From assembly GCA_028692545.1 (NCBI GenBank), contig JAQUXC010000006.1, positions 1 to 61,961 on the forward strand: DNA of 61,961 nt. Direction: 5' to 3'. The translations under genes and the position numbers were made by a program. Shown in pieces: positions 1 to 61,961 of the stretch (the stretch's first letter is position 1; each line of letters opens with the position of its first letter). Under the pieces are notes generated by a model. That model was not told the origin of the DNA, did no database searches, and worked only from the letters and a program-made list of their open reading frames with translations. This DNA comes from Patescibacteria group bacterium (GTDB taxonomy: Bacteria; Patescibacteriota; Patescibacteriia; UBA1558; S5-K13).

Positions 1-1029
1 AATATAGGATATATATCTATGAATTGTTCTAATACTAATACATGTGATGACAATAATTACAAGGTATCAACAGATTGGATTCCAAAATCAGCAAGACCAT
101 CATCTGGTTCAACAGGTGGAGGATGGAATGGTTCTACAATAGTTACACCACCAACTATACCAACATATTCTACAACTGTTACACCAGCAAATGGTGGAAC
201 ACTTAATTATACATTTACTGATAATTCTAGTATTACTGTTGTAGTACCAGCTAATACTGTAATATCTAATACCACTATTACTGTAAGCGAAGGGTCATTA
301 AGTACTGATAATACACCAAATAGTAGTACTGGTGCATTTATGATTGGTAATAGTATATTTAATATATCAGCAATTGATATTAATAATAGTTCTATTACAT
401 CATTTACTAATAATCTAACTATATCAATAACATTATCTAGTATTCCATCTGATACATCTAATCTAGGAGTATATTATTATGATACAACACTTGATAGCTG
501 GATATTAGTAGAAAATGCTGTATTTGATACAGTTACAAATAAAGTTGTGTTTACTGTAAATCATCTAACAAAGTTTGCAATATTTAACATTACTGGAGTA
601 CCAGATACTATAGATACAAATGATGTAGAAAGTAGTATTCCACAATCATTCTGGACTACAGGTAAGTGGGTAAAGACAGAGGATAGAAGTACTGTGTACT
701 TTGTAGATAGTAATAATGATAGACATGCATATCCAAATGAAAGTATATGGTATTCATATTTTGATAATGATTTTTCATTTGTTTCTACAATAACTAAAGA
801 AGAACTAGCTACTTATACACTAGGAAAGAATGTTCCATATAATACTGGTATACTATTTAAAATACCAACAGTAGCTAAAGTATATCTAGTAGGAGTAAAT
901 GGACTTATACAATGGATAAAGACAGAAGAAAAAGCAATAGAACTATATGGAGCTAATTGGAATAAGTTAGTTCATGATTTACCAGATGAATTCTTTGGGG
1001 ATTATACTGAAGGAGAAGAGATTGAATAA
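1..1029 (+). CDS. Secreted/surface protein with Patescibacteria-type repeat module (5' partial)
   Basis: The frame is open to the left edge, so the real start lies outside the window. The first internal ATG is at 19. The visible 342 residues hold a Ser/Thr/Asn-rich linker. An Ig-like beta domain follows at about residues 45-195 (counting from the ATG at 19) and ends in NHLTKFAIF, the usual end of surface adhesin-like domains. The C-terminal module at about 215-330 contains paired W-[IV]-K-T-E motifs, VYFVDSNNDRHAYPNE and a closing PDEFFGDYTEG; it recurs in large extracellular proteins of Patescibacteria. No enzyme motif is visible. It probably acts outside the cell as an envelope or attachment protein. 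The neighbouring gene is also exported. Assignment of the module is from recall of the family; the exact role is unknown. Confidence 0.72.
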   Translation, partial: NIGYISMNCSNTNTCDDNNYKVSTDWIPKSARPSSGSTGGGWNGSTIVTPPTIPTYSTTVTPANGGTLNYTFTDNSSITVVVPANTVISNTTITVSEGSLSTDNTPNSSTGAFMIGNSIFNISAIDINNSSITSFTNNLTISITLSSIPSDTSNLGVYYYDTTLDSWILVENAVFDTVTNKVVFTVNHLTKFAIFNITGVPDTIDTNDVESSIPQSFWTTGKWVKTEDRSTVYFVDSNNDRHAYPNESIWYSYFDNDFSFVSTITKEELATYTLGKNVPYNTGILFKIPTVAKVYLVGVNGLIQWIKTEEKAIELYGANWNKLVHDLPDEFFGDYTEGEEIE

Positions 1030-1059
1030 TACCACCTCTGTATATAATTTATAATTGTT

Positions 1060-1081
1060 GCGGGATCCCGCTTCGCGGGAT
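1060..1081. repeat. GC-rich hairpin repeat (CCCGCTTCGCGGG core)
   Basis: ATCCCGC at 1065-1071 pairs with GCGGGAT at 1075-1081 around a TTC loop, and the left half is itself palindromic. It sits just after the stop of the surface gene and contrasts sharply with AT-rich surroundings. The same CCGCTTCGCGG core forms the terminator stem at 23054-23080 and a related hairpin lies at 2351-2370, so this is one member of a dispersed family. It may double as a terminator, although no clean U-tract follows. Confidence 0.6.
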
Positions 1082-1160
1082 AGTATAATTGCGTAATAGA
1101 TTAATTGATTAATTAACAAATATATATAATTTAAAATAAATAAATAATAATAAATAATTA

Positions 1161-1200
1161 ATTCAGCTGATAGCTAATTACTAAGAGCTGAAAGCTAAAT
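1161..1200. repeat. Degenerate AGCTGATAGCTAA-type spacer repeat
   Basis: This short stretch is built from imperfect iterations of AGCTGATAGCTAA and AGAGCTGAAAGCTAA directly before a gene start. Similar text lies at about 19410-19445, 35747-35816 and 50290-50325. No Shine-Dalgarno sequence is present, so the repeat occupies the place where a ribosome binding site would be expected. Confidence 0.4.
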
Positions 1201-1202
1201 TT

Positions 1203-2048
1203 ATGAAAACAAAAAACATCTTAAAAAACATTTCATTTGCAGTACTAGTAATACTTATTACATTTAGTATTACAAAGGCAGGAGATCTATTTCCGAGTGG
1301 TACAAGTATATTACCAACATTCTATACACTAGGAGATATATACGACAAATTAACAGACAATACAACATCCGCAGATGAAGGAGATCATGATCTTACATCA
1401 TCAGCCACACCAGCATCTACATTTCATACACTAAAAGATATATATGAAGCAATACCAACTATTGATGCAGATAAAATGCTTACAACTGCAACATATATGG
1501 GTGTAACAGGGGCAATAGAAACAAAAACAATATCAAATACAACAGTAGAAATAGGTGGAGGATTTTATGATGCAACCAACTTAACCACCATAGATACAGA
1601 CCTATCAGAAGGTAATATACTATCAGGAGTAACTATATTTGGAGTAGGTGGAACTGCTTTATCAAATATGTTCAATGGTACGGGACAAGGAATAACAGGC
1701 GGAGCAACTTCAACAGGTGGAGTAGATGATTATAATAATGGAGGAGAACCACCAGCAAATAGATATGAAGCAACTTGGACACAATGTAATCTTGCAAATA
1801 CATATTGTGGAACAGGAGATAGTTTTGCACAAGCAAAGGACAACAATACAAATCTAATATGGGCACTACCATGTGCAGGAGTAGGATGTTCATCAAATAG
1901 TACAACAACAGCAACATATTATTCGTGGGATAATTCAGGTGTAGATAATGATGGAATGACCGCTCAAGAATTATGTTCAAGTTTAGGATTAGATTGGACC
2001 ACATCAGAAACAATTAATGCAAGCATATATAGATGGTTCTTATGGTAA
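1203..2048 (+). CDS. Secreted DUF1566-type (C-type-lectin-fold) protein, probable DGR target, frameshifted
   Basis: An N-terminal signal peptide (hydrophobic residues about 10-26, ending near TKAGD) is followed by two copies of a [FY]xTLxDIY motif (TFYTLGDIYDKL, TFHTLKDIYEAI) and a Gly-rich linker. From about residue 185 a DUF1566/Lcl-like region begins (ATWTQCNL, NTNLIWALPC, YYSWDNSG, AQELCSSLGLDW). Family members normally continue with DW-R-L-P-x-x-K-E-L-M. Here the frame breaks right after DW and ends in a spurious tail. The expected continuation, HQKQLMQAYIDGSYGNLEF, is intact in another frame at about 2001-2205. A loss of five bases after 1999 would explain the break, but a sequencing error is possible. 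The N-terminal layout resembles CPR retroelement-diversified surface proteins. Confidence 0.75.
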   Translation: MKTKNILKNISFAVLVILITFSITKAGDLFPSGTSILPTFYTLGDIYDKLTDNTTSADEGDHDLTSSATPASTFHTLKDIYEAIPTIDADKMLTTATYMGVTGAIETKTISNTTVEIGGGFYDATNLTTIDTDLSEGNILSGVTIFGVGGTALSNMFNGTGQGITGGATSTGGVDDYNNGGEPPANRYEATWTQCNLANTYCGTGDSFAQAKDNNTNLIWALPCAGVGCSSNSTTTATYYSWDNSGVDNDGMTAQELCSSLGLDWTTSETINASIYRWFLW

Positions 2049-2205
2049 TCTTGAATTTCCCGGTACAGGTGACAATTACTGGTCTGCTACGGCGTTTTCG
2101 GACTACACTGACTTTGCCTGGTACGTCCGTTTAGGGTACGGGAACACGGACGTCAACGGTAAGGGTGGGGCCGGCAGAGTTCGTTGCGTTCGCTTGGCAA
2201 ATTAA
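2017..2205 (+). pseudogene. C-terminal half of the DUF1566 protein in the shifted frame
   Basis: This frame carries the rest of the preceding protein: LMQAYIDGSYGNLEF, then NYWSAT, AWYVRLGYGN and the closing RVRCVRL that ends DUF1566 domains. Open reading extends upstream to about 2001, so the ATG at 2017 is an internal methionine (LMQAY) and not a start. Without the frameshift the protein would be about 335 residues. Base use changes abruptly here, with GCC, GTC, CGT, CGC, GGG and ACG codons that the rest of the window avoids. Confidence 0.7.
2055..2202 (+). other. Candidate DGR variable region (VR)
   Basis: This is a GC-rich island in an AT-rich gene, at the 3' end of a C-type-lectin-fold (DUF1566) gene, which is where DGR variable regions sit. 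Residues that vary in such targets are those whose codons would be AAC or AAT in a template repeat. Here those positions read as Tyr, Asp, Gly, Arg, Val and Leu codons (GACTAC, TACGTCCGT, GGGTAC, GACGTC, GGTGGGGCCGGC) among fixed GCC-TGG and GTTCGTTGCGTTCGC segments. That pattern is expected from adenine-specific mutagenesis. No template repeat or reverse transcriptase is visible in the window, so it would be a remote target. The bounds are approximate. Confidence 0.6.
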
Positions 2206-2305
2206 TCACGTGAGATAGGCATATTAAAACCTCATATCATTGTTTATCTTTGTATAATGTTAAAATATCAGTATATTAACAATTAAATTATCTCACGGGA
2301 TTAAT
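2201..2305. repeat. 17-bp inverted repeat immediately after the variable region
   Basis: ATTAATCACGTGAGATA (2201-2217, starting inside the stop codon region) is matched by its reverse complement at 2289-2305 with one mismatch. A second short pair, ATTGTT and AACAAT, nests inside. The enclosed 71 bp is plain AT-rich DNA. In characterised DGRs a hairpin or cruciform just downstream of the variable region aids retrohoming; this element is in the right place but has a much larger loop. It could also be a large-loop terminator. Confidence 0.55.
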
Positions 2306-2350
2306 ATTTGATTATTTGATGATTTGGATTATTTGATTATTTATTTATTT

Positions 2351-2370
2351 CATCCCGCTAGAGCGGGATG
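2351..2370. repeat. CATCCCGCT hairpin repeat
   Basis: CATCCCGCT and AGCGGGATG form a 9-bp perfect stem around AG. It shares the CCCGC core of the element at 1060-1081. The remaining bases from 2306 to 2528 are AT-rich spacer in which I see nothing else. Confidence 0.55.
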
Positions 2371-2528
2371 AAAAATTTAAATTTTATGGCTCAATATGAT
2401 CATTTACAGATTTTTAGATCTTCATACAAATTAATTATATAAATTAAAAAGAACATTATTTATTGATTTCTTTTTATGTTATACAATATAATTATATAGT
2501 TTAATGATTTAAAATATAATATAAATTT

Positions 2529-2924
2529 ATGTCTATTTTGCAAGAATTTAAGCAGTTCGCTATAAAAGGTAATGTTATGGATATGGCAGTTGGTGTAATT
2601 ATAGGAGCTGCATTTGGAAAAATTGTAAGCTCTCTTGTTTCTGATATTATAATGCCACCTATTGGAGTGTTGCTTGGAGGAATAAATTTTTCCAATTTAG
2701 CAATTACATTAAAAAATGAGACTGAATTGGCAACTCCAATAACACTAAATTATGGACTGTTTATAAATACAATTATTGATTTTGTGATAGTGGCATTTTC
2801 TATTTTTATAGTTGTAAAACAAATTAATAAGTTAAAGAAAAAACAAGAAGAAAAAATACCTGGACCTAGTGAAGAAATTTTAATATTAAGAGAAATTAGA
2901 GATAATTTAAAAAATAAAATATAA
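2529..2924 (+). CDS. mscL: Large-conductance mechanosensitive channel MscL
   Basis: MscL is the membrane safety valve that opens under hypo-osmotic tension. The N-terminus reads [27 protein letters not shown], the family signature: an amphipathic helix followed by the pore-lining first membrane helix with its Gly/Ala pattern. PPIGVLLGG follows, then a periplasmic loop, a second membrane helix at about residues 75-100 ([18 protein letters not shown]) and a charged cytoplasmic helix with the conserved [15 protein letters not shown]. The length (131) is normal. It stands alone between AT-rich spacers and has no Shine-Dalgarno sequence. Confidence 0.96.
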
Positions 2925-3100
2925 TTTATTTTTTTGAACTCAAAAAAATATAAAAACAAATAATTATAAAAATATTTAAATTTAATGACCTAATATTTGT
3001 TTTTTGTCAACTCTTTAAATTATCATAAAAATTGAGTATAATTATATCTATAATATGCTTTAATTTAGCTATTTTTACTTATTTATAAACCTTTAAAATT

Positions 3101-4579
3101 ATGGAAGATAAGCAACCTATAAATCCTAGTGACGAGTACAAAATCAGAATAGAGAAATTAAAAAAATTAAAAGAAGTTGGTATAAATCCCTATCCAGCTA
3201 TTTCAAAAAAAACTCATACAATCAATGAAGTTTTTTCTAATTTTGAACAATTTGAAAATGATAAAAAGCATATTTTTTTGACAGGCAGACTTAGAAGCAA
3301 AAGATCTCATGGAAATCTTTCATTTTGTCAGTTGCAAGATGATTCAGGATCAATACAATTGGCTTTTTCAAAAAAAGAAATTGGAGCAGATGAATATAAA
3401 AATTTTGAAAAATTAATAGATGTAGCAGATTTTATAGAAGTAAAAGGTGAATGTTTTGTCACACATAAAGGTGAAAAAAGTTTGATGGTAAAAGAGTGGA
3501 CCTTACTTACAAAAACACTAAGACCTCTTCCTGAGAAATGGCACGGATTCAAAGATGAAGAAGAAAGACTTAGAAAAAGATATCTTGATATTTTGTGTAA
3601 TACAGAAATAAAAGATATGTTTGTAAAAAGATCCAAGTTTTGGAATTCAATAAGAAAATTTTTATTGGACCGTGGATTTTTAGAAGTTGAAACTCCAGTT
3701 TTGGAAATTACAACTGGTGGTGCAGATGCAAAACCATTTATTACTCATCACAATGCGCTTGATGTAGATGTGTTTCTTCGTATTTCAACTGGAGAATTAT
3801 GGCAAAAACAGCTTATGGTTGCTGGATATGAAAAAACATTTGAAATAGGAAGACAATTTAGAAATGAAGGAATGGACAGTGAGCATTTACAAGATTATAC
3901 ACAGATGGAATTTTATTGGGCTTATGCTGATTATAAAATGGGAATGGAACTTGTAGAAGAATTGTACAAATATGTAGCTCAAGAAACTTTTGGAACTTTG
4001 AAATTTCACACAAGAGGATTTGATATAGACTTGGGAAAAAAATGGGAAATTTATGATTATCGTGAAACTGTAAAAAAAATTACTGGTATTGATATTTTGA
4101 AGTCTGATCAAAAGGAAATAGAAAAAAAGTTAAAAGAATTAAAAATAGATTATGATAAAGATGGTTTCAATATTACAAGAGCTATAGATAATTTATGGAA
4201 ATATTGTAGAAAGCAAATTGCTGGTCCTGGATTTTTAGTAAATATTCCAGAAGTAGTTTCTCCACTTGCAAAGAAGTTGGATGCTGATCCAAAGCTTACT
4301 CAAAGATTTCAGCCAATAATTGGAGGTTCTGAGCTTGGAAATGGCTATAGTGAGTTAAATGATCCAATTGATCAAGCAGAGAGGTTTCAGAGGCAAGAAA
4401 AGCTTAGAGATGAAGGTGATGACGAAGCTCAAATGTATGACAAGGAGTTTGTAGAGGCGCTTGAGCATGGAATGCCACCTACGTGTGGATTTGGGCTAAG
4501 TGAAAGAGTATTTTCATTTTTGCTAGATAAATCCATTAGAGAGTGTCAGATTTTTCCACTTATGAAGCCGAAAGATTAG
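3101..4579 (+). CDS. lysS: Lysyl-tRNA synthetase, class II
   Basis: It charges tRNA-Lys. An N-terminal OB-fold anticodon-binding domain (about residues 50-150, LTGRLRSKRSHGNLSFCQLQD) precedes the class II core. Motif 2 is GRQFRNEGMDSEHLQDYTQME near residue 260, and motif 3 is the GFGLSERVFSFLL segment near residue 465. That last segment has Ser-Glu-Arg where G-x-D-R is usual; Arg is kept. The length (492) is normal. There is no Shine-Dalgarno sequence before the ATG. It starts a run of plus-strand genes (cyclophilin, serS, alr, ftsQ) separated by short spacers. Confidence 0.96.
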   Translation: MEDKQPINPSDEYKIRIEKLKKLKEVGINPYPAISKKTHTINEVFSNFEQFENDKKHIFLTGRLRSKRSHGNLSFCQLQDDSGSIQLAFSKKEIGADEYKNFEKLIDVADFIEVKGECFVTHKGEKSLMVKEWTLLTKTLRPLPEKWHGFKDEEERLRKRYLDILCNTEIKDMFVKRSKFWNSIRKFLLDRGFLEVETPVLEITTGGADAKPFITHHNALDVDVFLRISTGELWQKQLMVAGYEKTFEIGRQFRNEGMDSEHLQDYTQMEFYWAYADYKMGMELVEELYKYVAQETFGTLKFHTRGFDIDLGKKWEIYDYRETVKKITGIDILKSDQKEIEKKLKELKIDYDKDGFNITRAIDNLWKYCRKQIAGPGFLVNIPEVVSPLAKKLDADPKLTQRFQPIIGGSELGNGYSELNDPIDQAERFQRQEKLRDEGDDEAQMYDKEFVEALEHGMPPTCGFGLSERVFSFLLDKSIRECQIFPLMKPKD

Positions 4580-4590
4580 TTTTGAATTAT

Positions 4591-4618
4591 GCCTGCCTGT
4601 CCGGTAGGCAGGGTAGGC
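4591..4618. repeat. CCTGCCT...AGGCAGG hairpin repeat
   Basis: CCTGCCT (4592-4598) and AGGCAGG (4606-4612) pair around GTCCGGT, with a partial second GTAGGC after it. A degraded relative, CTACCTACCGGACAGCGG, occurs near 34408-34425. It is a dispersed palindromic element between lysS and the cyclophilin gene and may end the lysS transcript. Confidence 0.55.
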
Positions 4619-4669
4619 AAGAATTTTTAATTTCGAATAAATTTTAATTATTTAATTTTTTAAATAGAT

Positions 4670-5353
4670 ATGAAAAAAATAATTGTATTATCATTGTTTT
4701 TATTAATTTTTTTGTCTGGATGTAATAAGGTTAATAATGAAGAAAAATTAAACAAAAATAATATCGAAGAAAAACAAGTTAATAATTTACAAAGTGATAA
4801 TATTATAATAGAAGAACAAAATACACCATCTTCAACAACAAAAATAATTGATAAAAAAGAAAATATGAAAATTGTAATGAAAACAAATAAAGGAAATATA
4901 GAATTGGAGCTCTATAAAGATAAAGCACCGATTACTGTAGAAAATTTTGTTAAATTAATAAATGAAAGATTTTATAATAACATAAAATTTCATAGAGTGA
5001 TTCCTGATTTTATGATTCAAACTGGAGATCCTGCTACTCGTGGTGTAGAAGGAAAAGATTTTACCTATGATCCATACAACAATCCAAACAATTTACCAAT
5101 CGCAGGTACTGGCGGTCCAGGATATAAATTTGAAGATGAGTTTAATAAAGATTTATTATTTGATCGTCCAGGAAGACTTGCAATGGCAAACTCAGGACCA
5201 AATACAAATGGATCTCAAATTTTTATAACTCATGTGCCAACTGATTGGTTAAATGGAAAACATACAATTTTTGGACAAGTAATAAATGGTCAAGACATAG
5301 TAAATTCAATTACACAAGGTGATTATATTGTTAACATCAATGTTGAAAAATAA
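4670..5353 (+). CDS. Cyclophilin-type peptidyl-prolyl isomerase, lipoprotein
   Basis: The N-terminus is a lipoprotein signal peptide with lipobox LSGC (Cys at about residue 18), so the mature protein should be anchored on the outer face of the cytoplasmic membrane. A charged Asn/Lys/Glu linker leads to a cyclophilin domain from about residue 65: NKGNIELELY, APITVENFVKL, FHRVIPDFMIQTGD (catalytic Arg), then GPNTNGSQIFITHVPTDWLNGKHTIFG. It should assist folding of exported proteins. It lies between lysS and serS without a Shine-Dalgarno sequence. Confidence 0.93.
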   Translation: MKKIIVLSLFLLIFLSGCNKVNNEEKLNKNNIEEKQVNNLQSDNIIIEEQNTPSSTTKIIDKKENMKIVMKTNKGNIELELYKDKAPITVENFVKLINERFYNNIKFHRVIPDFMIQTGDPATRGVEGKDFTYDPYNNPNNLPIAGTGGPGYKFEDEFNKDLLFDRPGRLAMANSGPNTNGSQIFITHVPTDWLNGKHTIFGQVINGQDIVNSITQGDYIVNINVEK

Positions 5354-5412
5354 TTTTTGTCTATATTATAGAAACTTTATAACTTTCAACTTTAAACTTA
5401 ATACTTAATATT

Positions 5413-6657
5413 ATGTTAGACATAAACAAAATAAGAGAAAACAAAGAAGAAATAAAAAAAGCACTTTTAAAAAGAATGGATAATGTTGATTTGGATTTTA
5501 TTTTAGAATTAGATGATAAAAGAAAAAAATTAATTTCTTGTATAGATGAATTTAAAGCTGAGAGAAATAAATTTTCAAAGACAAAGCCAAGTCAAGAAAT
5601 TATAGAAAATATGAAATCTCTTGGAGAAAAGATAAAAGGTTTGGAAGAAAATTTAGAAGAAATAGAAAATGAATTCAAAGATAGATTATCATCACTTCCA
5701 AACATTCCGGCTGACGATGTTTCTTCTGGTGGAAAAGAAAATAATAAAGTTATTTATACATATGGAAAAAAATCAAAATTAGATTTTGAAATAAAGAATC
5801 ATATAGATTTAGCTTCTTCTTTAGACCTGATAGATTATGAAAGAGCCACAAAAATGTCTGGATCAGGTTTTTGGGCTTATAAGGGTAATGGTGCTCTTTT
5901 GGAGTGGGCACTTTTAAATTATTTTAAAGATTTTCATGATAAAAATAAGTATTCATTTTTATTATTACCATATTTATTAAATAGAGAATCAGCTTATGCA
6001 TCTGGCCATTTGCCAAAATTTAAAGAGGATCTTTTTTGGACAGATGATGATAAATTATGTTTAAATGCAACTAGTGAAATGATGATTTTAAATTATCATA
6101 GAGATGAAATTATAGATTCAAAAGAACTTCCGCTTAAATACTATGCATATTCTCCATGTTTTAGAAAAGAAGCAGGGGCTTATAGGTCTGAGGAGAGGGG
6201 AATGATGAGAGGGCATCAATTCAATAAAATAGAAATGTTTCAATTTACTGAGCCAGAAAATTCGTGGCGTGCATTTGAGGAACTAAAAAGAAATGCAGAA
6301 AAAATGGTTGAAGGATTGGGATTACATTTTCAAACATCTCTTCTTGCAGCAGGGGATGCAAGTGCTGCAATGTCAAAAACTATAGATATAGAAATCTATT
6401 TTCCAAGTTTGAATATATATAAAGAGGTAAGTAGTGTTTCAAACGGATTAGATTATCAAGCTAGACGTGCAAATATTAGATTTTCAAAAAATGGTAAGAA
6501 AAATTTTGTTCATACATTAAATGCATCTGGTCTTGCAACAAGTAGATTATTACCAGCAATACTTGAACAAAATCAGATGAAGGATGGATCAGTTGTTATT
6601 CCAAAAGTTTTAAGAAAATATTTACCATTTAAAAAATTAACTCCAAAAATTAAATAG
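5413..6657 (+). CDS. serS: Seryl-tRNA synthetase
   Basis: It charges tRNA-Ser. The N-terminal antiparallel coiled-coil arm (about residues 1-105, Lys/Glu-rich, MLDINKIRENKEEIKKALLKR) binds the long variable arm of tRNA-Ser. The class II core carries motif 2 in SPCFRKEAGAYRSEERGMMRGHQFNKIEMF and motif 3 in NASGLATSRLLPAILEQNQ, both characteristic of SerRS. The length (414) is normal. The next gene, alr, begins 8 bases downstream, so the two are likely co-transcribed. Confidence 0.96.
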   Translation: MLDINKIRENKEEIKKALLKRMDNVDLDFILELDDKRKKLISCIDEFKAERNKFSKTKPSQEIIENMKSLGEKIKGLEENLEEIENEFKDRLSSLPNIPADDVSSGGKENNKVIYTYGKKSKLDFEIKNHIDLASSLDLIDYERATKMSGSGFWAYKGNGALLEWALLNYFKDFHDKNKYSFLLLPYLLNRESAYASGHLPKFKEDLFWTDDDKLCLNATSEMMILNYHRDEIIDSKELPLKYYAYSPCFRKEAGAYRSEERGMMRGHQFNKIEMFQFTEPENSWRAFEELKRNAEKMVEGLGLHFQTSLLAAGDASAAMSKTIDIEIYFPSLNIYKEVSSVSNGLDYQARRANIRFSKNGKKNFVHTLNASGLATSRLLPAILEQNQMKDGSVVIPKVLRKYLPFKKLTPKIK

Positions 6658-6664
6658 AATTGAA

Positions 6665-7828
6665 ATGGAATATCATAATTCTTGGATAGAAATATCTAGA
6701 AAAAATTTAGAATACAATATTAAAAGTCATAAAAAACTTTTAGACAAAAATGTAAAATTAATGGCTGTTGTAAAAAGTAATGCCTATGGTCATGGAATAG
6801 TTTTGATTTCAAAAATTTTGGATTCTATAAAAGAAGTTGACATTTTAGCTACTGTAAATTTAGAAGAAGCAATATTACTTAGAAAAAATAATATAAAAAA
6901 ACCAATCTTGGTTTTGAGTTATTATGGAATCACTGAAAATAGAGAGGTGTTTGCTGATCAAATAAAATTTGCAATAAAAAACAATATATCACTTATGGTT
7001 TATGATATGAGTGTTGTAAAGATTTTTGATGACATTGCTTCAAAATTAAAAAAGAGAGTAAAAATTCATATAAAAGTTGAAACTGGTATGGCAAGAGTAG
7101 GAGTAAAATATGAAGATGCAATAGATTTCATAAAAACTATCAAAAAATTAAAAAATATTGACATAAAAGGTTTGGCATCACATTTTGCCACAACAGAGGA
7201 GAGTAATCAATATTTTGCAAATTATCAACTAAATAATTTTAAAAGTTTAATTGATAATTTGGAAAAAGAAAAAATAAATATTCCTATAAAACATATGGCT
7301 GCAAGTGCGGCTATAAATATGTCAAAAAAAAATCATTTTGATGCTGTTAGGCTTGGAGTTTCTATGTATGGACTTTGGGCGTCAGAAGAAAACAAAAAAT
7401 TTATTAATAAGACAAATAATAGTTTCAAATTAAAACCAGTATTATCATGGAAAACAAAGCTATTTCAAATAAAAGATTTAAAAGCAGATGTACCAGTTGG
7501 CTATGGTTGTACATATAGAACAACAAGTAAAATTAAAATGGGGCTTATTCCTGTTGGATATTTTGAAGGATTGGATCGTAGATTTTCTAACAATGGGGAA
7601 GTATTAGTTAATGGTAAAATTTGTAATATAATAGGTAGAATTTGCATGAATATAGCCATGATAGATATTACTGGCTTAAAAGCTAAAGTGGGAGATGAGG
7701 TTGTAATAATAGGAAAGCAAGGTAAAAATATTTTAGATTTAGAATATCTGTCAAAAAAAATAGATACTATAAATTATGAGTTGGTTACAAGATTAAATTC
7801 AGAAATTCCAAGAATAATTATTGATTAA
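6665..7828 (+). CDS. alr: Alanine racemase
   Basis: A PLP enzyme that interconverts L- and D-alanine for peptidoglycan. The PLP lysine lies in AVVKSNAYGHG near residue 38. Further signatures are the KVETGMARVGV segment, SHFATTEE, the AAIN-x-S segment, RLGVSMYGL and, in the C-terminal beta domain, VPVGYGCTYRT (catalytic Tyr) and GRICMNIAMID. Length 387. It follows serS by 8 bases and precedes ftsQ by 15, which groups wall synthesis with division. Confidence 0.95.
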   Translation: MEYHNSWIEISRKNLEYNIKSHKKLLDKNVKLMAVVKSNAYGHGIVLISKILDSIKEVDILATVNLEEAILLRKNNIKKPILVLSYYGITENREVFADQIKFAIKNNISLMVYDMSVVKIFDDIASKLKKRVKIHIKVETGMARVGVKYEDAIDFIKTIKKLKNIDIKGLASHFATTEESNQYFANYQLNNFKSLIDNLEKEKINIPIKHMAASAAINMSKKNHFDAVRLGVSMYGLWASEENKKFINKTNNSFKLKPVLSWKTKLFQIKDLKADVPVGYGCTYRTTSKIKMGLIPVGYFEGLDRRFSNNGEVLVNGKICNIIGRICMNIAMIDITGLKAKVGDEVVIIGKQGKNILDLEYLSKKIDTINYELVTRLNSEIPRIIID

Positions 7829-7842
7829 AAATTTATATTAAT

Positions 7843-8883
7843 ATGTATAATAATAACACTACAATTAGAAAAAATAATTTTAAATCTAGGCGTAGTTTAT
7901 TTTCAAATAAAAAGAACTCTTTTAATAGAAAAATTGTAAATGAATATTTTTATAAAAGAGATAGTATAAAATGGCAAAGTAAGGTTATGATTTTCTTTTT
8001 AATATTTGTTTTTGTTTATTTTATATATTTATTTTTGTTTTCAAAATATTTTAAAATAGAACAGGTTATCGTAAGTGGTAATCAAGATATTCCGACAAAA
8101 GATATACAAATTTTGACACATGACTTTTTGAATAAAAGAAGACTAATATTTTTGAAAAATAATAATTATTTTTTATTTAATAGTAAAAAATTGAAATCAA
8201 TTTTGTCATCAGATTATTCTCTAGTAGAATTAAACATTGATAAAAAATATTTTTCATCTATTTTTATAGAATTAAAAGAAAAACCATGCAAAGTTGTCTA
8301 TGAGATAGGGGATGGAAAGTTTTTAGTGGATGAAGATGCTATTGTAGCTTCAAAAATAGAAAAATATGATAAAAAAGACTATATAATAATTAAAGAAATA
8401 CCAAGGAGTATTTTGGCAAATGAACAAGAAATAAAAGATCAAGAATTAAAAATGGTAAATGATCCTATATATCAACATACAAGCTCTACTGTGTTTATAA
8501 GTAAAGAGGCAGAAGATGGAGGAGTTGTTATAGAAGAAGTCCCTAGAATACAAGAAGTCATGAAAGATGTTTATCCAGAATATCCAGAAATAGATAAAAA
8601 TATTTTTGATAAAGAAATTTTAGAGAGAATAATGTATTTAGATAATAGCTATTTTGAAAAATTTGAACAACAGAAAAGAAAACATTATGAATTTCAAATA
8701 AATGATAATGGATATATCACAATGATCACTGATGGAGGTATTAAAATATATTTTAAATTAGATGATAGTTTGGATAGTCAATTAACTAATTTATATAGAT
8801 ATGTTGTAGAAGAAAAGAAATATGATCTAAAAAATGTTCAATATATAGATTTAAGACAAAAAAGTCAAATTATAATTAAATAA
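7843..8883 (+). CDS. ftsQ: FtsQ/DivIB-like cell division protein
   Basis: The N-terminus is basic and cytoplasmic. One membrane helix at about residues 48-67 (MIFFLIFVFVYFIYLFLF) is followed by a POTRA domain starting FKIEQVIVSGNQDIPTKDI. The last 60 residues (ITMITDGGIKIYF, LKNVQYIDLRQKSQIIIK) match the FtsQ/DivIB C-terminal pattern. A charged segment at about 195-245 is longer than usual. The family bridges early and late divisome proteins (FtsB/FtsL). The gene follows alr closely. Family membership is clear; partners are inferred. Confidence 0.85.
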   Translation: MYNNNTTIRKNNFKSRRSLFSNKKNSFNRKIVNEYFYKRDSIKWQSKVMIFFLIFVFVYFIYLFLFSKYFKIEQVIVSGNQDIPTKDIQILTHDFLNKRRLIFLKNNNYFLFNSKKLKSILSSDYSLVELNIDKKYFSSIFIELKEKPCKVVYEIGDGKFLVDEDAIVASKIEKYDKKDYIIIKEIPRSILANEQEIKDQELKMVNDPIYQHTSSTVFISKEAEDGGVVIEEVPRIQEVMKDVYPEYPEIDKNIFDKEILERIMYLDNSYFEKFEQQKRKHYEFQINDNGYITMITDGGIKIYFKLDDSLDSQLTNLYRYVVEEKKYDLKNVQYIDLRQKSQIIIK

Positions 8884-8929
8884 TTCGCATTAAAATCGGG
8901 AAATATATTAGTCCCTACAATACAAAAAT

Positions 8930-9700
8930 ATGAAAAAAGAAATTATAGGAATTATGGGTTTTGGAGAGATAGGTAAATCAGTAGCGAAGGTTTATCCAAA
9001 AAATAAATATCAAATTTTATCAAAAGATTTGGATCATGATTTTTTGAATGATTCTGTGAGTATTTTACATATTGCAATCCCTTATGATAAAAATTTTATT
9101 CCTGATGTCGTAAAACAGGTAAAAATTTGTAAACCAAGATTTGTAATTATAGAGTCAACAGTTGATGTGGGAGTTACATCAAAAATAAATAAATTATTAA
9201 AAAACAAAATAGTAGTTCATAGTCCTGTAAGAGGTAAACATCCAAATCTTACAAAGAGTATAAAAACTTTTGTAAAATTTGTAGGAGCAGACGACAAAAA
9301 TATTGGTGAGGAAGTAGTAAAACATTATGAACAAATAGGTGTTAATTCAAAATATTTTGTACCATCTAGTGTCACAGAATTAAACAAAATATTATGTACT
9401 AGTTATTATGGTTTGTGTATTGCTTGGGCACATGAAGTAAATGAAATTTGTAAAAAATTTAAAGTTGATTATTCTACCTTTGAAGAATTTAATGATACTT
9501 ACAATGAAGGTTATAAAAAAATGCATTTACCAAATGTAATAAGGCCAACTTTAACACCTCCAAAAGATGGAATAGGGGGTCATTGCGTTTGGGAAAACGC
9601 AGTTATGTTTAATAAGAAAATGAAATCTAAATATTTTGATCTTATTATAGGTTTAGGTAAAGACAAAAATGCAAAAACTTTAAAATTAAGAAAAAAATAG
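8930..9700 (+). CDS. Short UDP-glucose/GDP-mannose dehydrogenase-like NAD-binding protein
   Basis: An N-terminal Rossmann fold (IGIMGFGEIGKSVAKVY) is followed by the dehydrogenase-like stretches IIESTVDVGVTSK, VHSPVRGKHPN and VTELNKILCTSYYGLCIAWAHEV. GGHCVWEN near residue 220 keeps the GGHC cysteine motif of UDP-sugar dehydrogenases, but the usual I-P-V-D-P after it is missing. At 256 residues it lacks the C-terminal UDP-binding domain of full-length enzymes (about 430). It may be a reduced or diverged sugar oxidoreductase. The fold is reasonably certain; the substrate is not. Confidence 0.6.
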   Translation: MKKEIIGIMGFGEIGKSVAKVYPKNKYQILSKDLDHDFLNDSVSILHIAIPYDKNFIPDVVKQVKICKPRFVIIESTVDVGVTSKINKLLKNKIVVHSPVRGKHPNLTKSIKTFVKFVGADDKNIGEEVVKHYEQIGVNSKYFVPSSVTELNKILCTSYYGLCIAWAHEVNEICKKFKVDYSTFEEFNDTYNEGYKKMHLPNVIRPTLTPPKDGIGGHCVWENAVMFNKKMKSKYFDLIIGLGKDKNAKTLKLRKK

Positions 9701-10077
9701 ATAATTTATATTAGAACATATTATATATATTTTGTCAAACAATAGAAATAGAGTGGAGTGTTTTATAAAAAATATTTATATAAAATTATAAATTTATTTT
9801 TTGCTGGTGTAGAGTGGGGTATTTATAATAATATAGATAATTTAGATATATTTTATAATCAAAATTTAAATTAAATAAATTTTGATTTAGAAATTTTTGA
9901 ATTATTTTATATAAGTTTTGATATAAGTATCAACTAAGTTTTAAAAATATAAATAAAACCCTTTATTTAAGCCATAAAATAGAGGTTATATAAGGTATTT
10001 TAATGAATATTATAGTGATTTAGTTTAAAATAAGTGATAAGTAGTGAGGTAGTGTGGATTTATTATATTTTATTAAT
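9701..10077. other. AT-rich non-coding stretch with two TAGAGTGG-type direct repeats
   Basis: There is no convincing gene. Two copies of TAGAGTGGRGTRTTTAT (near 9750 and 9812) and a third looser TAGTGAGGTAGTGTGG (near 10042) stand out against AT-rich filler. The stretch leads into the recombinase promoter. No tRNA, T-box or coding signal is visible. Confidence 0.45.
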
Positions 10078-10109
10078 TTGAATGTTATTATAGATAATGC
10101 TATAATAAC
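10078..10109 (+). promoter_or_regulatory. xer promoter with perfect 10-bp inverted repeat over spacer and -10
   Basis: The -35 TTGAAT (10078-10083), a 17-bp spacer and the -10 TATAAT (10101-10106) preceded by TGC give an extended promoter about 35 bp before the recombinase ATG. GTTATTATAG (10084-10093) and CTATAATAAC (10100-10109) form a perfect inverted repeat with a 6-bp centre, ATAATG. A protein bound there would block RNA polymerase. The 10-6-10 geometry also resembles a recombinase site, but the arms do not match dif. Confidence 0.7.
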
Positions 10110-10142
10110 TGAGTGTAAGGGATATTATACGCAGTTAATATT

Positions 10143-11120
10143 ATGCAAGTAAATAAGCCAAAAAAACAAAGTAATATAAAAAGTAGACCTACTCTTCCTC
10201 TGTTTGACGACTTCTTATTAAATTTACAAGTAAACAACTACTCTACTGAAACTATTTATAATTATGAAAGAGATGTAAATTCTTTTATAAATTTTTTAGA
10301 ATCTGAAAGTTTGGATTTTGAAAAGCTTAATAAATTACATATTGATAGATACAAGGCCTATCTCTACTCTATCGATAGAACAACATGTAATAATAAATCT
10401 CAAGAAAAAAAATTATCATCTTTTTCTATAAATAGAATGTTATCCTCTCTTAGATCTTATTTAAAATATTTAATAGAATATGATTACAAAACATCAATTT
10501 TGCCAGAAAATATAAAATTAGTGAAGAATATAAAAAAGCATCCAAAAATTCCTGAATTTGATCAATTGGTAAAGCTTATAGAAGCTCCTACAAAATTAGA
10601 AAAAAATGAAATAGTAGCGTGTAGAAATAGAGCTATGTTGGAACTTTTGTTTTCTACAGGAATGAGAATATCAGAAATTGTAAATTTAAACAAAGATCAA
10701 ATAGATAGTAATGGAAGAATATTTATACTTGGTAAGGGTAAAAAAGAACGTTTTGTTTATATTACAGAAAGAGCTAAAAGATATCTGGGATATTATTTAT
10801 CTAAAAGAAAAGATAATTGTAAGCGTTTGTTTGTGCCACTTAGAGGTTTGAATTCATCAAAAAAAGATACAAAAGTATCTACAAATTATTTACAAGAAAG
10901 AATCAAATTTTATAGAGAAATTTTGAATATAAATGTTCCTATAAGTGCACATTCATTGAGGCATGGATTTGCTACTTATTTAGCAGAAAATGGAGCTAGC
11001 CCTGCCGCTATACAAATATTACTTGGTCACGAGTCACTAGATACAACAACTAGATACGTTCATGCATCTGATAGATTTGCAGAAAGTGCACAAAAGAAAT
11101 TTCATCCACTTAGTAAATAA
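10143..11120 (+). CDS. xerC: Tyrosine recombinase, XerC/XerD family
   Basis: A site-specific recombinase of the type that resolves chromosome dimers. The N-terminal SAM-like core-binding domain spans about residues 20-125 and the catalytic domain about 140-325. Catalytic residues visible: Arg in STGMRISEI (about 175), Lys in GKGKKERFVY (about 200), HSLRHGFATYL (about 269), LGHESLDTT (about 294) and Tyr in TTRYVHASD (about 304). All are intact. The first 20 residues are a basic extension. It has a clear private promoter and terminator, so it is a monocistronic unit. It could be the housekeeping Xer or an integrase; nothing mobile adjoins it. XerC versus XerD cannot be settled here. Confidence 0.88.
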   Translation: MQVNKPKKQSNIKSRPTLPLFDDFLLNLQVNNYSTETIYNYERDVNSFINFLESESLDFEKLNKLHIDRYKAYLYSIDRTTCNNKSQEKKLSSFSINRMLSSLRSYLKYLIEYDYKTSILPENIKLVKNIKKHPKIPEFDQLVKLIEAPTKLEKNEIVACRNRAMLELLFSTGMRISEIVNLNKDQIDSNGRIFILGKGKKERFVYITERAKRYLGYYLSKRKDNCKRLFVPLRGLNSSKKDTKVSTNYLQERIKFYREILNINVPISAHSLRHGFATYLAENGASPAAIQILLGHESLDTTTRYVHASDRFAESAQKKFHPLSK

Positions 11121-11148
11121 CCAAGTCATCCGACCTGGTTATTTATTT
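11115..11148 (+). terminator. Intrinsic terminator of xer
   Basis: AAATAACCA (11115-11123) and TGGTTATTT (11136-11144) pair perfectly. The stem overlaps the xer stop codon and is followed by a T-rich tract. The M23 peptidase gene converges from the other strand, so it may serve both directions. Confidence 0.7.
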
Positions 11149-11167
11149 GTAAGAATTTATTTTAATA

Positions 11168-12382
11168 TTATTTCAAGTATATTAAAGGGTTTACTGGTGT
11201 ACCATTTAACCTTACTTCAAAATGTAAGTGTGGTCCTGTTGTGAGTCTTCCTGCTCCAGGCGTGCCAGGAGTTCCACCAGATTTTCCTATTACATCTCCT
11301 TGTAACACAAAGTCTCCAGTTTTAACATTTATTTGAGATACATGTCCATAGACAGTGGAAATCCCATTGTTATGTACTAATGTTATATAGCTATATCCAT
11401 ATCCGTTGTCCTGTGCTATTGCTACATATCCTGAGGCAGTAGCTTTTATTGGGGTTCCTTGTGATGCTCTTATATCTATTGCGGGGTGTTCAAATATATT
11501 TCTAAATGGATAATCTGGATCATGAAAATAAGTTGTTACATATTGTGATGGTACTGGCCAAACAAATGTTCCATTATCTTTTATTAAGGTTTTATTGCTT
11601 TCAAGCATTCTTCTAGCCTTTTCTTCGTATAATTTTATAATATTATCAGCTTCTTGTTGTTCTTTTTTTAAAGATGATAAAAGATTTTGAAATTGTTGTT
11701 CATCGCTTTTGGTTGCTGATAAAAAATATAATTTTGTATCTTGTTCTTGTTTTAAACTTTCTTGCTCATTTACTAGTTTTTCTTGTAAACCTTCTAATTC
11801 TGTTTTTGATTGTTCTATATTTTTATTTTTTTGTTCGAGCCAATCTTTTAATTGTTTTAGTTGTTGTATTTTATCTTTTAAATCTGCTTGTAATGTTTTT
11901 AATTTATTTACCTCGTCAAAAAAATCACTCAAATTTTCTTTTACTATTAAAATTTTTAATATATTATTACTATCTTCTTCTTTATATAAATTTTGTAATG
12001 CCGTTTTAACTCTTTCTTTATTTGTGATTATTTCATTTTCTTTTTTTTCAATTTCAAGTTTAATAGATTCTAATTCTAGCTTTAAACCTTCTATTTGTAA
12101 TTTATTTGTTTCTAAACCAATAGTTCTGGATGCTATTTGAGTGTCTAATATAGATATTTGGTTTTGAAATGATGCTTTTTCTTGTTGTTTTTTCTTTATT
12201 TTATCTTGATATATTTTTTTTTGTTGATTTAATTCATCTATTACTTTCTTTTTTTCTGAAATTAATTGTTCTATTTCTTGAACACTTTCAGATCTTGAAA
12301 TTATTGGAAATAAAAAAATATTACTCAGTACTAGAATATTAATTAATATTATATTTATTTTGAATTTTATTTTTGTTTTCAT
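11168..12382 (-). CDS. Secreted M23 (LytM) peptidoglycan hydrolase with coiled coil, EnvC-like
   Basis: A signal peptide/membrane anchor (IILINILVLSNIFLFPIISRSES) is followed by a long Gln/Lys/Glu-rich coiled coil at about residues 30-245 and a LytM domain at about 285-404. Zn ligands are present as H-x3-D in HPAIDIRA (about 296) and H-x-H in GPHLHFEV (about 383), with VYGHVSQINV between, so the enzyme should be active. The EnvC-like arrangement fits peptidoglycan cleavage at division. It ends 48 bases from the convergent xer gene. gltX lies upstream on the same strand, 61 bases away. Confidence 0.92.
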   Translation of the reverse strand: MKTKIKFKINIILINILVLSNIFLFPIISRSESVQEIEQLISEKKKVIDELNQQKKIYQDKIKKKQQEKASFQNQISILDTQIASRTIGLETNKLQIEGLKLELESIKLEIEKKENEIITNKERVKTALQNLYKEEDSNNILKILIVKENLSDFFDEVNKLKTLQADLKDKIQQLKQLKDWLEQKNKNIEQSKTELEGLQEKLVNEQESLKQEQDTKLYFLSATKSDEQQFQNLLSSLKKEQQEADNIIKLYEEKARRMLESNKTLIKDNGTFVWPVPSQYVTTYFHDPDYPFRNIFEHPAIDIRASQGTPIKATASGYVAIAQDNGYGYSYITLVHNNGISTVYGHVSQINVKTGDFVLQGDVIGKSGGTPGTPGAGRLTTGPHLHFEVRLNGTPVNPLIYLK

Positions 12383-12443
12383 TTATTTTATAGTCCCCTA
12401 TTATATTATGTATTATGACATAAAAATGATAATTAGACAATAT

Positions 12444-13874
12444 TTATTTTTCTAATTTTTCTATAGCTAAGTTTATTCTTTTTAAACTTTCATCTTTTCC
12501 CAAAATCCATAATATTTCGGCTGGGCTTGGACTTTTTTCTAGCCCTGAAAGTGCAAATCTAAGAGGCCAAAATATATCTCCTGGGTTTAGATTATTTTGT
12601 GTCATTACTTTATTTAATAGAGTATTTATTTGTTCTTCTATTAATTCATCATTCAATGATTCTAATGATTCTTTTACAATTTTTAAACCTTTTATTGTTA
12701 ATTCTTTATTACTTTTTTTGAATATCAAATGATCTGCATTATAATTCTGTAAATTAAAGAAAAATTGTGAGTCCTCTTTTAATTGCTCAAAATAATTTAA
12801 CCTACTTGATAAAACTATAAATATTTTTTCAAGCATTTTTTCATTTGTTGTTTCTTTTATGTAATTTGGGAGTATTTTTATAATTTCTTTGTATTTTTCT
12901 CCTTTTTCTTTAACAATATTTTTTATATATTCTGCATTTATCCAATTTAATTTATCTACATCAAATACTGCTCCAGCTTTATTTATTTTATCTACTGAAA
13001 AATCTTGTATTAATTCATCCATGCTGTATATTTCTTTTGTGGTTTTTGGATTCCATCCCAAAAATGCTATGTAATTTATAATAGCTTCTGGTAAATATCC
13101 CTTTTTTAAAAAATCTTCAGCAGCTACATCTCCTTGTCTTTTTGATAATTTTGATCTATCAGGATTTAATAATAATGGGAGATGTATAAATTTTGGAATT
13201 TCCCAACTAAACATTTTGTAAAGTATTATGTGTTTTGGTGTAGATGGTAGCCACTCCTCGCCTCTTATTATATGACTTATTCCCATATCATGATCATCTA
13301 TAACAACTGCTAAATGATATGTAGGATATCCATCGGATTTCAAAAGTACTTGATCATCTAGATCTTTTGTATTTATTTTTACTTGTCCATAGACTTCATC
13401 TTCAAATACTACATCCTCATTCTCAGGGAGTTTTAACCTTATTACAAAACTTTCATTGTTATTTAATTTTTCTTGTATTTCTTTTTTTGATAAAGATGTG
13501 CAATGTCTGTCATATTTTGGTATTTGTTTGTTTTTTTGTTGTTCTTCTCTTAATTTTTCTAATCTTTCTTTACTGCAAAAACAATAATATGCCTTGTCCT
13601 CGCTTATTAATTGTTGAACAAATTTTTTATACAAATCTAATCTTTCTGATTGATAATACGGTCCTATGTCAAAATTGATTCCAAATGTTTTGAGTGTATC
13701 AATAATTTGCTTATCTGCATTAGCTATATATCTTTCTCTGTCAGTGTCCTCTATTCTGAGTATCATTTTTCCACCATATTTTTTGATAAATAAATAATTA
13801 TACAAGGCGGTTCTAAGTCCTCCAATGTGTAGATATCCAGTTGGTGATGGTGCGAAACGAGTTTTATAATTCAT
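12444..13874 (-). CDS. gltX: Glutamyl-tRNA synthetase
   Basis: A class I synthetase: the HIGH-type motif is in FAPSPTGYLHIGGLRTALYNYL (residues about 7-28) and the KMSKS-type motif is KLSKRQGD near residue 243. CFCSKERLEKLREEQ marks the Zn-binding-like insert seen in bacterial GluRS. The length (476) is normal. No glutaminyl-tRNA synthetase is seen in the window and gatB lies at 56.1-57.6 kb, so this enzyme probably also charges tRNA-Gln with Glu for transamidation; that is inference. The upstream TagA-NUDIX gene ends 5 bases before it, so they are likely co-transcribed. Confidence 0.95.
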   Translation of the reverse strand: MNYKTRFAPSPTGYLHIGGLRTALYNYLFIKKYGGKMILRIEDTDRERYIANADKQIIDTLKTFGINFDIGPYYQSERLDLYKKFVQQLISEDKAYYCFCSKERLEKLREEQQKNKQIPKYDRHCTSLSKKEIQEKLNNNESFVIRLKLPENEDVVFEDEVYGQVKINTKDLDDQVLLKSDGYPTYHLAVVIDDHDMGISHIIRGEEWLPSTPKHIILYKMFSWEIPKFIHLPLLLNPDRSKLSKRQGDVAAEDFLKKGYLPEAIINYIAFLGWNPKTTKEIYSMDELIQDFSVDKINKAGAVFDVDKLNWINAEYIKNIVKEKGEKYKEIIKILPNYIKETTNEKMLEKIFIVLSSRLNYFEQLKEDSQFFFNLQNYNADHLIFKKSNKELTIKGLKIVKESLESLNDELIEEQINTLLNKVMTQNNLNPGDIFWPLRFALSGLEKSPSPAEILWILGKDESLKRINLAIEKLEK

Positions 13875-13878
13875 AATA

Positions 13879-15087
13879 TTATATTAAATATTTATCTATA
13901 TTTTCTAAAATTATATTGAGTATTTCTTTTTTATGTGGGGTTAGATATTGTCTTATTTCATCTTTTTTTACCCATTTGTGATCTATTATTTCATTTTCTT
14001 CTGGGTCAAATTTTTCATCTTCAGTGTGTCTTAAAAAATATATTATTTGTTTTTGACCACAAAATTTTTGATTATATCTTTTTTCCCACTTTGGTATTCC
14101 ATACCATTCCATTGGCCAATAATGGAAACTAGTTCTATCTGCCATTCCTAGTATTTTGACTTTTGTAAATCCAGTTTCTTCTTTTATTTCTCTAAAAATG
14201 GATTGTTTTATTTCCTCATTTTTTTCTATTCCACCTTGTGGAAATCTATATCCAATTTTATCGTAAATTTCTTTTGTTAAAAGTATTTCATTGTTTTTGT
14301 TTATTATTATCATTACAACATTATCTCTAAATGGTTTTAATAGATGTATTTTCCATTTTATTATATTTATACTATATGTTATTGTGGCATCCAATATTCT
14401 TTGTATTCTATTTGGTTCTATTATAAGCCTCCAAACCCATTCTAAACCTATTGCTCTTAATAACCTTGGGGCTCTTATGGCTTTTCCTGATATAAAATCT
14501 ATAGAACCTCCTACTCCCATAGCAACTTTCACCTTTGATATTTTCCCCAAATTTTCATATATCCATTTTTCTTGAAATGGTGCGCCGTATGCTACAAACA
14601 AAATTTGTGCACAACTTTCATTTATTTTATCTATAATGTTTTTATTTTCTTCATTACTTATATTTTTTATATTTTCAAACCCATCTTCAGCTCCTACAAT
14701 TTTTATATTTTTATATTTTAATTCTAGTTTTGTCTTTGCTATTTTTGATGAATTGTCTTTTCCGCCTAGTAAGAAAATTTTATATTCTTTTTGAGATGAT
14801 AATTTACATATTTCCCAACACAGATCTATTCCTGTAATTTTTTTATATATTGGATTTCCTATTACCCAAGATGCTAGTATTATTCCAGTTCCATCTGGGA
14901 CGGAAATATCTGCATTGTTTAAGACGGCTCTATAATAAGAGTCTTTTTGCGCCTTGAGAACTATTTCTGGATTTGGTGTTACTATATAATGCTGTTTGTC
15001 ATCGTCAACAAAATTCTCTATTTTTTTCAGAGTTTCTTTTAATGTAATGTTATCTATATCTATTGTTAATATATTGGTTTTTGACAT
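13879..15087 (-). CDS. TagA/WecG-family glycosyltransferase fused to a NUDIX hydrolase
   Basis: Residues 1 to about 245 are a WecG/TagA/CpsF glycosyltransferase: TPNPEIVLKAQKD, ADISVPDGTGIILAS, FLLGGKDNSS, VAYGAPFQEKWI, GVGGSIDFISGKAIRAPR and LEWVWRLIIEPNR. These enzymes add N-acetylmannosamine or a related sugar to a lipid-linked carrier. Residues about 255-402 are a NUDIX domain with a complete Nudix box (G-x5-E-x7-REIKEETGF, about 281-304). The join is continuous, with no stop or start between them. The NUDIX half resembles RppH/Ap4A-type enzymes (YRFPQGGIE, FGKINEN-like C-terminus not seen). Fusion to one polypeptide is unusual; perhaps it removes a nucleotide by-product, or the join is incidental. 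Confidence 0.88.
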   Translation of the reverse strand: MSKTNILTIDIDNITLKETLKKIENFVDDDKQHYIVTPNPEIVLKAQKDSYYRAVLNNADISVPDGTGIILASWVIGNPIYKKITGIDLCWEICKLSSQKEYKIFLLGGKDNSSKIAKTKLELKYKNIKIVGAEDGFENIKNISNEENKNIIDKINESCAQILFVAYGAPFQEKWIYENLGKISKVKVAMGVGGSIDFISGKAIRAPRLLRAIGLEWVWRLIIEPNRIQRILDATITYSINIIKWKIHLLKPFRDNVVMIIINKNNEILLTKEIYDKIGYRFPQGGIEKNEEIKQSIFREIKEETGFTKVKILGMADRTSFHYWPMEWYGIPKWEKRYNQKFCGQKQIIYFLRHTEDEKFDPEENEIIDHKWVKKDEIRQYLTPHKKEILNIILENIDKYLI

Positions 15088-15109
15088 AATACTAGATTTC
15101 TAATTTATA

Positions 15110-16369
15110 TTAGGTTCCTATTTCCCAAGATGACAAATATTTTTTTTGTTCATTTGTGAGCTTATCTATTTCTATATTCATTGAAGCAAGTTTTGCTTTC
15201 GCAATCCAATTTTCAATTTCTTCAGAAACATAATATATTTTGTTTTTCAATTTTTTGGAATTTTTTACAATATATTCAGTAGATAATGCTTGAGTAGAAA
15301 AACTCATATCCATAACGCTAGCTGGATGACCTTCAGCTGCTGTAAGATTTATAAGTCTTCCACCACCAAGTAAATATATAGATTTTTTGTCGTTTATTAC
15401 ATATTCATCAACAAAATTTCTTACATTTTTGTTTATTTTTTTGGATATTTTTGAAAGTGCATCTATATTTATTTCAACATTGAAGTGTCCAGAATTACAT
15501 ATTATTGCACCATTTTTCATCTTTGCAAAGTGTGTCCCATCTATAACATGTATATCTCCAGTAAGAGTACAAAATAAGTCTCCTATTGGTGCTGCCTCAA
15601 TCATTTTCATTACTCTAAAACCGTCCATAACAGCTTCTAATGCTTTTATTTGATCTACTTCGGTAATTATTACATTTGCACCCATTCCTCTTGCTCTCAT
15701 TGCAAATCCTTTACCACACCATCCATATCCAGCTACAACAACATTTTTGCCAGCCAAGAGTATATCTGTGGCTCTTATTATTCCATCTATTGTAGATTGA
15801 CCAGTACCATATCTATTATCGAACAAATTTTTTGTTCGTGCATCATTTACAGTTATTATTGGAATTAAAAGTTTTTTTTCTTGTTCAAGTGCTTTTAATC
15901 TTATAACACCAGTTGTTGTTTCTTCCATAGAACCATAAATTTCTTTTACCTGATTTTTGAATTTTGTATGAAGTAAGGATATTAGGTCTGCGCCATCATC
16001 CATTGTTATATTTGGCCTATGTTTTATGGCAGATTCTAAGTGTTTGTAATATATTTTTTTGTCTTCCCCTTTTATTGCTTGGACTTTTATACCATAATCT
16101 TTTACAAGTGATGCAGCCACATCATCCTGAGTTGATAGTGGATTTGATGCACATAAAAATACATCAGCACCTGCTTCCTTTAGTGTTCTCATGAGATTTG
16201 CCGTTTCACATGTAACATGCATGCACGAAGATGTTTTTATTCCTTTAAGAGGCTTTGTTTTTTTGAATCTTTCTCTTATTTGTTTTAGAACTGGCATATC
16301 ATTATCAGCCCATTCTATTCTTTTTTTGCCACTTTGTGATAATTTAATATCTGCGATATCATTTTGCAT
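15110..16369 (-). CDS. ahcY: Adenosylhomocysteinase
   Basis: It splits S-adenosylhomocysteine into adenosine and homocysteine, relieving product inhibition of methyltransferases. Signatures: [33 protein letters not shown], the NAD site [20 protein letters not shown], and [10 protein letters not shown]. The length (419) and the short C-terminus fit the archaeal/short bacterial form. The gene directly downstream (16392-17342 lies upstream on this strand) encodes a PfkB kinase resembling adenosine kinase, so the pair would clear both adenosine and SAH. Confidence 0.95.
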
Positions 16370-16391
16370 ATTTTTTTTCGGATTAATTTAT

Positions 16392-17342
16392 TTATATTAA
16401 TTTTTCGTTGAAATTTTCAAAATATCTTTTTTTTACGGAATTAATAGAAAATTTGTGTGTTTGAGTTCCGTATTTTTCTACTGTGTATACTGATATTACA
16501 CTTGCAAATTTACAAGTCTTTTCAATAGACCAATTTTCAATAATTCCTTTTATTAGTCCTGCTCTATATGCATCTCCTGCTCCAGTAGGATCAGATGTAT
16601 TTTTTGGTTTTGCTGAGTTTATTTTGTATTCCGTATCTCTTGTATATATTATAGAACCTTCTTCGCCCAGTGTTGCTATTATAATTTTGGTATTTTTTAA
16701 TAATTCACTAATTGAAAGTCCTGTTTTTTTTGATATTAAGTTTATTTCGTAATCATTTCCTATTAAGATATAACTACCATTTATACAATATTTAAGATCA
16801 TCTCCTGATAATGATGATACTTGTTGCCCGGGATCAAATATAAACTTTATCTTTTTGCTTCTAAATATTTTAGATAATTTTGTCATATCTATTGGGTTTT
16901 GAGCTGATATTACAGCAAGATCTATATTTTTTTTTGCTATTGTATTTGTTGTTATTTTTTTTAACATTGCACCTGGATAAAATCCAGTTATTTGGTTATC
17001 TGCTTTATCTGTTATTATATATGCTGATGCAGTTTGTTGATTTTTTATTTTGTTTATAAGAGACAAATTTATATTGTTTTTTTTGAACCACTTTTCGTAT
17101 TTATTAAAATCATTTGCACCAACATTTGCTAATATATATGATTTTTCTCCCAAGAGAGCTAAATTATATCCTATGTTTCCAGCCGTACCACCAAATGATT
17201 CTTTTAGTTCATGTACAAAAAAAGAAACATTTAAATTATGTATTTGATTTGGCAATATATTATCTTTGAAATAACCAGAAAAATTCATTATTCTATCATA
17301 AGCTATACTACCAGTTAGAAGTATTCTTTTGTTTTTTTTCAT
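16392..17342 (-). CDS. PfkB-family kinase, probable adenosine/nucleoside kinase
   Basis: A ribokinase-fold kinase: N-terminal LLTGSIAYDRIMNF, substrate-side SFGGTAGNIGYNLALLG, ATP-side DPTGAGDAYRAGL (about 255-267, catalytic Asp) and VEKYGTQTHKF near the C-terminus. The last two plus the F-G-G-T-A-G-N motif resemble bacterial and archaeal adenosine kinases more than sugar kinases. It overlaps the reductase gene upstream by 4 bases and sits 22 bases before ahcY, whose product adenosine would be its substrate. Substrate assignment is inferred from context. Confidence 0.8.
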   Translation of the reverse strand: MKKNKRILLTGSIAYDRIMNFSGYFKDNILPNQIHNLNVSFFVHELKESFGGTAGNIGYNLALLGEKSYILANVGANDFNKYEKWFKKNNINLSLINKIKNQQTASAYIITDKADNQITGFYPGAMLKKITTNTIAKKNIDLAVISAQNPIDMTKLSKIFRSKKIKFIFDPGQQVSSLSGDDLKYCINGSYILIGNDYEINLISKKTGLSISELLKNTKIIIATLGEEGSIIYTRDTEYKINSAKPKNTSDPTGAGDAYRAGLIKGIIENWSIEKTCKFASVISVYTVEKYGTQTHKFSINSVKKRYFENFNEKLI

Positions 17343-18259
17343 TTTTTTAATTGTAAATATTTATAAATGCTATTTGCCGCTACACTTCCTTCTGAACAAG
17401 CTGTGATTATTTGTCTAAAATTATCTGAACCATTTGTTATGTCTCCAGCAGCATATATACCTTCAATATTTGTAGATTGATTTGATTTTACTTTTATAAA
17501 ACCATTTTCATCTGTTTCTATATTTAGTTGCTCTATAAGTCCATAATCTGGTTCAGACCCTATCTCTATAAATATACCATCAACATTTAATTCTTTTGAG
17601 TTATTATATTCTCTATCTAATTTAATTGATTGAACTTTTTTCTCTCCATTTATTTCTTCTATATTAGTATTATATATTACTTCTATTTTTTCATTTTTGA
17701 ATATTTGGTCTTGCCACATATTTTCACCTTTTAATTTTCCTCCTCTATATATTTGATACACTTTTTTTGCAACATCAGCTAAATATAAAGATGCTGTCAT
17801 AGCACTATTAGAACCACCTACTACAACAACAGTTTTGTCTTTATAAAACATCGCATCACATGTTGCACAATATGATACTCCTTTTCCTACAAATTGAGAT
17901 TCATTTTTTAGACCTAATTTTCTATGTTTTGTGCCAATTGCAAGCAATATTGTTTTTGCTTTGTATTCTTTTTCATCTTGAGTTTTTATTTTAAATGAGT
18001 CTTTGTCTTTTTCTATGTTTAAAACTTTATCATTTATTATTTGAGTACCAGAATGTTCTACATTTTTTTTCATTTTTTCCATTAATTCTATTCCACTAAT
18101 TTCTATTTCTGATGGATAATTACAAACTTTGTGAGCTATTGTTGCAAGTCCACCAGGTATCTCACCTATTATTATATGATTTGTTTTATATCTAGAGGCG
18201 TAAATTGATGCAGAATATCCTGCTGGTCCTACACCTATAATTATTAAGTCGTATTTCAT
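17339..18259 (-). CDS. trxB: Thioredoxin reductase-like FAD/NAD(P) oxidoreductase
   Basis: FAD site DLIIIGVGPAGYSASIYASRY at the N-terminus, redox-active CATC near residue 133, NAD(P) site VVVGGSNSAMTASLYLA and the second FAD motif GIYAAGDITNG. These are in TrxB order and the length (306) fits. The nucleotide-binding motif has GGSNSA where G-G-G-D-S-A is usual, so cofactor preference may differ. No thioredoxin gene is visible nearby. Its stop overlaps the start of the kinase gene (ATGA). Confidence 0.92.
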   Translation of the reverse strand: MKYDLIIIGVGPAGYSASIYASRYKTNHIIIGEIPGGLATIAHKVCNYPSEIEISGIELMEKMKKNVEHSGTQIINDKVLNIEKDKDSFKIKTQDEKEYKAKTILLAIGTKHRKLGLKNESQFVGKGVSYCATCDAMFYKDKTVVVVGGSNSAMTASLYLADVAKKVYQIYRGGKLKGENMWQDQIFKNEKIEVIYNTNIEEINGEKKVQSIKLDREYNNSKELNVDGIFIEIGSEPDYGLIEQLNIETDENGFIKVKSNQSTNIEGIYAAGDITNGSDNFRQIITACSEGSVAANSIYKYLQLKK

Positions 18260-18321
18260 TTATTTTATTTTAATATTTAATATAACCTTATTTTAGCATA
18301 TAAATATAATTTTTCCATAAC

Positions 18322-18354
18322 AAAAAATAGGCCTGTGCGATCTGCCTATTTTTT
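18322..18354 (-). terminator. Intrinsic terminator of the RRM gene
   Basis: AAAAAATAGGC (18322-18332) and GCCTATTTTTT (18344-18354) form an 11-bp stem with A- and T-tracts on both sides, between the RRM stop and the trxB start. It can work on either strand. Confidence 0.85.
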
Positions 18355-18371
18355 GTTGTTTTATATCAAAT

Positions 18372-18623
18372 TTATCTCATTGGTTTTGCTTCATTGACTT
18401 TGATTCTTCTTCCTTCAACTTCTTGACCATCGAACATTTTGATAGCATTTTGAGCTTCTTCTTCAGTTGACATTTCTACAAAGCCAAATCCTTTTGAACG
18501 ACCTGTCATTTTATCAGTAATAATTCTTACTGATACTACATTTCCAGCCTTTGAAAAAGCTGCTGTAAGAGATTCTTCGGTAGATGCATAAGCTATACCA
18601 CCGACGTATAATTTTTTTTCCAT
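18372..18623 (-). CDS. RRM-domain RNA-binding protein
   Basis: The whole protein (83 residues) is one RNA recognition motif: RNP2 is KLYVGGIAY (residues 4-12) and RNP1 is RSKGFGFVEM (about 42-51), with the aromatic residues that stack on RNA intact. Small glycine-poor RRM proteins of this kind act as RNA chaperones in cyanobacteria and CPR. A weak AAGG precedes the ATG by 11 bases, which is more of a ribosome site than most neighbours have. It is a single-gene unit closed by the hairpin at 18322-18354. Confidence 0.94.
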   Translation of the reverse strand: MEKKLYVGGIAYASTEESLTAAFSKAGNVVSVRIITDKMTGRSKGFGFVEMSTEEEAQNAIKMFDGQEVEGRRIKVNEAKPMR

Positions 18624-18763
18624 TTTTCTTAGTTACCTTTTAAACTTATTTTATAATACATTTGTTATTTTATGTTTTTTCCATAAGATATCGCACGGCT
18701 ACCGATAGGAATAGACATTAAAATAATAATTAAAGTATGCTTTATTGTAATAAAAAAGTCAAG

Positions 18764-19408
18764 TTAGAAATTAAATATACTTTGCGTTAATCCAATAGCT
18801 TTTTGTGGATTTTTGTTTGATGTTTTTTGTTTTGTATTTTTTATTATATTTAATTTTTCCATTTCAAAAAAACATTTCATACAGGCCTTTACATCAACCA
18901 TAGCATCATGTGCATCTTCAAAATTTTTATTGAATAATTTTAAATATAATTCTTGAAGTTTTGGGTATTTATATTTTTCTTTTCCTGGAATTTGGCAAAA
19001 GTCTACACTTGACTTCATTGTACATATTTTTTCTATTCCAGACATTTTATTCTTTATATTTTTTCTAAAAAATTCTGCACCAATTACTTTTTCATCAAAA
19101 TCTATATTATGAGCTATTAAAAATTTTATATTATTTACATCATTTGCAAATTCATTCAAAACTGCATCGAGAGCAACACCTTTTTCATTTGCTATTTCAG
19201 TTGTTATTTTATGAACCTTTGCTGCTTCATGAGGAATAAAAAAATTTTCAGGTTTTATTATGTAATTTCTAGACTTTGTTTCTTTTCCATTTTCATTGTG
19301 AATTACCCATGCTATTTGAACAAGTCTTGGCCAATTTTCAGAATCTGAAATTGGAGCATTCCAGCTTATAGGTAATCCAGTTGTCTCTGTGTCAAAAAAT
19401 AAGTACAT
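18764..19408 (-). CDS. DEDDh 3'-5' exonuclease (DnaQ/epsilon-like)
   Basis: ExoI is FFDTETTGLP (Asp, Glu), ExoII is FLIAHNIDFDEKV near residue 100 and ExoIII is FEDAHDAMVDVKA near residue 165 (His and Asp). This is the full DEDDh set for two-metal exonuclease action. The first motif is followed by an acidic insertion SWNAPISDSENWPRL typical of the PolC/DnaQ subtype. Length 214. It may proofread for the DnaE encoded at 42.2 kb or act alone. A degenerate spacer repeat (19409-19445) lies just upstream. Confidence 0.88.
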   Translation of the reverse strand: MYLFFDTETTGLPISWNAPISDSENWPRLVQIAWVIHNENGKETKSRNYIIKPENFFIPHEAAKVHKITTEIANEKGVALDAVLNEFANDVNNIKFLIAHNIDFDEKVIGAEFFRKNIKNKMSGIEKICTMKSSVDFCQIPGKEKYKYPKLQELYLKLFNKNFEDAHDAMVDVKACMKCFFEMEKLNIIKNTKQKTSNKNPQKAIGLTQSIFNF

Positions 19409-19556
19409 AGATTATCAGTTAGCTATCAGTCATCAACTGTTAGCAATATTAGATTTATTATGAATACATTTTACCATAAGGAATAATATTTAAGAAATTT
19501 AAAAATATTTATGTATAATTAAAAATTTTGAATATTGTTTTTTATAATTTTAAACC

Positions 19557-19584
19557 TTGTTTTTCATTATAGAAACGTTATAAT
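19557..19584 (+). promoter_or_regulatory. Promoter of a non-coding or mini-ORF unit
   Basis: TTGTTT (19557-19562), a 16-bp spacer and the consensus TATAAT (19579-19584). A perfect AGGAGG lies 15 bp downstream at 19599-19604, so the start point should be near 19591. Confidence 0.55.
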
Positions 19585-19590
19585 GTAAAT

Positions 19591-19820
19591 AGAAATATAG
19601 GAGGATATATGTAGAGAAAAAGATCACCACCAGATTTCAATGTTAAGAGCTCTAGTTAGATAAATATTATAGGAGAGTAAAACAAATGAAAACTAGAAAG
19701 TATACATTGAAATAGAAACAGTTTTTATTTGAATACAAATTGATGAATAATTTATTTGTTTGGAAAATCAAACCAAGCTTACAAAAGAAACATCGCTTTG
19801 TACTAAAAATAAAAAAATAA
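19591..19820 (+). other. Transcription unit with start-stop AUG-UAG and amber-interrupted mini-ORFs
   Basis: AGGAGG is followed at ideal spacing by ATG-TAG (19609-19614). Reading on, that frame meets only TAG (codons 2 and 17) until TAA at 19678-19680. A second AGGAG (19671-19675) inside its end precedes ATG at 19686, which reads MKTRKYTLK, then TAG, then 34 more sense codons of basic composition to TAA at 19818-19820. A terminator follows at once. Expression signals are strong but no intact gene is present. It may be a small RNA, a pair of leader peptides, or decayed or readthrough genes. TAG ends ordinary genes here (lysS, serS), so it is not globally recoded. Confidence 0.45.
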
Positions 19821-19824
19821 TCAC

Positions 19825-19857
19825 AAAAAGAGGTCACCGCAAGGAGACCTCTTTTAA
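19825..19857. terminator. Bidirectional intrinsic terminator
   Basis: AAAAGAGGTC and GACCTCTTTT pair around an ACCGCAAGGA-type loop, with A- and T-tracts at both ends. It closes the plus-strand unit at 19591-19820 and the minus-strand HD gene that ends at 19864. Confidence 0.88.
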
Positions 19858-19863
19858 TAATAA

Positions 19864-20529
19864 TTAAGAAAGTTTGAAATTATTAATTACAAGGACAAAT
19901 TTATAACCTAAAAATTTTGCAGCACTACGACAAAGAATCATACGTTCTATAAATATTTCAAAATAATCCATAGGATTTGTAATTTTTATATCTATTTCTA
20001 TTTTTAATTTAATTTCTTTTTTTTCTTTATTTACATAAAAATTATTTTTTAAAACAGCATAATTAACTCTATCATGAATATCTTTTTTTATGTCTGAAAT
20101 TTTTTTTCTCTTTACTCTTGTTCTATGAACATCAGATTTATCCGCAAGTATCAATACGGCAGAAACGGAATTGACTATCTTCAATTTATTTTTATCATGA
20201 GATGCTATTGCTTGCATTATTGTTGTAATTTCTTCAGGATCAATATTTTCATTTAAAAAAGTATTCATAAAAAGAGTTGCTCCAAAATGATGATGATTAG
20301 TTCTTCCCATAAAATTTCCCATATCATGACAATATCCAGCAATTGCACACATTTCTTGGTATTTATTGGATAAACCAATAGATTTTGCAAGTGAACGGGC
20401 TCTATCGGCGACAATATTTATGTGTCTTTTCCCATGATCAGTATATTTTAAAGCATCTAGATATTTTTCAGATTTCAACACAAATTCTTTAATAAATTTA
20501 TTATTTTTGATTTTTTCTAATGTTAACAT
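19864..20529 (-). CDS. HD-domain phosphohydrolase-like protein
   Basis: Metal-binding HD pattern: HGKRHINIVADRA (His), AIAGYCHDMGNF (His-Asp doublet), NHHHFGA and MQAIASHDKN, in the order found in HD-domain phosphohydrolases, all within residues about 30-120. The C-terminal 90 residues are beta-rich and Lys-rich with no recognised motif. Length 221. Its substrate is unknown; the family includes nucleotidases and cyclic-nucleotide hydrolases. It lies 18 bases downstream of rarA on the same strand. Confidence 0.8.
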   Translation of the reverse strand: MLTLEKIKNNKFIKEFVLKSEKYLDALKYTDHGKRHINIVADRARSLAKSIGLSNKYQEMCAIAGYCHDMGNFMGRTNHHHFGATLFMNTFLNENIDPEEITTIMQAIASHDKNKLKIVNSVSAVLILADKSDVHRTRVKRKKISDIKKDIHDRVNYAVLKNNFYVNKEKKEIKLKIEIDIKITNPMDYFEIFIERMILCRSAAKFLGYKFVLVINNFKLS

Positions 20530-20547
20530 ATTGATTTTATTTATTTT

Positions 20548-21750
20548 TTATTTTAAATATTTTTTATCTTTTAATTTTTCTGGTAAATATGTTTGATTTT
20601 CTTTGTAATCAAAATCTGGGCTATATTTGTAATCTTTTCCATAGCCTAAATTTTTCATAAGTTTTGTGGGGGCGTTTCGTATATGAAGTGGTACTGGTAA
20701 ATTTCCATATTTTATAATATCTTCTTTGACTCTATTGTATGTTATGTATAATTCATTGGATTTTTTGCATTTTGCCATATATACAACCGCTTGAGCTAAA
20801 ATTATATTGCATTCTGGCATACCTATGAAATGGCATGCATTGTAGGCCGCTACAGCTTGTTCTAGAGCGCGAGAATTTGAAAGTCCTATATCTTCCGATG
20901 CAAACCTTACTATTCGTCTAGCGATGTATAACGGGTCTTCTCCCGCTTCAAGCATACGAGCAAGCCAATACAGAGATGCATCAGGATCTGATCCGCGCAT
21001 TGATTTGTGAAGAGCTGAAATTATATTATAATGTTCTTCTCCATTTTTGTCATACATTAGGTATGATTTTTGGAATGCTTCTTTTATCTCTTCTAATGTT
21101 ATAATTTTATCTTTACTTAAAGTAGATGCATATTCTAAAACATTTAAGGCGATTCTTGCATCCCCATTACTCATTGAGGCAAGTTTTTCTATAACCTTTT
21201 TATCTATTTTTAATTTTAATTCTCCCAAACCCTTTTCTGTGTCTTTTACTGCTGATTTTATAATTTTTGAAATTTCTAATTCGTCTAGTTGTTTTAAAAC
21301 AAAAACTCTGCATCTTGAAAGCAATGCTCCTCTCACCTCAAAACTGGGATTTTCTGTTGTAGCACCAATTAGTGTAATAGTTCCTCTCTCAACATGTGGC
21401 AAAAGTGCATCTTGTTGAGCTTTGTTCCATCTATGAATTTCATCTATAAAAAGTATTGTTTTGTTTTTACTATCCTCTGCTTTTTTTATAATTTCTTTCA
21501 AATCTTTTACTCCACTACTTACTGCACTTATTTGAATAAAGTTTGATTTTGTTTGTTTTGCAATAATATATGCAAGAGTTGTTTTGCCACTTCCCGGTGG
21601 CCCCCAAAAAATAATTGATGGAATAGAATCTTGCTCAATAGCTTTTTTTAATAATTTATTTTCTCCTATTATTTCATCTTGACCTAAAAAATCAGAAAGT
21701 TTTTCTGGTCTCATACGTTCTGCAAGTGGTTTTGTATTTTTGTATTCCAT
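20548..21750 (-). CDS. rarA: Replication-associated recombination protein A (RarA/MgsA AAA+ ATPase)
   Basis: A clamp-loader-like AAA+ ATPase acting at stalled forks. LAERMRPEKLSDFLGQDEII at the N-terminus, Walker A FWGPPGSGKTTLA (about 48-60), Walker B ILFIDEIHRWNKAQQDALLP, sensor 1 LIGATTENPSFEV and arginine-finger region LLSRCRVF are all present. The C-terminal tetramerisation region (SLYWLARMLEAGEDPLYIARRIVRFASEDIGL) is diagnostic for RarA. The length (400) is slightly short but complete. Confidence 0.96.
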   Translation of the reverse strand: MEYKNTKPLAERMRPEKLSDFLGQDEIIGENKLLKKAIEQDSIPSIIFWGPPGSGKTTLAYIIAKQTKSNFIQISAVSSGVKDLKEIIKKAEDSKNKTILFIDEIHRWNKAQQDALLPHVERGTITLIGATTENPSFEVRGALLSRCRVFVLKQLDELEISKIIKSAVKDTEKGLGELKLKIDKKVIEKLASMSNGDARIALNVLEYASTLSKDKIITLEEIKEAFQKSYLMYDKNGEEHYNIISALHKSMRGSDPDASLYWLARMLEAGEDPLYIARRIVRFASEDIGLSNSRALEQAVAAYNACHFIGMPECNIILAQAVVYMAKCKKSNELYITYNRVKEDIIKYGNLPVPLHIRNAPTKLMKNLGYGKDYKYSPDFDYKENQTYLPEKLKDKKYLK

Positions 21751-21894
21751 GTATAAAGATTATCAATAAATCATTTTTTATTCAATTATATTTGCCTGGC
21801 TAGTGGATTTTGTAGAAATTTTGAACTTTACATATTTGGGTGTTTGTGGTAATTTGTAATATAAAAATAAAAAATAGATATTTGGAGGAATATC

Positions 21895-23040
21895 ATGGAA
21901 CATATTCAAGAAACTTGCTATCTGAAAGTTTTGGTATTGGCCTCTTTAAATAGAGAAGTCAATATAGTAACAGACGATTATAATTGGGAAGGCCTTTTTG
22001 GAAAAAAACTCAATGTTTTTTCTTTGAGAGAATCTGTAAAAAATCTCTCAAACGAAAAACAAAAATTCCATGTTATATGGAATGAAGGTGAAAATGAAGA
22101 GGAAATTTTTGCAAAGCATGTCAAGTTTAATGGGTGGGCTGGAAGCTCATTCAATATAGCAGATCATTTAAAATCCTTAGGGATGATAGATGTAACTCTT
22201 GCAGCGTTTGTGGATCAAGGCCCACAGCTAAAAGATTTACACGATTATCTTTCTCAGAGAGGTATAAAGTTTATACCACTTTGGGCATCTAATACAGGTG
22301 TAACCTTTGTTTTCGAAGATGAAGAAAGAAAGGCAGAGTCTATCGTTTGTATGGAAAAGCCTGCGAAGATAGAAACAAGTTACAATCGAAATAAATTACT
22401 TGAACAAAGTTGGGATGTAATAATCTGTTCAAGCACCCCAGAAAATATCAATGTCTTGAATCTTATGATAGAGATATTTTCAAACAACCCTAATGCAATC
22501 AAAACGTTAATGCCCTCCTTGAAGTTGATACAGTCCGAAGATCGAGACATTAAAAAAACTTTTCAGGAGTTGATATCCATGACAACAATTTTTCAGGTCA
22601 ATGATTTGGAAGCAGGAAGATATCTCAGTCTATTAAATCCTGAATCTCCCCAGAAACCATTATATAGAAGAAAATTGGTAATGGATCTTGTAAAACAGCT
22701 CTATGTGCCAGTTCTTATTGTAACAATGGGAGAATGGGGAAGTGCTGTTGTTGTGTCAGATCATGAAAAAGAACCAAGACAAATTCATCAAGAGGCTTTG
22801 AAGCCAAAATGGAGTATTAAATCAACTGTGGGAAGTGGTGATGCTTTCCATGCAGGATTCGTAAGGGTTTATGCTCAAGCAGAAGAGAAGCACAATGATG
22901 ATTCACTTGATCTTGCTACAAGGATGGGCTCTGAAATGGCTATACGTAATCTTTGCACTTGGGGCGCAAATATGTCTCAGGATGAAAGCAAAAAAATGCT
23001 TCCTATAGAATTTTTATCTATAGTAAGGAGCTATAGATAA
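21895..23040 (+). CDS. PfkB/ribokinase-family kinase, diverged
   Basis: The C-terminal half carries the family ATP-side motif STVGSGDAFHAGFVRVY (about residues 309-325) with the catalytic Asp, plus VTMGEWGSAVVV. The N-terminal substrate lobe (ASLNREVNIV, FNGWAGSSFNIADHLKSLG) matches only loosely, and the 381 residues are longer than usual. The best reading is a sugar or nucleoside kinase of unknown substrate. It has a GGAGG Shine-Dalgarno sequence six bases before ATG, its own strong terminator and visibly less AT-rich codons than rarA or the phosphofructokinase on either side, so it looks acquired or differently expressed. Confidence 0.75.
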   Translation: MEHIQETCYLKVLVLASLNREVNIVTDDYNWEGLFGKKLNVFSLRESVKNLSNEKQKFHVIWNEGENEEEIFAKHVKFNGWAGSSFNIADHLKSLGMIDVTLAAFVDQGPQLKDLHDYLSQRGIKFIPLWASNTGVTFVFEDEERKAESIVCMEKPAKIETSYNRNKLLEQSWDVIICSSTPENINVLNLMIEIFSNNPNAIKTLMPSLKLIQSEDRDIKKTFQELISMTTIFQVNDLEAGRYLSLLNPESPQKPLYRRKLVMDLVKQLYVPVLIVTMGEWGSAVVVSDHEKEPRQIHQEALKPKWSIKSTVGSGDAFHAGFVRVYAQAEEKHNDDSLDLATRMGSEMAIRNLCTWGANMSQDESKKMLPIEFLSIVRSYR

Positions 23041-23053
23041 AGAAAATATAACT

Positions 23054-23088
23054 AAGGCGTTCCGCTTCGCGGAACGCCTTAATTTTTT
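23054..23088 (+). terminator. Strong intrinsic terminator of the PfkB gene
   Basis: AAGGCGTTCCGC and GCGGAACGCCTT form a 12-bp perfect stem with a TTC loop followed by AATTTTTT. The core CCGCTTCGCGG is shared with the hairpin at 1060-1081. Confidence 0.92.
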
Positions 23089-23091
23089 ATT

Positions 23092-24237
23092 TTATGAATT
23101 TATTTTTTTTGTTAATTTGTAATAAGGATCATTTTTGAAGTCTTTATATTTTCCAAGTATTGGCTTCATATATTCAAAATATTCTTTTGTAGCTTCAAAT
23201 TTGTCCCAATTAAAGTATTTATTATTTAGTGATTTGAATTTTGTAGTTTTACTGAGTTCTATATTTGATATTTCTAACTTATTACCTTTTCTTATAATAT
23301 TTGCCATTTTTCCAAAAATTTTTTGTCTTACAAGTTTTATAGCTTCTTTTCCTAATTTTATAGAAAGTTCTGAATCAATTTTTGTTGCAGGTCCAGTTTG
23401 TAAATAATTTCCAGGATATAATGCTTTTACAGTTACATTTCCCATATATTTTTTTATTTCTTCTTGCAAACCAATACTTATATAATTTTTTCTTTTTACA
23501 TTATAATCATCATTTTGTGTAAAATCAAAAGATTTTAAATTTATATCAAACTGTGCTTTTTCACCAACTACAAGTACGGCATAGTTTCCATTTTTTTCAT
23601 ATTTATCTAATAATACTTTTATAACTTTTTTGAAATTTACTTTTTTCTCTGGTGGAATAATGATATCTGCCCCACCATAACAAGCTGAAGCTGTAAGCCA
23701 AGCAGCATCTTGACCCATACCCTCTATTATAAACACACGAGAGAGAGAATATGCAGCATCATATTTTATTTCTTTTACATACTCACTAAAATAATGAGCT
23801 GCACTTGCAAATCCTGGGCAGTAATATGTGCCACTTAAATCATTATCAATTGTTTTTGGTATTGCTACTATATTTATTTTTTCTTCTTTGAATAATCTAT
23901 TTGCTGCACCAAGAGTATCATTTCCACCAATTGCTATTATTGCATCTATATTTTTTTCTTTTAAATTTAATTTTATTTCATCAATATTTCCTTCATCTCC
24001 GAATGGATTTGTTCTACTAGATTTCAAAAAACTACCTCCTCTATTTTTTATAATTTCTGGGTAAATATTTGATATATCTACCATTTTTCCATTATTTAAA
24101 ACACTTCTCCATCCATACAAACCGCCAAGCACTTTTATGTTGTATTTTTTTGCTTCTTTTAATATTCCATATAGCGTTGGGTTTAGTGCTGAAGTAATTC
24201 CTCCACCAGTAAATACTAATATAGTTTTATTTTTCAT
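23092..24237 (-). CDS. pfkA: 6-phosphofructokinase, PPi-type active site with variant motif
   Basis: Phosphofructokinase fold: TGGGITSALNPTL at the N-terminus replaces the usual G-G-D-x-P-G-x-N, GGNDTLGAANRLF lies at residues 104-116, and PKTIDND lies at 127-133. Lys in P-K-T-I-D-N-D and Asp at the second position of G-G-N-D-T are features of pyrophosphate-dependent enzymes, whereas ATP enzymes have G-G-D-G-S and P-G-T-I-D-N-D. The first Asp of the motif is Asn here. CPR often have incomplete upper glycolysis, so a PPi-linked reversible enzyme would be notable. Activity cannot be proved from sequence. Length 381. Confidence 0.85.
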   Translation of the reverse strand: MKNKTILVFTGGGITSALNPTLYGILKEAKKYNIKVLGGLYGWRSVLNNGKMVDISNIYPEIIKNRGGSFLKSSRTNPFGDEGNIDEIKLNLKEKNIDAIIAIGGNDTLGAANRLFKEEKINIVAIPKTIDNDLSGTYYCPGFASAAHYFSEYVKEIKYDAAYSLSRVFIIEGMGQDAAWLTASACYGGADIIIPPEKKVNFKKVIKVLLDKYEKNGNYAVLVVGEKAQFDINLKSFDFTQNDDYNVKRKNYISIGLQEEIKKYMGNVTVKALYPGNYLQTGPATKIDSELSIKLGKEAIKLVRQKIFGKMANIIRKGNKLEISNIELSKTTKFKSLNNKYFNWDKFEATKEYFEYMKPILGKYKDFKNDPYYKLTKKINS

Positions 24238-24271
24238 ATATTTTTAAATTATTTAATAACTTAAATATAAC

Positions 24272-24301
24272 AAAAAATCCTTTCAAAATAAAGGATTTTT
24301 T
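24272..24301 (-). terminator. Intrinsic terminator of the methyltransferase gene
   Basis: AAAAAATCCTTT (24272-24283) and AAAGGATTTTTT (24290-24301) form a 12-bp perfect stem. It lies between the methyltransferase stop and the phosphofructokinase start, both on the minus strand. Confidence 0.88.
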
Positions 24302-24316
24302 ATGTGTTATTTTATA

Positions 24317-24988
24317 TTAAACTTTTTTATAAACAGTTATTATAGTTTGGACTTTCATACCAGAACTGGGAGAAATTATACCAAGTTGTTTGCTTGATAA
24401 TTTAGTTAATGATTGAAAAATTTCGTCCATTTCTTCACCTGAATAATGATGTATGAATCTTTGAACTTTTCCTTTATCAGGACCATCACTAAAAACTGCC
24501 GTTGCAATATTTTTTAAACCAGTTAGCTCTTTTCCAATTTTGTATCTTTCTTCATAATCTTTGGAATACGTTGCTTCACACAACCACAAAATACCATTAG
24601 TTTTCAATACTCTAATTAGTTCAGTAGCGGCATATTGTGCTTCTTCTTTATCAATAATACTTACAAAAACATATGGAACTGTTATGGCATCAAAAGTTGA
24701 ATCATTAAAAGGTAATCTTTCCGTGATGTCTGCTTTAATATATGTAATATTTGAATTTCTTTGATTGTTTTCTTTTAAAGCATTTTTATTAATATCTATA
24801 CCAGTAACTATATAATTTTTTTTATGTAAATATTCTGATACTTTTCCAGAACCACAACCAACATCTAATATTGTAGATTTCATTTTAATAAACTTTGTCA
24901 ATTCTTCTCCTGGAAAATAAACTCCAGCTAATATTTTTTCTGGTTTTTCATTAGACCAATATTGTTTATTTATTTCATCTTCTTTCAT
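24317..24988 (-). CDS. Class I SAM-dependent methyltransferase
   Basis: Motif I is STILDVGCGSGKVSEYL (about residues 37-53), with GIDINKNAL as the ribose-binding acidic post-I segment, NITYIKADITERLPF and FDAITVPYVFVSI completing the Rossmann methyltransferase. LIRVLKTNGILWLCEATY is the usual post-motif. The target is unknown. Length 223. It has its own promoter at 25021-25048, a GGGGGG-containing ribosome site and a private terminator. Confidence 0.88.
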   Translation of the reverse strand: MKEDEINKQYWSNEKPEKILAGVYFPGEELTKFIKMKSTILDVGCGSGKVSEYLHKKNYIVTGIDINKNALKENNQRNSNITYIKADITERLPFNDSTFDAITVPYVFVSIIDKEEAQYAATELIRVLKTNGILWLCEATYSKDYEERYKIGKELTGLKNIATAVFSDGPDKGKVQRFIHHYSGEEMDEIFQSLTKLSSKQLGIISPSSGMKVQTIITVYKKV

Positions 24989-25020
24989 ATAAATTTCCCC
25001 CCATAATAGAATTTTAATAA

Positions 25021-25048
25021 ATTATACAATTATTCTCGCATACTTTAA
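25021..25048 (-). promoter_or_regulatory. Promoter of the methyltransferase gene
   Basis: On the minus strand TTAAAG (25043-25048), a 16-bp spacer and consensus TATAAT (25021-25026) lie about 35 bases before the ATG. Confidence 0.5.
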
Positions 25049-25055
25049 TCTAAAA

Positions 25056-25249
25056 GTAAAACAAAAAAACACCATAATCGCTGGTATTTTCTTGGCATGC
25101 TGAGACGAGCCATCTCGGTCTCTTTGACCTCTCAGCTGATGGCAGAACGTCGTGAAGGATGTTAGAACAATAATAAAGAATTATGAGGGATATATCCATA
25201 TTCCTGATTTGAGAGATGTGGAATAGTTTAGCCCCCCTACCCTGACTCA
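25056..25249. other. GC-richer structured element of unknown type
   Basis: Between YibE/F and the methyltransferase promoter the base composition rises sharply. On the plus strand GCTGAGA and TCTCAGC enclose two small hairpins (CGAG/CTCG and GTC/GAC), which gives a three-way junction near 25098-25135. A poor hairpin with a T-tract on the minus strand ends the element near 25056. The only open frame (25050-25250, minus, GTG start directly after the YibE/F stop) has no recognised motif, and every other frame is broken. It could be a small RNA, a decayed insertion or an exported repeat. Confidence 0.4.
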
Positions 25250-26452
25250 CTATTGTTTTCTCAACCTTTCTTGACTTATAAAATTAACTGCTAAAATAGT
25301 TGCTATAGGGACAGCTAAAACAAGTCCAATACTACCAGTCAAAGCTCTAACGATTTCTGTGGCCATCATTTCATTGTCTATAACCTGATTAAATGTTAAA
25401 AATGGTTCTTGTTTAATACTAAATAAGATAAGAAGCGGTAAAGACGCTCCAGCATATGCTAAAAATAAAGTATTTACCATTGAGCTTAAATGAGAAACAC
25501 CCACTCGCATAGCTTGTTTATAAATTTGATTTTTTGATAATTCTGGATTTGATATTTTTAATTCTTTAACCAGTGCTACTTGAGAAATAATTACATCATC
25601 TAAAACACCCAATGCACCAATAATAATACCCGCCAGCAATAAACCTTTAATATTTATATTTCCATCACCAAGCCCCACCAAGTAAGTAGCTTCTTCACTT
25701 GCAAAGCCAGTTAATTTTGTTATTGATGAAAACCAAATAGACAACAATCCTGTAATTACTAGAGAAATTAAAATAGAAAAAATAGAAATTGTTGAAGTTT
25801 TTTTAAGTCCCTCTGTTATGTAAACACCAAAAATTAGAATAAATAATGAACCAAGTATTGTAATAAAAAGTGGGTCTGCTCCAGATAATATTTTTGGAAT
25901 AATAAATTTTAATATAACTAAAAATGTTAACAATAATACAACCAAAGCTCTAACCCCCTTAAATTTTCCAATAATTACTACAGTCAAAATAAATAATAAA
26001 ACCAACCAATATATACTATTAGTTCTAGAGAATCCTATAACATAAAAATTTTCCGCTCCGTCTGGTTCAGCGCTGTAATGAACCAGAACTTTTTCTCCAA
26101 CTTTGTATTCACTGGCAGACGAAACATCATATACTGTTCCATCAAAAACTATTTCTTTGTCTTTCCAATTATCTTCAAGTCCTATGAGTTTTAATTTTTG
26201 TTGAATTGATATTGAACCATCATCACGTGGTGTGTTTTTATTTTCAACTACCTCTACGACTCTGGCTTTGAAAATTTCTTCTTTTCCTTTATTTTGTAAA
26301 TTTATTTCTTGAGGCATGTTTTCTTCTAATATCATTTCCTCATTAGAATTATCTATGCTATTCTCTTGTGCATTTACAAAATTTATATCTAAAAACAAAC
26401 TAAATAAAAAGGCTGGAAATAAGATAAAAAATAATAATAATTTAATTTTCAT
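25250..26452 (-). CDS. YibE/F-family multi-pass membrane protein
   Basis: A signal-anchor helix (LLLFFILFPAFLFSLFLDI) precedes a small extracellular beta domain (residues about 60-140, KARVVEVVENK, EKVLVHYSAEPDG) and seven or so membrane helices from residue 150. KFKGVRALVVLLLTFLVI, GALGVLDDVIISQVALVKEL and SHLSSMVNTLFLAYAGASLPLLI are the YibE/F signature. The function of the family is not established; transport is suspected. Length 400. The gene appears to stand alone, with an odd structured element after it. Confidence 0.9.
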   Translation of the reverse strand: MKIKLLLFFILFPAFLFSLFLDINFVNAQENSIDNSNEEMILEENMPQEINLQNKGKEEIFKARVVEVVENKNTPRDDGSISIQQKLKLIGLEDNWKDKEIVFDGTVYDVSSASEYKVGEKVLVHYSAEPDGAENFYVIGFSRTNSIYWLVLLFILTVVIIGKFKGVRALVVLLLTFLVILKFIIPKILSGADPLFITILGSLFILIFGVYITEGLKKTSTISIFSILISLVITGLLSIWFSSITKLTGFASEEATYLVGLGDGNINIKGLLLAGIIIGALGVLDDVIISQVALVKELKISNPELSKNQIYKQAMRVGVSHLSSMVNTLFLAYAGASLPLLILFSIKQEPFLTFNQVIDNEMMATEIVRALTGSIGLVLAVPIATILAVNFISQERLRKQ

Positions 26453-26490
26453 ATTGAATTAAAAATTAAATAAAAATAATTTTAAAAAAA

Positions 26491-27210
26491 TTATTTCTTT
26501 TTTATCTCTTTATTGATTTCTTCTTCACTAAGTTTTTTTGTACAGAAAAACCAATCATAACAATGCATTTCTTCTTTATTTTCCATTCTTTCTTTTGCAA
26601 CACCACATGAACCTGCGGTTGGAACAATTACATCATCGCCCGGTCTCCAATCTGCTGGTAATGCTACTGAAAATTTGTCAGCGGTTTGAAGTGCAATTAA
26701 AACTCTATATAGTTCATCAAAATTTCTTCCTAAACTTAATGGGTAATAAATTATTGTTCTTATGATTCCTTTTGGGTCTATAAAAAATACCGCTCTTACG
26801 GCCTTCGTGTTGCTTTCTCCTGGTTGTATCATTCCATATTTTGTTGCTACTTCCATTGTAATGTCCTCTATTAATGGAAACTTAACTTCGACATCTTTCA
26901 TGCCTCTATACTCAATTTTTTCTTTGATTGTTCTAAGCCAAGCTATATGACTATACAAGCCATCTACAGACAATCCTACTAGTTTACAATTAGTTTCATT
27001 AAATTTATTCTCCATACTCGCAAATGTCATAAACTCAGATGTACAAACTGGAGTAAAATCAGCTGGATGACTAAATAAAATAACCCAACTTCCTTCATAT
27101 TGTTCTGGAAAATTGATTTCACCCTGAGTTGTTACCGCCTTAAATGATGGTGCTTTTTCACCGATTCTTGGCATTGATACAGTTTCATTTGTTTGTTTTG
27201 CTTCTTCCAT
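26491..27210 (-). CDS. Peroxiredoxin, Prx6/archaeal type
   Basis: It reduces peroxides through a peroxidatic Cys in HPADFTPVCTSEF (about residue 56). Conserved Arg is in KAVRAVFFIDPKGIIRTI. The long C-terminal arm (PADWRPGDDVIVP, then CGVAKERMENK, MHCYDWFFCTKKL) is that of the Prx6-like archaeal and thermophile subfamily, and it supplies two to three extra Cys for resolution. Length 239 fits. It follows the DUF134/SDR pair on the same strand, 31 bases after DUF134. Confidence 0.94.
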   Translation of the reverse strand: MEEAKQTNETVSMPRIGEKAPSFKAVTTQGEINFPEQYEGSWVILFSHPADFTPVCTSEFMTFASMENKFNETNCKLVGLSVDGLYSHIAWLRTIKEKIEYRGMKDVEVKFPLIEDITMEVATKYGMIQPGESNTKAVRAVFFIDPKGIIRTIIYYPLSLGRNFDELYRVLIALQTADKFSVALPADWRPGDDVIVPTAGSCGVAKERMENKEEMHCYDWFFCTKKLSEEEINKEIKKK

Positions 27211-27241
27211 AATTTTTTATTTAATTATTAATTATTTCAAA

Positions 27242-27520
27242 TTATTTTTTTATAATTTTAATTGCTTTTCCATTAATTAGTGCATCTGCTATTTTTTTAT
27301 AAGCTGAATAAAGTATTCTCTGATATGTACTTGTTGATGTATGCATTTTTTTTGCTGCTTCTTGTTGTTCCAAATCATTTATATGACGTAAACGGTAGGC
27401 CTCTATTTCTTCAATAGTAAGATCTACAACCTCAAGTTCCCTCATAGGAATTCCCTGGGGTTTAAAATAAGTAATATTTGGATTAAATTCTATTTTTCTA
27501 CAAAGTCTTGGTCTTGGCAT
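27242..27520 (-). CDS. DUF134-family helix-turn-helix DNA-binding protein
   Basis: Start chosen at MPRPRLCRKIEF, the conserved DUF134 N-terminus; an in-frame extension upstream to 27559 would run into the SDR gene. Signatures: YFKPQGIPMRELEVVDLTIEEIEAYRLRHINDLEQQEAAKKMHTSTSTYQRIL, a sigma-70 region 4-like helix-turn-helix. The ATG lies one base after the SDR stop, so it is likely coupled. The DUF134 family often accompanies DUF5320 and dinitrogenase-cofactor-like genes; a DUF5320 gene is 860 bases upstream. It may be the local regulator. Length 92. Confidence 0.85.
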   Translation of the reverse strand: MPRPRLCRKIEFNPNITYFKPQGIPMRELEVVDLTIEEIEAYRLRHINDLEQQEAAKKMHTSTSTYQRILYSAYKKIADALINGKAIKIIKK

Positions 27521-27521
27521 A

Positions 27522-28259
27522 TTATTTAGCTGTCCAACCACCATCAACATAAATGACACTACCAGTTACATAACTTGTTTCATCAGAAGCTAAATAAACA
27601 GCAGCGCTAGCAATATCCTCAGTTTTGCCTACATAAGCCAGTGGCGTTGATGATGTTATTAAATTATTAATTTCCTTTTGAGCTAAAACATCTTTTGTCA
27701 TATTAGTTTCAATAAAACCTGGTGCAATAGCGTTAACCCTTATATGATAAGATGCTAAATCAAGTGCGCCAGCATGAGTAAGTTGAACAACCCCACCCTT
27801 AGAAGCACAATAAGCAATAGCCCCATTAAAACCAACTTTTCCTAAAATTGAACTTAAATTTATAATTGAACCCCCAACACCCTTAGTCTTCATAGCTTTT
27901 GCAGCAGCACGCATACCAAACATTGTCCCTGAAAGATTGATACTAATAGTTTTATCCCAACTTTCATCAGTAATATCTAGTATTCCACTATTTCCACCTA
28001 TACCAGCATTGTTAACCATAACATCTAACTTTCCAAAATGCTCTATTGTCTTGTTAATTAAATCATCTACTTCTCCTGACTTTGATACATCACATTTTAT
28101 AAACAAAGCCTTTTCTCCAAATTTTAATACTAGAGAATTATCATTATTTATATCAGAAAATACAACTCTAGCACCCTCACTAATAAATTTTTCAGCTATA
28201 GCAAAACCTATACCTGAACCCGATCCAGTAACTATAGCGACCTTATTTTCTAATCTCAT
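27522..28259 (-). CDS. Short-chain dehydrogenase/reductase (FabG-like)
   Basis: Classical SDR: NAD(P) motif TGSGSGIGFAIAEKF, CDVS, NNAGIGG, catalytic Ser in INLSSILGKVG, YCASKGG (Tyr and Lys) and the PGFIETNMTKDV segment. The end is SYVTGSVIYVDGGWTAK, as in 3-oxoacyl-ACP reductases and glucose dehydrogenase-like enzymes. Asp in FSDINNDN after the second strand favours NAD over NADP. The substrate is unknown; CPR usually lack fatty-acid synthesis, so a FabG role is doubtful. Length 245. Confidence 0.92.
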   Translation of the reverse strand: MRLENKVAIVTGSGSGIGFAIAEKFISEGARVVFSDINNDNSLVLKFGEKALFIKCDVSKSGEVDDLINKTIEHFGKLDVMVNNAGIGGNSGILDITDESWDKTISINLSGTMFGMRAAAKAMKTKGVGGSIINLSSILGKVGFNGAIAYCASKGGVVQLTHAGALDLASYHIRVNAIAPGFIETNMTKDVLAQKEINNLITSSTPLAYVGKTEDIASAAVYLASDETSYVTGSVIYVDGGWTAK

Positions 28260-28323
28260 ATAATTTTATATTTTTAATACTAATACCAAATTAATTATAG
28301 CAAATTTTATAATCTATGTATGT

Positions 28324-28382
28324 AAAAGAAGGTGTTTCGGCCCCCTTTTTTATATAGGGAACCGGTTTCTGCACCTTCTTTT
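28324..28382 (-). terminator. Long hairpin terminator overlapping the DUF5320 stop
   Basis: AAAAGAAGGTG (28324-28334) and CACCTTCTTTT (28372-28382) form an 11-bp stem around a 37-base loop that itself holds an imperfect CGG...CCG pairing. The right arm runs into the DUF5320 stop codon. It separates DUF5320 from the SDR gene. Confidence 0.7.
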
Positions 28383-28614
28383 ATTTTTCATTTTTTAATG
28401 CTTGCTTTTCTGCTTTAATTATTTCTAATTGTTCTAAAAGCATTTTTTCATCATCTTCTAATGCCTGTAATTCATTTTTTGGAGACATGAATCTTCTAAA
28501 TCCGAAACTATTTCTACAACCATAACCCAATCCCATTCCATTTCCACAACGACCCATTCCGCGACCAGTCATTGGGCCTTGTCCCATTGGACCTGTTCCA
28601 TTTAATCTTGGCAT
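28381..28614 (-). CDS. DUF5320-family Gly/Met-rich small protein
   Basis: The N-terminal half is MPRLNGTGPMGQGPMTGRG followed by MGRCGNGMGLGYGC, the Gly-, Met- and Cys-rich DUF5320 pattern. The C-terminal half is a charged helix (LQALEDDEKMLLEQLEIIKAEKQALKNEK). Metal or cofactor binding is suspected in the family but not shown. An AAAGGA Shine-Dalgarno sequence and an excellent promoter with a palindrome precede it, so it is probably a regulated, well-expressed single gene. Length 77. Confidence 0.87.
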   Translation of the reverse strand: MPRLNGTGPMGQGPMTGRGMGRCGNGMGLGYGCRNSFGFRRFMSPKNELQALEDDEKMLLEQLEIIKAEKQALKNEK

Positions 28615-28676
28615 ATATTTATTCCTTTCTATAATTAATTAAATTTAGGCAACCCGATCTTTATTTATCGCCTATT

Positions 28677-28708
28677 ATGAGTATATACCCATAACTATAT
28701 TATGTCAA
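28677..28708 (-). promoter_or_regulatory. Consensus promoter with palindromic operator (DUF5320 gene)
   Basis: On the minus strand TTGACA (28703-28708), a 17-bp spacer and TATACT (28680-28685). The -10 is embedded in a near-perfect 16-bp palindrome, plus-strand ATGAGTATATACCCAT (28677-28692). This is the best promoter in the window, and the palindrome looks like a repressor site. Which protein binds it is unknown; DUF134 is a candidate. Confidence 0.7.
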
Positions 28709-28749
28709 ACAATAATATTATATTTAGTTCTAACCCTAACTTAGAGTAT

Positions 28750-28782
28750 TAAAAAAACACTGATTATATCAATGTTTTTTTC
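28750..28782 (-). terminator. Terminator after tRNA-Trp
   Basis: On the minus strand AAAAAAACA, TGAT, a short loop, ATCA and TGTTTTTTT form a stem directly after the tRNA-Trp CCA end. Confidence 0.8.
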
Positions 28783-28783
28783 A

Positions 28784-28857
28784 TGGCAGGGGCGGTAAGA
28801 ATCGAACTCACGTTACTGGTTTTGGAGACCAGAGTCCTACCACTGAACGACGCCCCC
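28784..28857 (-). tRNA. trnW: tRNA-Trp (CCA)
   Basis: Full cloverleaf on the minus strand: acceptor GGGGGCG/CGCCCCT, D-loop TTCAGTGGTAGG, anticodon arm CTGGT-CTCCAAA-ACCAG with anticodon CCA, T-arm GTTCGATTC, discriminator G and an encoded CCA tail. The CCA anticodon reads UGG only, consistent with UGA as stop. It is the last gene of the tRNA-rpmG cluster. Confidence 0.97.
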
Positions 28858-28930
28858 ATCACTTAATTATATAAAATAAACCCTCTGAACTAAATAATTC
28901 AAAGAGTTTAAATGTATAAGAATAAAAGAA

Positions 28931-29086
28931 TTATTTAGTTTCTTTATGATCTGTGTGTTTTTTGCACCATTTACAATGTTTTTTTGTAAGTAGTTTTTCT
29001 TTGATCGTTTTTTTGTTTTTGTATGTGTGATAGTTTATTCTATGACATTCATTACATTCTAATTTTATCAAATTATCTTGTGACAT
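28931..29086 (-). CDS. rpmG: 50S ribosomal protein L33
   Basis: A 51-residue protein beginning MSQDNLIKLECNECHRINYH. Two CxxC pairs (CNEC near residue 11 and CKWC near residue 38) form the zinc ribbon of the L33 family, and the middle NYHTYKNKKTIKEKLLTKKHC is typical. It sits between tRNA-Thr and tRNA-Trp, the conserved bacterial neighbourhood in which rpmG accompanies tRNA-Trp before secE-nusG. It has no recognisable ribosome site. Confidence 0.93.
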   Translation of the reverse strand: MSQDNLIKLECNECHRINYHTYKNKKTIKEKLLTKKHCKWCKKHTDHKETK

Positions 29087-29192
29087 ATTATTATAATTAT
29101 TTAATTATGAATTTTTAATTTTTAATAAATTATTTAATTTTGAATTTTGAAACTAATTCATAATTAATTATTAATCATTCAAAATTGTTTAG

Positions 29193-29268
29193 TGGAGCCA
29201 TCTGTCGGATTCGAACCGACGACCTACGGTTTACAAAACCGTTGCTCTACCAACTGAGCTAAGATGGC
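29193..29268 (-). tRNA. trnT: tRNA-Thr (TGT)
   Basis: Acceptor GCCATCT/AGATGGC, D-loop AGCTCAGTTGGTAGAGC, anticodon arm ACGGT-TTTGTAA-ACCGT with anticodon TGT, T-arm GTTCGAATC, discriminator T and encoded CCA. The T discriminator matches the A in the T-box bulge at 47014. Its first 12 bases and 5' flank are duplicated about 100 bp upstream. Confidence 0.97.
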
Positions 29269-29400
29269 ATATATTTTTAATTACTATTTTTAATTTTATA
29301 TCTACAAATCCAACTGTCGTAGCGAAGCGGAGATCCCGCAGAATGGAATGATTGCGGGAAGCTAAGATGGCATATATTTTTAATTATTATTTTCAATTTT
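29257..29400. repeat. 41-bp duplication of the tRNA-Thr 5' end and flank
   Basis: Plus-strand 29257-29297 and 29360-29400 match at 39 of 41 positions. Each copy begins with the 5' end of the tRNA-Thr gene (as reverse complement, AGCTAAGATGGC) and continues into AT-rich flank. The 62 bp between them contain a TCCCGCA...TGCGGGA hairpin and a GTAGCGAAGCGGAG fragment of the dispersed repeat family. Confidence 0.7.
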
Positions 29401-29469
29401 GAAACATTACGAATATTGTATATAAAAAATTGTTAAAAATCAATATTGATAGTTTTAAATTGAAAATGT

Positions 29470-29554
29470 TGGTGGGCCGGGACGGATTCGAACCGCCGAA
29501 GGCGTAGCCAGCAGATTTACAGTCTGCCCCGTTTGACCGCTTCGGTACCGACCC
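29470..29554 (-). tRNA. trnY: tRNA-Tyr (GTA)
   Basis: Class II tRNA with a long variable arm: acceptor GGGTCGG/CCGGCCC, anticodon arm GCAGA-CTGTAAA-TCTGC with anticodon GTA, variable arm with CGCCTTCGGCG-like stem, T-arm GTTCGAATC, discriminator A and encoded CCA. Confidence 0.96.
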
Positions 29555-29585
29555 AAATTTAATTAAATTTTTAAATGAACTTATG

Positions 29586-29680
29586 TCCGCTTCCGCTAAA
29601 GCTCCGGCGGATCATTCTTATCTCTTCTTTGAAGAGTCGAATGGCTCGCCATTCGAAGTCAAGCTAAGCTTGACGAAGAA
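29586..29680. repeat. Mosaic of three palindromic repeats
   Basis: In one run lie a 26-bp element with CCGC...GCGG and GCT/AGC pairs (29586-29611), a perfect TTCGAATGGC/GCCATTCGAA-type hairpin near 29637-29658 and GTCAAGCT/AGCTTGAC near 29658-29675. The first element recurs inside the YbaK gene at 35226-35251. No gene is here; the open frame across it runs into a tRNA. Confidence 0.6.
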
Positions 29681-29756
29681 TGGAGCCGTTGCGCGGATTC
29701 GAACCGCGGACTTACTCCTTACCATGGAGTTACTCTACCAACTGAGTTACAACGGC
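29681..29756 (-). tRNA. trnT: tRNA-Thr (GGT)
   Basis: Acceptor GCCGTTG/CAACGGC, D-loop AACTCAGTTGGTAGAGT, anticodon arm ACTCC-ATGGTAA-GGAGT with anticodon GGT, T-arm GTTCGAATC, discriminator T and encoded CCA. It reads ACC and ACU, the latter being the T-box specifier at 46955. Confidence 0.97.
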
Positions 29757-29811
29757 ATGGTGCTAATTTGACAATAAACATTGCTCGAAAAAAATAAAAA
29801 TAATGTAAAAA

Positions 29812-30699
29812 TTACATTTTTTCTAATTTTTCTCTAAATTCTTGTATTTTTTTATTTTCCGGTTCTATGTCTAATAGCTTAGATAATGTCTTATTCCCAA
29901 GCTCTCTATCTCCCATAATTATACTTAAATTTATCAAAAAGTCAAGAAATACAGTATTTTCAGGTTCTGTATTAATAGCATTATTTATATTCTCAAAAGA
30001 TTCTTCTATTTTTTCTATTTTTAAATATGTTGTTGCTAGGTTGTAATAATAATTTGCATTATTTTTTGATTTTGATATTGCTATTTTGTATTGTTCTATG
30101 GTTTTATTTAAATCACCCATGCTTTTATATATATCCCCCAATTTGTTGTATGAATCATGGTCATTTTCTTCTATTTTGATTATATATTCATATGTTTCTT
30201 TTGCTTTTTCTAATTCTTTTGATTGGATATATAAATCAGCTAATTTTTTGTATATTTCTATATTATGTACATCTAACTTCAAAGCATTTACATACTCATT
30301 TTCAGCCAAAAGCCATTTTTTATTTTGTATAAATTTTTCAGCTTTTTCTATATGTCTTAATGTATGACTTTCATTTGAAATTTTATCTTCAAAGTGTATT
30401 TTTACTAGTTTTGTCCTATATTTTTCTTCTATTTTATATAATTTACTATATTGTTTTTTTAAAAAATTAGAAGTTAAATTTAATGTAGGTTTTACAAGAA
30501 TTAAAAATTTTTGCCTAAAAGCACTTACATCTCTTGTAAATTTTTGTTCTAATATTGCTTTCTTTTTTTTATTTTCTCTATATTCATCTATTTTTTCAGG
30601 CTCAATTTTTTTTAATTGTGGTATTTTTTTGAAAATTATAAATAATACTATAGATATACTAATTATGAAAATTGTTATTAATAGTATGTTAATAAACAT
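29812..30699 (-). CDS. Membrane-anchored TPR protein
   Basis: One N-terminal membrane helix (IFIISISIVLFIIF, residues about 9-23) is followed by a basic linker and at least four tetratricopeptide repeats from residue 115 (AEKFIQNKKWLLAENEYVNAL, YKKLADLYIQSKELEKAKETYEYI, YNKLGDIYKSMGDLNKTIEQY, YYNLATTYLKIEKIEESFENI). It is probably a cytoplasmic scaffold tethered to the membrane. No partner is evident; tpiA lies upstream on the same strand. Confidence 0.87.
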   Translation of the reverse strand: MFINILLITIFIISISIVLFIIFKKIPQLKKIEPEKIDEYRENKKKKAILEQKFTRDVSAFRQKFLILVKPTLNLTSNFLKKQYSKLYKIEEKYRTKLVKIHFEDKISNESHTLRHIEKAEKFIQNKKWLLAENEYVNALKLDVHNIEIYKKLADLYIQSKELEKAKETYEYIIKIEENDHDSYNKLGDIYKSMGDLNKTIEQYKIAISKSKNNANYYYNLATTYLKIEKIEESFENINNAINTEPENTVFLDFLINLSIIMGDRELGNKTLSKLLDIEPENKKIQEFREKLEKM

Positions 30700-30735
30700 A
30701 GATTTTATTTTCGAGCCTAACCAGCTGAGCTGGTC

Positions 30736-31515
30736 TTAGATCGATTTATTTATTATATCAATCAATTTTATTATATTTTTGGATTTTGTGCTATAGCTAC
30801 CTACCAATACTCCATTAATATTTTTTTTTGTAATTAATTCTTTTATATTTTTGTCGTTTACACTTCCACCATAGATTAATGTAATTTTTTTGTTAAATAT
30901 TTGTTCTTTTATATTTTTTTCTTTTATTATTATTTCTTTTATCAAGTTGTTCATTTTGTCAGCTTCTTTTGGATCTATATTTATTCCATTGTTTGAACTT
31001 ATAGCCCAAATAGGTTCATACGCTATGAATATTTTTTTTACTTTTTTTAGATCTATAGATTTGAGAGCGGATATTATTTGTTTTTTTATTATTTGTTGTT
31101 GTTCATTTTTTTTTCTTTGTTTTAAATTTTCACCAACACATAATATTGGAATTATTTCATTCCTAAGTGCATTTTGTATTTTTTTATTTATCATTTCGTC
31201 TGACTCTGATAAGTTTATTCTTCTTTCACTGTGCCCTATCATTGAAAATTCAGTATTAAACTTTTTTAAATTTTTTGTAAGAATTTCACCAGTGTATGCA
31301 CCGAATTCTTCCCAAAAGATATTTTGACTAGATAATTTTAGATTACTATTTTTTATAATTTTTGAAGCATCTGGAATACTAATATAATCACAACATACTA
31401 CTAATTGTATATTTTTTAATTCTTTAATTTTTTTGTCATTCTTTAATTTTTTTAACAAGTTCAAAGTTTCATTATAATCAAGTTGCATTTTTAAATTTGC
31501 AAATATGTATTTCAT
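30736..31515 (-). CDS. tpiA: Triosephosphate isomerase with variant loop 6
   Basis: It interconverts dihydroxyacetone phosphate and glyceraldehyde 3-phosphate. Asn7 and Lys9 (FANLKMQ), His in MIGHSERR (about 95) and Glu in FIAYEPIWAI (about 170) are intact. The lid (loop 6), normally A-I-G-T-G, reads AISSNNG here, and Trp of the N-W-K motif is Leu. IYGGSVND and GVLVGSYST complete the phosphate site. The catalytic set suggests an active enzyme with an altered lid. Length 259. Confidence 0.93.
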   Translation of the reverse strand: MKYIFANLKMQLDYNETLNLLKKLKNDKKIKELKNIQLVVCCDYISIPDASKIIKNSNLKLSSQNIFWEEFGAYTGEILTKNLKKFNTEFSMIGHSERRINLSESDEMINKKIQNALRNEIIPILCVGENLKQRKKNEQQQIIKKQIISALKSIDLKKVKKIFIAYEPIWAISSNNGINIDPKEADKMNNLIKEIIIKEKNIKEQIFNKKITLIYGGSVNDKNIKELITKKNINGVLVGSYSTKSKNIIKLIDIINKSI

Positions 31516-31530
31516 ATATTTTTATTTTAT

Positions 31531-32019
31531 TTATATTTTAAGCATAGATAATGCTCCTATTGTAATTAGAGTAACTATTATACCAGACACTATTATACCT
31601 ATAAATATTGGCCAAAAAGCTTTTTTTATATTTATTCCGAACAACCAAGCGGCTATAGATCCTGTCCACGCACCTGTAAGTGGTAGTGGTATAGCAACAA
31701 ATAAAAATAAAGCAAATAATCCGTATTTTTGAAATTTTTCGTATGTTTTTTTTCTTGTTCTTTTGAATATTGAGTTTATAAAATTTGTCCAAAATTTTGA
31801 ATATCTACTAGATATTTCTACTATTTTGTTTAATCCTAAAATTAGTATAAATATAGGAATTGTATTGCCAATAATACTGAGTATTAGAGCAATGATTGGC
31901 TTGATATTCCACATGCCAATAGCTATCGGTATTGAACCTCTTAATTCTGTTATAGGTAATGCTGCATATATTATTGTAAGCAGTTCTTTTGATTCCAAAA
32001 TTTTTTGTATTAATTCCAT
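31531..32019 (-). CDS. COG2426-type small multidrug export-like membrane protein
   Basis: Signature ALPITELRGSIPIAIGMWNI at residues about 19-38, then a membrane helix, a basic loop (RTRKKTYEKFQKYGLFALFLFVAIPLPLTGAWTGS) and two more helices. This is the PF06695 'small multidrug export' family, whose real substrate is unknown. Length 162 is normal. Its start overlaps the end of the D,D-carboxypeptidase gene by 10 bases. Confidence 0.86.
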   Translation of the reverse strand: MELIQKILESKELLTIIYAALPITELRGSIPIAIGMWNIKPIIALILSIIGNTIPIFILILGLNKIVEISSRYSKFWTNFINSIFKRTRKKTYEKFQKYGLFALFLFVAIPLPLTGAWTGSIAAWLFGINIKKAFWPIFIGIIVSGIIVTLITIGALSMLKI

Positions 32020-32933
32020 ATATAATTATTAAATATCCAAGTGGATAATGTTTTTAAATCACCAAATCTTTCATAATGAGATTCACTGCCTAAAACTATT
32101 GTTCTTATTGGGCCTTTGTTTTCATATCCTACTTCAGATACTAAGCAAAAACCAGCTTTTTCTGTGTATCCAGTTTTTCCAGCATATATATTTAGATAAT
32201 TTCCTATAAGTTCATTTGTATTTGAAACGGTAATCTCTCTAGAATTTGATACTTTGAAAGTGTAATTTTTTTTGGACGTTGATTCTTTTATAATTGGATA
32301 TGAAAATGTTTTTTCTAGAAGTATTGTCAAATCTGATGCTGTCGATACATTTTCAGGATCTAGTCCTGTAGGTTCTTTGAAGCTTGTATTTTTCATTCCA
32401 ATTTCTTTTGTCTTACTATTCATCATTTCAATAAATTTTTCTTTTTTTATACCACTATTTTTTATTAATGTTTCTATACCATTGTTTGAAGATGTTATTA
32501 TAGATGCATTAAAAAGATCTCTTAATTTTATTGTATCACCTACGGATATTTTTAATTTATTAAAATCACCTATATTATCATTGTCATTGATTATTACTTC
32601 TTTTTCCCAGTCAAAATCTTTTATTTCTACAAGTACTAATCCAGTCATTAATTTTGTAATGCTTGCTATAGATCTAATTTCATCTTTATTTTTGGACCAA
32701 AGTATTTTTTTTGATTTTACATCTTGTACTAGTGCTGACTTTGCGGAAATTTTTACACCCAATGAATCATTTGCTTTTTTTATTGGGTAATTTGATTGAT
32801 TTTCTTGTTTTATTATTTCAAAAAATGTTTTGTCTTGTATATTTTTTGTTTGGAAATAAAAACTATTATTTACAGGTAATGCAATAATATTTATTATAGG
32901 AAGTATATTTGCGATTATATAAAATAAGTTCAT
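32010..32933 (-). CDS. D-alanyl-D-alanine carboxypeptidase-like protein, peptidase S11
   Basis: An N-terminal membrane or signal segment (ANILPIINIIALPV) precedes a penicillin-binding-type serine peptidase domain. S-x-x-K is SITK in RSIASITKLMTG, the S-x-N motif is SSNNGIE and the K-T-G motif is YAGKTGYTEKAGF, all in order and intact. It trims pentapeptide stems of peptidoglycan outside the membrane. The C-terminal S11 beta domain is absent, as in short forms. Length 307. Confidence 0.92.
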   Translation of the reverse strand: MNLFYIIANILPIINIIALPVNNSFYFQTKNIQDKTFFEIIKQENQSNYPIKKANDSLGVKISAKSALVQDVKSKKILWSKNKDEIRSIASITKLMTGLVLVEIKDFDWEKEVIINDNDNIGDFNKLKISVGDTIKLRDLFNASIITSSNNGIETLIKNSGIKKEKFIEMMNSKTKEIGMKNTSFKEPTGLDPENVSTASDLTILLEKTFSYPIIKESTSKKNYTFKVSNSREITVSNTNELIGNYLNIYAGKTGYTEKAGFCLVSEVGYENKGPIRTIVLGSESHYERFGDLKTLSTWIFNNYIWN

Positions 32934-32935
32934 TT

Positions 32936-33802
32936 TTATTTTCTAAATATTTCTAAATCTTTTTTTAATAATTCATTATTCATAACATCTCTATATCCAA
33001 GATCAATGCTTTTTTGAATTTTATTTTTATTATTTTCAAATCTTCCTATAGTATTTTGTGATGGTGATATTACTACTATTTTTGTATATCCAGGATTTTT
33101 AATATGATAATCTAAAACTTTTTCGTTTAGATTGTTTTCATTTTTTAATTTTTGAATTATATTTTTTGAAATATTTGAACTTAATAAGAAAAACATATAT
33201 TCAAAGAATCTTCTTCGCCAAACTAATGATTTTTTTATATCAGGGGTTAATAATAATATTTTTGTATAACCTTCGTCTAATATTTTTTTTATAGGTGGTC
33301 TTCCGCCAATTCCAGCGTCTATATATATATTATCATTTATTTTATAGTATTTTCCATTTATCCATGGAATAGACATAGTAGCTTTTAGTATGGTAAAAAA
33401 ATCTTCTTCTTTGTCTGACATGTATTCAACATCTCCATTTTTATAATTCAAAACAGGAATTATGAGTTTATTTTCTATGTTTTTTATTTTTTCTAAATTG
33501 AGTGGTATTATCTTTTCAAATATTTCATTCACTAAATAATCTAAATTTAATATAGGTTTATTGTTGAAAATATTATTTATATTATATAATTTTTTACTTG
33601 GAATATAATTTGTCCATATATGTTCCATGTCTTCTTGTTGTCCTGCCATAAAATATGCAAGCGCCGGAGCTCCAGATGATGCACCAAGATACATATCAAA
33701 GTTATTTATTCCAAGTTCATGTAAAGCGCGTAGTACACCAGTGTAATATGTCGCTTTATATGCTCCACCTAGAGTTACTATTGCGGTTTTATCATTACTC
33801 AT
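32936..33802 (-). CDS. Patatin-like phospholipase
   Basis: Oxyanion Gly motif TLGGAYKATYYTGVL at residues about 10-24, nucleophile elbow LGASSGAPALAYF (Ser near 42) and catalytic Asp in IYIDAGIGGRPPIKK (near 165) make the patatin dyad complete. The Asp motif has A where D-G-G is usual. Likely a lipid acyl hydrolase. CPR seldom make their own lipids, so it may process scavenged ones; that is inference. Its start lies 8 bases inside the end of scpB. Confidence 0.9.
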   Translation of the reverse strand: MSNDKTAIVTLGGAYKATYYTGVLRALHELGINNFDMYLGASSGAPALAYFMAGQQEDMEHIWTNYIPSKKLYNINNIFNNKPILNLDYLVNEIFEKIIPLNLEKIKNIENKLIIPVLNYKNGDVEYMSDKEEDFFTILKATMSIPWINGKYYKINDNIYIDAGIGGRPPIKKILDEGYTKILLLTPDIKKSLVWRRRFFEYMFFLLSSNISKNIIQKLKNENNLNEKVLDYHIKNPGYTKIVVISPSQNTIGRFENNKNKIQKSIDLGYRDVMNNELLKKDLEIFRK

Positions 33803-34346
33803 CTTGATTTTGTTGATTTATAATATCTTGAATTATTTGATTTTTGTTCAAATTTTCATAGTTTGGAAGTTCTTCTATGTTATTTATCCCTAAATATTTT
33901 AAAAAGTCAACTGTTGTATTATAAATATCAGACATTTTTTCTTTATCAAATTTACATTCTATAAGACCTTTTATAAGTAAATTTTTTAAAATTAAACTAC
34001 AATTTATGCCTCTTATTTGTTCTATTTCAGATTTTGTTATAGGAGATCTATAAGCTATTATTGTAAGTGTTTCAAGTGATGCGTCTGTGAGATTGCTGTT
34101 TAACTCTTCTTTTATAATATCTTTTATAATATTTTCACATTCTGGGTTTGTTGTAAATTGTATTTTTCCCCATGATTCAATTAAATGTATGCCACTTTCT
34201 TTTGTATTGAATTTTTCTTTGATTTTTTCGATTAATTCTTTTGTATCTTTTGTGTTAATTTCTAATTTTTCTGATAAATATTTTGTGGATATTGGCTTGT
34301 CAGATATTAATAATATACTTTCTATATATTTTATATATTCATCCAT
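33795..34346 (-). CDS. scpB: Segregation and condensation protein B
   Basis: Two winged-helix domains: YIESILLISDKPISTKYLSEKLEI at the start and LTDASLETLTIIAYRSPITKSEIEQIRGINCSLILKNLL in the middle, the latter diagnostic for ScpB. With ScpA it forms the kleisin part of the SMC condensin. Length 183. scpA lies 65 bases upstream on the same strand. Confidence 0.94.
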   Translation of the reverse strand: MDEYIKYIESILLISDKPISTKYLSEKLEINTKDTKELIEKIKEKFNTKESGIHLIESWGKIQFTTNPECENIIKDIIKEELNSNLTDASLETLTIIAYRSPITKSEIEQIRGINCSLILKNLLIKGLIECKFDKEKMSDIYNTTVDFLKYLGINNIEELPNYENLNKNQIIQDIINQQNQDE

Positions 34347-34410
34347 ATTTTTTATTTTTCCCGCTAAGCAGGATTATTTATTTAATTTTTAACTGGAGGC
34401 TGATTCCTAC

Positions 34411-35112
34411 CTACCGGACAGCGGAAATTGTTATTTCTTCAAACATGTATTCTTGATTTACCATTATATCACGTTGTCTTATAAGTTCTAACATTGCAAG
34501 AAAAGATACTATTACTTCGGTTTTATTTTTTCTGTCTTTTATAAATTCAGAAAAAGATATATTATTTTTGGAATTTATAAGATTTCTAATATGATCTATC
34601 TTTTCTTTTATATTTATTGTCTTTTCAATTAACCTTTTTGGCAATATACTTATAGGTTTTAAGTTACTTATTAATAAATTGAATTTTTTTTCTAAAATTT
34701 CTTTATTTATATTGTTTGGTGCTATAAATCCTTGTTTTATTTTTACAAGTTTTGTTTCTCTAGAATATGTAAAATATTTTTTTCTAATAATTTTTTGTAA
34801 AATCTGTTTTGCGTCATAGTATTGTTTGTATATTTTTAGAATTTTTTCCAGGTCTTTGCTATCATCTTCATCAGTACTATTTATTATCTCTGGTAATATG
34901 AGTCTGGATTTTATATAAATAAGTTTTGCTGCAATTACCAAAAAATCTGCTATTTCATCAATTCCAAGATTTTCGGAATTATCTATATAGTTTATATATT
35001 GATCCGTAACTTGCGAAAGAGATACTTGACTTATATCAAGCTCATTTTCATCTATAAGTTTTAGAAGTAATTCTAAAGGACCTTCAAATTTTTCAAGCTT
35101 ATATTCTAGCAT
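34411..35112 (-). CDS. scpA: Segregation and condensation protein A
   Basis: The kleisin of bacterial SMC condensin. LEKFEGPLELLLKLIDENELDISQVSLSQVTDQYINYI is the ScpA N-terminus that grips the SMC neck, and the AAKLIYIKSRLILPE segment follows. The C-terminal winged helix (VIVSFLAMLELIRQRDIMVNQ) binds the SMC head. The spacer to scpB carries a degraded CTACCTACCGGACAGCGG repeat. It overlaps the YbaK stop by one base. Confidence 0.95.
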   Translation of the reverse strand: MLEYKLEKFEGPLELLLKLIDENELDISQVSLSQVTDQYINYIDNSENLGIDEIADFLVIAAKLIYIKSRLILPEIINSTDEDDSKDLEKILKIYKQYYDAKQILQKIIRKKYFTYSRETKLVKIKQGFIAPNNINKEILEKKFNLLISNLKPISILPKRLIEKTINIKEKIDHIRNLINSKNNISFSEFIKDRKNKTEVIVSFLAMLELIRQRDIMVNQEYMFEEITISAVR

Positions 35113-35744
35113 TATTTTTTTACTTTCTTTGTAATTTTTTTAACTATTTTCTTTTTTTGAGTAACTTTCTTCTTGATTTTTTTAATTGGTTTTTTTGCAT
35201 TTTTCTTAGGTTTTATAACCTTTTTTCCACCTCCACTTAAGTTTCGGCGGACAAGTATTTTTTTAATTTTTTTAAATTTTTTTGTAATTCCAAATTTAGC
35301 TACACTAGCTTCTTGATGTTTTACAAAATCACTTACTTTTATTTTCAAACTTTCTGTCAAACTTCCTGATGAAAATATTGCATCTTTTAATTTTGATAAT
35401 TCATATTCCACAACAACTGGAATTTTGTAAATATCACCAAAAACATGAGCTGTTCCTGGTTTTATTCCTAATTTTTCCATCAAAACTTTTTCTTTTGGAA
35501 TTTTTATATCAATTTCTTTAGCGCCAAATTGTTTTGCTAATTTTTTGAAATCAATATTTTTGTCAGCTGACAAAAGAACAAGTGCAAAATTATTTTTTAC
35601 TTTTACAATTAGTGATTTTACAATTTGTTTTGGATGAACTTTTAATGTTTGTGAAGCATCATAAGATGTATAAACTTTTTTATGTGGGACTATTTCATGC
35701 TTCAAGTTTGTTTTTTGAATATGATTTATAATTTTTTTATCCAT
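35112..35744 (-). CDS. YbaK/EbsC-family aminoacyl-tRNA deacylase with Lys-rich tail
   Basis: Residues 1-155 are a YbaK/ProX editing domain: VYTSYDASQTLKVHPKQIVKSLIVK, LVLLSADKNIDFKKLAKQFG, GIKPGTAHVFG and IFSSGSLTESLKIKVSDF. Such proteins remove misacylated residues from tRNA in trans. From residue about 160 an extremely Lys-rich tail (nearly every second residue) is added. The junction, VRRNLSGGG, is encoded by a copy of a 26-bp dispersed palindromic repeat, which suggests that the tail or linker arose through repeat insertion. The tail may bind tRNA. Confidence 0.85.
   Translation of the reverse strand: MDKKIINHIQKTNLKHEIVPHKKVYTSYDASQTLKVHPKQIVKSLIVKVKNNFALVLLSADKNIDFKKLAKQFGAKEIDIKIPKEKVLMEKLGIKPGTAHVFGDIYKIPVVVEYELSKLKDAIFSSGSLTESLKIKVSDFVKHQEASVAKFGITKKFKKIKKILVRRNLSGGGKKVIKPKKNAKKPIKKIKKKVTQKKKIVKKITKKVKK
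35226..35251. repeat. Palindromic repeat copy inside the YbaK coding region
   Basis: It matches 20 of 26 positions of the intergenic element at 29586-29611. Where that copy has GCT pairing with AGC, this one has ACT pairing with AGT, a compensatory change that keeps the stem. In frame it encodes R-R-N-L-S-G-G-G. Confidence 0.6.
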
Positions 35745-35746
35745 AT

Positions 35747-35816
35747 TATTAGCTTTCAGCTGTTAGCTATCGGCTATCAGCTTTTGAATGCTGACGGCTT
35801 ATTGCTAACGGCTATT
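35747..35816. repeat. Degenerate TTAGCTATCGGCTATCAGC repeat tract
   Basis: Four to five imperfect iterations of GCTATCAGCT or GCTAACGGCT fill the spacer between the YbaK gene and the small protein gene. It belongs to the family at 1161-1200 and 19409-19445. Confidence 0.45.
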
Positions 35817-36117
35817 TTTTGTATTTAATTGGTAAATGCTCTTGAATTCCTAATAATTGTTTTGCTAATTTTTTTCCATGATTTGTAAGTATTACTTTTT
35901 CTATAAATATTTTTTCTTTTGTTTTTTTACAATATGCAATTATGAGGTCTCTATCTATCAATCTATTCAAACTTTTTATAATTATATTTTCTATATCTTT
36001 TGGGATATTTTTTTTGTTTTCATAAAATTTGAAAAATATATTTTTATTTATATATCTATCTTTGCAATTAAAAGATATTTTTAATATATACTTTTGTAAG
36101 CTAGATAATTTTTCCAT
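35812..36117 (-). CDS. Small helix-rich protein, possible winged-helix (unrecognised)
   Basis: I do not recognise it. The 101 residues are highly basic and helix-rich. LSSLQKYILKISFNCKDRYINKNIFFKFYE and NIIIKSLNRLIDRDLIIAYC followed by VILTNHGKKLAKQLL resemble a winged-helix domain, with a recognition helix and a wing ending in L-T-x-x-G. A DNA-binding role is plausible. It lies between aspS and the YbaK gene on the same strand and has no ribosome site. Confidence 0.55.
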   Translation of the reverse strand: MEKLSSLQKYILKISFNCKDRYINKNIFFKFYENKKNIPKDIENIIIKSLNRLIDRDLIIAYCKKTKEKIFIEKVILTNHGKKLAKQLLGIQEHLPIKYKK

Positions 36118-36144
36118 ACGAATTGTAATACTAATATAAATATA

Positions 36145-37572
36145 TTATTTTTTATTTTTCAATTTTTCATTTATTTCTAATCCCAATTCATCAAACTGAC
36201 TTTTTGTAATTTCTGATGGACTATCCATCATTGGGTCTCGTCCATCTGAAGTAAGTGGAAATGCTATTACTTCTTTTAGGGTTTTTTCTCCCATCAAAAT
36301 CATCATGAGACGTTCTACTCCAAGTGCAATTCCGCCATGGGTAGGTACGCCATATTTGAATGCTTCAAAATAATGTTTGAATTCACTTTTTTGTTTATCT
36401 GTGAAGCCAATTAAATCCCAAACTTTTTCTTGAATTTTCATATCATGAATTCTTATTGCTCCTCCACCAAGCTCAAATCCATTTAATGCTAAATCATTTT
36501 GATAAGATTTTACTTTTCCTGGATCTATGTCCAATAATTCAATATCAGACTCTTGAGGCGCAGTAAACATATTGTGAGATGGTGCCCATTTGTCACCAGC
36601 TCCAACAAATTTATCCTCATCAGATTGCTCTACAAATAGTGGAAAATTTACAATCCAAGTAAATGCTAATTCATTTGCATTGTTTTTGTCCTTTCTTAGG
36701 TCTGGTTTATCGCTACCATATTTTTCTACCGCTTCACTGTGATCAATTCTTGGCCAAGGTTTTTGTGTTATAGTTTTTTCAGGAAATAATTTTTCTACCA
36801 TTTCACTAATCATATTTTCTATCAAATTCAAAATATCATCCTGAGAAAAAAATGATGTTTCAATATCAACTTGATAAAATTCTCCTGGAGATCTATCACT
36901 TCTTGCATCTTCATCTCTGAAACAAGGAGCTATTTGAAAATAACGTTCCATTCCGGCAATCATAAGTAATTGTTTGTATTGTTGGGGTGCCTGAGGAAGT
37001 GCAAAAAATTTTCCTTTATGAAGTCGTGATGGAACTATATAATCTCTTGCTCCTTCTGGGGTTGATTTTGTAAGAATTGGAGTTTGTATTTCTGTAAAAT
37101 TTTTATTATGCAAATAATTTCTCAAAAAATGAATAACTTCATATCTACTTTTTAAATTTTTTATCATTCTTTCATGACGCAAATCCAAATAGCGATATTT
37201 TAATCTTAATTCTTCATTTGCTTGACGGTCCTCATTTTCTATTTCAAATGGCGGAACTTCTGATTTGCTTACAATTTTCAAATCTTTTGCGAGTAATTCT
37301 ATTTCACCAGTAAGAATTTCAGAATTAATTTGTTTTTCCCCTCTTTTTTGAATAATACCTTTAATTTCAACAACCGTTTCACATCCCAAATCTTTTAAAA
37401 TTTCTCCATCTGTCATTTCACTTGGAACACAAACTACTTGTAAAATTCCTGTTGAGTCTCGAAGATCAAAGAAAACAAGTTTTCCCATTTTGCGAAGTCT
37501 ATGAATCCAACCAGCTACAACAACGCTTTGTCCCGGTTCTATTTTTATTGTTTCGTTAATGTAAGTTTTCAT
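36145..37572 (-). CDS. aspS: Aspartyl-tRNA synthetase, bacterial type lacking the GAD insert
   Basis: OB-fold anticodon domain (WIHRLRKMGKLVFFDLRDSTGILQVV), then the class II core with motif 2 FRDEDARSDRSPGEFYQVDIE (about 220-240) and motif 3 GIALGVERLMMILMG (about 413-427). The motifs are of bacterial type, but the protein has only 475 residues against about 590. The GAD domain that normally separates YGSDKPDLR from AFTWIVNFPLF is replaced by about ten residues near 285-297. It could still charge tRNA-Asp. It lies 103 bases downstream of asnS on the same strand. Confidence 0.95.
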   Translation of the reverse strand: MKTYINETIKIEPGQSVVVAGWIHRLRKMGKLVFFDLRDSTGILQVVCVPSEMTDGEILKDLGCETVVEIKGIIQKRGEKQINSEILTGEIELLAKDLKIVSKSEVPPFEIENEDRQANEELRLKYRYLDLRHERMIKNLKSRYEVIHFLRNYLHNKNFTEIQTPILTKSTPEGARDYIVPSRLHKGKFFALPQAPQQYKQLLMIAGMERYFQIAPCFRDEDARSDRSPGEFYQVDIETSFFSQDDILNLIENMISEMVEKLFPEKTITQKPWPRIDHSEAVEKYGSDKPDLRKDKNNANELAFTWIVNFPLFVEQSDEDKFVGAGDKWAPSHNMFTAPQESDIELLDIDPGKVKSYQNDLALNGFELGGGAIRIHDMKIQEKVWDLIGFTDKQKSEFKHYFEAFKYGVPTHGGIALGVERLMMILMGEKTLKEVIAFPLTSDGRDPMMDSPSEITKSQFDELGLEINEKLKNKK

Positions 37573-37675
37573 AAGTTTAATTTAAAATGATGAATTTAAA
37601 ATTAAGAATAAATTATTGAATTAATTAATTTTGAAATTTAATCAAAATTCAAAATTAGAAATTCTAAATTACTTT

Positions 37676-38974
37676 TTAAGGTTTAAAACGATTTAATGTT
37701 CTAGGAAATGCAATTGTCTCTCTTATATGATGAACTCCTGTAATCCATCTAACCATTCGCTCAAGTCCAACTCCAAAACCAGAATGAGGAACAGAACCAT
37801 ATTTTCTAATATTCAAATACCACTCGTAATCCTCTACTTTGTATTTTCTTATATTTAATTCTTCCAATAATTTTTCATAGTCCTCTTCACGTTGACTTCC
37901 GCCAATTACTTCACGGGCTTCTTCAGGTGCTATCAAATCAGCATTTACAGCTCGCATCATTCCTCTTTCATCTTTGTATTTTTTCATATAAAATGCTTTT
38001 ACTGCAAATGGATAATCTTCCACAAAAACAGGAACTTTATAAATATTACCAATTTCTGTTTCTTCTTCTGTTGTAAGGTCGTCATCATAGTCAACTTTCA
38101 TTCCGCGATCTTCAAACATTTTTTTGATATCATAATGTTTTATTCGCAAAAATGGTTTTTCTATAATATCTTTCATAATACTCGTATCTCTTTCCAAAAT
38201 TTCTAACTCTTGTTTACAATTATCCAGTGTATCTTTTAAAATTCTCTTTACAAGAGCTTCTTGAATATCTTCACTCTCTTGTCCACTGCAAAATGCCATT
38301 TCAGCATCCATCATCCAAAATTCGCTTAAATGATTTCTAGTTTTACTTTTTTCAGCACGAAAAACAGGACCAAAATCATAAGCTCTTCCAAAACTCATAA
38401 TTCCTGCTTCAAGATAAAGCTGTCCTGATTGAGTAAGATACATTTTTTTCTCATCATAATATTTGAGACCAAAAAGTTCTGTTGTATCCTCACAACTTGT
38501 TGGTTGAAGTATAGGAGTATCAAATCTTATAAAGTTATTTTCTGCAAAGTAATTTGTAATTGATCTAAAAACAGAATCTCTAATTCGAAGTATTGCCCAA
38601 GGAGTTTTGCTTCTAAGATACAAATCACGATTATCAAAAAGAAAATCTGGACCGTGATCCTTGTTTGAAATTGGATACTCAGGTGCAATTTGTAAAATTT
38701 TCAAATCTTTTACTTGAATTTCATATTCTTCTTTTTTTGGATGTTTTGTGACTATTCCAGATAATTTTACAGAAGTTTCTTGTGTAATTTTTTCGCAATT
38801 ATTCCAGACATCAGGATTTACATTATTTTTTGATACAATAGCTTGAATAAATCCACTTCCATCACGAAGTTGCAAAAAATAAATTTGTCCAGAAGATCTA
38901 AAATTATAAACCCAACATTTTATATTAACTTCTTTGTCTAAAAATTTTGATATATCTCCTAATAATATTTGCAT
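37676..38974 (-). CDS. asnS: Asparaginyl-tRNA synthetase
   Basis: N-terminal OB domain (WVYNFRSSGQIYFLQLRDGSGFIQAIV), DTPILQPTSCEDTTELF, motif 2 GPVFRAEKSKTRNHLSEFWMMDAEM (about 203-227) and motif 3 GFGVGLERMVRWITG with HHIRETIAFPRT. These distinguish AsnRS from AspRS. With this gene present, Asn-tRNA need not come from transamidation, so the gatB gene at 56.1 kb would serve Gln-tRNA. Length 432. Confidence 0.95.
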   Translation of the reverse strand: MQILLGDISKFLDKEVNIKCWVYNFRSSGQIYFLQLRDGSGFIQAIVSKNNVNPDVWNNCEKITQETSVKLSGIVTKHPKKEEYEIQVKDLKILQIAPEYPISNKDHGPDFLFDNRDLYLRSKTPWAILRIRDSVFRSITNYFAENNFIRFDTPILQPTSCEDTTELFGLKYYDEKKMYLTQSGQLYLEAGIMSFGRAYDFGPVFRAEKSKTRNHLSEFWMMDAEMAFCSGQESEDIQEALVKRILKDTLDNCKQELEILERDTSIMKDIIEKPFLRIKHYDIKKMFEDRGMKVDYDDDLTTEEETEIGNIYKVPVFVEDYPFAVKAFYMKKYKDERGMMRAVNADLIAPEEAREVIGGSQREEDYEKLLEELNIRKYKVEDYEWYLNIRKYGSVPHSGFGVGLERMVRWITGVHHIRETIAFPRTLNRFKP

Positions 38975-39097
38975 AATAAATAGTTTATTTATAAATAGTA
39001 TAATAACAAAAAGTAATGAAGAATCATCCTTTTTTAATTTATTTGTATTTTATTGTATTTATCTTAATTATAGTATCAATTTGAGTGCTTGGCAATG

Positions 39098-39134
39098 ATA
39101 AAAAACAGAGCCCGCTGAATCTAATCAGCGGGCT
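39098..39134 (-). terminator. Intrinsic terminator overlapping a stop codon
   Basis: AGCCCGCTGA (39109-39118) and TCAGCGGGCT (39125-39134) form a 10-bp stem. On the minus strand it is followed by CTGTTTTTTATC. Its first arm encodes the last residues and stop of the gene at 39125-39595. Confidence 0.88.
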
Positions 39135-39595
39135 TTATTGTTGTTTTTATGATACTTTTTTCTTTTTTTGAACAGCTGTGTTATTTTGCTGTCCATTTGT
39201 TGTGTGACAGCTCTTTTCAGTACCGTAGTGTTAACTACATTAGATAGTATTACAACTCTCCAAATTTCTACATCCAATGTTTTTCTCATAGCCTTGTAGA
39301 AGTTCAGATGATTTTTGGAAATCTCATTTTTTCTATGAATTAGATTTTCTCTCAAACCATTATAAAGACTATTTTGAGAACAGTAGTTAAAAATATAGAG
39401 AAAATCTGTGTGCCAATTGGCTATTATTATCCCCTTGTCATTTTCATTATTTAATCCTTCAATAAAATTCTCAACTTCTTTATTAGGTATTTTTGCAAGA
39501 TGATGAGTTATGTTTTTACTCATAGTCTTTTTGTGGTCTTTATCAGTTATAAGTTTGATGCCTACTACAAGAGTTGTTAAAATGTCTTTATTCAT
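39125..39595 (-). CDS. Unrecognised small basic protein with strong Shine-Dalgarno
   Basis: I do not recognise this 156-residue protein. It has no signal peptide or membrane helix and is rich in Lys, Asn and His. A central stretch (EVENFIEGLNNENDKGIIIANWHTDFLYIFNYC) could be a mixed alpha/beta fold, and the C-terminus is strongly basic. It is a single-gene unit: GGAGG lies four to five bases before the ATG, the terminator overlaps its stop, and codons are less AT-rich than in asnS or rodA. It is probably a recent acquisition. Confidence 0.6.
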   Translation of the reverse strand: MNKDILTTLVVGIKLITDKDHKKTMSKNITHHLAKIPNKEVENFIEGLNNENDKGIIIANWHTDFLYIFNYCSQNSLYNGLRENLIHRKNEISKNHLNFYKAMRKTLDVEIWRVVILSNVVNTTVLKRAVTQQMDSKITQLFKKRKKYHKNNNKAR

Positions 39596-39604
39596 TATTC
39601 CTCC

Positions 39605-39636
39605 ATGTCGTCCGAAGCCTTGGCGAAGGATGACAT
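39605..39636. repeat. Palindromic repeat ATGTC...GACAT
   Basis: ATGTC/GACAT, TCC/GGA and CC/GG pairs nest in 32 bp (GAAGCCTTGGCGAAGG centre). It lies just upstream of the Shine-Dalgarno sequence of the orphan gene and resembles CPR intergenic palindromes. Confidence 0.55.
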
Positions 39637-39705
39637 TCCCTTTTTATTTTTTGTGAAATAGCATTATCACATATTATAGAAAAAAAATCAAGTATTTTTT
39701 ATAAA

Positions 39706-39730
39706 AAAATTCAACATTTTGTTGAATTTT
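39706..39730 (-). terminator. Intrinsic terminator of rodA
   Basis: AAATTCAACA and TGTTGAATTT pair around TTT; on the minus strand a run of seven T follows. It lies 25 bases past the rodA stop. Confidence 0.82.
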
Positions 39731-39754
39731 ATTTTATGATTTATATTACAGTTT

Positions 39755-40861
39755 TTAAAAATACTCTACCCTATGCAATGTTATACTTTCTAATATTCCT
39801 ATTGCCAAAAGACTTGTCCATATAGAACTGCCACCATAACTTACAAAAGGAAGTGGTAATCCTATAACAGGGGCTATTCCTATATTCATAGCTATATTTA
39901 AAAAAGATTGACTAAAAAACATAGCAAAAAATCCTATTGCCATAAATATAGCAAAGTTATCATTTGTACTTTTTGTTATAAAAACTATTCTAATTAAAAT
40001 AATTATTATAAGAGATATTGTTAATATTGAACCTATAAAACCAAACTCTTCTGATATTACTGCAAATATAAAATCTGTCCTCTGCTCTGGTAAAAAATTT
40101 AACTGACTCTGACTTCCTAGTCCAAATCCACGACCAGTTATTTTTCCAGATCCAACAGCTGTTATTGATTGTGTAAGGTTGTATCCAGTTCCTAGTGGAT
40201 CTTTTTCTGGATCAAGAAAAGTAAGTATTCTGTTTCTGTGATAATCTTTCAAAAAACCAAACCATCCAGCAAGTAAAAGTACGGCTATTAACAAAAAGAT
40301 AGTTATTACTTTTTTCTTATCTATTTTTGTAAATAAAATCATTACTAGCCAAATTGCAAAAAGTATTAAAGCAGATCCCATATCTGGTTGAGCTGCTACA
40401 AACGCCATCATAGAAAAACTTACAAAAGCAGAAACTATAATTGGTTTCCAGCTATATATACATTCTTTTGCATGTCTGGATAGGTAAGTGGCTAAAAATA
40501 TTATTAATGCTATTTTTCCAAGTTCTACTGGTTGAAATTGAAATCCAAAAATTTGTAACCATGCACTAGCTCCTCTTATTACTCGTCCTGTTAAAAGCAC
40601 AAATCCAAGAAGAATGAATGTAATAATAATAAATAATTTATAATAAGATTTGAGAAATCTATAATCAGTAAAAGATACTATTGTTAATATTATTATTCCA
40701 CTTAATGCAAATATTAACTGTCTATTGAAAAATATCATTTTTGTATCTACATTGCTTAGGGCTATACTATATATACTAAGCAATCCTATAGTTAACAGTA
40801 AAAAAACTGCAACTAGCAGTAAGATGTCTATTCTCGTGAAATTTCTTACAGATATCTTCAT
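39755..40861 (-). CDS. rodA: Rod-shape SEDS glycosyltransferase RodA
   Basis: SEDS-family peptidoglycan polymerase with ten membrane helices. GFQFQPVELGKIALIIFLATYLSRH, GTGYNLTQSITAVGSGKITGRGFGLGSQSQLNFLPEQRTDFIFAVISEEFGFIG and GLPLPFVSYGGSSIWTSLLAIGIL are the conserved loops, including the catalytic Asp in QRTDF. The pattern fits RodA rather than FtsW (GFGLGSQSQ). Length 368. Its start overlaps the upstream membrane-protein gene by four bases (ATGA), so they are coupled. Confidence 0.95.
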   Translation of the reverse strand: MKISVRNFTRIDILLLVAVFLLLTIGLLSIYSIALSNVDTKMIFFNRQLIFALSGIIILTIVSFTDYRFLKSYYKLFIIITFILLGFVLLTGRVIRGASAWLQIFGFQFQPVELGKIALIIFLATYLSRHAKECIYSWKPIIVSAFVSFSMMAFVAAQPDMGSALILFAIWLVMILFTKIDKKKVITIFLLIAVLLLAGWFGFLKDYHRNRILTFLDPEKDPLGTGYNLTQSITAVGSGKITGRGFGLGSQSQLNFLPEQRTDFIFAVISEEFGFIGSILTISLIIIILIRIVFITKSTNDNFAIFMAIGFFAMFFSQSFLNIAMNIGIAPVIGLPLPFVSYGGSSIWTSLLAIGILESITLHRVEYF

Positions 40862-41691
40862 CTAGGTTTAATATAGTTATTTTTATCTAATATATTTGTT
40901 TCTGATTCTATTTTTAGCTTTATGTATGATGGTAATTTGTAAAACCAACTTGTTTGTAACTTTTTTTCTTCTCCAGAATAAAAATTTTGTGTATTTATTT
41001 GATTTACAGCTACTATCTTTGTACCTAAATACAAAAATACATAAAATTTGGATTCAAGCCATGAATATGTTGATTTATTTGTTACTGAAAATTCTGCTAT
41101 ACTCCTTGATTTTTCAGCATCATTGATTATAAGATTTTCATTACTTATTTCAAAAATATTTTGTGGTAATTGTTCTAATTCATAATCTAGAAATTTTTTC
41201 CATGTTATTGAAACTATTTCTATGTCAACTTTTCTTATTATACTTGTTTTTATATTGAAGTCTATTAATTTTTTTGTTTCATTTGGTAATATAAATACCT
41301 CTTTTGTTTCGCTATAATCTTTATCATTGTATATAAATCTATATTTTAGATTTGTTACTGCGATTTTTGGATTTGGATTTTTTACACTTATCACTACATC
41401 ATAATATTCACTTCCTGATTTTATAATATCTTTGTTTCCTATTATTAAACTTTGAATTTGGTTTTTTTGTTTCCAAGATATAAAGTTTATAGAATTTTTT
41501 AATCCCTCTTGTATATTAATATTTTCTTTTTTTATTTTAATAAATTGATAAATGGATATGGAAAAAAATATAATGGAAATAATTATTATTAATAGCATTA
41601 TTAATTTTTTTATTTTTGCTTTGTTTCTTATGTACCAAAGGCTTCTTTCTATATCTTTTTCTGGAGTTTGATCTTGTATTTGTATTATCAT
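40858..41691 (-). CDS. Single-pass membrane protein upstream of rodA (unrecognised)
   Basis: Cytoplasmic N-terminus (IERSLWYIRNKAKIKK), one membrane helix at about residues 30-50 (LIMLLIIIISIIFFSISIYQF), then about 220 extracytoplasmic residues with two beta-sandwich-like segments containing DVVISVKNPNPKIAVTNLKYRFIYND and IAEFSVTNKSTYSWLESKFYVFLYLG. The two segments look like repeats of an Ig-like fold. Translational overlap with rodA suggests a role in wall elongation, but I do not know the family. Confidence 0.7.
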   Translation of the reverse strand: MIIQIQDQTPEKDIERSLWYIRNKAKIKKLIMLLIIIISIIFFSISIYQFIKIKKENINIQEGLKNSINFISWKQKNQIQSLIIGNKDIIKSGSEYYDVVISVKNPNPKIAVTNLKYRFIYNDKDYSETKEVFILPNETKKLIDFNIKTSIIRKVDIEIVSITWKKFLDYELEQLPQNIFEISNENLIINDAEKSRSIAEFSVTNKSTYSWLESKFYVFLYLGTKIVAVNQINTQNFYSGEEKKLQTSWFYKLPSYIKLKIESETNILDKNNYIKPR

Positions 41692-41729
41692 ATCTTTATT
41701 TTACATTTTTTTAAAAAAAATGTGAAATG

Positions 41730-41738
41730 TGGTACAAT
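41730..41738 (+). promoter_or_regulatory. Extended -10 promoter TGGTACAAT
   Basis: TGG-TACAAT lies 37 bp before the ATG at 41775. The same extended form, TGG-TATAAT, precedes pyrB. An upstream in-frame ATG at 41727 would fall inside the promoter, which favours the later start. Confidence 0.5.
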
Positions 41739-41774
41739 AAATTTGTTAGATATTTAAAAAATAAAAATAAAAAT

Positions 41775-42101
41775 ATGATAGAAAGTTCAAAAGATATTTT
41801 AAATTTAGTTATAGCATTTTGTATTTTATGGTTTACGGTCTTTGTATGTTGGTTTATTTATTATATGATTTCTACAATAAAAAAAGTACACGATTCTATA
41901 AATTTTTTTCATACAACACTTTCATCTTTTAATGAGCTTGTTGAAACAGTTAGAGATAAGATTAATGGTTCAGCAAGTAATTTTAAATTGATTGGAATGC
42001 TTATTGAAAAAGGAGTTGAAATTATAAGTAAAAAAATAAAAAATAAAACAAAAACAAAATCTTCTTCTAGTATTTTTTCTGAAAAAAAATCGAAAAAATA
42101 G
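41775..42101 (+). CDS. Small membrane protein (unrecognised)
   Basis: Start chosen at MIESSKDILNLVIAF, since the alternative at 41727 overlaps the promoter. One membrane helix (residues about 8-33, LNLVIAFCILWFTVFVCWFIYYMI) is followed by an amphipathic helix (KKVHDSINFFHTTLSSFNELVETVRDKI) and a Lys/Ser-rich tail. The layout resembles DUF948-type small proteins. Function unknown. It is closed by the terminator at 42125-42153. Confidence 0.65.
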   Translation: MIESSKDILNLVIAFCILWFTVFVCWFIYYMISTIKKVHDSINFFHTTLSSFNELVETVRDKINGSASNFKLIGMLIEKGVEIISKKIKNKTKTKSSSSIFSEKKSKK

Positions 42102-42124
42102 TTTGTTTTTGTTTTTTGATAATC

Positions 42125-42153
42125 AAAAAAGTGAGGTTGTTTCTCATTTTTTT
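42125..42153 (+). terminator. Intrinsic terminator before dnaE
   Basis: AAAAAAGTGAG (42125-42135) and CTCATTTTTTT (42143-42153) form an 11-bp stem around GTTGTTT, ending in seven T. Confidence 0.85.
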
Positions 42154-42204
42154 GTTCCCATTCAGTAGAATGGATTGTAACATTTTTGTAATATTTTAAA
42201 CGAT

Positions 42205-45200
42205 ATGAGTTTTATACATTTACACAATCATAGTCATTATAGTCTTTTAGATGGTTTGCCAAAAATAAAAGATCTTGTTTTGGCTGCAAAAAATCATGGT
42301 ATGTCAGCTCTTGCTATTACAGATCATGGTGTTATGTATGGGGTAATAGAATTTTATCAAGAATGTTTAAAACAAGGAATAAAACCAATAATAGGTGTAG
42401 AATTTTATCTTGCAAGAAGAAGTAGAAATGATAGAAAACCAGGAATAGATACAAAACCTTATCATTTAATACTTCTCGCAAAGAATAATCAAGGATACAG
42501 CAACTTATTAAAACTTACTTCAATAGCTCATTTGGAGGGTTTTTATTATAAGCCAAGAATAGATTGGGAACTTTTGGAAAAATATCACGAAGGGTTAATA
42601 TGTGCTACGGCATGCTTGAATGGTCAAATACCAAAAGCTATTTTATCTGGTGATACTGTTGGAGCTGAACAATTGACAAAAAAATATAAGGATTTGTTTG
42701 GTGAGGATAATTTTTATTTGGAAATGCAATATCACCCAAATGAGCCAGATCAACTAAAAGTAAATAATGAGCTTATAAAATTATCAAAAAAATATAATGT
42801 TCCTTTACTGGCTACAAATGATACTCATTATATAAATATTTCTGACTCTTCTGTTCAGGACATACTTATGTGTATGCAAAGTAAGAAAAAAATAGATGAT
42901 AAAGATAGAATGAATATGACGGATTTTGATTTGTCTTTTATTTCTCCAGAAAAAATGATGGAAAATTTTTCGAGTACTCCAAGTGCTATAGAAAATACAC
43001 AAAAGATTGCTGACATGTGTAATGTTGAAATAGAGCTTGGAACAATAAAATTACCCCACTTTGATTTACCAGAAAATGAAACTGCCGATAGTCATTTAGA
43101 AAAATTATGTAAAAAAGGTATTGAAACAAGATTTGGAAATAATCCAAAAAATTTGGATATAATAATAGAAAGATTAAATTATGAATTGGATGTTATAAAT
43201 AAAACTGGTTATGCATCTTATTTTTTAATAGTAGCTGATTTTGTTAATTGGGCAAAAGAACATGAAATTGTTGTTGGTCCAGGTCGTGGTAGTGCAGCAG
43301 GATCTCTTGTTTCTTATCTCATGAATATAACAGATATTGACCCATTGAAATATAATTTGATTTTTGAAAGATTTTTAAATCCAGAAAGAGTTTCTATGCC
43401 CGATGTTGATATTGATTTTGCTGATGTAAAAAGAGCTGAAATTATAAAATATGTTGAACAAAGATATGGTTCAACTCATGTTTCTCAAATAATTACTTTT
43501 GGAACTATGGCGGCCCGTGCTGCAATAAGAGATGTTGGTAGAGTTTTGAATTTTAATTATACTTTTTGTGATAAGCTTGCAAAAATGATACCTATGTTTT
43601 CTACATTAGAAGAAGCTATGGTTATGAGTCCAGAATTAAAAGATGCTTATAAAAATGACAAAGATGCAAAGACTGTAATGGATTTTGCAAAAAAATTGGA
43701 AGGCGTAGCAAGACATCATTCTATGCATGCTTGTGGAGTGCTTATAAGTAAAGATGAACTTGATAAAACAGTGCCACTTCAATACGCTTCATCAAGTGAT
43801 CAAACTGTAATATCTCAGTACTCACTTCATCCAATAGAAGATCTTGGACTTTTGAAAATGGATTTTTTAGGTCTTAAGAATCTTACAATTTTGGAAGATG
43901 TTATTGATATTATTAGAAAAATACATGGCAAAAAAATAAAATTAGAAGATATAAATTTAGAAGATAAAAAGACCTTTTCACTATTTCAAACAGGACAAAC
44001 AACTGGAGTATTCCAACTTGAATCTTCTGGTATGAAAAAATATCTAAAACAATTAAAACCAAATAAATTTGAAGATATTATCGCTATGGTTTCTTTGTAT
44101 AGACCTGGGCCTATGCAATTTATTCCAGATTTTATTGATGGAAAACATGGCAATAGAAAAATAATTTATGATGATTCTAGATTAAAACCAATACTTGAAG
44201 AAACTTATGGTATAGCTGTTTATCAAGAACAGGTCATGGAAATTGCAAAAAAATTAGCTGGTTTTTCTTATGCTGAAGCGGATGTTCTACGAAAAGCAGT
44301 AGGTAAAAAAATAAAAGAATTATTAGACGAACAAAAGGACAAACTTATATTGGGTATGACAGAAAATGGAATATCTTCAAATGTGGCAAAAAAAATATGG
44401 AATTCTATAGAACCATTTGCTTCATATGGTTTCAACAAAGCTCATGCTACTTGTTATGCTCTTATTGCATTTCAGACTGCATATTTCAAGGCAAATTATC
44501 CTACCGAATTTATGGCAGCGCTTTTAACAGCAGATCAAAATGATACTGAAAAATTGGCTTTTAAAATAAAAGAAACAGAAGAAATGGGCATAAAAGTTTT
44601 AGCTCCTGATATAAATAAAAGCTACTCTACGTTTACTGTTTTAAGGGATGAGCTTAGACAAGGTCATAAAAAAATTAGATTTGGTTTGAATGCTATAAAA
44701 AATTTGGGAGAAAATATAGTAAAAACAATTATTAAAGAAAGAAAATCAAATGGAGAATTTAAAAATATTGAAGATTTTTTATCTAGAATTCAAAATAGAG
44801 ATCTAAATAAAAAATCCCTTGAGAGTTTGATAAAAGCGGGAACTTTAAATGATTTTGGAGATGCCAATGTTCTTTTGAAAAATTTAGACAAACTTTTGGA
44901 ATTTAATAGAGTAAGAAGAAGAGAAAATGAAAGTAATCAATCTAATATATTTTCTGGTATTAGTTCCAAGGAAGATTTTTCTATAAAACTTACTCCTTAT
45001 CCATCTGTTGATAATAGAGAAAAATTATCATGGGAAAAAGAAATGCTGGGTCTCTATATTACAGGACATCCGTTTAAATCTGTTTGTGCCAAATTAAAAG
45101 ATAAAATTATTCTTATTGAAGAATTAAAAGATTTAAAATCTGAAGAATTGGTAAAAATAGGTGGTGTCGTAAATACAATTCAGAAAATTGTGACGAAAAA

Positions 45201-45627
45201 GAATAAAACAATGTTTTTTGTTGATTTGGAAGATAATACATCAAGTATAGAAATAGTAGTTTTTCCAAAAGTATTAATACAATTTCAAAGTTTAATTCAA
45301 CAAGATGCTATGATTATTATAGAAGGTAGATTGAGTTATAAAGATGATAAAGCAAAAATATTAGCAGAAAATATTTGGGCTATAGATGATTTTTTGGAAA
45401 ATGGTTCTATAAATGCACAACATAGTCCAGTTGTTATCAAAATAGATGATAAATTAAGAGAGGAACAAATAGCAGAATTAAAACAACTTTTTAGAGATAA
45501 TAAAGGTATGTCCCAAGTATATTTTAGTATTAGAAATAATGGCAACTACAAAGAAGTTAAAACAGAGTTCAAGATTGCAAATTCACAAACACTGATGAAT
45601 ATAATAAATAGGATTTTATATGAGTAA
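42205..45627 (+). CDS. dnaE: DNA polymerase III alpha subunit
   Basis: Replicative polymerase of the DnaE1 type, 1140 residues. The PHP domain (IHLHNHSHYSLLDG, residues 4-17; ITDHGVMYGV) keeps its metal-binding His. The palm has GPGRGSAAGS and the catalytic PDVDIDFAD near residue 400. The fingers follow (VSLYRPGPMQFIPDFIDGKHG, YGIAVYQEQVMEIA, ASYGFNKAHATCYA), then a helix-hairpin-helix (DFLSRIQNRDLNKKSLESLIKAGTL) and a C-terminal OB-fold (KIGGVVNTIQKIVTKKNKTMFFVDLED, about 982-1010). All parts are complete. No ribosome site is visible. It reads alone between two terminators or spacers. Confidence 0.97.
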   Translation: MSFIHLHNHSHYSLLDGLPKIKDLVLAAKNHGMSALAITDHGVMYGVIEFYQECLKQGIKPIIGVEFYLARRSRNDRKPGIDTKPYHLILLAKNNQGYSNLLKLTSIAHLEGFYYKPRIDWELLEKYHEGLICATACLNGQIPKAILSGDTVGAEQLTKKYKDLFGEDNFYLEMQYHPNEPDQLKVNNELIKLSKKYNVPLLATNDTHYINISDSSVQDILMCMQSKKKIDDKDRMNMTDFDLSFISPEKMMENFSSTPSAIENTQKIADMCNVEIELGTIKLPHFDLPENETADSHLEKLCKKGIETRFGNNPKNLDIIIERLNYELDVINKTGYASYFLIVADFVNWAKEHEIVVGPGRGSAAGSLVSYLMNITDIDPLKYNLIFERFLNPERVSMPDVDIDFADVKRAEIIKYVEQRYGSTHVSQIITFGTMAARAAIRDVGRVLNFNYTFCDKLAKMIPMFSTLEEAMVMSPELKDAYKNDKDAKTVMDFAKKLEGVARHHSMHACGVLISKDELDKTVPLQYASSSDQTVISQYSLHPIEDLGLLKMDFLGLKNLTILEDVIDIIRKIHGKKIKLEDINLEDKKTFSLFQTGQTTGVFQLESSGMKKYLKQLKPNKFEDIIAMVSLYRPGPMQFIPDFIDGKHGNRKIIYDDSRLKPILEETYGIAVYQEQVMEIAKKLAGFSYAEADVLRKAVGKKIKELLDEQKDKLILGMTENGISSNVAKKIWNSIEPFASYGFNKAHATCYALIAFQTAYFKANYPTEFMAALLTADQNDTEKLAFKIKETEEMGIKVLAPDINKSYSTFTVLRDELRQGHKKIRFGLNAIKNLGENIVKTIIKERKSNGEFKNIEDFLSRIQNRDLNKKSLESLIKAGTLNDFGDANVLLKNLDKLLEFNRVRRRENESNQSNIFSGISSKEDFSIKLTPYPSVDNREKLSWEKEMLGLYITGHPFKSVCAKLKDKIILIEELKDLKSEELVKIGGVVNTIQKIVTKKNKTMFFVDLEDNTSSIEIVVFPKVLIQFQSLIQQDAMIIIEGRLSYKDDKAKILAENIWAIDDFLENGSINAQHSPVVIKIDDKLREEQIAELKQLFRDNKGMSQVYFSIRNNGNYKEVKTEFKIANSQTLMNIINRILYE

Positions 45628-45703
45628 AATCTTTTATAAAGTAGTTATTTGTATTATAATATAGTTATATAAAATAAATTCCAGAATAACTGGACAAAAA
45701 AAT

Positions 45704-46858
45704 ATGGAACAACAACAAAAAACAAAAGCTAGCTCAATAAGTGCAGCCTATAAAAAAATAGTTAGTGTTTTTATAATAATTGCTATCGTTTTAGTTTCTA
45801 CAATATTATATTTTTCTTTGGCTAAAGCAAAGATTTATTTGAAGGTAAATAGTCAGCCAGCAAAGATAGATTTTACAACTCAAGTAAAAGAAAATGTAGA
45901 AGACAATAATTATTTAGAAACAAATATTTTACCAGGTAGAATTTTGGAATTAGTTATTGAAAAAACAAAAGAATTCAAAGTTGTAAAAAAAGAAAAAGCA
46001 TCTGATAAATATGGTGGAATTATGACAGTTACAAATAATCAAGGAATAAGTCAACCACTCGTTAAAAATACTCAATTTCAATCTGAGAATGGTAAAATTT
46101 TTAGAACCCAAGAGGCTATTGTTATTCCAGCAAATGGCAAAATTGATGTTTATGTTTTAGCTGATGGAACTGGAGATGATTACAAGGCAGAACCAGGAAA
46201 GTTTGTGATAATAAAACTTAAATCAGAAACACAAAAATTTGTTTATGGAGAAACAAAAGAAGAGATGGCTCAAAAAGCATTTACTACAAATGAATTAACA
46301 GATTCTGATATAAAAGAGGCAAGTGTAGAACTTACAGAAGATTTAAAAGCAGACGCAGCTTTTAAATTAAAAGCGTTATTGTTAAAAGATGAAAATCTTC
46401 CAGATTCAGCAATTATAACAGATATAATTGCTGAAGAATCAAATAAGAATGTTGGTGAAGTTGTAGATAGTTTTGAATATACTATAAAATTAAAAGTTGT
46501 AGGAGTTGTATTTAATCAAGATGAGCTTTTGACATTAGCTCAGACATTTTTGAACAATCAGTTAGATAAAACTCAAAAGCTTTTAAATTATGACAACTCA
46601 TCTTTTTCATATAAAATAGCAAATTATAATGAAGATGAAAAAAATGTTTCTCTCGAGGTTCAATTATCAGCAAATGTTGTACAAGATTCTAGTGCAGAAA
46701 TATTTGATAAAAATAAATTCAAAGGTTTGAATCAAGAAGAAATAATAGATTATTTCAAAACAATACCAGGGATAGAAAGTGTTAGAGTGCAATTTTCCCC
46801 TTTTTGGGTAAAAAAAGCTCCAAAAATGTCAAATCATATAGAATTGATTTTTGATTAA
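45704..46858 (+). CDS. Baseplate-J-like membrane-anchored protein of Patescibacteria
   Basis: Cytoplasmic N-terminus, one membrane helix at about residues 20-42 (SVFIIIAIVLVSTILYFSLAKA), then an extracytoplasmic region. VTNNQGISQPLVKNTQFQSENGKIFRTQEAIVIPANGKIDVYVLADGTGDDYKAEPG resembles the gp47/baseplate-J domain that recurs in CPR proteins annotated as 'baseplate J/gp47 family'. The C-terminus (EEIIDYFKTIPGIESVRVQFSPFWVKKAP) is also typical of them. No phage genes adjoin it. It is probably a cell-surface protein of unknown function. Confidence 0.7.
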   Translation: MEQQQKTKASSISAAYKKIVSVFIIIAIVLVSTILYFSLAKAKIYLKVNSQPAKIDFTTQVKENVEDNNYLETNILPGRILELVIEKTKEFKVVKKEKASDKYGGIMTVTNNQGISQPLVKNTQFQSENGKIFRTQEAIVIPANGKIDVYVLADGTGDDYKAEPGKFVIIKLKSETQKFVYGETKEEMAQKAFTTNELTDSDIKEASVELTEDLKADAAFKLKALLLKDENLPDSAIITDIIAEESNKNVGEVVDSFEYTIKLKVVGVVFNQDELLTLAQTFLNNQLDKTQKLLNYDNSSFSYKIANYNEDEKNVSLEVQLSANVVQDSSAEIFDKNKFKGLNQEEIIDYFKTIPGIESVRVQFSPFWVKKAPKMSNHIELIFD

Positions 46859-46863
46859 AATAG

Positions 46864-46893
46864 TTGACATTTGGTATATTTTTGAGTTAATAT
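46864..46893 (+). promoter_or_regulatory. Promoter of the T-box leader
   Basis: A consensus TTGACA (46864-46869) and TAATAT (46888-46893) with an 18-bp spacer. The expected start is near 46899, exactly where stem I of the T-box begins. Confidence 0.7.
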
Positions 46894-46898
46894 AAATA

Positions 46899-47119
46899 CA
46901 AGGTGATTGATTGGTCTACCAAACCAATATTTAAAAGAATTACGCCTAAAGCGTACTAAGCCTTGAGACAATTTGTAAAGTGCTTTCTATATTTTTAGAG
47001 AGAACTTGGGTGGAACCACCCTTCACTCACTTCATTTCATTCCGTTCGCTTCTGGTGGCAAGCCACCTAATTAAAGTGAGATTTGGGTCCCGAGATTATT
47101 TATAGTCTTGGGTTTTTTT
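46899..47119 (+). ncRNA. T-box riboswitch, threonine-specific (specifier ACU)
   Basis: Stem I closes with CAAGG (46899-46903) and CCTTG (46961-46965); ACU at 46955-46957 sits on its 3' side in the specifier position. The T-box sequence AACTTGGGTGGAACCACC (47003-47020) carries the UGGA bulge at 47011-47014. CTTGGG of the T-box and TCTTGGG of the terminator (47106-47112) compete for CCCGAGA (47089-47095), and seven T follow. A structured insert (CTCACTT/AAGTGAG with GGTGGC/GCCACC inside, 47026-47080) separates the antiterminator halves. Uncharged tRNA-Thr should allow read-through into the HAD gene and thrS. Confidence 0.88.
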
Positions 47120-47269
47120 ATTTGGGTTTAAATGTTTTTTCGTATATATTGTATTTTCGTATTTAGAAGTATAATTTAATTATTCAAGTTAGAGTGCAAT
47201 ACCAATTACGAATGCATACTAATTATACAAATAAAATTATTAATGTTCATTTATTAACATAAATTAGTT

Positions 47270-47893
47270 ATGAAAAGTATAATATTTGATTGGGCTGGGG
47301 TTATAAGTAATTCATTTGAAACAAATTCAATATTAATTAATGCTGTGCTTGAAAGATTTGGTGCAAAAAGAATGTCTTTGGATGAAATAAGAGAAAATTG
47401 GGAAATGCCATATATGAAGTTTTATAATAAATTTTTGCCAAATTTGACAATAAAAGAAGAGGCCGAGGCTTTTTCTGAGTTTTTTAAAGATTCTAAGAAA
47501 GCGAATATTTATCCAGGCGTAAAAAATATATTAGAAAAATTTTATGATAATAAAATAAATATGTTTGTTGTAACTGGAGATTTGGATATTTCCTTTAGAG
47601 AAGATATGAATAGGTATGGTTTGGGTAATATTTTTACAAAAATATATACAAATGTTCATGATAAGACAAAAATTATTGGACAAGTAATTAATGAGAATAA
47701 ATTGGATATAAATAATACATATATAATAGCAGATACTACTCATGAAATGGAAATTGGAAAAATTTATAATATAAAAACAGTAGCTATCACCTGGGGATTT
47801 CAATCTCGTGAAAAATTAAAATTATCAAATCCAGATTATCTTATAGATAATTTTGAAGAATTTGAAAATATAATATTAAATAATAACAAGTAA
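47270..47893 (+). CDS. HAD-superfamily hydrolase, phosphonatase-like
   Basis: The nucleophile motif is IFDWAGVISNS, the D-W-A-G form typical of phosphonoacetaldehyde hydrolase-like HADs instead of D-x-D-G. FVVTGDLDISFREDMNRYG is motif II, and ADTTHEMEIGKIYNIKTVAITWGFQS supplies the acidic motif IV. The cap is helical (residues about 15-85). The phosphatase substrate is unknown. It lies between the threonine T-box and thrS, five bases before the latter, so it is probably under the same control. Confidence 0.82.
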   Translation: MKSIIFDWAGVISNSFETNSILINAVLERFGAKRMSLDEIRENWEMPYMKFYNKFLPNLTIKEEAEAFSEFFKDSKKANIYPGVKNILEKFYDNKINMFVVTGDLDISFREDMNRYGLGNIFTKIYTNVHDKTKIIGQVINENKLDINNTYIIADTTHEMEIGKIYNIKTVAITWGFQSREKLKLSNPDYLIDNFEEFENIILNNNK

Positions 47894-47897
47894 AAAT

Positions 47898-49673
47898 ATG
47901 AAAGAAACAGAAATAAATATTAAAAGACATTCACTTGCTCATGTTATGGCAAGTGCGGTATTAAAACTTTATCCAAAAGCAAAATTTGGTGTAGGTCCAA
48001 ATATAGAAAATGGTTTCTATTATGACATTGATTTGGGATCTACAATTACAGAAGAAGATTTAGGTAAAATTGAAAGAGAAATGCAAAAAATAATTTTATC
48101 ACTTGTTAAATTTGAAAGAGAGGAAATGAAATTAAAAGATGCAGTAAAATTGTTTACAAAATTAAAGCAGGATTACAAAATTGAATTATTAAAAGATTTA
48201 GAAAAAAAAGGAACAACAAAAATTACAGAAGATGAAGTTTTAGAAAATGTTGAAAAAATTTCAATCTATAAAACTGGAGAATTTGTTGATTTGTGCCGTG
48301 GTCCTCATGTTGAAAATACCAAGGAATTAAAAGATTGTGCATTTAAATTGACAAAGCTTGCTGGTGCTTATTGGCGTGGAAGTGAAAAAAACAAAATGCT
48401 TACTCGTATTTATGGAATAGCATTTGAGAGTCAGCAAGAATTGGATGAATATTTGAAATTACTTGAGGAAGCAGAAAGACGTGATCATAGAAAACTTGGA
48501 AGAGAATTGGATTTATTTAGCTTTCAAGAAGAAGCACCTGGTATGCCTTTTTTTCATGCAAAAGGAACAATTATTTGGAATAAATTGGTAGAATTTTTGA
48601 CAGAGAAAATGTATGAAAGAAATTATGAAATAAACAAGACTCCAATAATTTTGAACAAATCTTTGTGGCTACAATCAGGACACTGGGATCACTATAAAAA
48701 TAATATGTATTTTACAAAAATTGATGAAACTGATTTTGCGGTAAAGCCAATGAATTGTCCTGGAAATATTCTAATTTACAAAGCTCATCAATATTCATAT
48801 AGAGATTTGCCACTTCGTGCTGGAGAATTTGGAATATGTCATAGACATGAATTGTCGGGAGTTTTATCAGGACTTTTTAGAGTTAGATGTTTTACTCAAG
48901 ATGATGCTCATGTATTTTGTACAAAAGAACAAATGAAAGATGAAATTGCAGATTTGATAAATCTTGCCGATGAAGTTTATAGTGCATTTGGTTTTTCTTA
49001 TAATATGGAATTGTCCACTAGACCAGAAAAAGCTATGGGAGACCCAGAGCTTTGGGAACTTGCAGAAAATACTTTAAAAGACGTACTTGATGCAACAGGA
49101 AAAGAATACAAATTAAATGAAGGCGATGGCGCTTTTTATGGACCAAAGATTGATTTTCATTTGAAAGATGCAATTGGGCGTACATGGCAATGTGGGACAA
49201 TTCAGCTTGATTTTCAAATGCCAGAAAAGTTCAACCTAACTTATGAAGGGCCAAATAATCAAAAATTACAACCAGTAATGATTCATCGTGCAATTTTGGG
49301 AAGTGTTGAAAGATTTTTGGGAATTCTAGTAGAAAATTTTGCAGGAGCATTTCCTCTATGGCTATCCCCTGTTCAAGTGAAAATAATTTCTGTTGGTGAA
49401 TCTCACATTGATCATTGTAAAGAATTGGCAAATGAATTTAGAAAGTCAGGACTAAGAGTTGAAATTGATGATACAAGTGAAACAGTGGGAAATAAAATTA
49501 GAAAATCATCTCATGAAAAAATTCCTTATGTATTAGTCATTGGTGATAAAGAAATAAATTCTCCAAAATTGTCAGTGCGCGTAAGAGGTGAAAAAGATTT
49601 AGTAGAAATAGAAAAAGATAAATTTGTGAAAGATATGTTGGAGAAAATTAAAAATAGAGATTTGAATTTGTAA
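47898..49673 (+). CDS. thrS: Threonyl-tRNA synthetase without TGS domain
   Basis: The protein starts directly at the editing domain (RHSLAHVMASAVLKLYPKAKFGVGP with the H-x3-H zinc motif; DLCRGPHVENTKELKDCAFKL). The class II core follows (MNCPGNILIYK, RAGEFGICHRHELSGVLSGLFRVRCFTQDDAHVFC, DGAFYGPKIDFHLKDAIGRTWQCGTIQLDF, MIHRAILGSVERFLGIL), then the anticodon-binding domain. The usual N-terminal TGS domain of about 60 residues is absent, which gives 591 residues. It is preceded by the T-box and the HAD gene. Confidence 0.96.
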   Translation: MKETEINIKRHSLAHVMASAVLKLYPKAKFGVGPNIENGFYYDIDLGSTITEEDLGKIEREMQKIILSLVKFEREEMKLKDAVKLFTKLKQDYKIELLKDLEKKGTTKITEDEVLENVEKISIYKTGEFVDLCRGPHVENTKELKDCAFKLTKLAGAYWRGSEKNKMLTRIYGIAFESQQELDEYLKLLEEAERRDHRKLGRELDLFSFQEEAPGMPFFHAKGTIIWNKLVEFLTEKMYERNYEINKTPIILNKSLWLQSGHWDHYKNNMYFTKIDETDFAVKPMNCPGNILIYKAHQYSYRDLPLRAGEFGICHRHELSGVLSGLFRVRCFTQDDAHVFCTKEQMKDEIADLINLADEVYSAFGFSYNMELSTRPEKAMGDPELWELAENTLKDVLDATGKEYKLNEGDGAFYGPKIDFHLKDAIGRTWQCGTIQLDFQMPEKFNLTYEGPNNQKLQPVMIHRAILGSVERFLGILVENFAGAFPLWLSPVQVKIISVGESHIDHCKELANEFRKSGLRVEIDDTSETVGNKIRKSSHEKIPYVLVIGDKEINSPKLSVRVRGEKDLVEIEKDKFVKDMLEKIKNRDLNL

Positions 49674-49705
49674 TCGCTCCGCTTGTAGGGAAATTAAATT
49701 TTATT

Positions 49706-49734
49706 GTAGAGACGTAGCATTGCTACGTCTCTAC
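49706..49734. repeat. GTAGAGACGTAGC hairpin repeat
   Basis: GTAGAGACGTAGC (49706-49718) and GCTACGTCTCTAC (49722-49734) form a 13-bp perfect stem with an ATT loop. Palindromes of this sequence are dispersed in many bacterial genomes. It follows thrS by about 30 bases and may act as its terminator. Confidence 0.7.
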
Positions 49735-49789
49735 ATTATTTGTGGTAAAAAACATTGTTTATCAAACAAACATTGGCGGGGCTGGAAAT

Positions 49790-49822
49790 GAAAAAGCATT
49801 GAGTTTCCCCAACGCTTTTTTG
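49790..49822 (-). terminator. Intrinsic terminator of the FN3 gene
   Basis: On the minus strand AAAAGCGTTG and CAATGCTTTT pair with one G-U-type mismatch and end in a T-tract, 20 bases beyond the FN3 gene stop. Confidence 0.75.
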
Positions 49823-49841
49823 TTTGATTTTGAGATTATTG

Positions 49842-50171
49842 TTACGGCATTGAATATGCCCTGATTATATAAAATCTTTTGTTGTCTCCTGTAATTTCTG
49901 TATATGTAGAATTAGTTGTTGATCCAAGTAGGATCCATCCAGGGCTATTTGGCCTAGTGCTATAATAAATATTATAGTACGCAATTGTAATAGGATTACC
50001 GTATATATCCACAATAACCGGATCCCACTCTATAATTACGCTATCCCCTGAAATGCGAATAGTCACATTTTCAGGCGCCTTAGGTTCAGTTCTATGTATA
50101 GCTTTTAGTTCTTCTGCTATTAAAGCAAAACAAAGAACTATTAAGATTGATATTATAAATATCTTTTTCAT
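49842..50171 (-). CDS. Secreted fibronectin type III domain protein
   Basis: Start chosen at the second of two adjacent ATGs because AGGAGG lies five bases before it; the upstream in-frame extension would not have a ribosome site. A signal peptide (KKIFIISILIVLCFALIAEELKA) is followed by one FN3 domain of about 80 residues (PEAPENVTIRI-like start, VIIEWDPVIVDIYGNPITIAYYNIYYSTRPNSPGWILLGST, YTEITGDNKRFYIIRAYS). It is a single-gene unit on the strand opposite to guaB and thrS, with a strong Shine-Dalgarno sequence and less AT-rich codons. Role: extracellular binding, unknown. Confidence 0.8.
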   Translation of the reverse strand: MKKIFIISILIVLCFALIAEELKAIHRTEPKAPENVTIRISGDSVIIEWDPVIVDIYGNPITIAYYNIYYSTRPNSPGWILLGSTTNSTYTEITGDNKRFYIIRAYSMP

Positions 50172-50355
50172 CATTTCCTCCTGATGACTAAAATGTTCAA
50201 TTTGCCTATACATTACAATAATAATTATTATTTGTCAAATAAATAAATTTATTTTCCATTTATCCAAAAATATAGTAAACTTATTGAGGTTAGCCTTCGA
50301 CTTTTAGTTGTTAGCTAACCATAAGTAATCTAATTATTTATTTATAGTCAAATTT

Positions 50356-51774
50356 ATGGAAATAAGAACAGCTCTTACATATGATGACGTATTAATCGTT
50401 CCAAAAAAGTCTTTTATAAAATCAAGAAAAGACGTTGATACGTCGTGTAAATTATCAAAAAATCTTAAATTAAATATTCCAATAATTTCTGCAAATATGG
50501 ATACTGTTACAGAAAGTCGTATGGCAATTGCAATGGCAAAATTAGGTGGAATTGGAATTATTCATAGATTCTGTTCTATTGAATCTCAAGTAAAAGAAGT
50601 TTTGAAAGTAAAAAGATATCAAAGTATGATAATTAGACGTCCATTTGTAGTAAATCCAAACAATACTATAAAAGAATTAAAAGCAAAGGTTAAAGAGTTT
50701 GGGTATTCTGGTTTTTTGGTAAGTGATGATGAAAATGTAAAGTTACTTGGGATCATTACCAAAAGAGACTATATTCTTAGTCAAGATGATGATTTATTAG
50801 TTAAAGATCTTATGACTCCACATACAAGACTTATTACTGCAAATAGTGAAATATCTATTGATGGAGCAAAAGAAATTTTTTCTAAACATAAAATAGAGAA
50901 ACTTCCTATTGTTGATGAAAATTTTAATATAAAAGGACTTATTACAAAAAAAGATTTGGTAGAAAATTTTGATTATAATTTAGCAGCCAAAGATAAACAA
51001 AGTAGGCTTTTGGTTGGAGCAGCTATTGGAGTAAATGGAGATTTTATGGAACGTGTTGATGCTCTCGTAGAAGCTGAAGTGGATATAATTGATTTAGACA
51101 TTGCTCATGGTCACTCAGTGATTGAAATAGAAGCACTAAAACTTATAAAAGCAAAATATCCAAATTTGGAAATAATGGCAGGAAATATTGCAACATCTCA
51201 AGCTGCAAAAGATTTGATAGAAGCAGGAGCTGATTGTGTAAAGGTTGGAATTGGTCCAGGATCAACTTGTACAACAAGAATTACAACTGGCTTTGGTGTA
51301 CCACAACTTACTGCAATAATGGATATTTACCCAGTGTGCAAGGAATTGGGAGTTCCAATGATTGCCGATGGCGGAATAAAACAGCCAGGAGATTTGGTAA
51401 AGGCAATGGTGGCAGGTGCTGATACAGTAATGCTTGGTGGACAGTTGTCAGGAACTGAAGAAACACCAGGACCAACAATAAATTACAATGGTAGACAATA
51501 CAAAATTTCTCGTGGTATGGCATCTCTTACAGCAGCATTGTCTCGTCCAGGAGCAAATGAGAATGTAAATCAAATAACTCCAGAAGGAGTTGAGGCAAAA
51601 GTTCCATATCGTGGAGCAGTAAAAGAAGTAATTGGTAGATATATTGGCGGACTTCGATCGGGAATGAGTTATGGAAATTCAGAGACGATAGAAGAGCTTA
51701 GAGAATGTGAGCTTATTAGAATTACAAACTCAGGAATGAGAGAATCAAATTCACATGACAATGAAGTTTTATAA
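50356..51774 (+). CDS. guaB: IMP dehydrogenase
   Basis: It oxidises IMP to XMP for guanine nucleotides. [12 protein letters not shown] at the N-terminus, two CBS domains at about 95-205, [21 protein letters not shown] and the catalytic loop [21 protein letters not shown] (Cys near 307) are present. [36 protein letters not shown] and the flap YRGMASLTA-like [11 protein letters not shown] complete the active site. Length 472 is slightly under the usual 485. A single-gene unit on this strand. Confidence 0.96.
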
Positions 51775-51838
51775 GTTATCAGTACCAAGTTATAAAGTTA
51801 AAAGTATTTGTCTTTCAACTTTATAACTTTCTAACTTT

Positions 51839-53110
51839 ATGAACTATTATATTAAATATTTTGGTTGTGATATGAACAAATCAGACGCCGAGCGCGTGTC
51901 CTCTATTTTGGAATCTTTAAAATACAAAAAAACAGACAATATTTTAAATGCTGATGTAATTGTTGTTTTGGCTTGTAGCGTTAGACAAACTGCTACAGAT
52001 AGAATTTATGGAATTTTCAAAGACAAAAAATTAAAAAAGTCAGTAATAAAAATTCTTACTGGCTGTGTGCTAAAAGAAGATACAAAAAAATTACAAAAAA
52101 GGTTTGATATCATAATTGATATTACAAAGATTAATAATCTTTCAAAATTAATAAGCAAAAAAAGTGAATATAATTATGATCCAAAGGATGTAAAGTATTT
52201 TAATATTATTCCAAATCATAATAACTATTTGGCGCTAGTCCCAATATCAAATGGTTGTAATAATTTTTGTACATATTGTGCTGTACCATATACAAGAGGT
52301 TTGGAAAAAAATAGATCTGCAAAAAGTATTATAAATGAAATAAAGAGTCTACCAAAAAATATAAAACAAATAATGCTATTAGGGCAAACCGTGAACTCTT
52401 ATGTAAATCCAGATAAAAGTTCCAATATAAAAGATTTTAGTGATTTATTGGAAGCTGTTGCTATTTTAAAACCAGATACTTGGATTACTTTTATTTCACC
52501 TTATCCTACAAAATTTGATGACAAATTAATAAAAGTTATAGCAAAATATAAAAATATTTCACATCATATTCACATTCCTCTTCAATCTGGAAATGACAGA
52601 ATACTCCAAATGATGAATAGGAGGTATGATTCAAGTGAATTTTTGGAAATAATAAGTAAAATTTATAAAAATATTCCAGATGCAAACATTACAACAGATG
52701 TTATAGTGGGATTTCCTACTGAATCTGAAAAAGATTTCAATGATACTTTGGCAGTTTTGAAAAAAACAAAAGTTACTTTGGTTTATAGTGGATTATATTC
52801 TCCTCGACCTGGTACAGTTTCTTATAAAATTTATAAAGATAACGTAGAAAAAATTACAAAGAGAAAACGAGATGAAAAAATGACAAAGATAATAGCAAGT
52901 CAATCACTGCAAAGAAATAAAAAATATTTGGGTAATATTGTAAAAGTTTTGGTGCAAAATAAAAACAATAAACAAGAATATCTTGGAAAAATGCAGACAT
53001 ATGAAACTGTAAAAATAAAGGGAATAAATGATAAATATATTGGACAATTTGTTGATGTAAAGATAGATAAGGCTTTAAACTGGCGCCTAGAAGGAGAAGT
53101 AATAAAATGA
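51839..53110 (+). CDS. miaB: tRNA-2-methylthio-N6-isopentenyladenosine synthase MiaB
   Basis: A radical-SAM methylthiotransferase. The N-terminal UPF0004 domain supplies three Cys (YFGCDMNKSDAERV, LACSVRQTA, LTGCVLKED) for the auxiliary cluster, and NGCNNFCTYCAVPYTRGLEK (about 137-156) is the C-x3-C-x2-C SAM cluster. LLGQTVNSY, HIPLQSGNDRIL and DVIVGFPTESEKDF follow, then a C-terminal TRAM domain. Asn in QTVNSY favours MiaB over MtaB or RimO. miaA overlaps its end by 4 bases, so the pair makes ms2i6A at position 37. Confidence 0.93.
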   Translation: MNYYIKYFGCDMNKSDAERVSSILESLKYKKTDNILNADVIVVLACSVRQTATDRIYGIFKDKKLKKSVIKILTGCVLKEDTKKLQKRFDIIIDITKINNLSKLISKKSEYNYDPKDVKYFNIIPNHNNYLALVPISNGCNNFCTYCAVPYTRGLEKNRSAKSIINEIKSLPKNIKQIMLLGQTVNSYVNPDKSSNIKDFSDLLEAVAILKPDTWITFISPYPTKFDDKLIKVIAKYKNISHHIHIPLQSGNDRILQMMNRRYDSSEFLEIISKIYKNIPDANITTDVIVGFPTESEKDFNDTLAVLKKTKVTLVYSGLYSPRPGTVSYKIYKDNVEKITKRKRDEKMTKIIASQSLQRNKKYLGNIVKVLVQNKNNKQEYLGKMQTYETVKIKGINDKYIGQFVDVKIDKALNWRLEGEVIK

Positions 53111-53994
53111 ATAATAAAAAAATAATTTGTATAGTGGGACCAACAGCATGTGGCAAAACAAAATTGGGAGTTCGTCTTGCAAGAAAATTTAATGGTGAAA
53201 TTATTTCTGCAGATTCACGTCAAGTTTATACTGGTATGGATATTGGTACTGGAAAAGATTTGAAAGAATATGGAAAAATACCATATCATATTATAGATAT
53301 TTCAAATCCAAAAAAACAAGTAACATTATCTCTTTGGCAAAATTTGGCAATAAAAAAAATAAAAGAACTTCAAGAATATGGAAAAATTCCTTTTGTTGTT
53401 GGTGGTACGGGATTATATATAAACTCAATTGTTGATGGGTATATTTTAAATGATGAAAAGATAAACAAAGAATTTAGAAAAAAATTAAATTCTACTTCTC
53501 TATTAGAACTTCAAAAAATACTAAAAAAATTAGATAAAATAGCTTATTCCAAAATTGATATAAATAATAAAAGAAGAATCATAAGAGCAATTGAAATAGT
53601 AAAAGCAGGCTCCTCTATTTCAAAATCAAGAAGAAAAAAAATATTTGATTCGCTTGTTATTGGAATAACATTTGATAGAGATGTAATAAACAAAAGAATA
53701 GATAAAAGACTAAAAGACAGAATTGCTGATGAGAATATGATAGAAGAAATTGCAGGACTAAAAAAATTAGGACTTTCATGGAAAAGATTGGAAGATTTTG
53801 GACTTGAGTATAGATATGTTGGGAGATATTTGAAAAAAGAATTAGAATTTGACGAAATGATAAATCAACTTGAAATAGCTACTCATCAATTTGCAAAAAG
53901 ACAAATGACCTGGTTTCATAAAAGAAAAGATATTATTTGGGTAAAGGATTATAAAGAAGCAGAAAAATTGGTTAGTAGTTTTTTAAACAAATAA
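53107..53994 (+). CDS. miaA: tRNA dimethylallyltransferase MiaA
   Basis: It isopentenylates adenosine 37 of tRNAs reading UNN codons. Walker A VGPTACGKTKLGVRLA (about 6-21), ISADSRQVYTGMDIGTGK, PYHIIDI, VVGGTGLYINSIVDG and, near the end, LEYRYVGRYL and ATHQFAKRQMTWFHK are all diagnostic. Length 295. The ATG overlaps the miaB stop (ATGA), and GGAG inside the end of miaB supplies one of the few good ribosome sites on this strand. Confidence 0.95.
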   Translation: MNNKKIICIVGPTACGKTKLGVRLARKFNGEIISADSRQVYTGMDIGTGKDLKEYGKIPYHIIDISNPKKQVTLSLWQNLAIKKIKELQEYGKIPFVVGGTGLYINSIVDGYILNDEKINKEFRKKLNSTSLLELQKILKKLDKIAYSKIDINNKRRIIRAIEIVKAGSSISKSRRKKIFDSLVIGITFDRDVINKRIDKRLKDRIADENMIEEIAGLKKLGLSWKRLEDFGLEYRYVGRYLKKELEFDEMINQLEIATHQFAKRQMTWFHKRKDIIWVKDYKEAEKLVSSFLNK

Positions 53995-53998
53995 AAAT

Positions 53999-54472
53999 AT
54001 GGCATTTATTTATGAAACAGAAAATTTTATAGTCGAGGCATTTGATAAACCACATGTTACAAGGCTTGATGGTGGTCATATAAAAATTATGCCAAAAATA
54101 AAAGTTCTTGATCGCTCAGAATTAAGTCCAAAATTAGCTATTGAATTAATGAGATTAACAATGATTATTGGAAAAGCTTTTAAAATAGCAATGACAAATC
54201 GTGGCGTAGAAATAATGCGTGTTAATTATCATGACATGGATAATTGGGCATATAAAAAAGATGAAAAGCCATATTTTCATATTCATTTATATGGAAGAGC
54301 AAAAAATGCAAAATTTCAGCCATATTATGAGGCAGTTCAATTGCCAGATAGAAATACTGGATTTTATGATAATTTTGAACCGCTGTATGAAGATGATGTA
54401 AAAGAAATCCAAAAACAAATAAATATAATTTTGAAAGAAAGAAATTATAGTAACAAAGAATGGGGCTTGTAG
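53999..54472 (+). CDS. HIT-like protein (tentative)
   Basis: The 157-residue protein contains KPYFHIHLYGRAKNAKFQP (about 94-112), whose H-x-H-x-x-G-R pattern resembles the active site of HIT-family nucleotide hydrolases, though the last His of the triad is replaced. The N-terminal half (YETENFIVEAFDKPHVTRLDGGHIKIMPK) has the HIT-type strand order. It follows miaA by 4 bases, so it is probably in the same transcript. Substrate unknown. Confidence 0.6.
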   Translation: MAFIYETENFIVEAFDKPHVTRLDGGHIKIMPKIKVLDRSELSPKLAIELMRLTMIIGKAFKIAMTNRGVEIMRVNYHDMDNWAYKKDEKPYFHIHLYGRAKNAKFQPYYEAVQLPDRNTGFYDNFEPLYEDDVKEIQKQINIILKERNYSNKEWGL

Positions 54473-54500
54473 GTTCCATTTTTTGTTTGATATAATGTTT

Positions 54501-54534
54501 AAAAAATTTTGAGCCAGATCATTCGATCTGGCTC
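54501..54534 (-). terminator. Intrinsic terminator of pyrBI
   Basis: GAGCCAGATC (54511-54520) and GATCTGGCTC (54525-54534) form a 10-bp perfect stem around ATTC. On the minus strand it is followed by AAAATTTTTT. It lies 27 bases past the pyrI stop. Confidence 0.9.
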
Positions 54535-54560
54535 AGTTTGGTTTTGAAAGCTATTTGTGT

Positions 54561-55022
54561 TTAGATAACGATTTTTACATCATCTATCTTATATTCCCTA
54601 CCGCAATATTTGCATTTGAGGAATATTTCACCACTTCTTTTTGTGATTATAAATTCGGTATCAGAGTTTTTATCAATACTTGTAATGCATTTTGTATTAT
54701 TACAAATAATGATACGAGATACTCTTTCCGGAAGCTCTGTTTTTATCTTTCTGAAAACTTTTCCGTCTCTTATTATTGAGACTGTTACGCTAGGAGCTAT
54801 AAGTGAAAGAATGTTTATTTCTTCCTCTGTCAGCTCTTTGCCCTCTATTTTGATAATATCCTTTTTGCCATCGGGTGATTTTTCACTTTTTAGTCCACTT
54901 CCCATAAGGTATGGATATTTACCGTTAAGACCAAAAAGTTTAATCAAAATTACTGCTTTCCCAAATGGGATATGATCGAATACAGACCCAGTGATTATTG
55001 CTGTTACTTTTTCATCTTTCAT
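54561..55022 (-). CDS. pyrI: Aspartate carbamoyltransferase regulatory chain
   Basis: Start chosen at MKDEKVTAIITGSVFDHIPFGKAVILIKLFGL because GGAGG lies seven bases before it and pyrB ends there; an in-frame start at 55043 would lie inside pyrB. The nucleotide-binding domain is at 1-100. The zinc domain has C-x4-C (CNNTKC) and C-x2-C (CKYCGREY), the set that contacts the catalytic chain. It brings allosteric control by CTP and ATP. The ATGA overlap with pyrB indicates translational coupling. Length 153. Confidence 0.94.
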   Translation of the reverse strand: MKDEKVTAIITGSVFDHIPFGKAVILIKLFGLNGKYPYLMGSGLKSEKSPDGKKDIIKIEGKELTEEEINILSLIAPSVTVSIIRDGKVFRKIKTELPERVSRIIICNNTKCITSIDKNSDTEFIITKRSGEIFLKCKYCGREYKIDDVKIVI

Positions 55023-55933
55023 TTTACTTCCTCCAATATACAAGTGTATATTATGGCTTTTCTTATTGGTATTCCACCATCCAGTTGTTCCCAGTAATAT
55101 GCGTAAGATGTTGTATCTACATCACGAGCTATTTCATCTACTCGTGGTAATGGATGCAAAATCTTCAGATTTGGTTTTACATTTTCAAGCATAGATGCTT
55201 TTAGTATATAACTTCCTTTTACCCTGTTATATTCTTCCTCTTCATTGTCACCAAATCTGTTCCTTTGAATTCTGGTCATATAGCAGATATCAAGTTCATT
55301 TAAAACATCTTCTATTTCTGTAAGCTCTTCATATTCTACCCCTTGTTCATCTAACTCTCTTGTAAATGAAGCGGGTATTTTTAAAGATGGATCTGAAATA
55401 AACTTGAATTTTGGATGGAAAAAGGACATAGCTTGCACAAGTGAATGTACAGTTCTGCCATTTTTAAGATCGCCAATAAATCCAATGGTAAGGTTTTCCA
55501 ATTTACCTTGGGTTTTTTGGATTGCATATACGTCAAGTAATGCTTGTGAGGGGTGTTGATTTGCACCATCTCCCCCGTTAATAATAGTTTTGTTGATGAT
55601 TTCTGATGCAATCCTTGGGAGTCCTTCTTCTAGGACTCTCATTACAATGAAGTCTCCATAAGCCGCCATTGTTCTTATAGAGTCTCGTGCGTCCTCACCC
55701 TTGTTTATGGAATTATTCTCTTTTCCAAGAAATGAGATTATTTGTCCATTCATTTCTAAAACAGCACGTTGAAACGATCCTACTGTTCTAGTAGATTCTT
55801 CAAGAAACGCTATGACGCATATTTTTCTATCCAAATCTGGCTTTAGTGTGCCGGCTTCGATTTGTTCCGCAAGGTTTAAAATATGAAGTATTTCTTCCCT
55901 GCTTAAATCACTGATTGAAATAAGATTTTTCAC
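55019..55933 (-). CDS. pyrB: Aspartate carbamoyltransferase catalytic chain
   Basis: It condenses carbamoyl phosphate with aspartate, the committed step of pyrimidine synthesis. Carbamoyl phosphate site FLEESTRTVGSFQRAVLEM, GDGANQHPSQALLDVY, IGDLKNGRTVHSLVQAMSFF and the aspartate-side ILHPLPRVDEIARDVD are intact. The start is GTG with GGAGG four bases before. Length 304. Codons are less AT-rich than in gatB upstream. No other pyrimidine genes are in the window. Promoter and attenuator-like hairpin precede it. Confidence 0.96.
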   Translation of the reverse strand: MKNLISISDLSREEILHILNLAEQIEAGTLKPDLDRKICVIAFLEESTRTVGSFQRAVLEMNGQIISFLGKENNSINKGEDARDSIRTMAAYGDFIVMRVLEEGLPRIASEIINKTIINGGDGANQHPSQALLDVYAIQKTQGKLENLTIGFIGDLKNGRTVHSLVQAMSFFHPKFKFISDPSLKIPASFTRELDEQGVEYEELTEIEDVLNELDICYMTRIQRNRFGDNEEEEYNRVKGSYILKASMLENVKPNLKILHPLPRVDEIARDVDTTSYAYYWEQLDGGIPIRKAIIYTCILEEVK

Positions 55934-55950
55934 TTTACCTCCATTTTTGA

Positions 55951-56018
55951 AAAAAGCGCCCTATGGGTGCTTTTCTTTTTTTCTGTTGAAATTATACCAG
56001 TATTTGAATTTTTTGCAA
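55951..56018 (-). promoter_or_regulatory. pyrBI promoter with attenuator-like hairpin in the leader
   Basis: On the minus strand TTGCAA (56013-56018), a 16-bp spacer with TGG before TATAAT (55991-55996). The expected start is near 55984. Only ten bases later a hairpin, AGCACCC-ATA-GGGCGCT with one A-C mismatch, runs into TTTTTTC, just eight to ten bases before the pyrB ribosome site. A terminator this close to the start codon invites UTP- or translation-linked attenuation as in the E. coli pyrBI leader. Confidence 0.55.
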
Positions 56019-56031
56019 ATTTTATTTTACA

Positions 56032-56077
56032 AAAAAATCTCCCTATTAAATTAATGTCTAAACGAGGGATTTTTTAT
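56032..56077 (-). terminator. Intrinsic terminator of gatB
   Basis: On the minus strand AAAAAATCCCTCG... and ...AGGGAGATTTTTTT form an imperfect stem around an AT-rich loop, 39 bases past the gatB stop. Confidence 0.7.
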
Positions 56078-56115
56078 AATTTATAAATCTAATTTTTTAA
56101 TAAAATACTAAGTAT

Positions 56116-57615
56116 TTATTTGAGTTTTTCTTTGAATAATTTTTCCGCTATTTCAGGATTTGCCTTGCCACTAGTTTCTTTCATAGCGACTCCTACAAAA
56201 TATTTCATTAGGTTTTCTTTTCCTGATTTGTATTGCTCTACCTGTGTAGAGTTTTCTTTTATAACTTTTTCTACAATATTGTTTATTTGTTTTTCATCAT
56301 TTATTTGTCCCAGGTCATATTTTTTTATAATTTCTTCTGGATCTTTGCCACTATCAAACATTTCTTTTAATATTTTTTGAGCGCTAGAGCTGTTTACTTT
56401 TCCAAGATAAACTATTTTTATAAATTGAGCCATGTTTTCAGGAGTGATTTTGATATTTTCAATACTTAAATTTTTCTCATTCATTAATTTGAAAAGCTCA
56501 GAAGTTAGCCAACCATTTATAAGTTTTATAGACTTTTCTTTGTTTTCTTTCCAAACTTTTGTATGTTCATCTTTTTTGTGTTCTAGTTCTAATTCCAACC
56601 ATTCTTTAAATTCCGAAATAATACTTTCAAAATATTTTGCCATAGCAATTGTACTTGTAAGTATTTCTGCATCTACTTTTGATAAGTCATATTCTTTTAT
56701 AAATCTTTTTATTTTTTCATCGGCAAGTTCTGGTAATTCTTGTTTTATTTTGTCTATTTGTTCATTTTTTATAATGATTTTTGGTATATCTGGTTCTGCA
56801 AAATATCTATAATCATTTGCTTCTTCTTTTGTTCTTTGAAGTTCTGTAATTTGTTTTGAATCGTTCCAACCTTTTGTAGTTTGTATTTTTGGTGGAGTTC
56901 CATTTTCCCAAAGTTTTGTTTGCTCCTCTATTTCATATTTTATTGCACGTTCTACCGATCTAAAAGAATTCAAATTTTTTATTTCTGTTTTTGGATATAA
57001 ATTTTTGTCTCCACATGGTCTAAGAGAAATATTTACGTCACATCGAAGTTGTCCTTTTTCCATATCTGCATCTGAAATACCCAAATACCTACATAATTGT
57101 CTTAATTTTTGTAAGAACAATCTAGCTTGCTCCTGTTTTCTAATATCAGGACGAGTTACTATTTCAGCAAGTGGAGTTCCTGCACGATTGAAGTCGATGA
57201 GAGAATAATCTTTGTTGTGAAAATTTTTTGCTGCATCATTTTCAAGATGTAATCTTTCTATTCCTATTCTGGTTTTTTCATTTTCATTTTCTAATATAAA
57301 ATATCCATCGCTTGATAATGGTTTTTCAAATTGAGAAATTTGATAACCTTGTGGTAAATCAGGATAAAAATAACTTTTTCTTTCAAATATACTTTCTTTG
57401 TTTATTTTTAAATTCAAAGCAAGTGCAAGTTTTATACCATAATGAAGTACTTCCTTATTGAGTACTGGAAGTGCTCCGGGATGACCCAAACATACTGGAC
57501 AAATAAGTGTATTTGGAGCTTTTCCTTCAGATTCATTTGAACAACTACAAAACATTTTTGATTTTGTTTTTAGCTGAACATGTATTTCTAATCCTATTAT
57601 TGATTCCAAGAGCAT
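56116..57615 (-). CDS. gatB: Asp-tRNA(Asn)/Glu-tRNA(Gln) amidotransferase subunit B
   Basis: LLESIIGLEIHVQLKTKSKMFCSCSN at the N-terminus includes the zinc-binding Cys; CPVCLGHPGALPVLN, FYPDLPQGYQISQFEKPL, IGIERLHLENDAAKN and ADMEKGQLRCDVNISLRP form the kinase core. The C-terminal GatB/YqeY domain (about 340-499) is complete. gatA and gatC are not in the window. With asnS present, its task is probably Gln-tRNA. Length 499. Confidence 0.96.
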   Translation of the reverse strand: MLLESIIGLEIHVQLKTKSKMFCSCSNESEGKAPNTLICPVCLGHPGALPVLNKEVLHYGIKLALALNLKINKESIFERKSYFYPDLPQGYQISQFEKPLSSDGYFILENENEKTRIGIERLHLENDAAKNFHNKDYSLIDFNRAGTPLAEIVTRPDIRKQEQARLFLQKLRQLCRYLGISDADMEKGQLRCDVNISLRPCGDKNLYPKTEIKNLNSFRSVERAIKYEIEEQTKLWENGTPPKIQTTKGWNDSKQITELQRTKEEANDYRYFAEPDIPKIIIKNEQIDKIKQELPELADEKIKRFIKEYDLSKVDAEILTSTIAMAKYFESIISEFKEWLELELEHKKDEHTKVWKENKEKSIKLINGWLTSELFKLMNEKNLSIENIKITPENMAQFIKIVYLGKVNSSSAQKILKEMFDSGKDPEEIIKKYDLGQINDEKQINNIVEKVIKENSTQVEQYKSGKENLMKYFVGVAMKETSGKANPEIAEKLFKEKLK

Positions 57616-57639
57616 ATTATTTTGTAATTAATTTATTGT

Positions 57640-57730
57640 TTATATTCCAATATACGAATGTGTACTAATTATAATTAATATAATACGAATATACGAATTT
57701 ATACCAATTATACTAATATATTTGTATTGT
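57640..57730. repeat. ATACGAAT/TACTAATTATA spacer repeat
   Basis: The gatB-argS spacer is built from iterations of ATACGAAT and TACTAATTATA. The leader between the T-box and the HAD gene (47150-47230) contains the same words. They end in TGTCCCTAC, seen also before the gene at 8930. Confidence 0.4.
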
Positions 57731-57732
57731 CC

Positions 57733-59412
57733 CTACATCTTATTAACTGTTTCTATTCCAAGTAAGTTTAATCCATTTTTGATAATTTGTGCAGTTGAAC
57801 TTACAAGTAATAATCTTATTTTTACTTCCTCTTTATCATCTGATAATATTTTACAATTATTATAAAATTCATTGAAATCTTTTGCTAAATCTATTAAGTA
57901 TGATGCAATATAACTTGGTTTATAATTATTTGCAGATTTTGTTATTGCATCTTCAAATAAATTTAATTTTTTTATGAGTGCTATTTCTTCTTTTTTTGAA
58001 ATTTTGTCAAAATTTATTTGTGTATCTATTTTTGTATTTGATTTTGATATCACACTACAACATCTTGCATAAGTATATTGTAAATATGGACCAGTTTCTC
58101 CATCAAAAGACAATATTTTATCCCAATTAAATTCTATATTTTTTACTCTGTCATTTTTCAAATCTCCAAATATTATAGCTCCAATTCCTACTTTTTTTGC
58201 AACATCATTTTTATTTTCTAAATTTGGATTTTTTTCTTTTATAATATTTTCTGCTTTTTTTATAGCTTCATTTATTACATCTTCTAGAAATATTACTTGT
58301 CCTTTTCTTGTAGACATTTTTTTGTCTTTGAATTTAAACAAACCAAAGTCTACATGAACAAATTTATTTTCTTGAAATCCAAGCATTTCAAACACTTTAA
58401 ACAATTGTTCAAAGTTTAATTTTTGTTCTGATCCAACTACATACAATAATTTTTCAGGTTTATATTTTTTTAATCTATAAAGTGCAGTTGAAATATCCCG
58501 AGTATGATAACTTGAAGTTTTATTTGATTTCAAAATAAGTACAGGCGGCATATTATATTTTTCTAAATTTATAATTTCTGCTCCTTCTGATTTTTCTGTT
58601 TTTATCTTTTCTTTTATTGTTTTTAAAGTATTTTTTGTTTTATCTATATAAAAAGCTTCTCCATCGTATGAATCAAATTTTATATTCAATAATTTGTAAA
58701 TTTTATCAAATTCTTTCAAACTCAAATTTCTAAATTTTTTCCATAAAATCAAATTTTTTTTATCATTATTTTCAAGTTTTTTAAATTCTTCTCTTGCTTT
58801 GTCTTCCAAAGTCTTATCTTTTTCCGCCTTGTCATGAAATTTTACATAAATTGATAACAAATATTTTATTGGATCTTTTTTTAGTTCAGCATCACTTCCC
58901 CATTTTTTGTAGGCAAATATTAGTTTTCCAAATTGAGTTCCCCAATCTCCAAGATGATTTATTGAAATTGGATTATATCCAATAAATTTAAAAATATTAT
59001 AAAGCGAATTTCCTATTACAGTGCTTCGTAAATGTCCTATACTAAATGGTTTTGCTATATTTGGTGAAGAAAAATCTATTGTAATTTTTTTATTTTTTCC
59101 AAGTTTTAAACTCCCAAATTTATCTTTTTTGTTATAAATATCTTTTAGTAAATTTTTTGCAATATAATTGTGATTTAGAAAAAAGTTTATATATGGACCA
59201 TTGGCTTCTACTTTTTCTAAAAAACAAGTATTTGGAATTTTTTCTGCAAAATTTTTTGCAATATCAATGGGTGATTTTTTGTATTCTTTAGCCAAATTAA
59301 AACACGTAAAAGCATAATCCCCCATTTCTCTATTTGGCGGAATTTCCAAAAAAATATCAGATTTTATACCAGATTTTTTTAATAAATTTTTTATTTCATT
59401 TTGAAAGTCCAT
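57733..59412 (-). CDS. argS: Arginyl-tRNA synthetase
   Basis: Class I: the N-terminal Add-1 domain (residues 1-80) and FSSPNIAKPFSIGHLRSTVIGNSL with the HIGH-type motif (about 115-137). The KMSKS-type signature is the MSTRKGQ segment near residue 366. LSFDGETGPYLQYTYARCCSV begins the DALR anticodon domain. Length 559. It is followed on the same strand by gatB and preceded, three bases away, by the glycosyltransferase. Confidence 0.95.
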   Translation of the reverse strand: MDFQNEIKNLLKKSGIKSDIFLEIPPNREMGDYAFTCFNLAKEYKKSPIDIAKNFAEKIPNTCFLEKVEANGPYINFFLNHNYIAKNLLKDIYNKKDKFGSLKLGKNKKITIDFSSPNIAKPFSIGHLRSTVIGNSLYNIFKFIGYNPISINHLGDWGTQFGKLIFAYKKWGSDAELKKDPIKYLLSIYVKFHDKAEKDKTLEDKAREEFKKLENNDKKNLILWKKFRNLSLKEFDKIYKLLNIKFDSYDGEAFYIDKTKNTLKTIKEKIKTEKSEGAEIINLEKYNMPPVLILKSNKTSSYHTRDISTALYRLKKYKPEKLLYVVGSEQKLNFEQLFKVFEMLGFQENKFVHVDFGLFKFKDKKMSTRKGQVIFLEDVINEAIKKAENIIKEKNPNLENKNDVAKKVGIGAIIFGDLKNDRVKNIEFNWDKILSFDGETGPYLQYTYARCCSVISKSNTKIDTQINFDKISKKEEIALIKKLNLFEDAITKSANNYKPSYIASYLIDLAKDFNEFYNNCKILSDDKEEVKIRLLLVSSTAQIIKNGLNLLGIETVNKM

Positions 59413-59415
59413 ATT

Positions 59416-60633
59416 TTATATATATTTTTTTATATAACTCATCATTTTATCTACTTTTTTCATCCAAGTATGCTCTTTTATTACTTGAATTTTTGCATTT
59501 ATTTTTTCTTCAGAATTTGTATCAAGCTCTTCCTGAATGTAAATATTAAATTTTTCAAAATCATTTGTAATTCTTATATGATCTTTGAATTGTTCTACGC
59601 CTGGAGTGTTAGTTGTTACAATTGGAATTCCGCAAGCCATGTATTCATATAATTTCATAGGACAAGTATATTTTATAAATTCATTCGTATAATGTGGAAT
59701 TATTCCAACATCAAATTGATTTATATAATCAGGAGTTTCTTTGTATTTTTTTGCACCCAATAAATATATATTAGAAGTTTTTTTGAGTCTTATCGCATCT
59801 TCATCGCTCCATATTGGGCCAATTAATACAATAGATTTGTCTAAATTTTTGTTTGCAATATATTCTATCAAATCTAAATTTACTCGATTTTCTTGTATTA
59901 CTCCAACATAACCAATTATTGGATGTGGAATTTTTGCTATATCATTGTTTATCAATTTATTTTTTCCACTGTAATGAGCCAAATCTATTCCTTGAGTTAT
60001 TTGAAATATTTTTTCGTGTCTTGGACTAAACATATTCTCAGTATCTTTTGCTAGAGAAAAAATTATATTTGCTTTTTCACTTATTATTTTGTAATTTTCT
60101 TCTATTTTGTCTTTTATATTGCAATAGCTTGCATGTTCTGCCCAATTATCTACTGTATCAAAAATGGATATTACATGATCTATTTTATCGAAATACTCTG
60201 TAACAAGTGGATAATATGACCACAATATTATATTTCTAAAATTTTCTTTTTTTGCATATTTATTTATATTTTCTAGCGTTTTGTTCAAATTTATTTTATT
60301 TGAAATTGTAGAATAAACAGTGATTTTGTCGTCTATTTTGTATATTCTTGTAAAAAGCCCCGACTTTATTGTTTCATCATTTGGTGCACTCCATATATTT
60401 TCTTTCCAATTTCTAAGAGCTCTTTTTTTTGTATGTGGTAAATAATCTATTGCCAAAATTTTATTTATATTTGGATGGTTTTTTAAATTGTTTAATATAT
60501 GAAAATTGCGATTACTTCTTCCTTTTGCAGTCCATTCAATATAATTAGACATGTTGAACATTATCACGTCAAATTTTTTTTCTCCGCTAATATTTACTTC
60601 TGGAATTTGATTTATTTTTTTTACTCTTGGCAT
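59416..60633 (-). CDS. Glycosyltransferase, GT-B fold (GT1/GT4-like)
   Basis: The C-terminal half shows a nucleotide-sugar transferase domain: PIIGYVGVIQENRVNLDLIEYIA, SIVLIGPIWSDED, NIYLLGAKKYKETPDYINQFDVGIIPH and CPMKLYEYMACGIPIVTTNTPGVEQF, where Glu in KLYEYMACG contacts the sugar nucleotide. The N-terminal half begins FDVIMFNMSNYIEWTAKGRSNRNFHILNNL. Acceptor unknown. It lies 6 bases downstream of the second glycosyltransferase, so they form one operon ending in argS. Length 405. Confidence 0.85.
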   Translation of the reverse strand: MPRVKKINQIPEVNISGEKKFDVIMFNMSNYIEWTAKGRSNRNFHILNNLKNHPNINKILAIDYLPHTKKRALRNWKENIWSAPNDETIKSGLFTRIYKIDDKITVYSTISNKINLNKTLENINKYAKKENFRNIILWSYYPLVTEYFDKIDHVISIFDTVDNWAEHASYCNIKDKIEENYKIISEKANIIFSLAKDTENMFSPRHEKIFQITQGIDLAHYSGKNKLINNDIAKIPHPIIGYVGVIQENRVNLDLIEYIANKNLDKSIVLIGPIWSDEDAIRLKKTSNIYLLGAKKYKETPDYINQFDVGIIPHYTNEFIKYTCPMKLYEYMACGIPIVTTNTPGVEQFKDHIRITNDFEKFNIYIQEELDTNSEEKINAKIQVIKEHTWMKKVDKMMSYIKKYI

Positions 60634-60639
60634 AATTTT

Positions 60640-61758
60640 CTAGTCTGTACTTTCTATATATTTTATTAATTTTTTACTAATATCTTTCCACAAAAATTCT
60701 TCTTTTATTCTTGTATATGCATTTTCTCCAAGTTCTTTTGCAAAAATATCATCTAATAATAATTTTCTTATATATTGTTCTAATTTTTCTTCTTCATTTT
60801 CATTTATCAAAAGCCCCGTTTTTTTATCTAGCACTGCTTCTTTTGCTCCACCATTACTTGTTGCTATAACTGGTTTTTTGAAAAGTCCTGCTTCAAGATA
60901 AACTATTCCAAACCCTTCTACATCATTTTTGCTAATTTTACTTGTCATTATAAATATATCACACAAACTATAAAAATATGGCAATATTTCATTTTCTATA
61001 TTGTTCAAAAATAATATGTTATCTTTTAAATTATATAATTTTACTAAACTTTTTAAATGTTCAAGATTTTCTCCATTTCCTATTATAATATACAAAATTT
61101 CTGGTATTTCTGGTTTGAGAGATTTTATAGCTTTTATAACTGCTTCATGATTTTTTCTATCTACTAGTCTTCCAACAGTAAGCAATATCTTTCTGTGTTT
61201 CAAATTGTATTCTTTTTTTACAATTTCTTTCAAATTTTCATCTATATTTTTCAATTCCAAATCAACTCCTGGATAAATTACTTTTATTCTGTTTTTATCA
61301 CTTATTATTTCTGATAATAATTCTTTTGTACTTTCACTATTTGCTGTTATAAATTTTGCATTGTTTAATATTTTTTTTGCTAAATATTTTTTGATAAAAT
61401 TTTTTTTTGTATTAATTATATCCAATCCGTGAGTAGATACAAAATATGGAATTTTGAATATTTTGTTTATTAAGTATAGTACTGTGCCTGTTGGAAGTAT
61501 TTCCCCTGCCCACAAAATTTTTACTTTTTCATATTTGGCATAATATACAACTTCAAAAAATTCTTTTAACCATTTTGGCCAAAAAAATTTGTATAAAAGA
61601 TTTTTGTTGTATATTTTCAAATCTGATTCTACTTTTTTTGAACAAGTCAAAACACTCAATCTATTTATTGGAAGATTTTTTGCTAAATTATAATAATAAT
61701 TTGCCACCCCACCTTTGTTTGGCCAGAAGTCTAGAGTGACTAATAGTGTTTTTTCCAT
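60640..61758 (-). CDS. Glycosyltransferase family 4
   Basis: LLVTLDFWPNKGGVANYYYNLAKNLP at the N-terminus with the Gly-rich acceptor loop, then the GT4 core: ILLTVGRLVDRKNHEAVIKAIKSL, YIIIGNGENLEHLKSL, YNLKDNILFLNNIENEILPYFYSLCDIFIMTSKISKNDVEGFGIVYLEAGLFKKPVIATSNGGAKEAVLDKKTGLLIN. The E-x7-E motif (EGFGIVYLE) is intact. It probably builds surface polysaccharide or a glycolipid together with the downstream gene. Length 372. Confidence 0.93.
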   Translation of the reverse strand: MEKTLLVTLDFWPNKGGVANYYYNLAKNLPINRLSVLTCSKKVESDLKIYNKNLLYKFFWPKWLKEFFEVVYYAKYEKVKILWAGEILPTGTVLYLINKIFKIPYFVSTHGLDIINTKKNFIKKYLAKKILNNAKFITANSESTKELLSEIISDKNRIKVIYPGVDLELKNIDENLKEIVKKEYNLKHRKILLTVGRLVDRKNHEAVIKAIKSLKPEIPEILYIIIGNGENLEHLKSLVKLYNLKDNILFLNNIENEILPYFYSLCDIFIMTSKISKNDVEGFGIVYLEAGLFKKPVIATSNGGAKEAVLDKKTGLLINENEEEKLEQYIRKLLLDDIFAKELGENAYTRIKEEFLWKDISKKLIKYIESTD

Positions 61759-61776
61759 TTTTTGCTATTTATAAAC

Positions 61777-61801
61777 AAATAGGACATTTTTTATCCTATT
61801 T
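61777..61801. terminator. Hairpin between the glycosyltransferase and the right-edge gene
   Basis: AAATAGGA (61777-61784) and TCCTATTT (61794-61801) pair around an AT loop. T-rich flanks exist on both strands. It could end a transcript entering from the right or shape the glycosyltransferase leader. Confidence 0.4.
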
Positions 61802-61841
61802 TAATTATATCATATTTAAAAACTACTGCTATTGACTGTAC

Positions 61842-61893
61842 AGTTAACACTAATAGGTAACACTTGGTATACTTAGGGGTAACACTGTTAACT
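61842..61893 (+). promoter_or_regulatory. Promoter flanked by inverted and direct GTTAAC/TAACACT repeats
   Basis: AGTTAACA (61842-61849) and TGTTAACT (61886-61893) form an 8-bp inverted repeat. TAACACT occurs three times between and across them. TTGGTATACT at 61864-61873 is an extended -10, and TTAACA inside the left arm could be the -35 (18-bp spacer). It looks like an operator for the gene beginning at 61907, or the terminal region of an insertion element. Confidence 0.5.
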
Positions 61894-61906
61894 AATAAAC
61901 AAATAT

Positions 61907-61961
61907 ATGCCTTTAAAACCAAGTTATCCAAAAGAAAAGCGAGTTTTATGGTATTTAGGAG
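61907..61961 (+). CDS. Start of an unidentified gene (3' partial)
   Basis: An ATG at 61907 opens MPLKPSYPKEKRVLWYLG and runs off the window. Eighteen residues are too few to identify it. The basic, hydrophilic start and the repeat-rich leader would suit a DNA-binding or transposase-like protein, but that is a guess. Confidence 0.4.
   Translation, partial: MPLKPSYPKEKRVLWYLG

Follow-up and report, generated by a model that had tools for sequence, protein, structure and literature searches.

The variable region VR2 (positions 2053-2205), which closes a DUF1566/Lcl_C gene of the window (the whole analysed stretch of 61,961 nucleotides, contig C6), is likely to be a true DGR variable region whose target gene is orphaned, frameshifted as assembled and probably dead. 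On the best reading, the orphaned target would be a leftover of cassette loss or of partial duplication, like the remote target of Treponema denticola SP32, and a remnant of this kind is already known (PMC4891356).

The last 132 nt of the window gene were found to contain 53.8% GC, whereas the preceding 132 nt and the rest of the gene contained 35.6% and 35.2% GC, respectively. A frame of 62 aa at the C-terminus was found to match Lcl_C with E = 2.5e-7 and 31.4 bits, slightly below the Pfam cut-off for Lcl_C/DUF1566 of 34.9. The switch from AT-rich to GC-rich sequence at the gene end and the DUF1566 type of the target gene, both part of the original prediction, were borne out, and so was the claim that the window holds neither TR nor RT, the matches in the assembly being those on contig C1 (TR, variable region VR1 and RT) and a different RT on contig C8. 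The features of the window locus and of two further paralogues are given in the table.

Table. Location of the features at the window locus and of two further DUF1566 paralogues
Feature	Location	Strand	Remarks
Upstream repeat-family gene, 3′ part	1..1029	+	paralogue of L006:6695-8131, 92% aa identity; truncated by the contig start
DGR target paralogue, exported N-terminal part	1203..2048	+	ORF ends before the VR
Frame-shifting 5-nt deletion site relative to the C1 paralogue	1996..2004	+	comparison with paralogues
Lcl_C (DUF1566) C-terminus with VR, out of frame	2017..2205	+	Pfam PF07603
VR2 core	2062..2193	+	comparison with C1 TR
3′ invariant block AGAGTTCGTTGCGTTCGC (IMH-like)	2176..2193	+	3 mismatches to C1 TR
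~105-nt element with 17-nt terminal inverted repeats	2201..2305	.	between VR and hairpin
GC-rich hairpin, 12-bp stem	2348..2373	.	stem unlike the C1 hairpin
avd relic, 18 codons	2386..2442	+	sequence match to C1 avd
DUF1566 paralogue	C16:18721-19713		strong Lcl_C match, GC-rich end
DUF1566 paralogue	C11:13794-14648		strong Lcl_C match, GC-rich end

A 5-nt deletion near position 1999 was found to break the frame between the exported N-terminus and VR2, five bases of the C1 paralogue being absent near 2000 and the VR frame (2017-2205) differing from that of the ORF at 1203-2048. The reading frame was kept at this site in C1, in a Paceibacterota contig (L022) and in other paralogues. The frameshift parts the VR from the signal peptide, and the predicted secreted protein bearing the variable region was not supported for the gene as assembled; the arrangement of a DGR target, with the VR closing the gene in the same frame, was not found in the assembly, where the ORF ends at 2048. 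Judged by its sequence, the window gene is a pseudogene as assembled, although the assembly may be in error at the 5-nt deletion. Across 62 codons the frame of VR2 stays open, and the decay would therefore be recent, if any, or the gene still in use.

The genome of the window is a 1.07 Mb draft of 23 contigs with an estimated completeness of 99.4%. A search of the 23 contigs gave three matches to VR2, namely VR2 itself, C1:135168-135332 and C1:135939-136090, and an RT was found to adjoin both matches on C1. The C1 locus was found to contain the upstream repeat-family gene (478 aa), followed by the target (354 aa), Avd (120 aa), the TR and the RT (416 aa), the last being convergent on the opposite strand. 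The C1 target matched Lcl_C with 42 bits, and Avd matched PF22296 bAvd with 67.2 bits (cut-off 40) and the NCBIfam model DivGenRetAVD with E = 1.4e-19 and 70.3 bits, under the cut-off of 80. The RT matched RVT_1 with 72.7 bits and was found to contain the motifs QGLPIGNLTSQ and YMRYVDD, which are known for DGR RTs. Its best PDB match was 8ub7 ('Reverse transcriptase', E = 3e-35), which we take to be the BPP-1 DGR RT. The C1 locus is a DGR cassette with a DGR-type RT, Avd and a TR/VR pair differing at template A only, and its RT was the only DGR-type RT found in the assembly.

The template comparison covered 132 aligned bases, of which 45 are A in the C1 TR and 87 are not. VR1 was found to differ from the TR at 19 of the 45 A and at 0/87 non-A bases (p = 6e-11), with no mismatch in the 3′ invariant block, and retrohoming is faithful at non-A template bases, as VR1 shows. 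VR2 was found to differ at 24/45 A and at 14/87 non-A bases (Fisher p = 1e-5, odds 6). The differences were concentrated at template A, and the conserved blocks and A-focused pattern noticed in the window were confirmed; this A preference supports a DGR origin of VR2. The non-A template bases, which are to be preserved in a target of the C1 DGR, were not preserved in VR2 (p = 7e-5 for non-A mismatches, VR2 versus VR1). Since VR2 differs at 14 non-A bases, the C1 TR in its present form was not its last writer. Of the original prediction, a DGR-type VR ending a DUF1566-type gene and a cassette with a homologous template elsewhere in the genome were upheld, the TR lying beside a DGR-type RT on C1; the near-identity expected of that template failed at the non-A bases.

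Nine of the 14 non-A differences of VR2 fall on the third base of a codon, and the rate of 16% for the 14 is close to the 20% of the target just upstream (positions 1716-1999), as paralogue divergence would give; VR2 has probably been separated from the C1 template for about as long as the adjoining upstream part of the gene. A third template is an alternative indistinguishable from such a separation. No other template for VR2 was found in the 23 contigs of the draft genome, VR2-matching DNA was absent from the 35 other genomes of the order that were searched, and phages gave no DNA match for a VR2 template. One match of the 18-nt 3′ block in a viral contig was set aside as chance, its frame and gene being unrelated.

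The DUF1566 paralogues on C16 and C11 were found to contain 49-51% GC at their ends. Between the two, 29 of the 36 differences in the last 132 nt fall on the first or second base of a codon, as against 24 of 42 in the 270 nt before. No template for their VRs was found in the assembly, and together they seem to form a third VR type, likewise orphaned there. In all, the draft genome contains one template against four paralogous targets of DGR type, whose VRs fall into three types; only the VR1 target still follows the template. The RT on C8 was rejected as a second DGR RT: it carries QGVPLIALFTN and YIRIGDD, RT_UG26 is the best of the named PADLOC classes for it, and its opening 330 nt showed nothing resembling a TR. 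This RT (L007:323-1582, +) is directly followed by an ABC-transporter-like protein (L007:1557-3272, +).

The upstream repeat-family gene was found to have 19 matches in the genome, many of them partial or mosaic copies and some situated at contig ends, and is a probable cause of breaks in the assembly. Since the draft consists of 23 contigs and C6 itself starts inside the repeated locus, the assembly may have missed a second cassette bearing the matching template. It is unlikely, however, that VR2 is the live remote target of a second template or cassette that the draft lacks and that the frameshift is an assembly error: the contig ends falling within the repeat family, the open VR2 frame and the common third VR type of C16 and C11, also without template, favour this explanation, but the single DGR-type RT at such completeness, the avd relic, the missing cassette and the frameshift argue against it.

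The window and C1 loci were found to be identical at the N-terminus (0/283 differences, the opening 283 nt of the target ORF), followed by differences of 30% in the middle and 20% before the VR, and by identical stretches behind it (0/44 and 0/64). The long identical stretches indicate recent exchange between the two loci, a point against the orphan reading, and the variation of identity from 67 to 100% by segment points to recombination between paralogues. Of the C1 locus, the window copy retains the upstream gene, the target and the start of avd, and lacks the avd tail, the TR and the RT. The avd relic was found to be identical to the C1 avd start at 49/49 nt, followed by unrelated sequence with a stop; a junction of the relic with sequence beyond the C1 RT was rejected, only chance short matches being found. 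The mosaic loci are also in line with a GC-rich Lcl_C C-terminus that was spread by paralogue recombination and diverged under positive selection, no DGR ever having acted here, an explanation made very improbable by the strictly A-templated VR1, the preference of the VR2 differences for template A and the conserved template-like blocks. Least probable of all is the original reading, in which the distant C1 cassette in its present state serves VR2 as a live remote target. The A-biased differences and the presence of a homologous TR and RT in this genome speak for it, but it is contradicted by the non-A mismatches, of which three fall in the 3′ priming block while VR1 has none at all, and by the lost frame.

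The distance from the VR to a GC-rich hairpin behind it was 44 nt for VR1 and for the variable copy of a Moraniibacteriota contig (L021), 59 nt for that of L022 and, in the orphans, 111 nt (C16), 113 nt (C11) and 143 nt (VR2). An element of ~100 nt (window 2201-2305, C11:14647-14748 and C16:18563-18721) separates the VR from the hairpin in all three orphans; full-length relatives were found only behind these three VRs, and it is absent at C1. In phage BPP-1, natural spacings between VR and hairpin are 4-34 bp, homing is lowered by longer spacers, and the structure of the stem counts for homing, not its sequence (PMC3240598). A spacer inserted between VR and hairpin might have uncoupled the three orphan targets from retrohoming and frozen their variants, a doubtful proposal; the hairpins may equally be transcription terminators. 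The stems of the window hairpin (2348-2373) and the C1 hairpin (L006:9378-9408) were found to be wholly unlike, between identical flanks of 44 and 64 nt.

The window locus is a mosaic paralogue of the C1 DGR locus in which the upstream gene, the target and the avd start were retained. If VR2 is the leftover of a DGR target, it would have been last rewritten by a template homologous to, yet unlike, the C1 TR: the C1 TR in an earlier form, or a TR of its own that has since disappeared. The locus would have lost its TR, its RT and the tail of avd, and in the assembly the 5-nt deletion places VR2 out of frame; we infer in this way the order of events, the past activity at the site and its loss of function. 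With the rule that non-A template bases must match, a fossil and a live remote DGR target can be separated without reads. The window locus suggests that DGR targets may outlive their templates as frozen variants, and counts of remote targets made from the sequence pattern alone may include dead ones.

Among the known systems, the remote target of T. denticola SP32 has a VR fitting another TR type and was read as a leftover of another cassette; other isolates carry the TR that fits it, with 21 differences, 19 of them at A (PMC4891356). In T. denticola SP32 and in the window alike, a target lies away from the core cassette and its VR misfits the resident TR; the window differs by its frameshifted gene and its avd relic, and the search for a fitting TR gave none. 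Like the BPP-1 DGR, C1 shows A-specific transfer from TR to VR, Avd, RT and a hairpin behind the VR, which lies 4 bp after the VR in BPP-1 and 44 nt (VR1) or 143 nt (VR2) here (PMC3240598). The L022 contig was found to contain the same order of target, avd and TR with a convergent RT as C1, its template and variable copy differing mainly at A, and L021 was found to contain a TR/VR-like pair with 15/16 differences at A. The C-type-lectin fold of the original prediction may apply to the target, in which the Lcl_C domain was found, an AlphaFold model of the L022 target (pLDDT 36) being unusable. The C1 RT is related to RTs of Moraniibacteriota and Paceibacterota. Like the Patescibacteria DGRs of clade 2 (Roux et al. 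2021, PMC8144416), C1 is chromosomal, lies in a small genome and has an Lcl_C/DUF1566 target and bAvd, a likeness drawn from gene content and RT relatives; unlike them, its genome combines a single cassette with several orphaned targets whose VRs are of other types.
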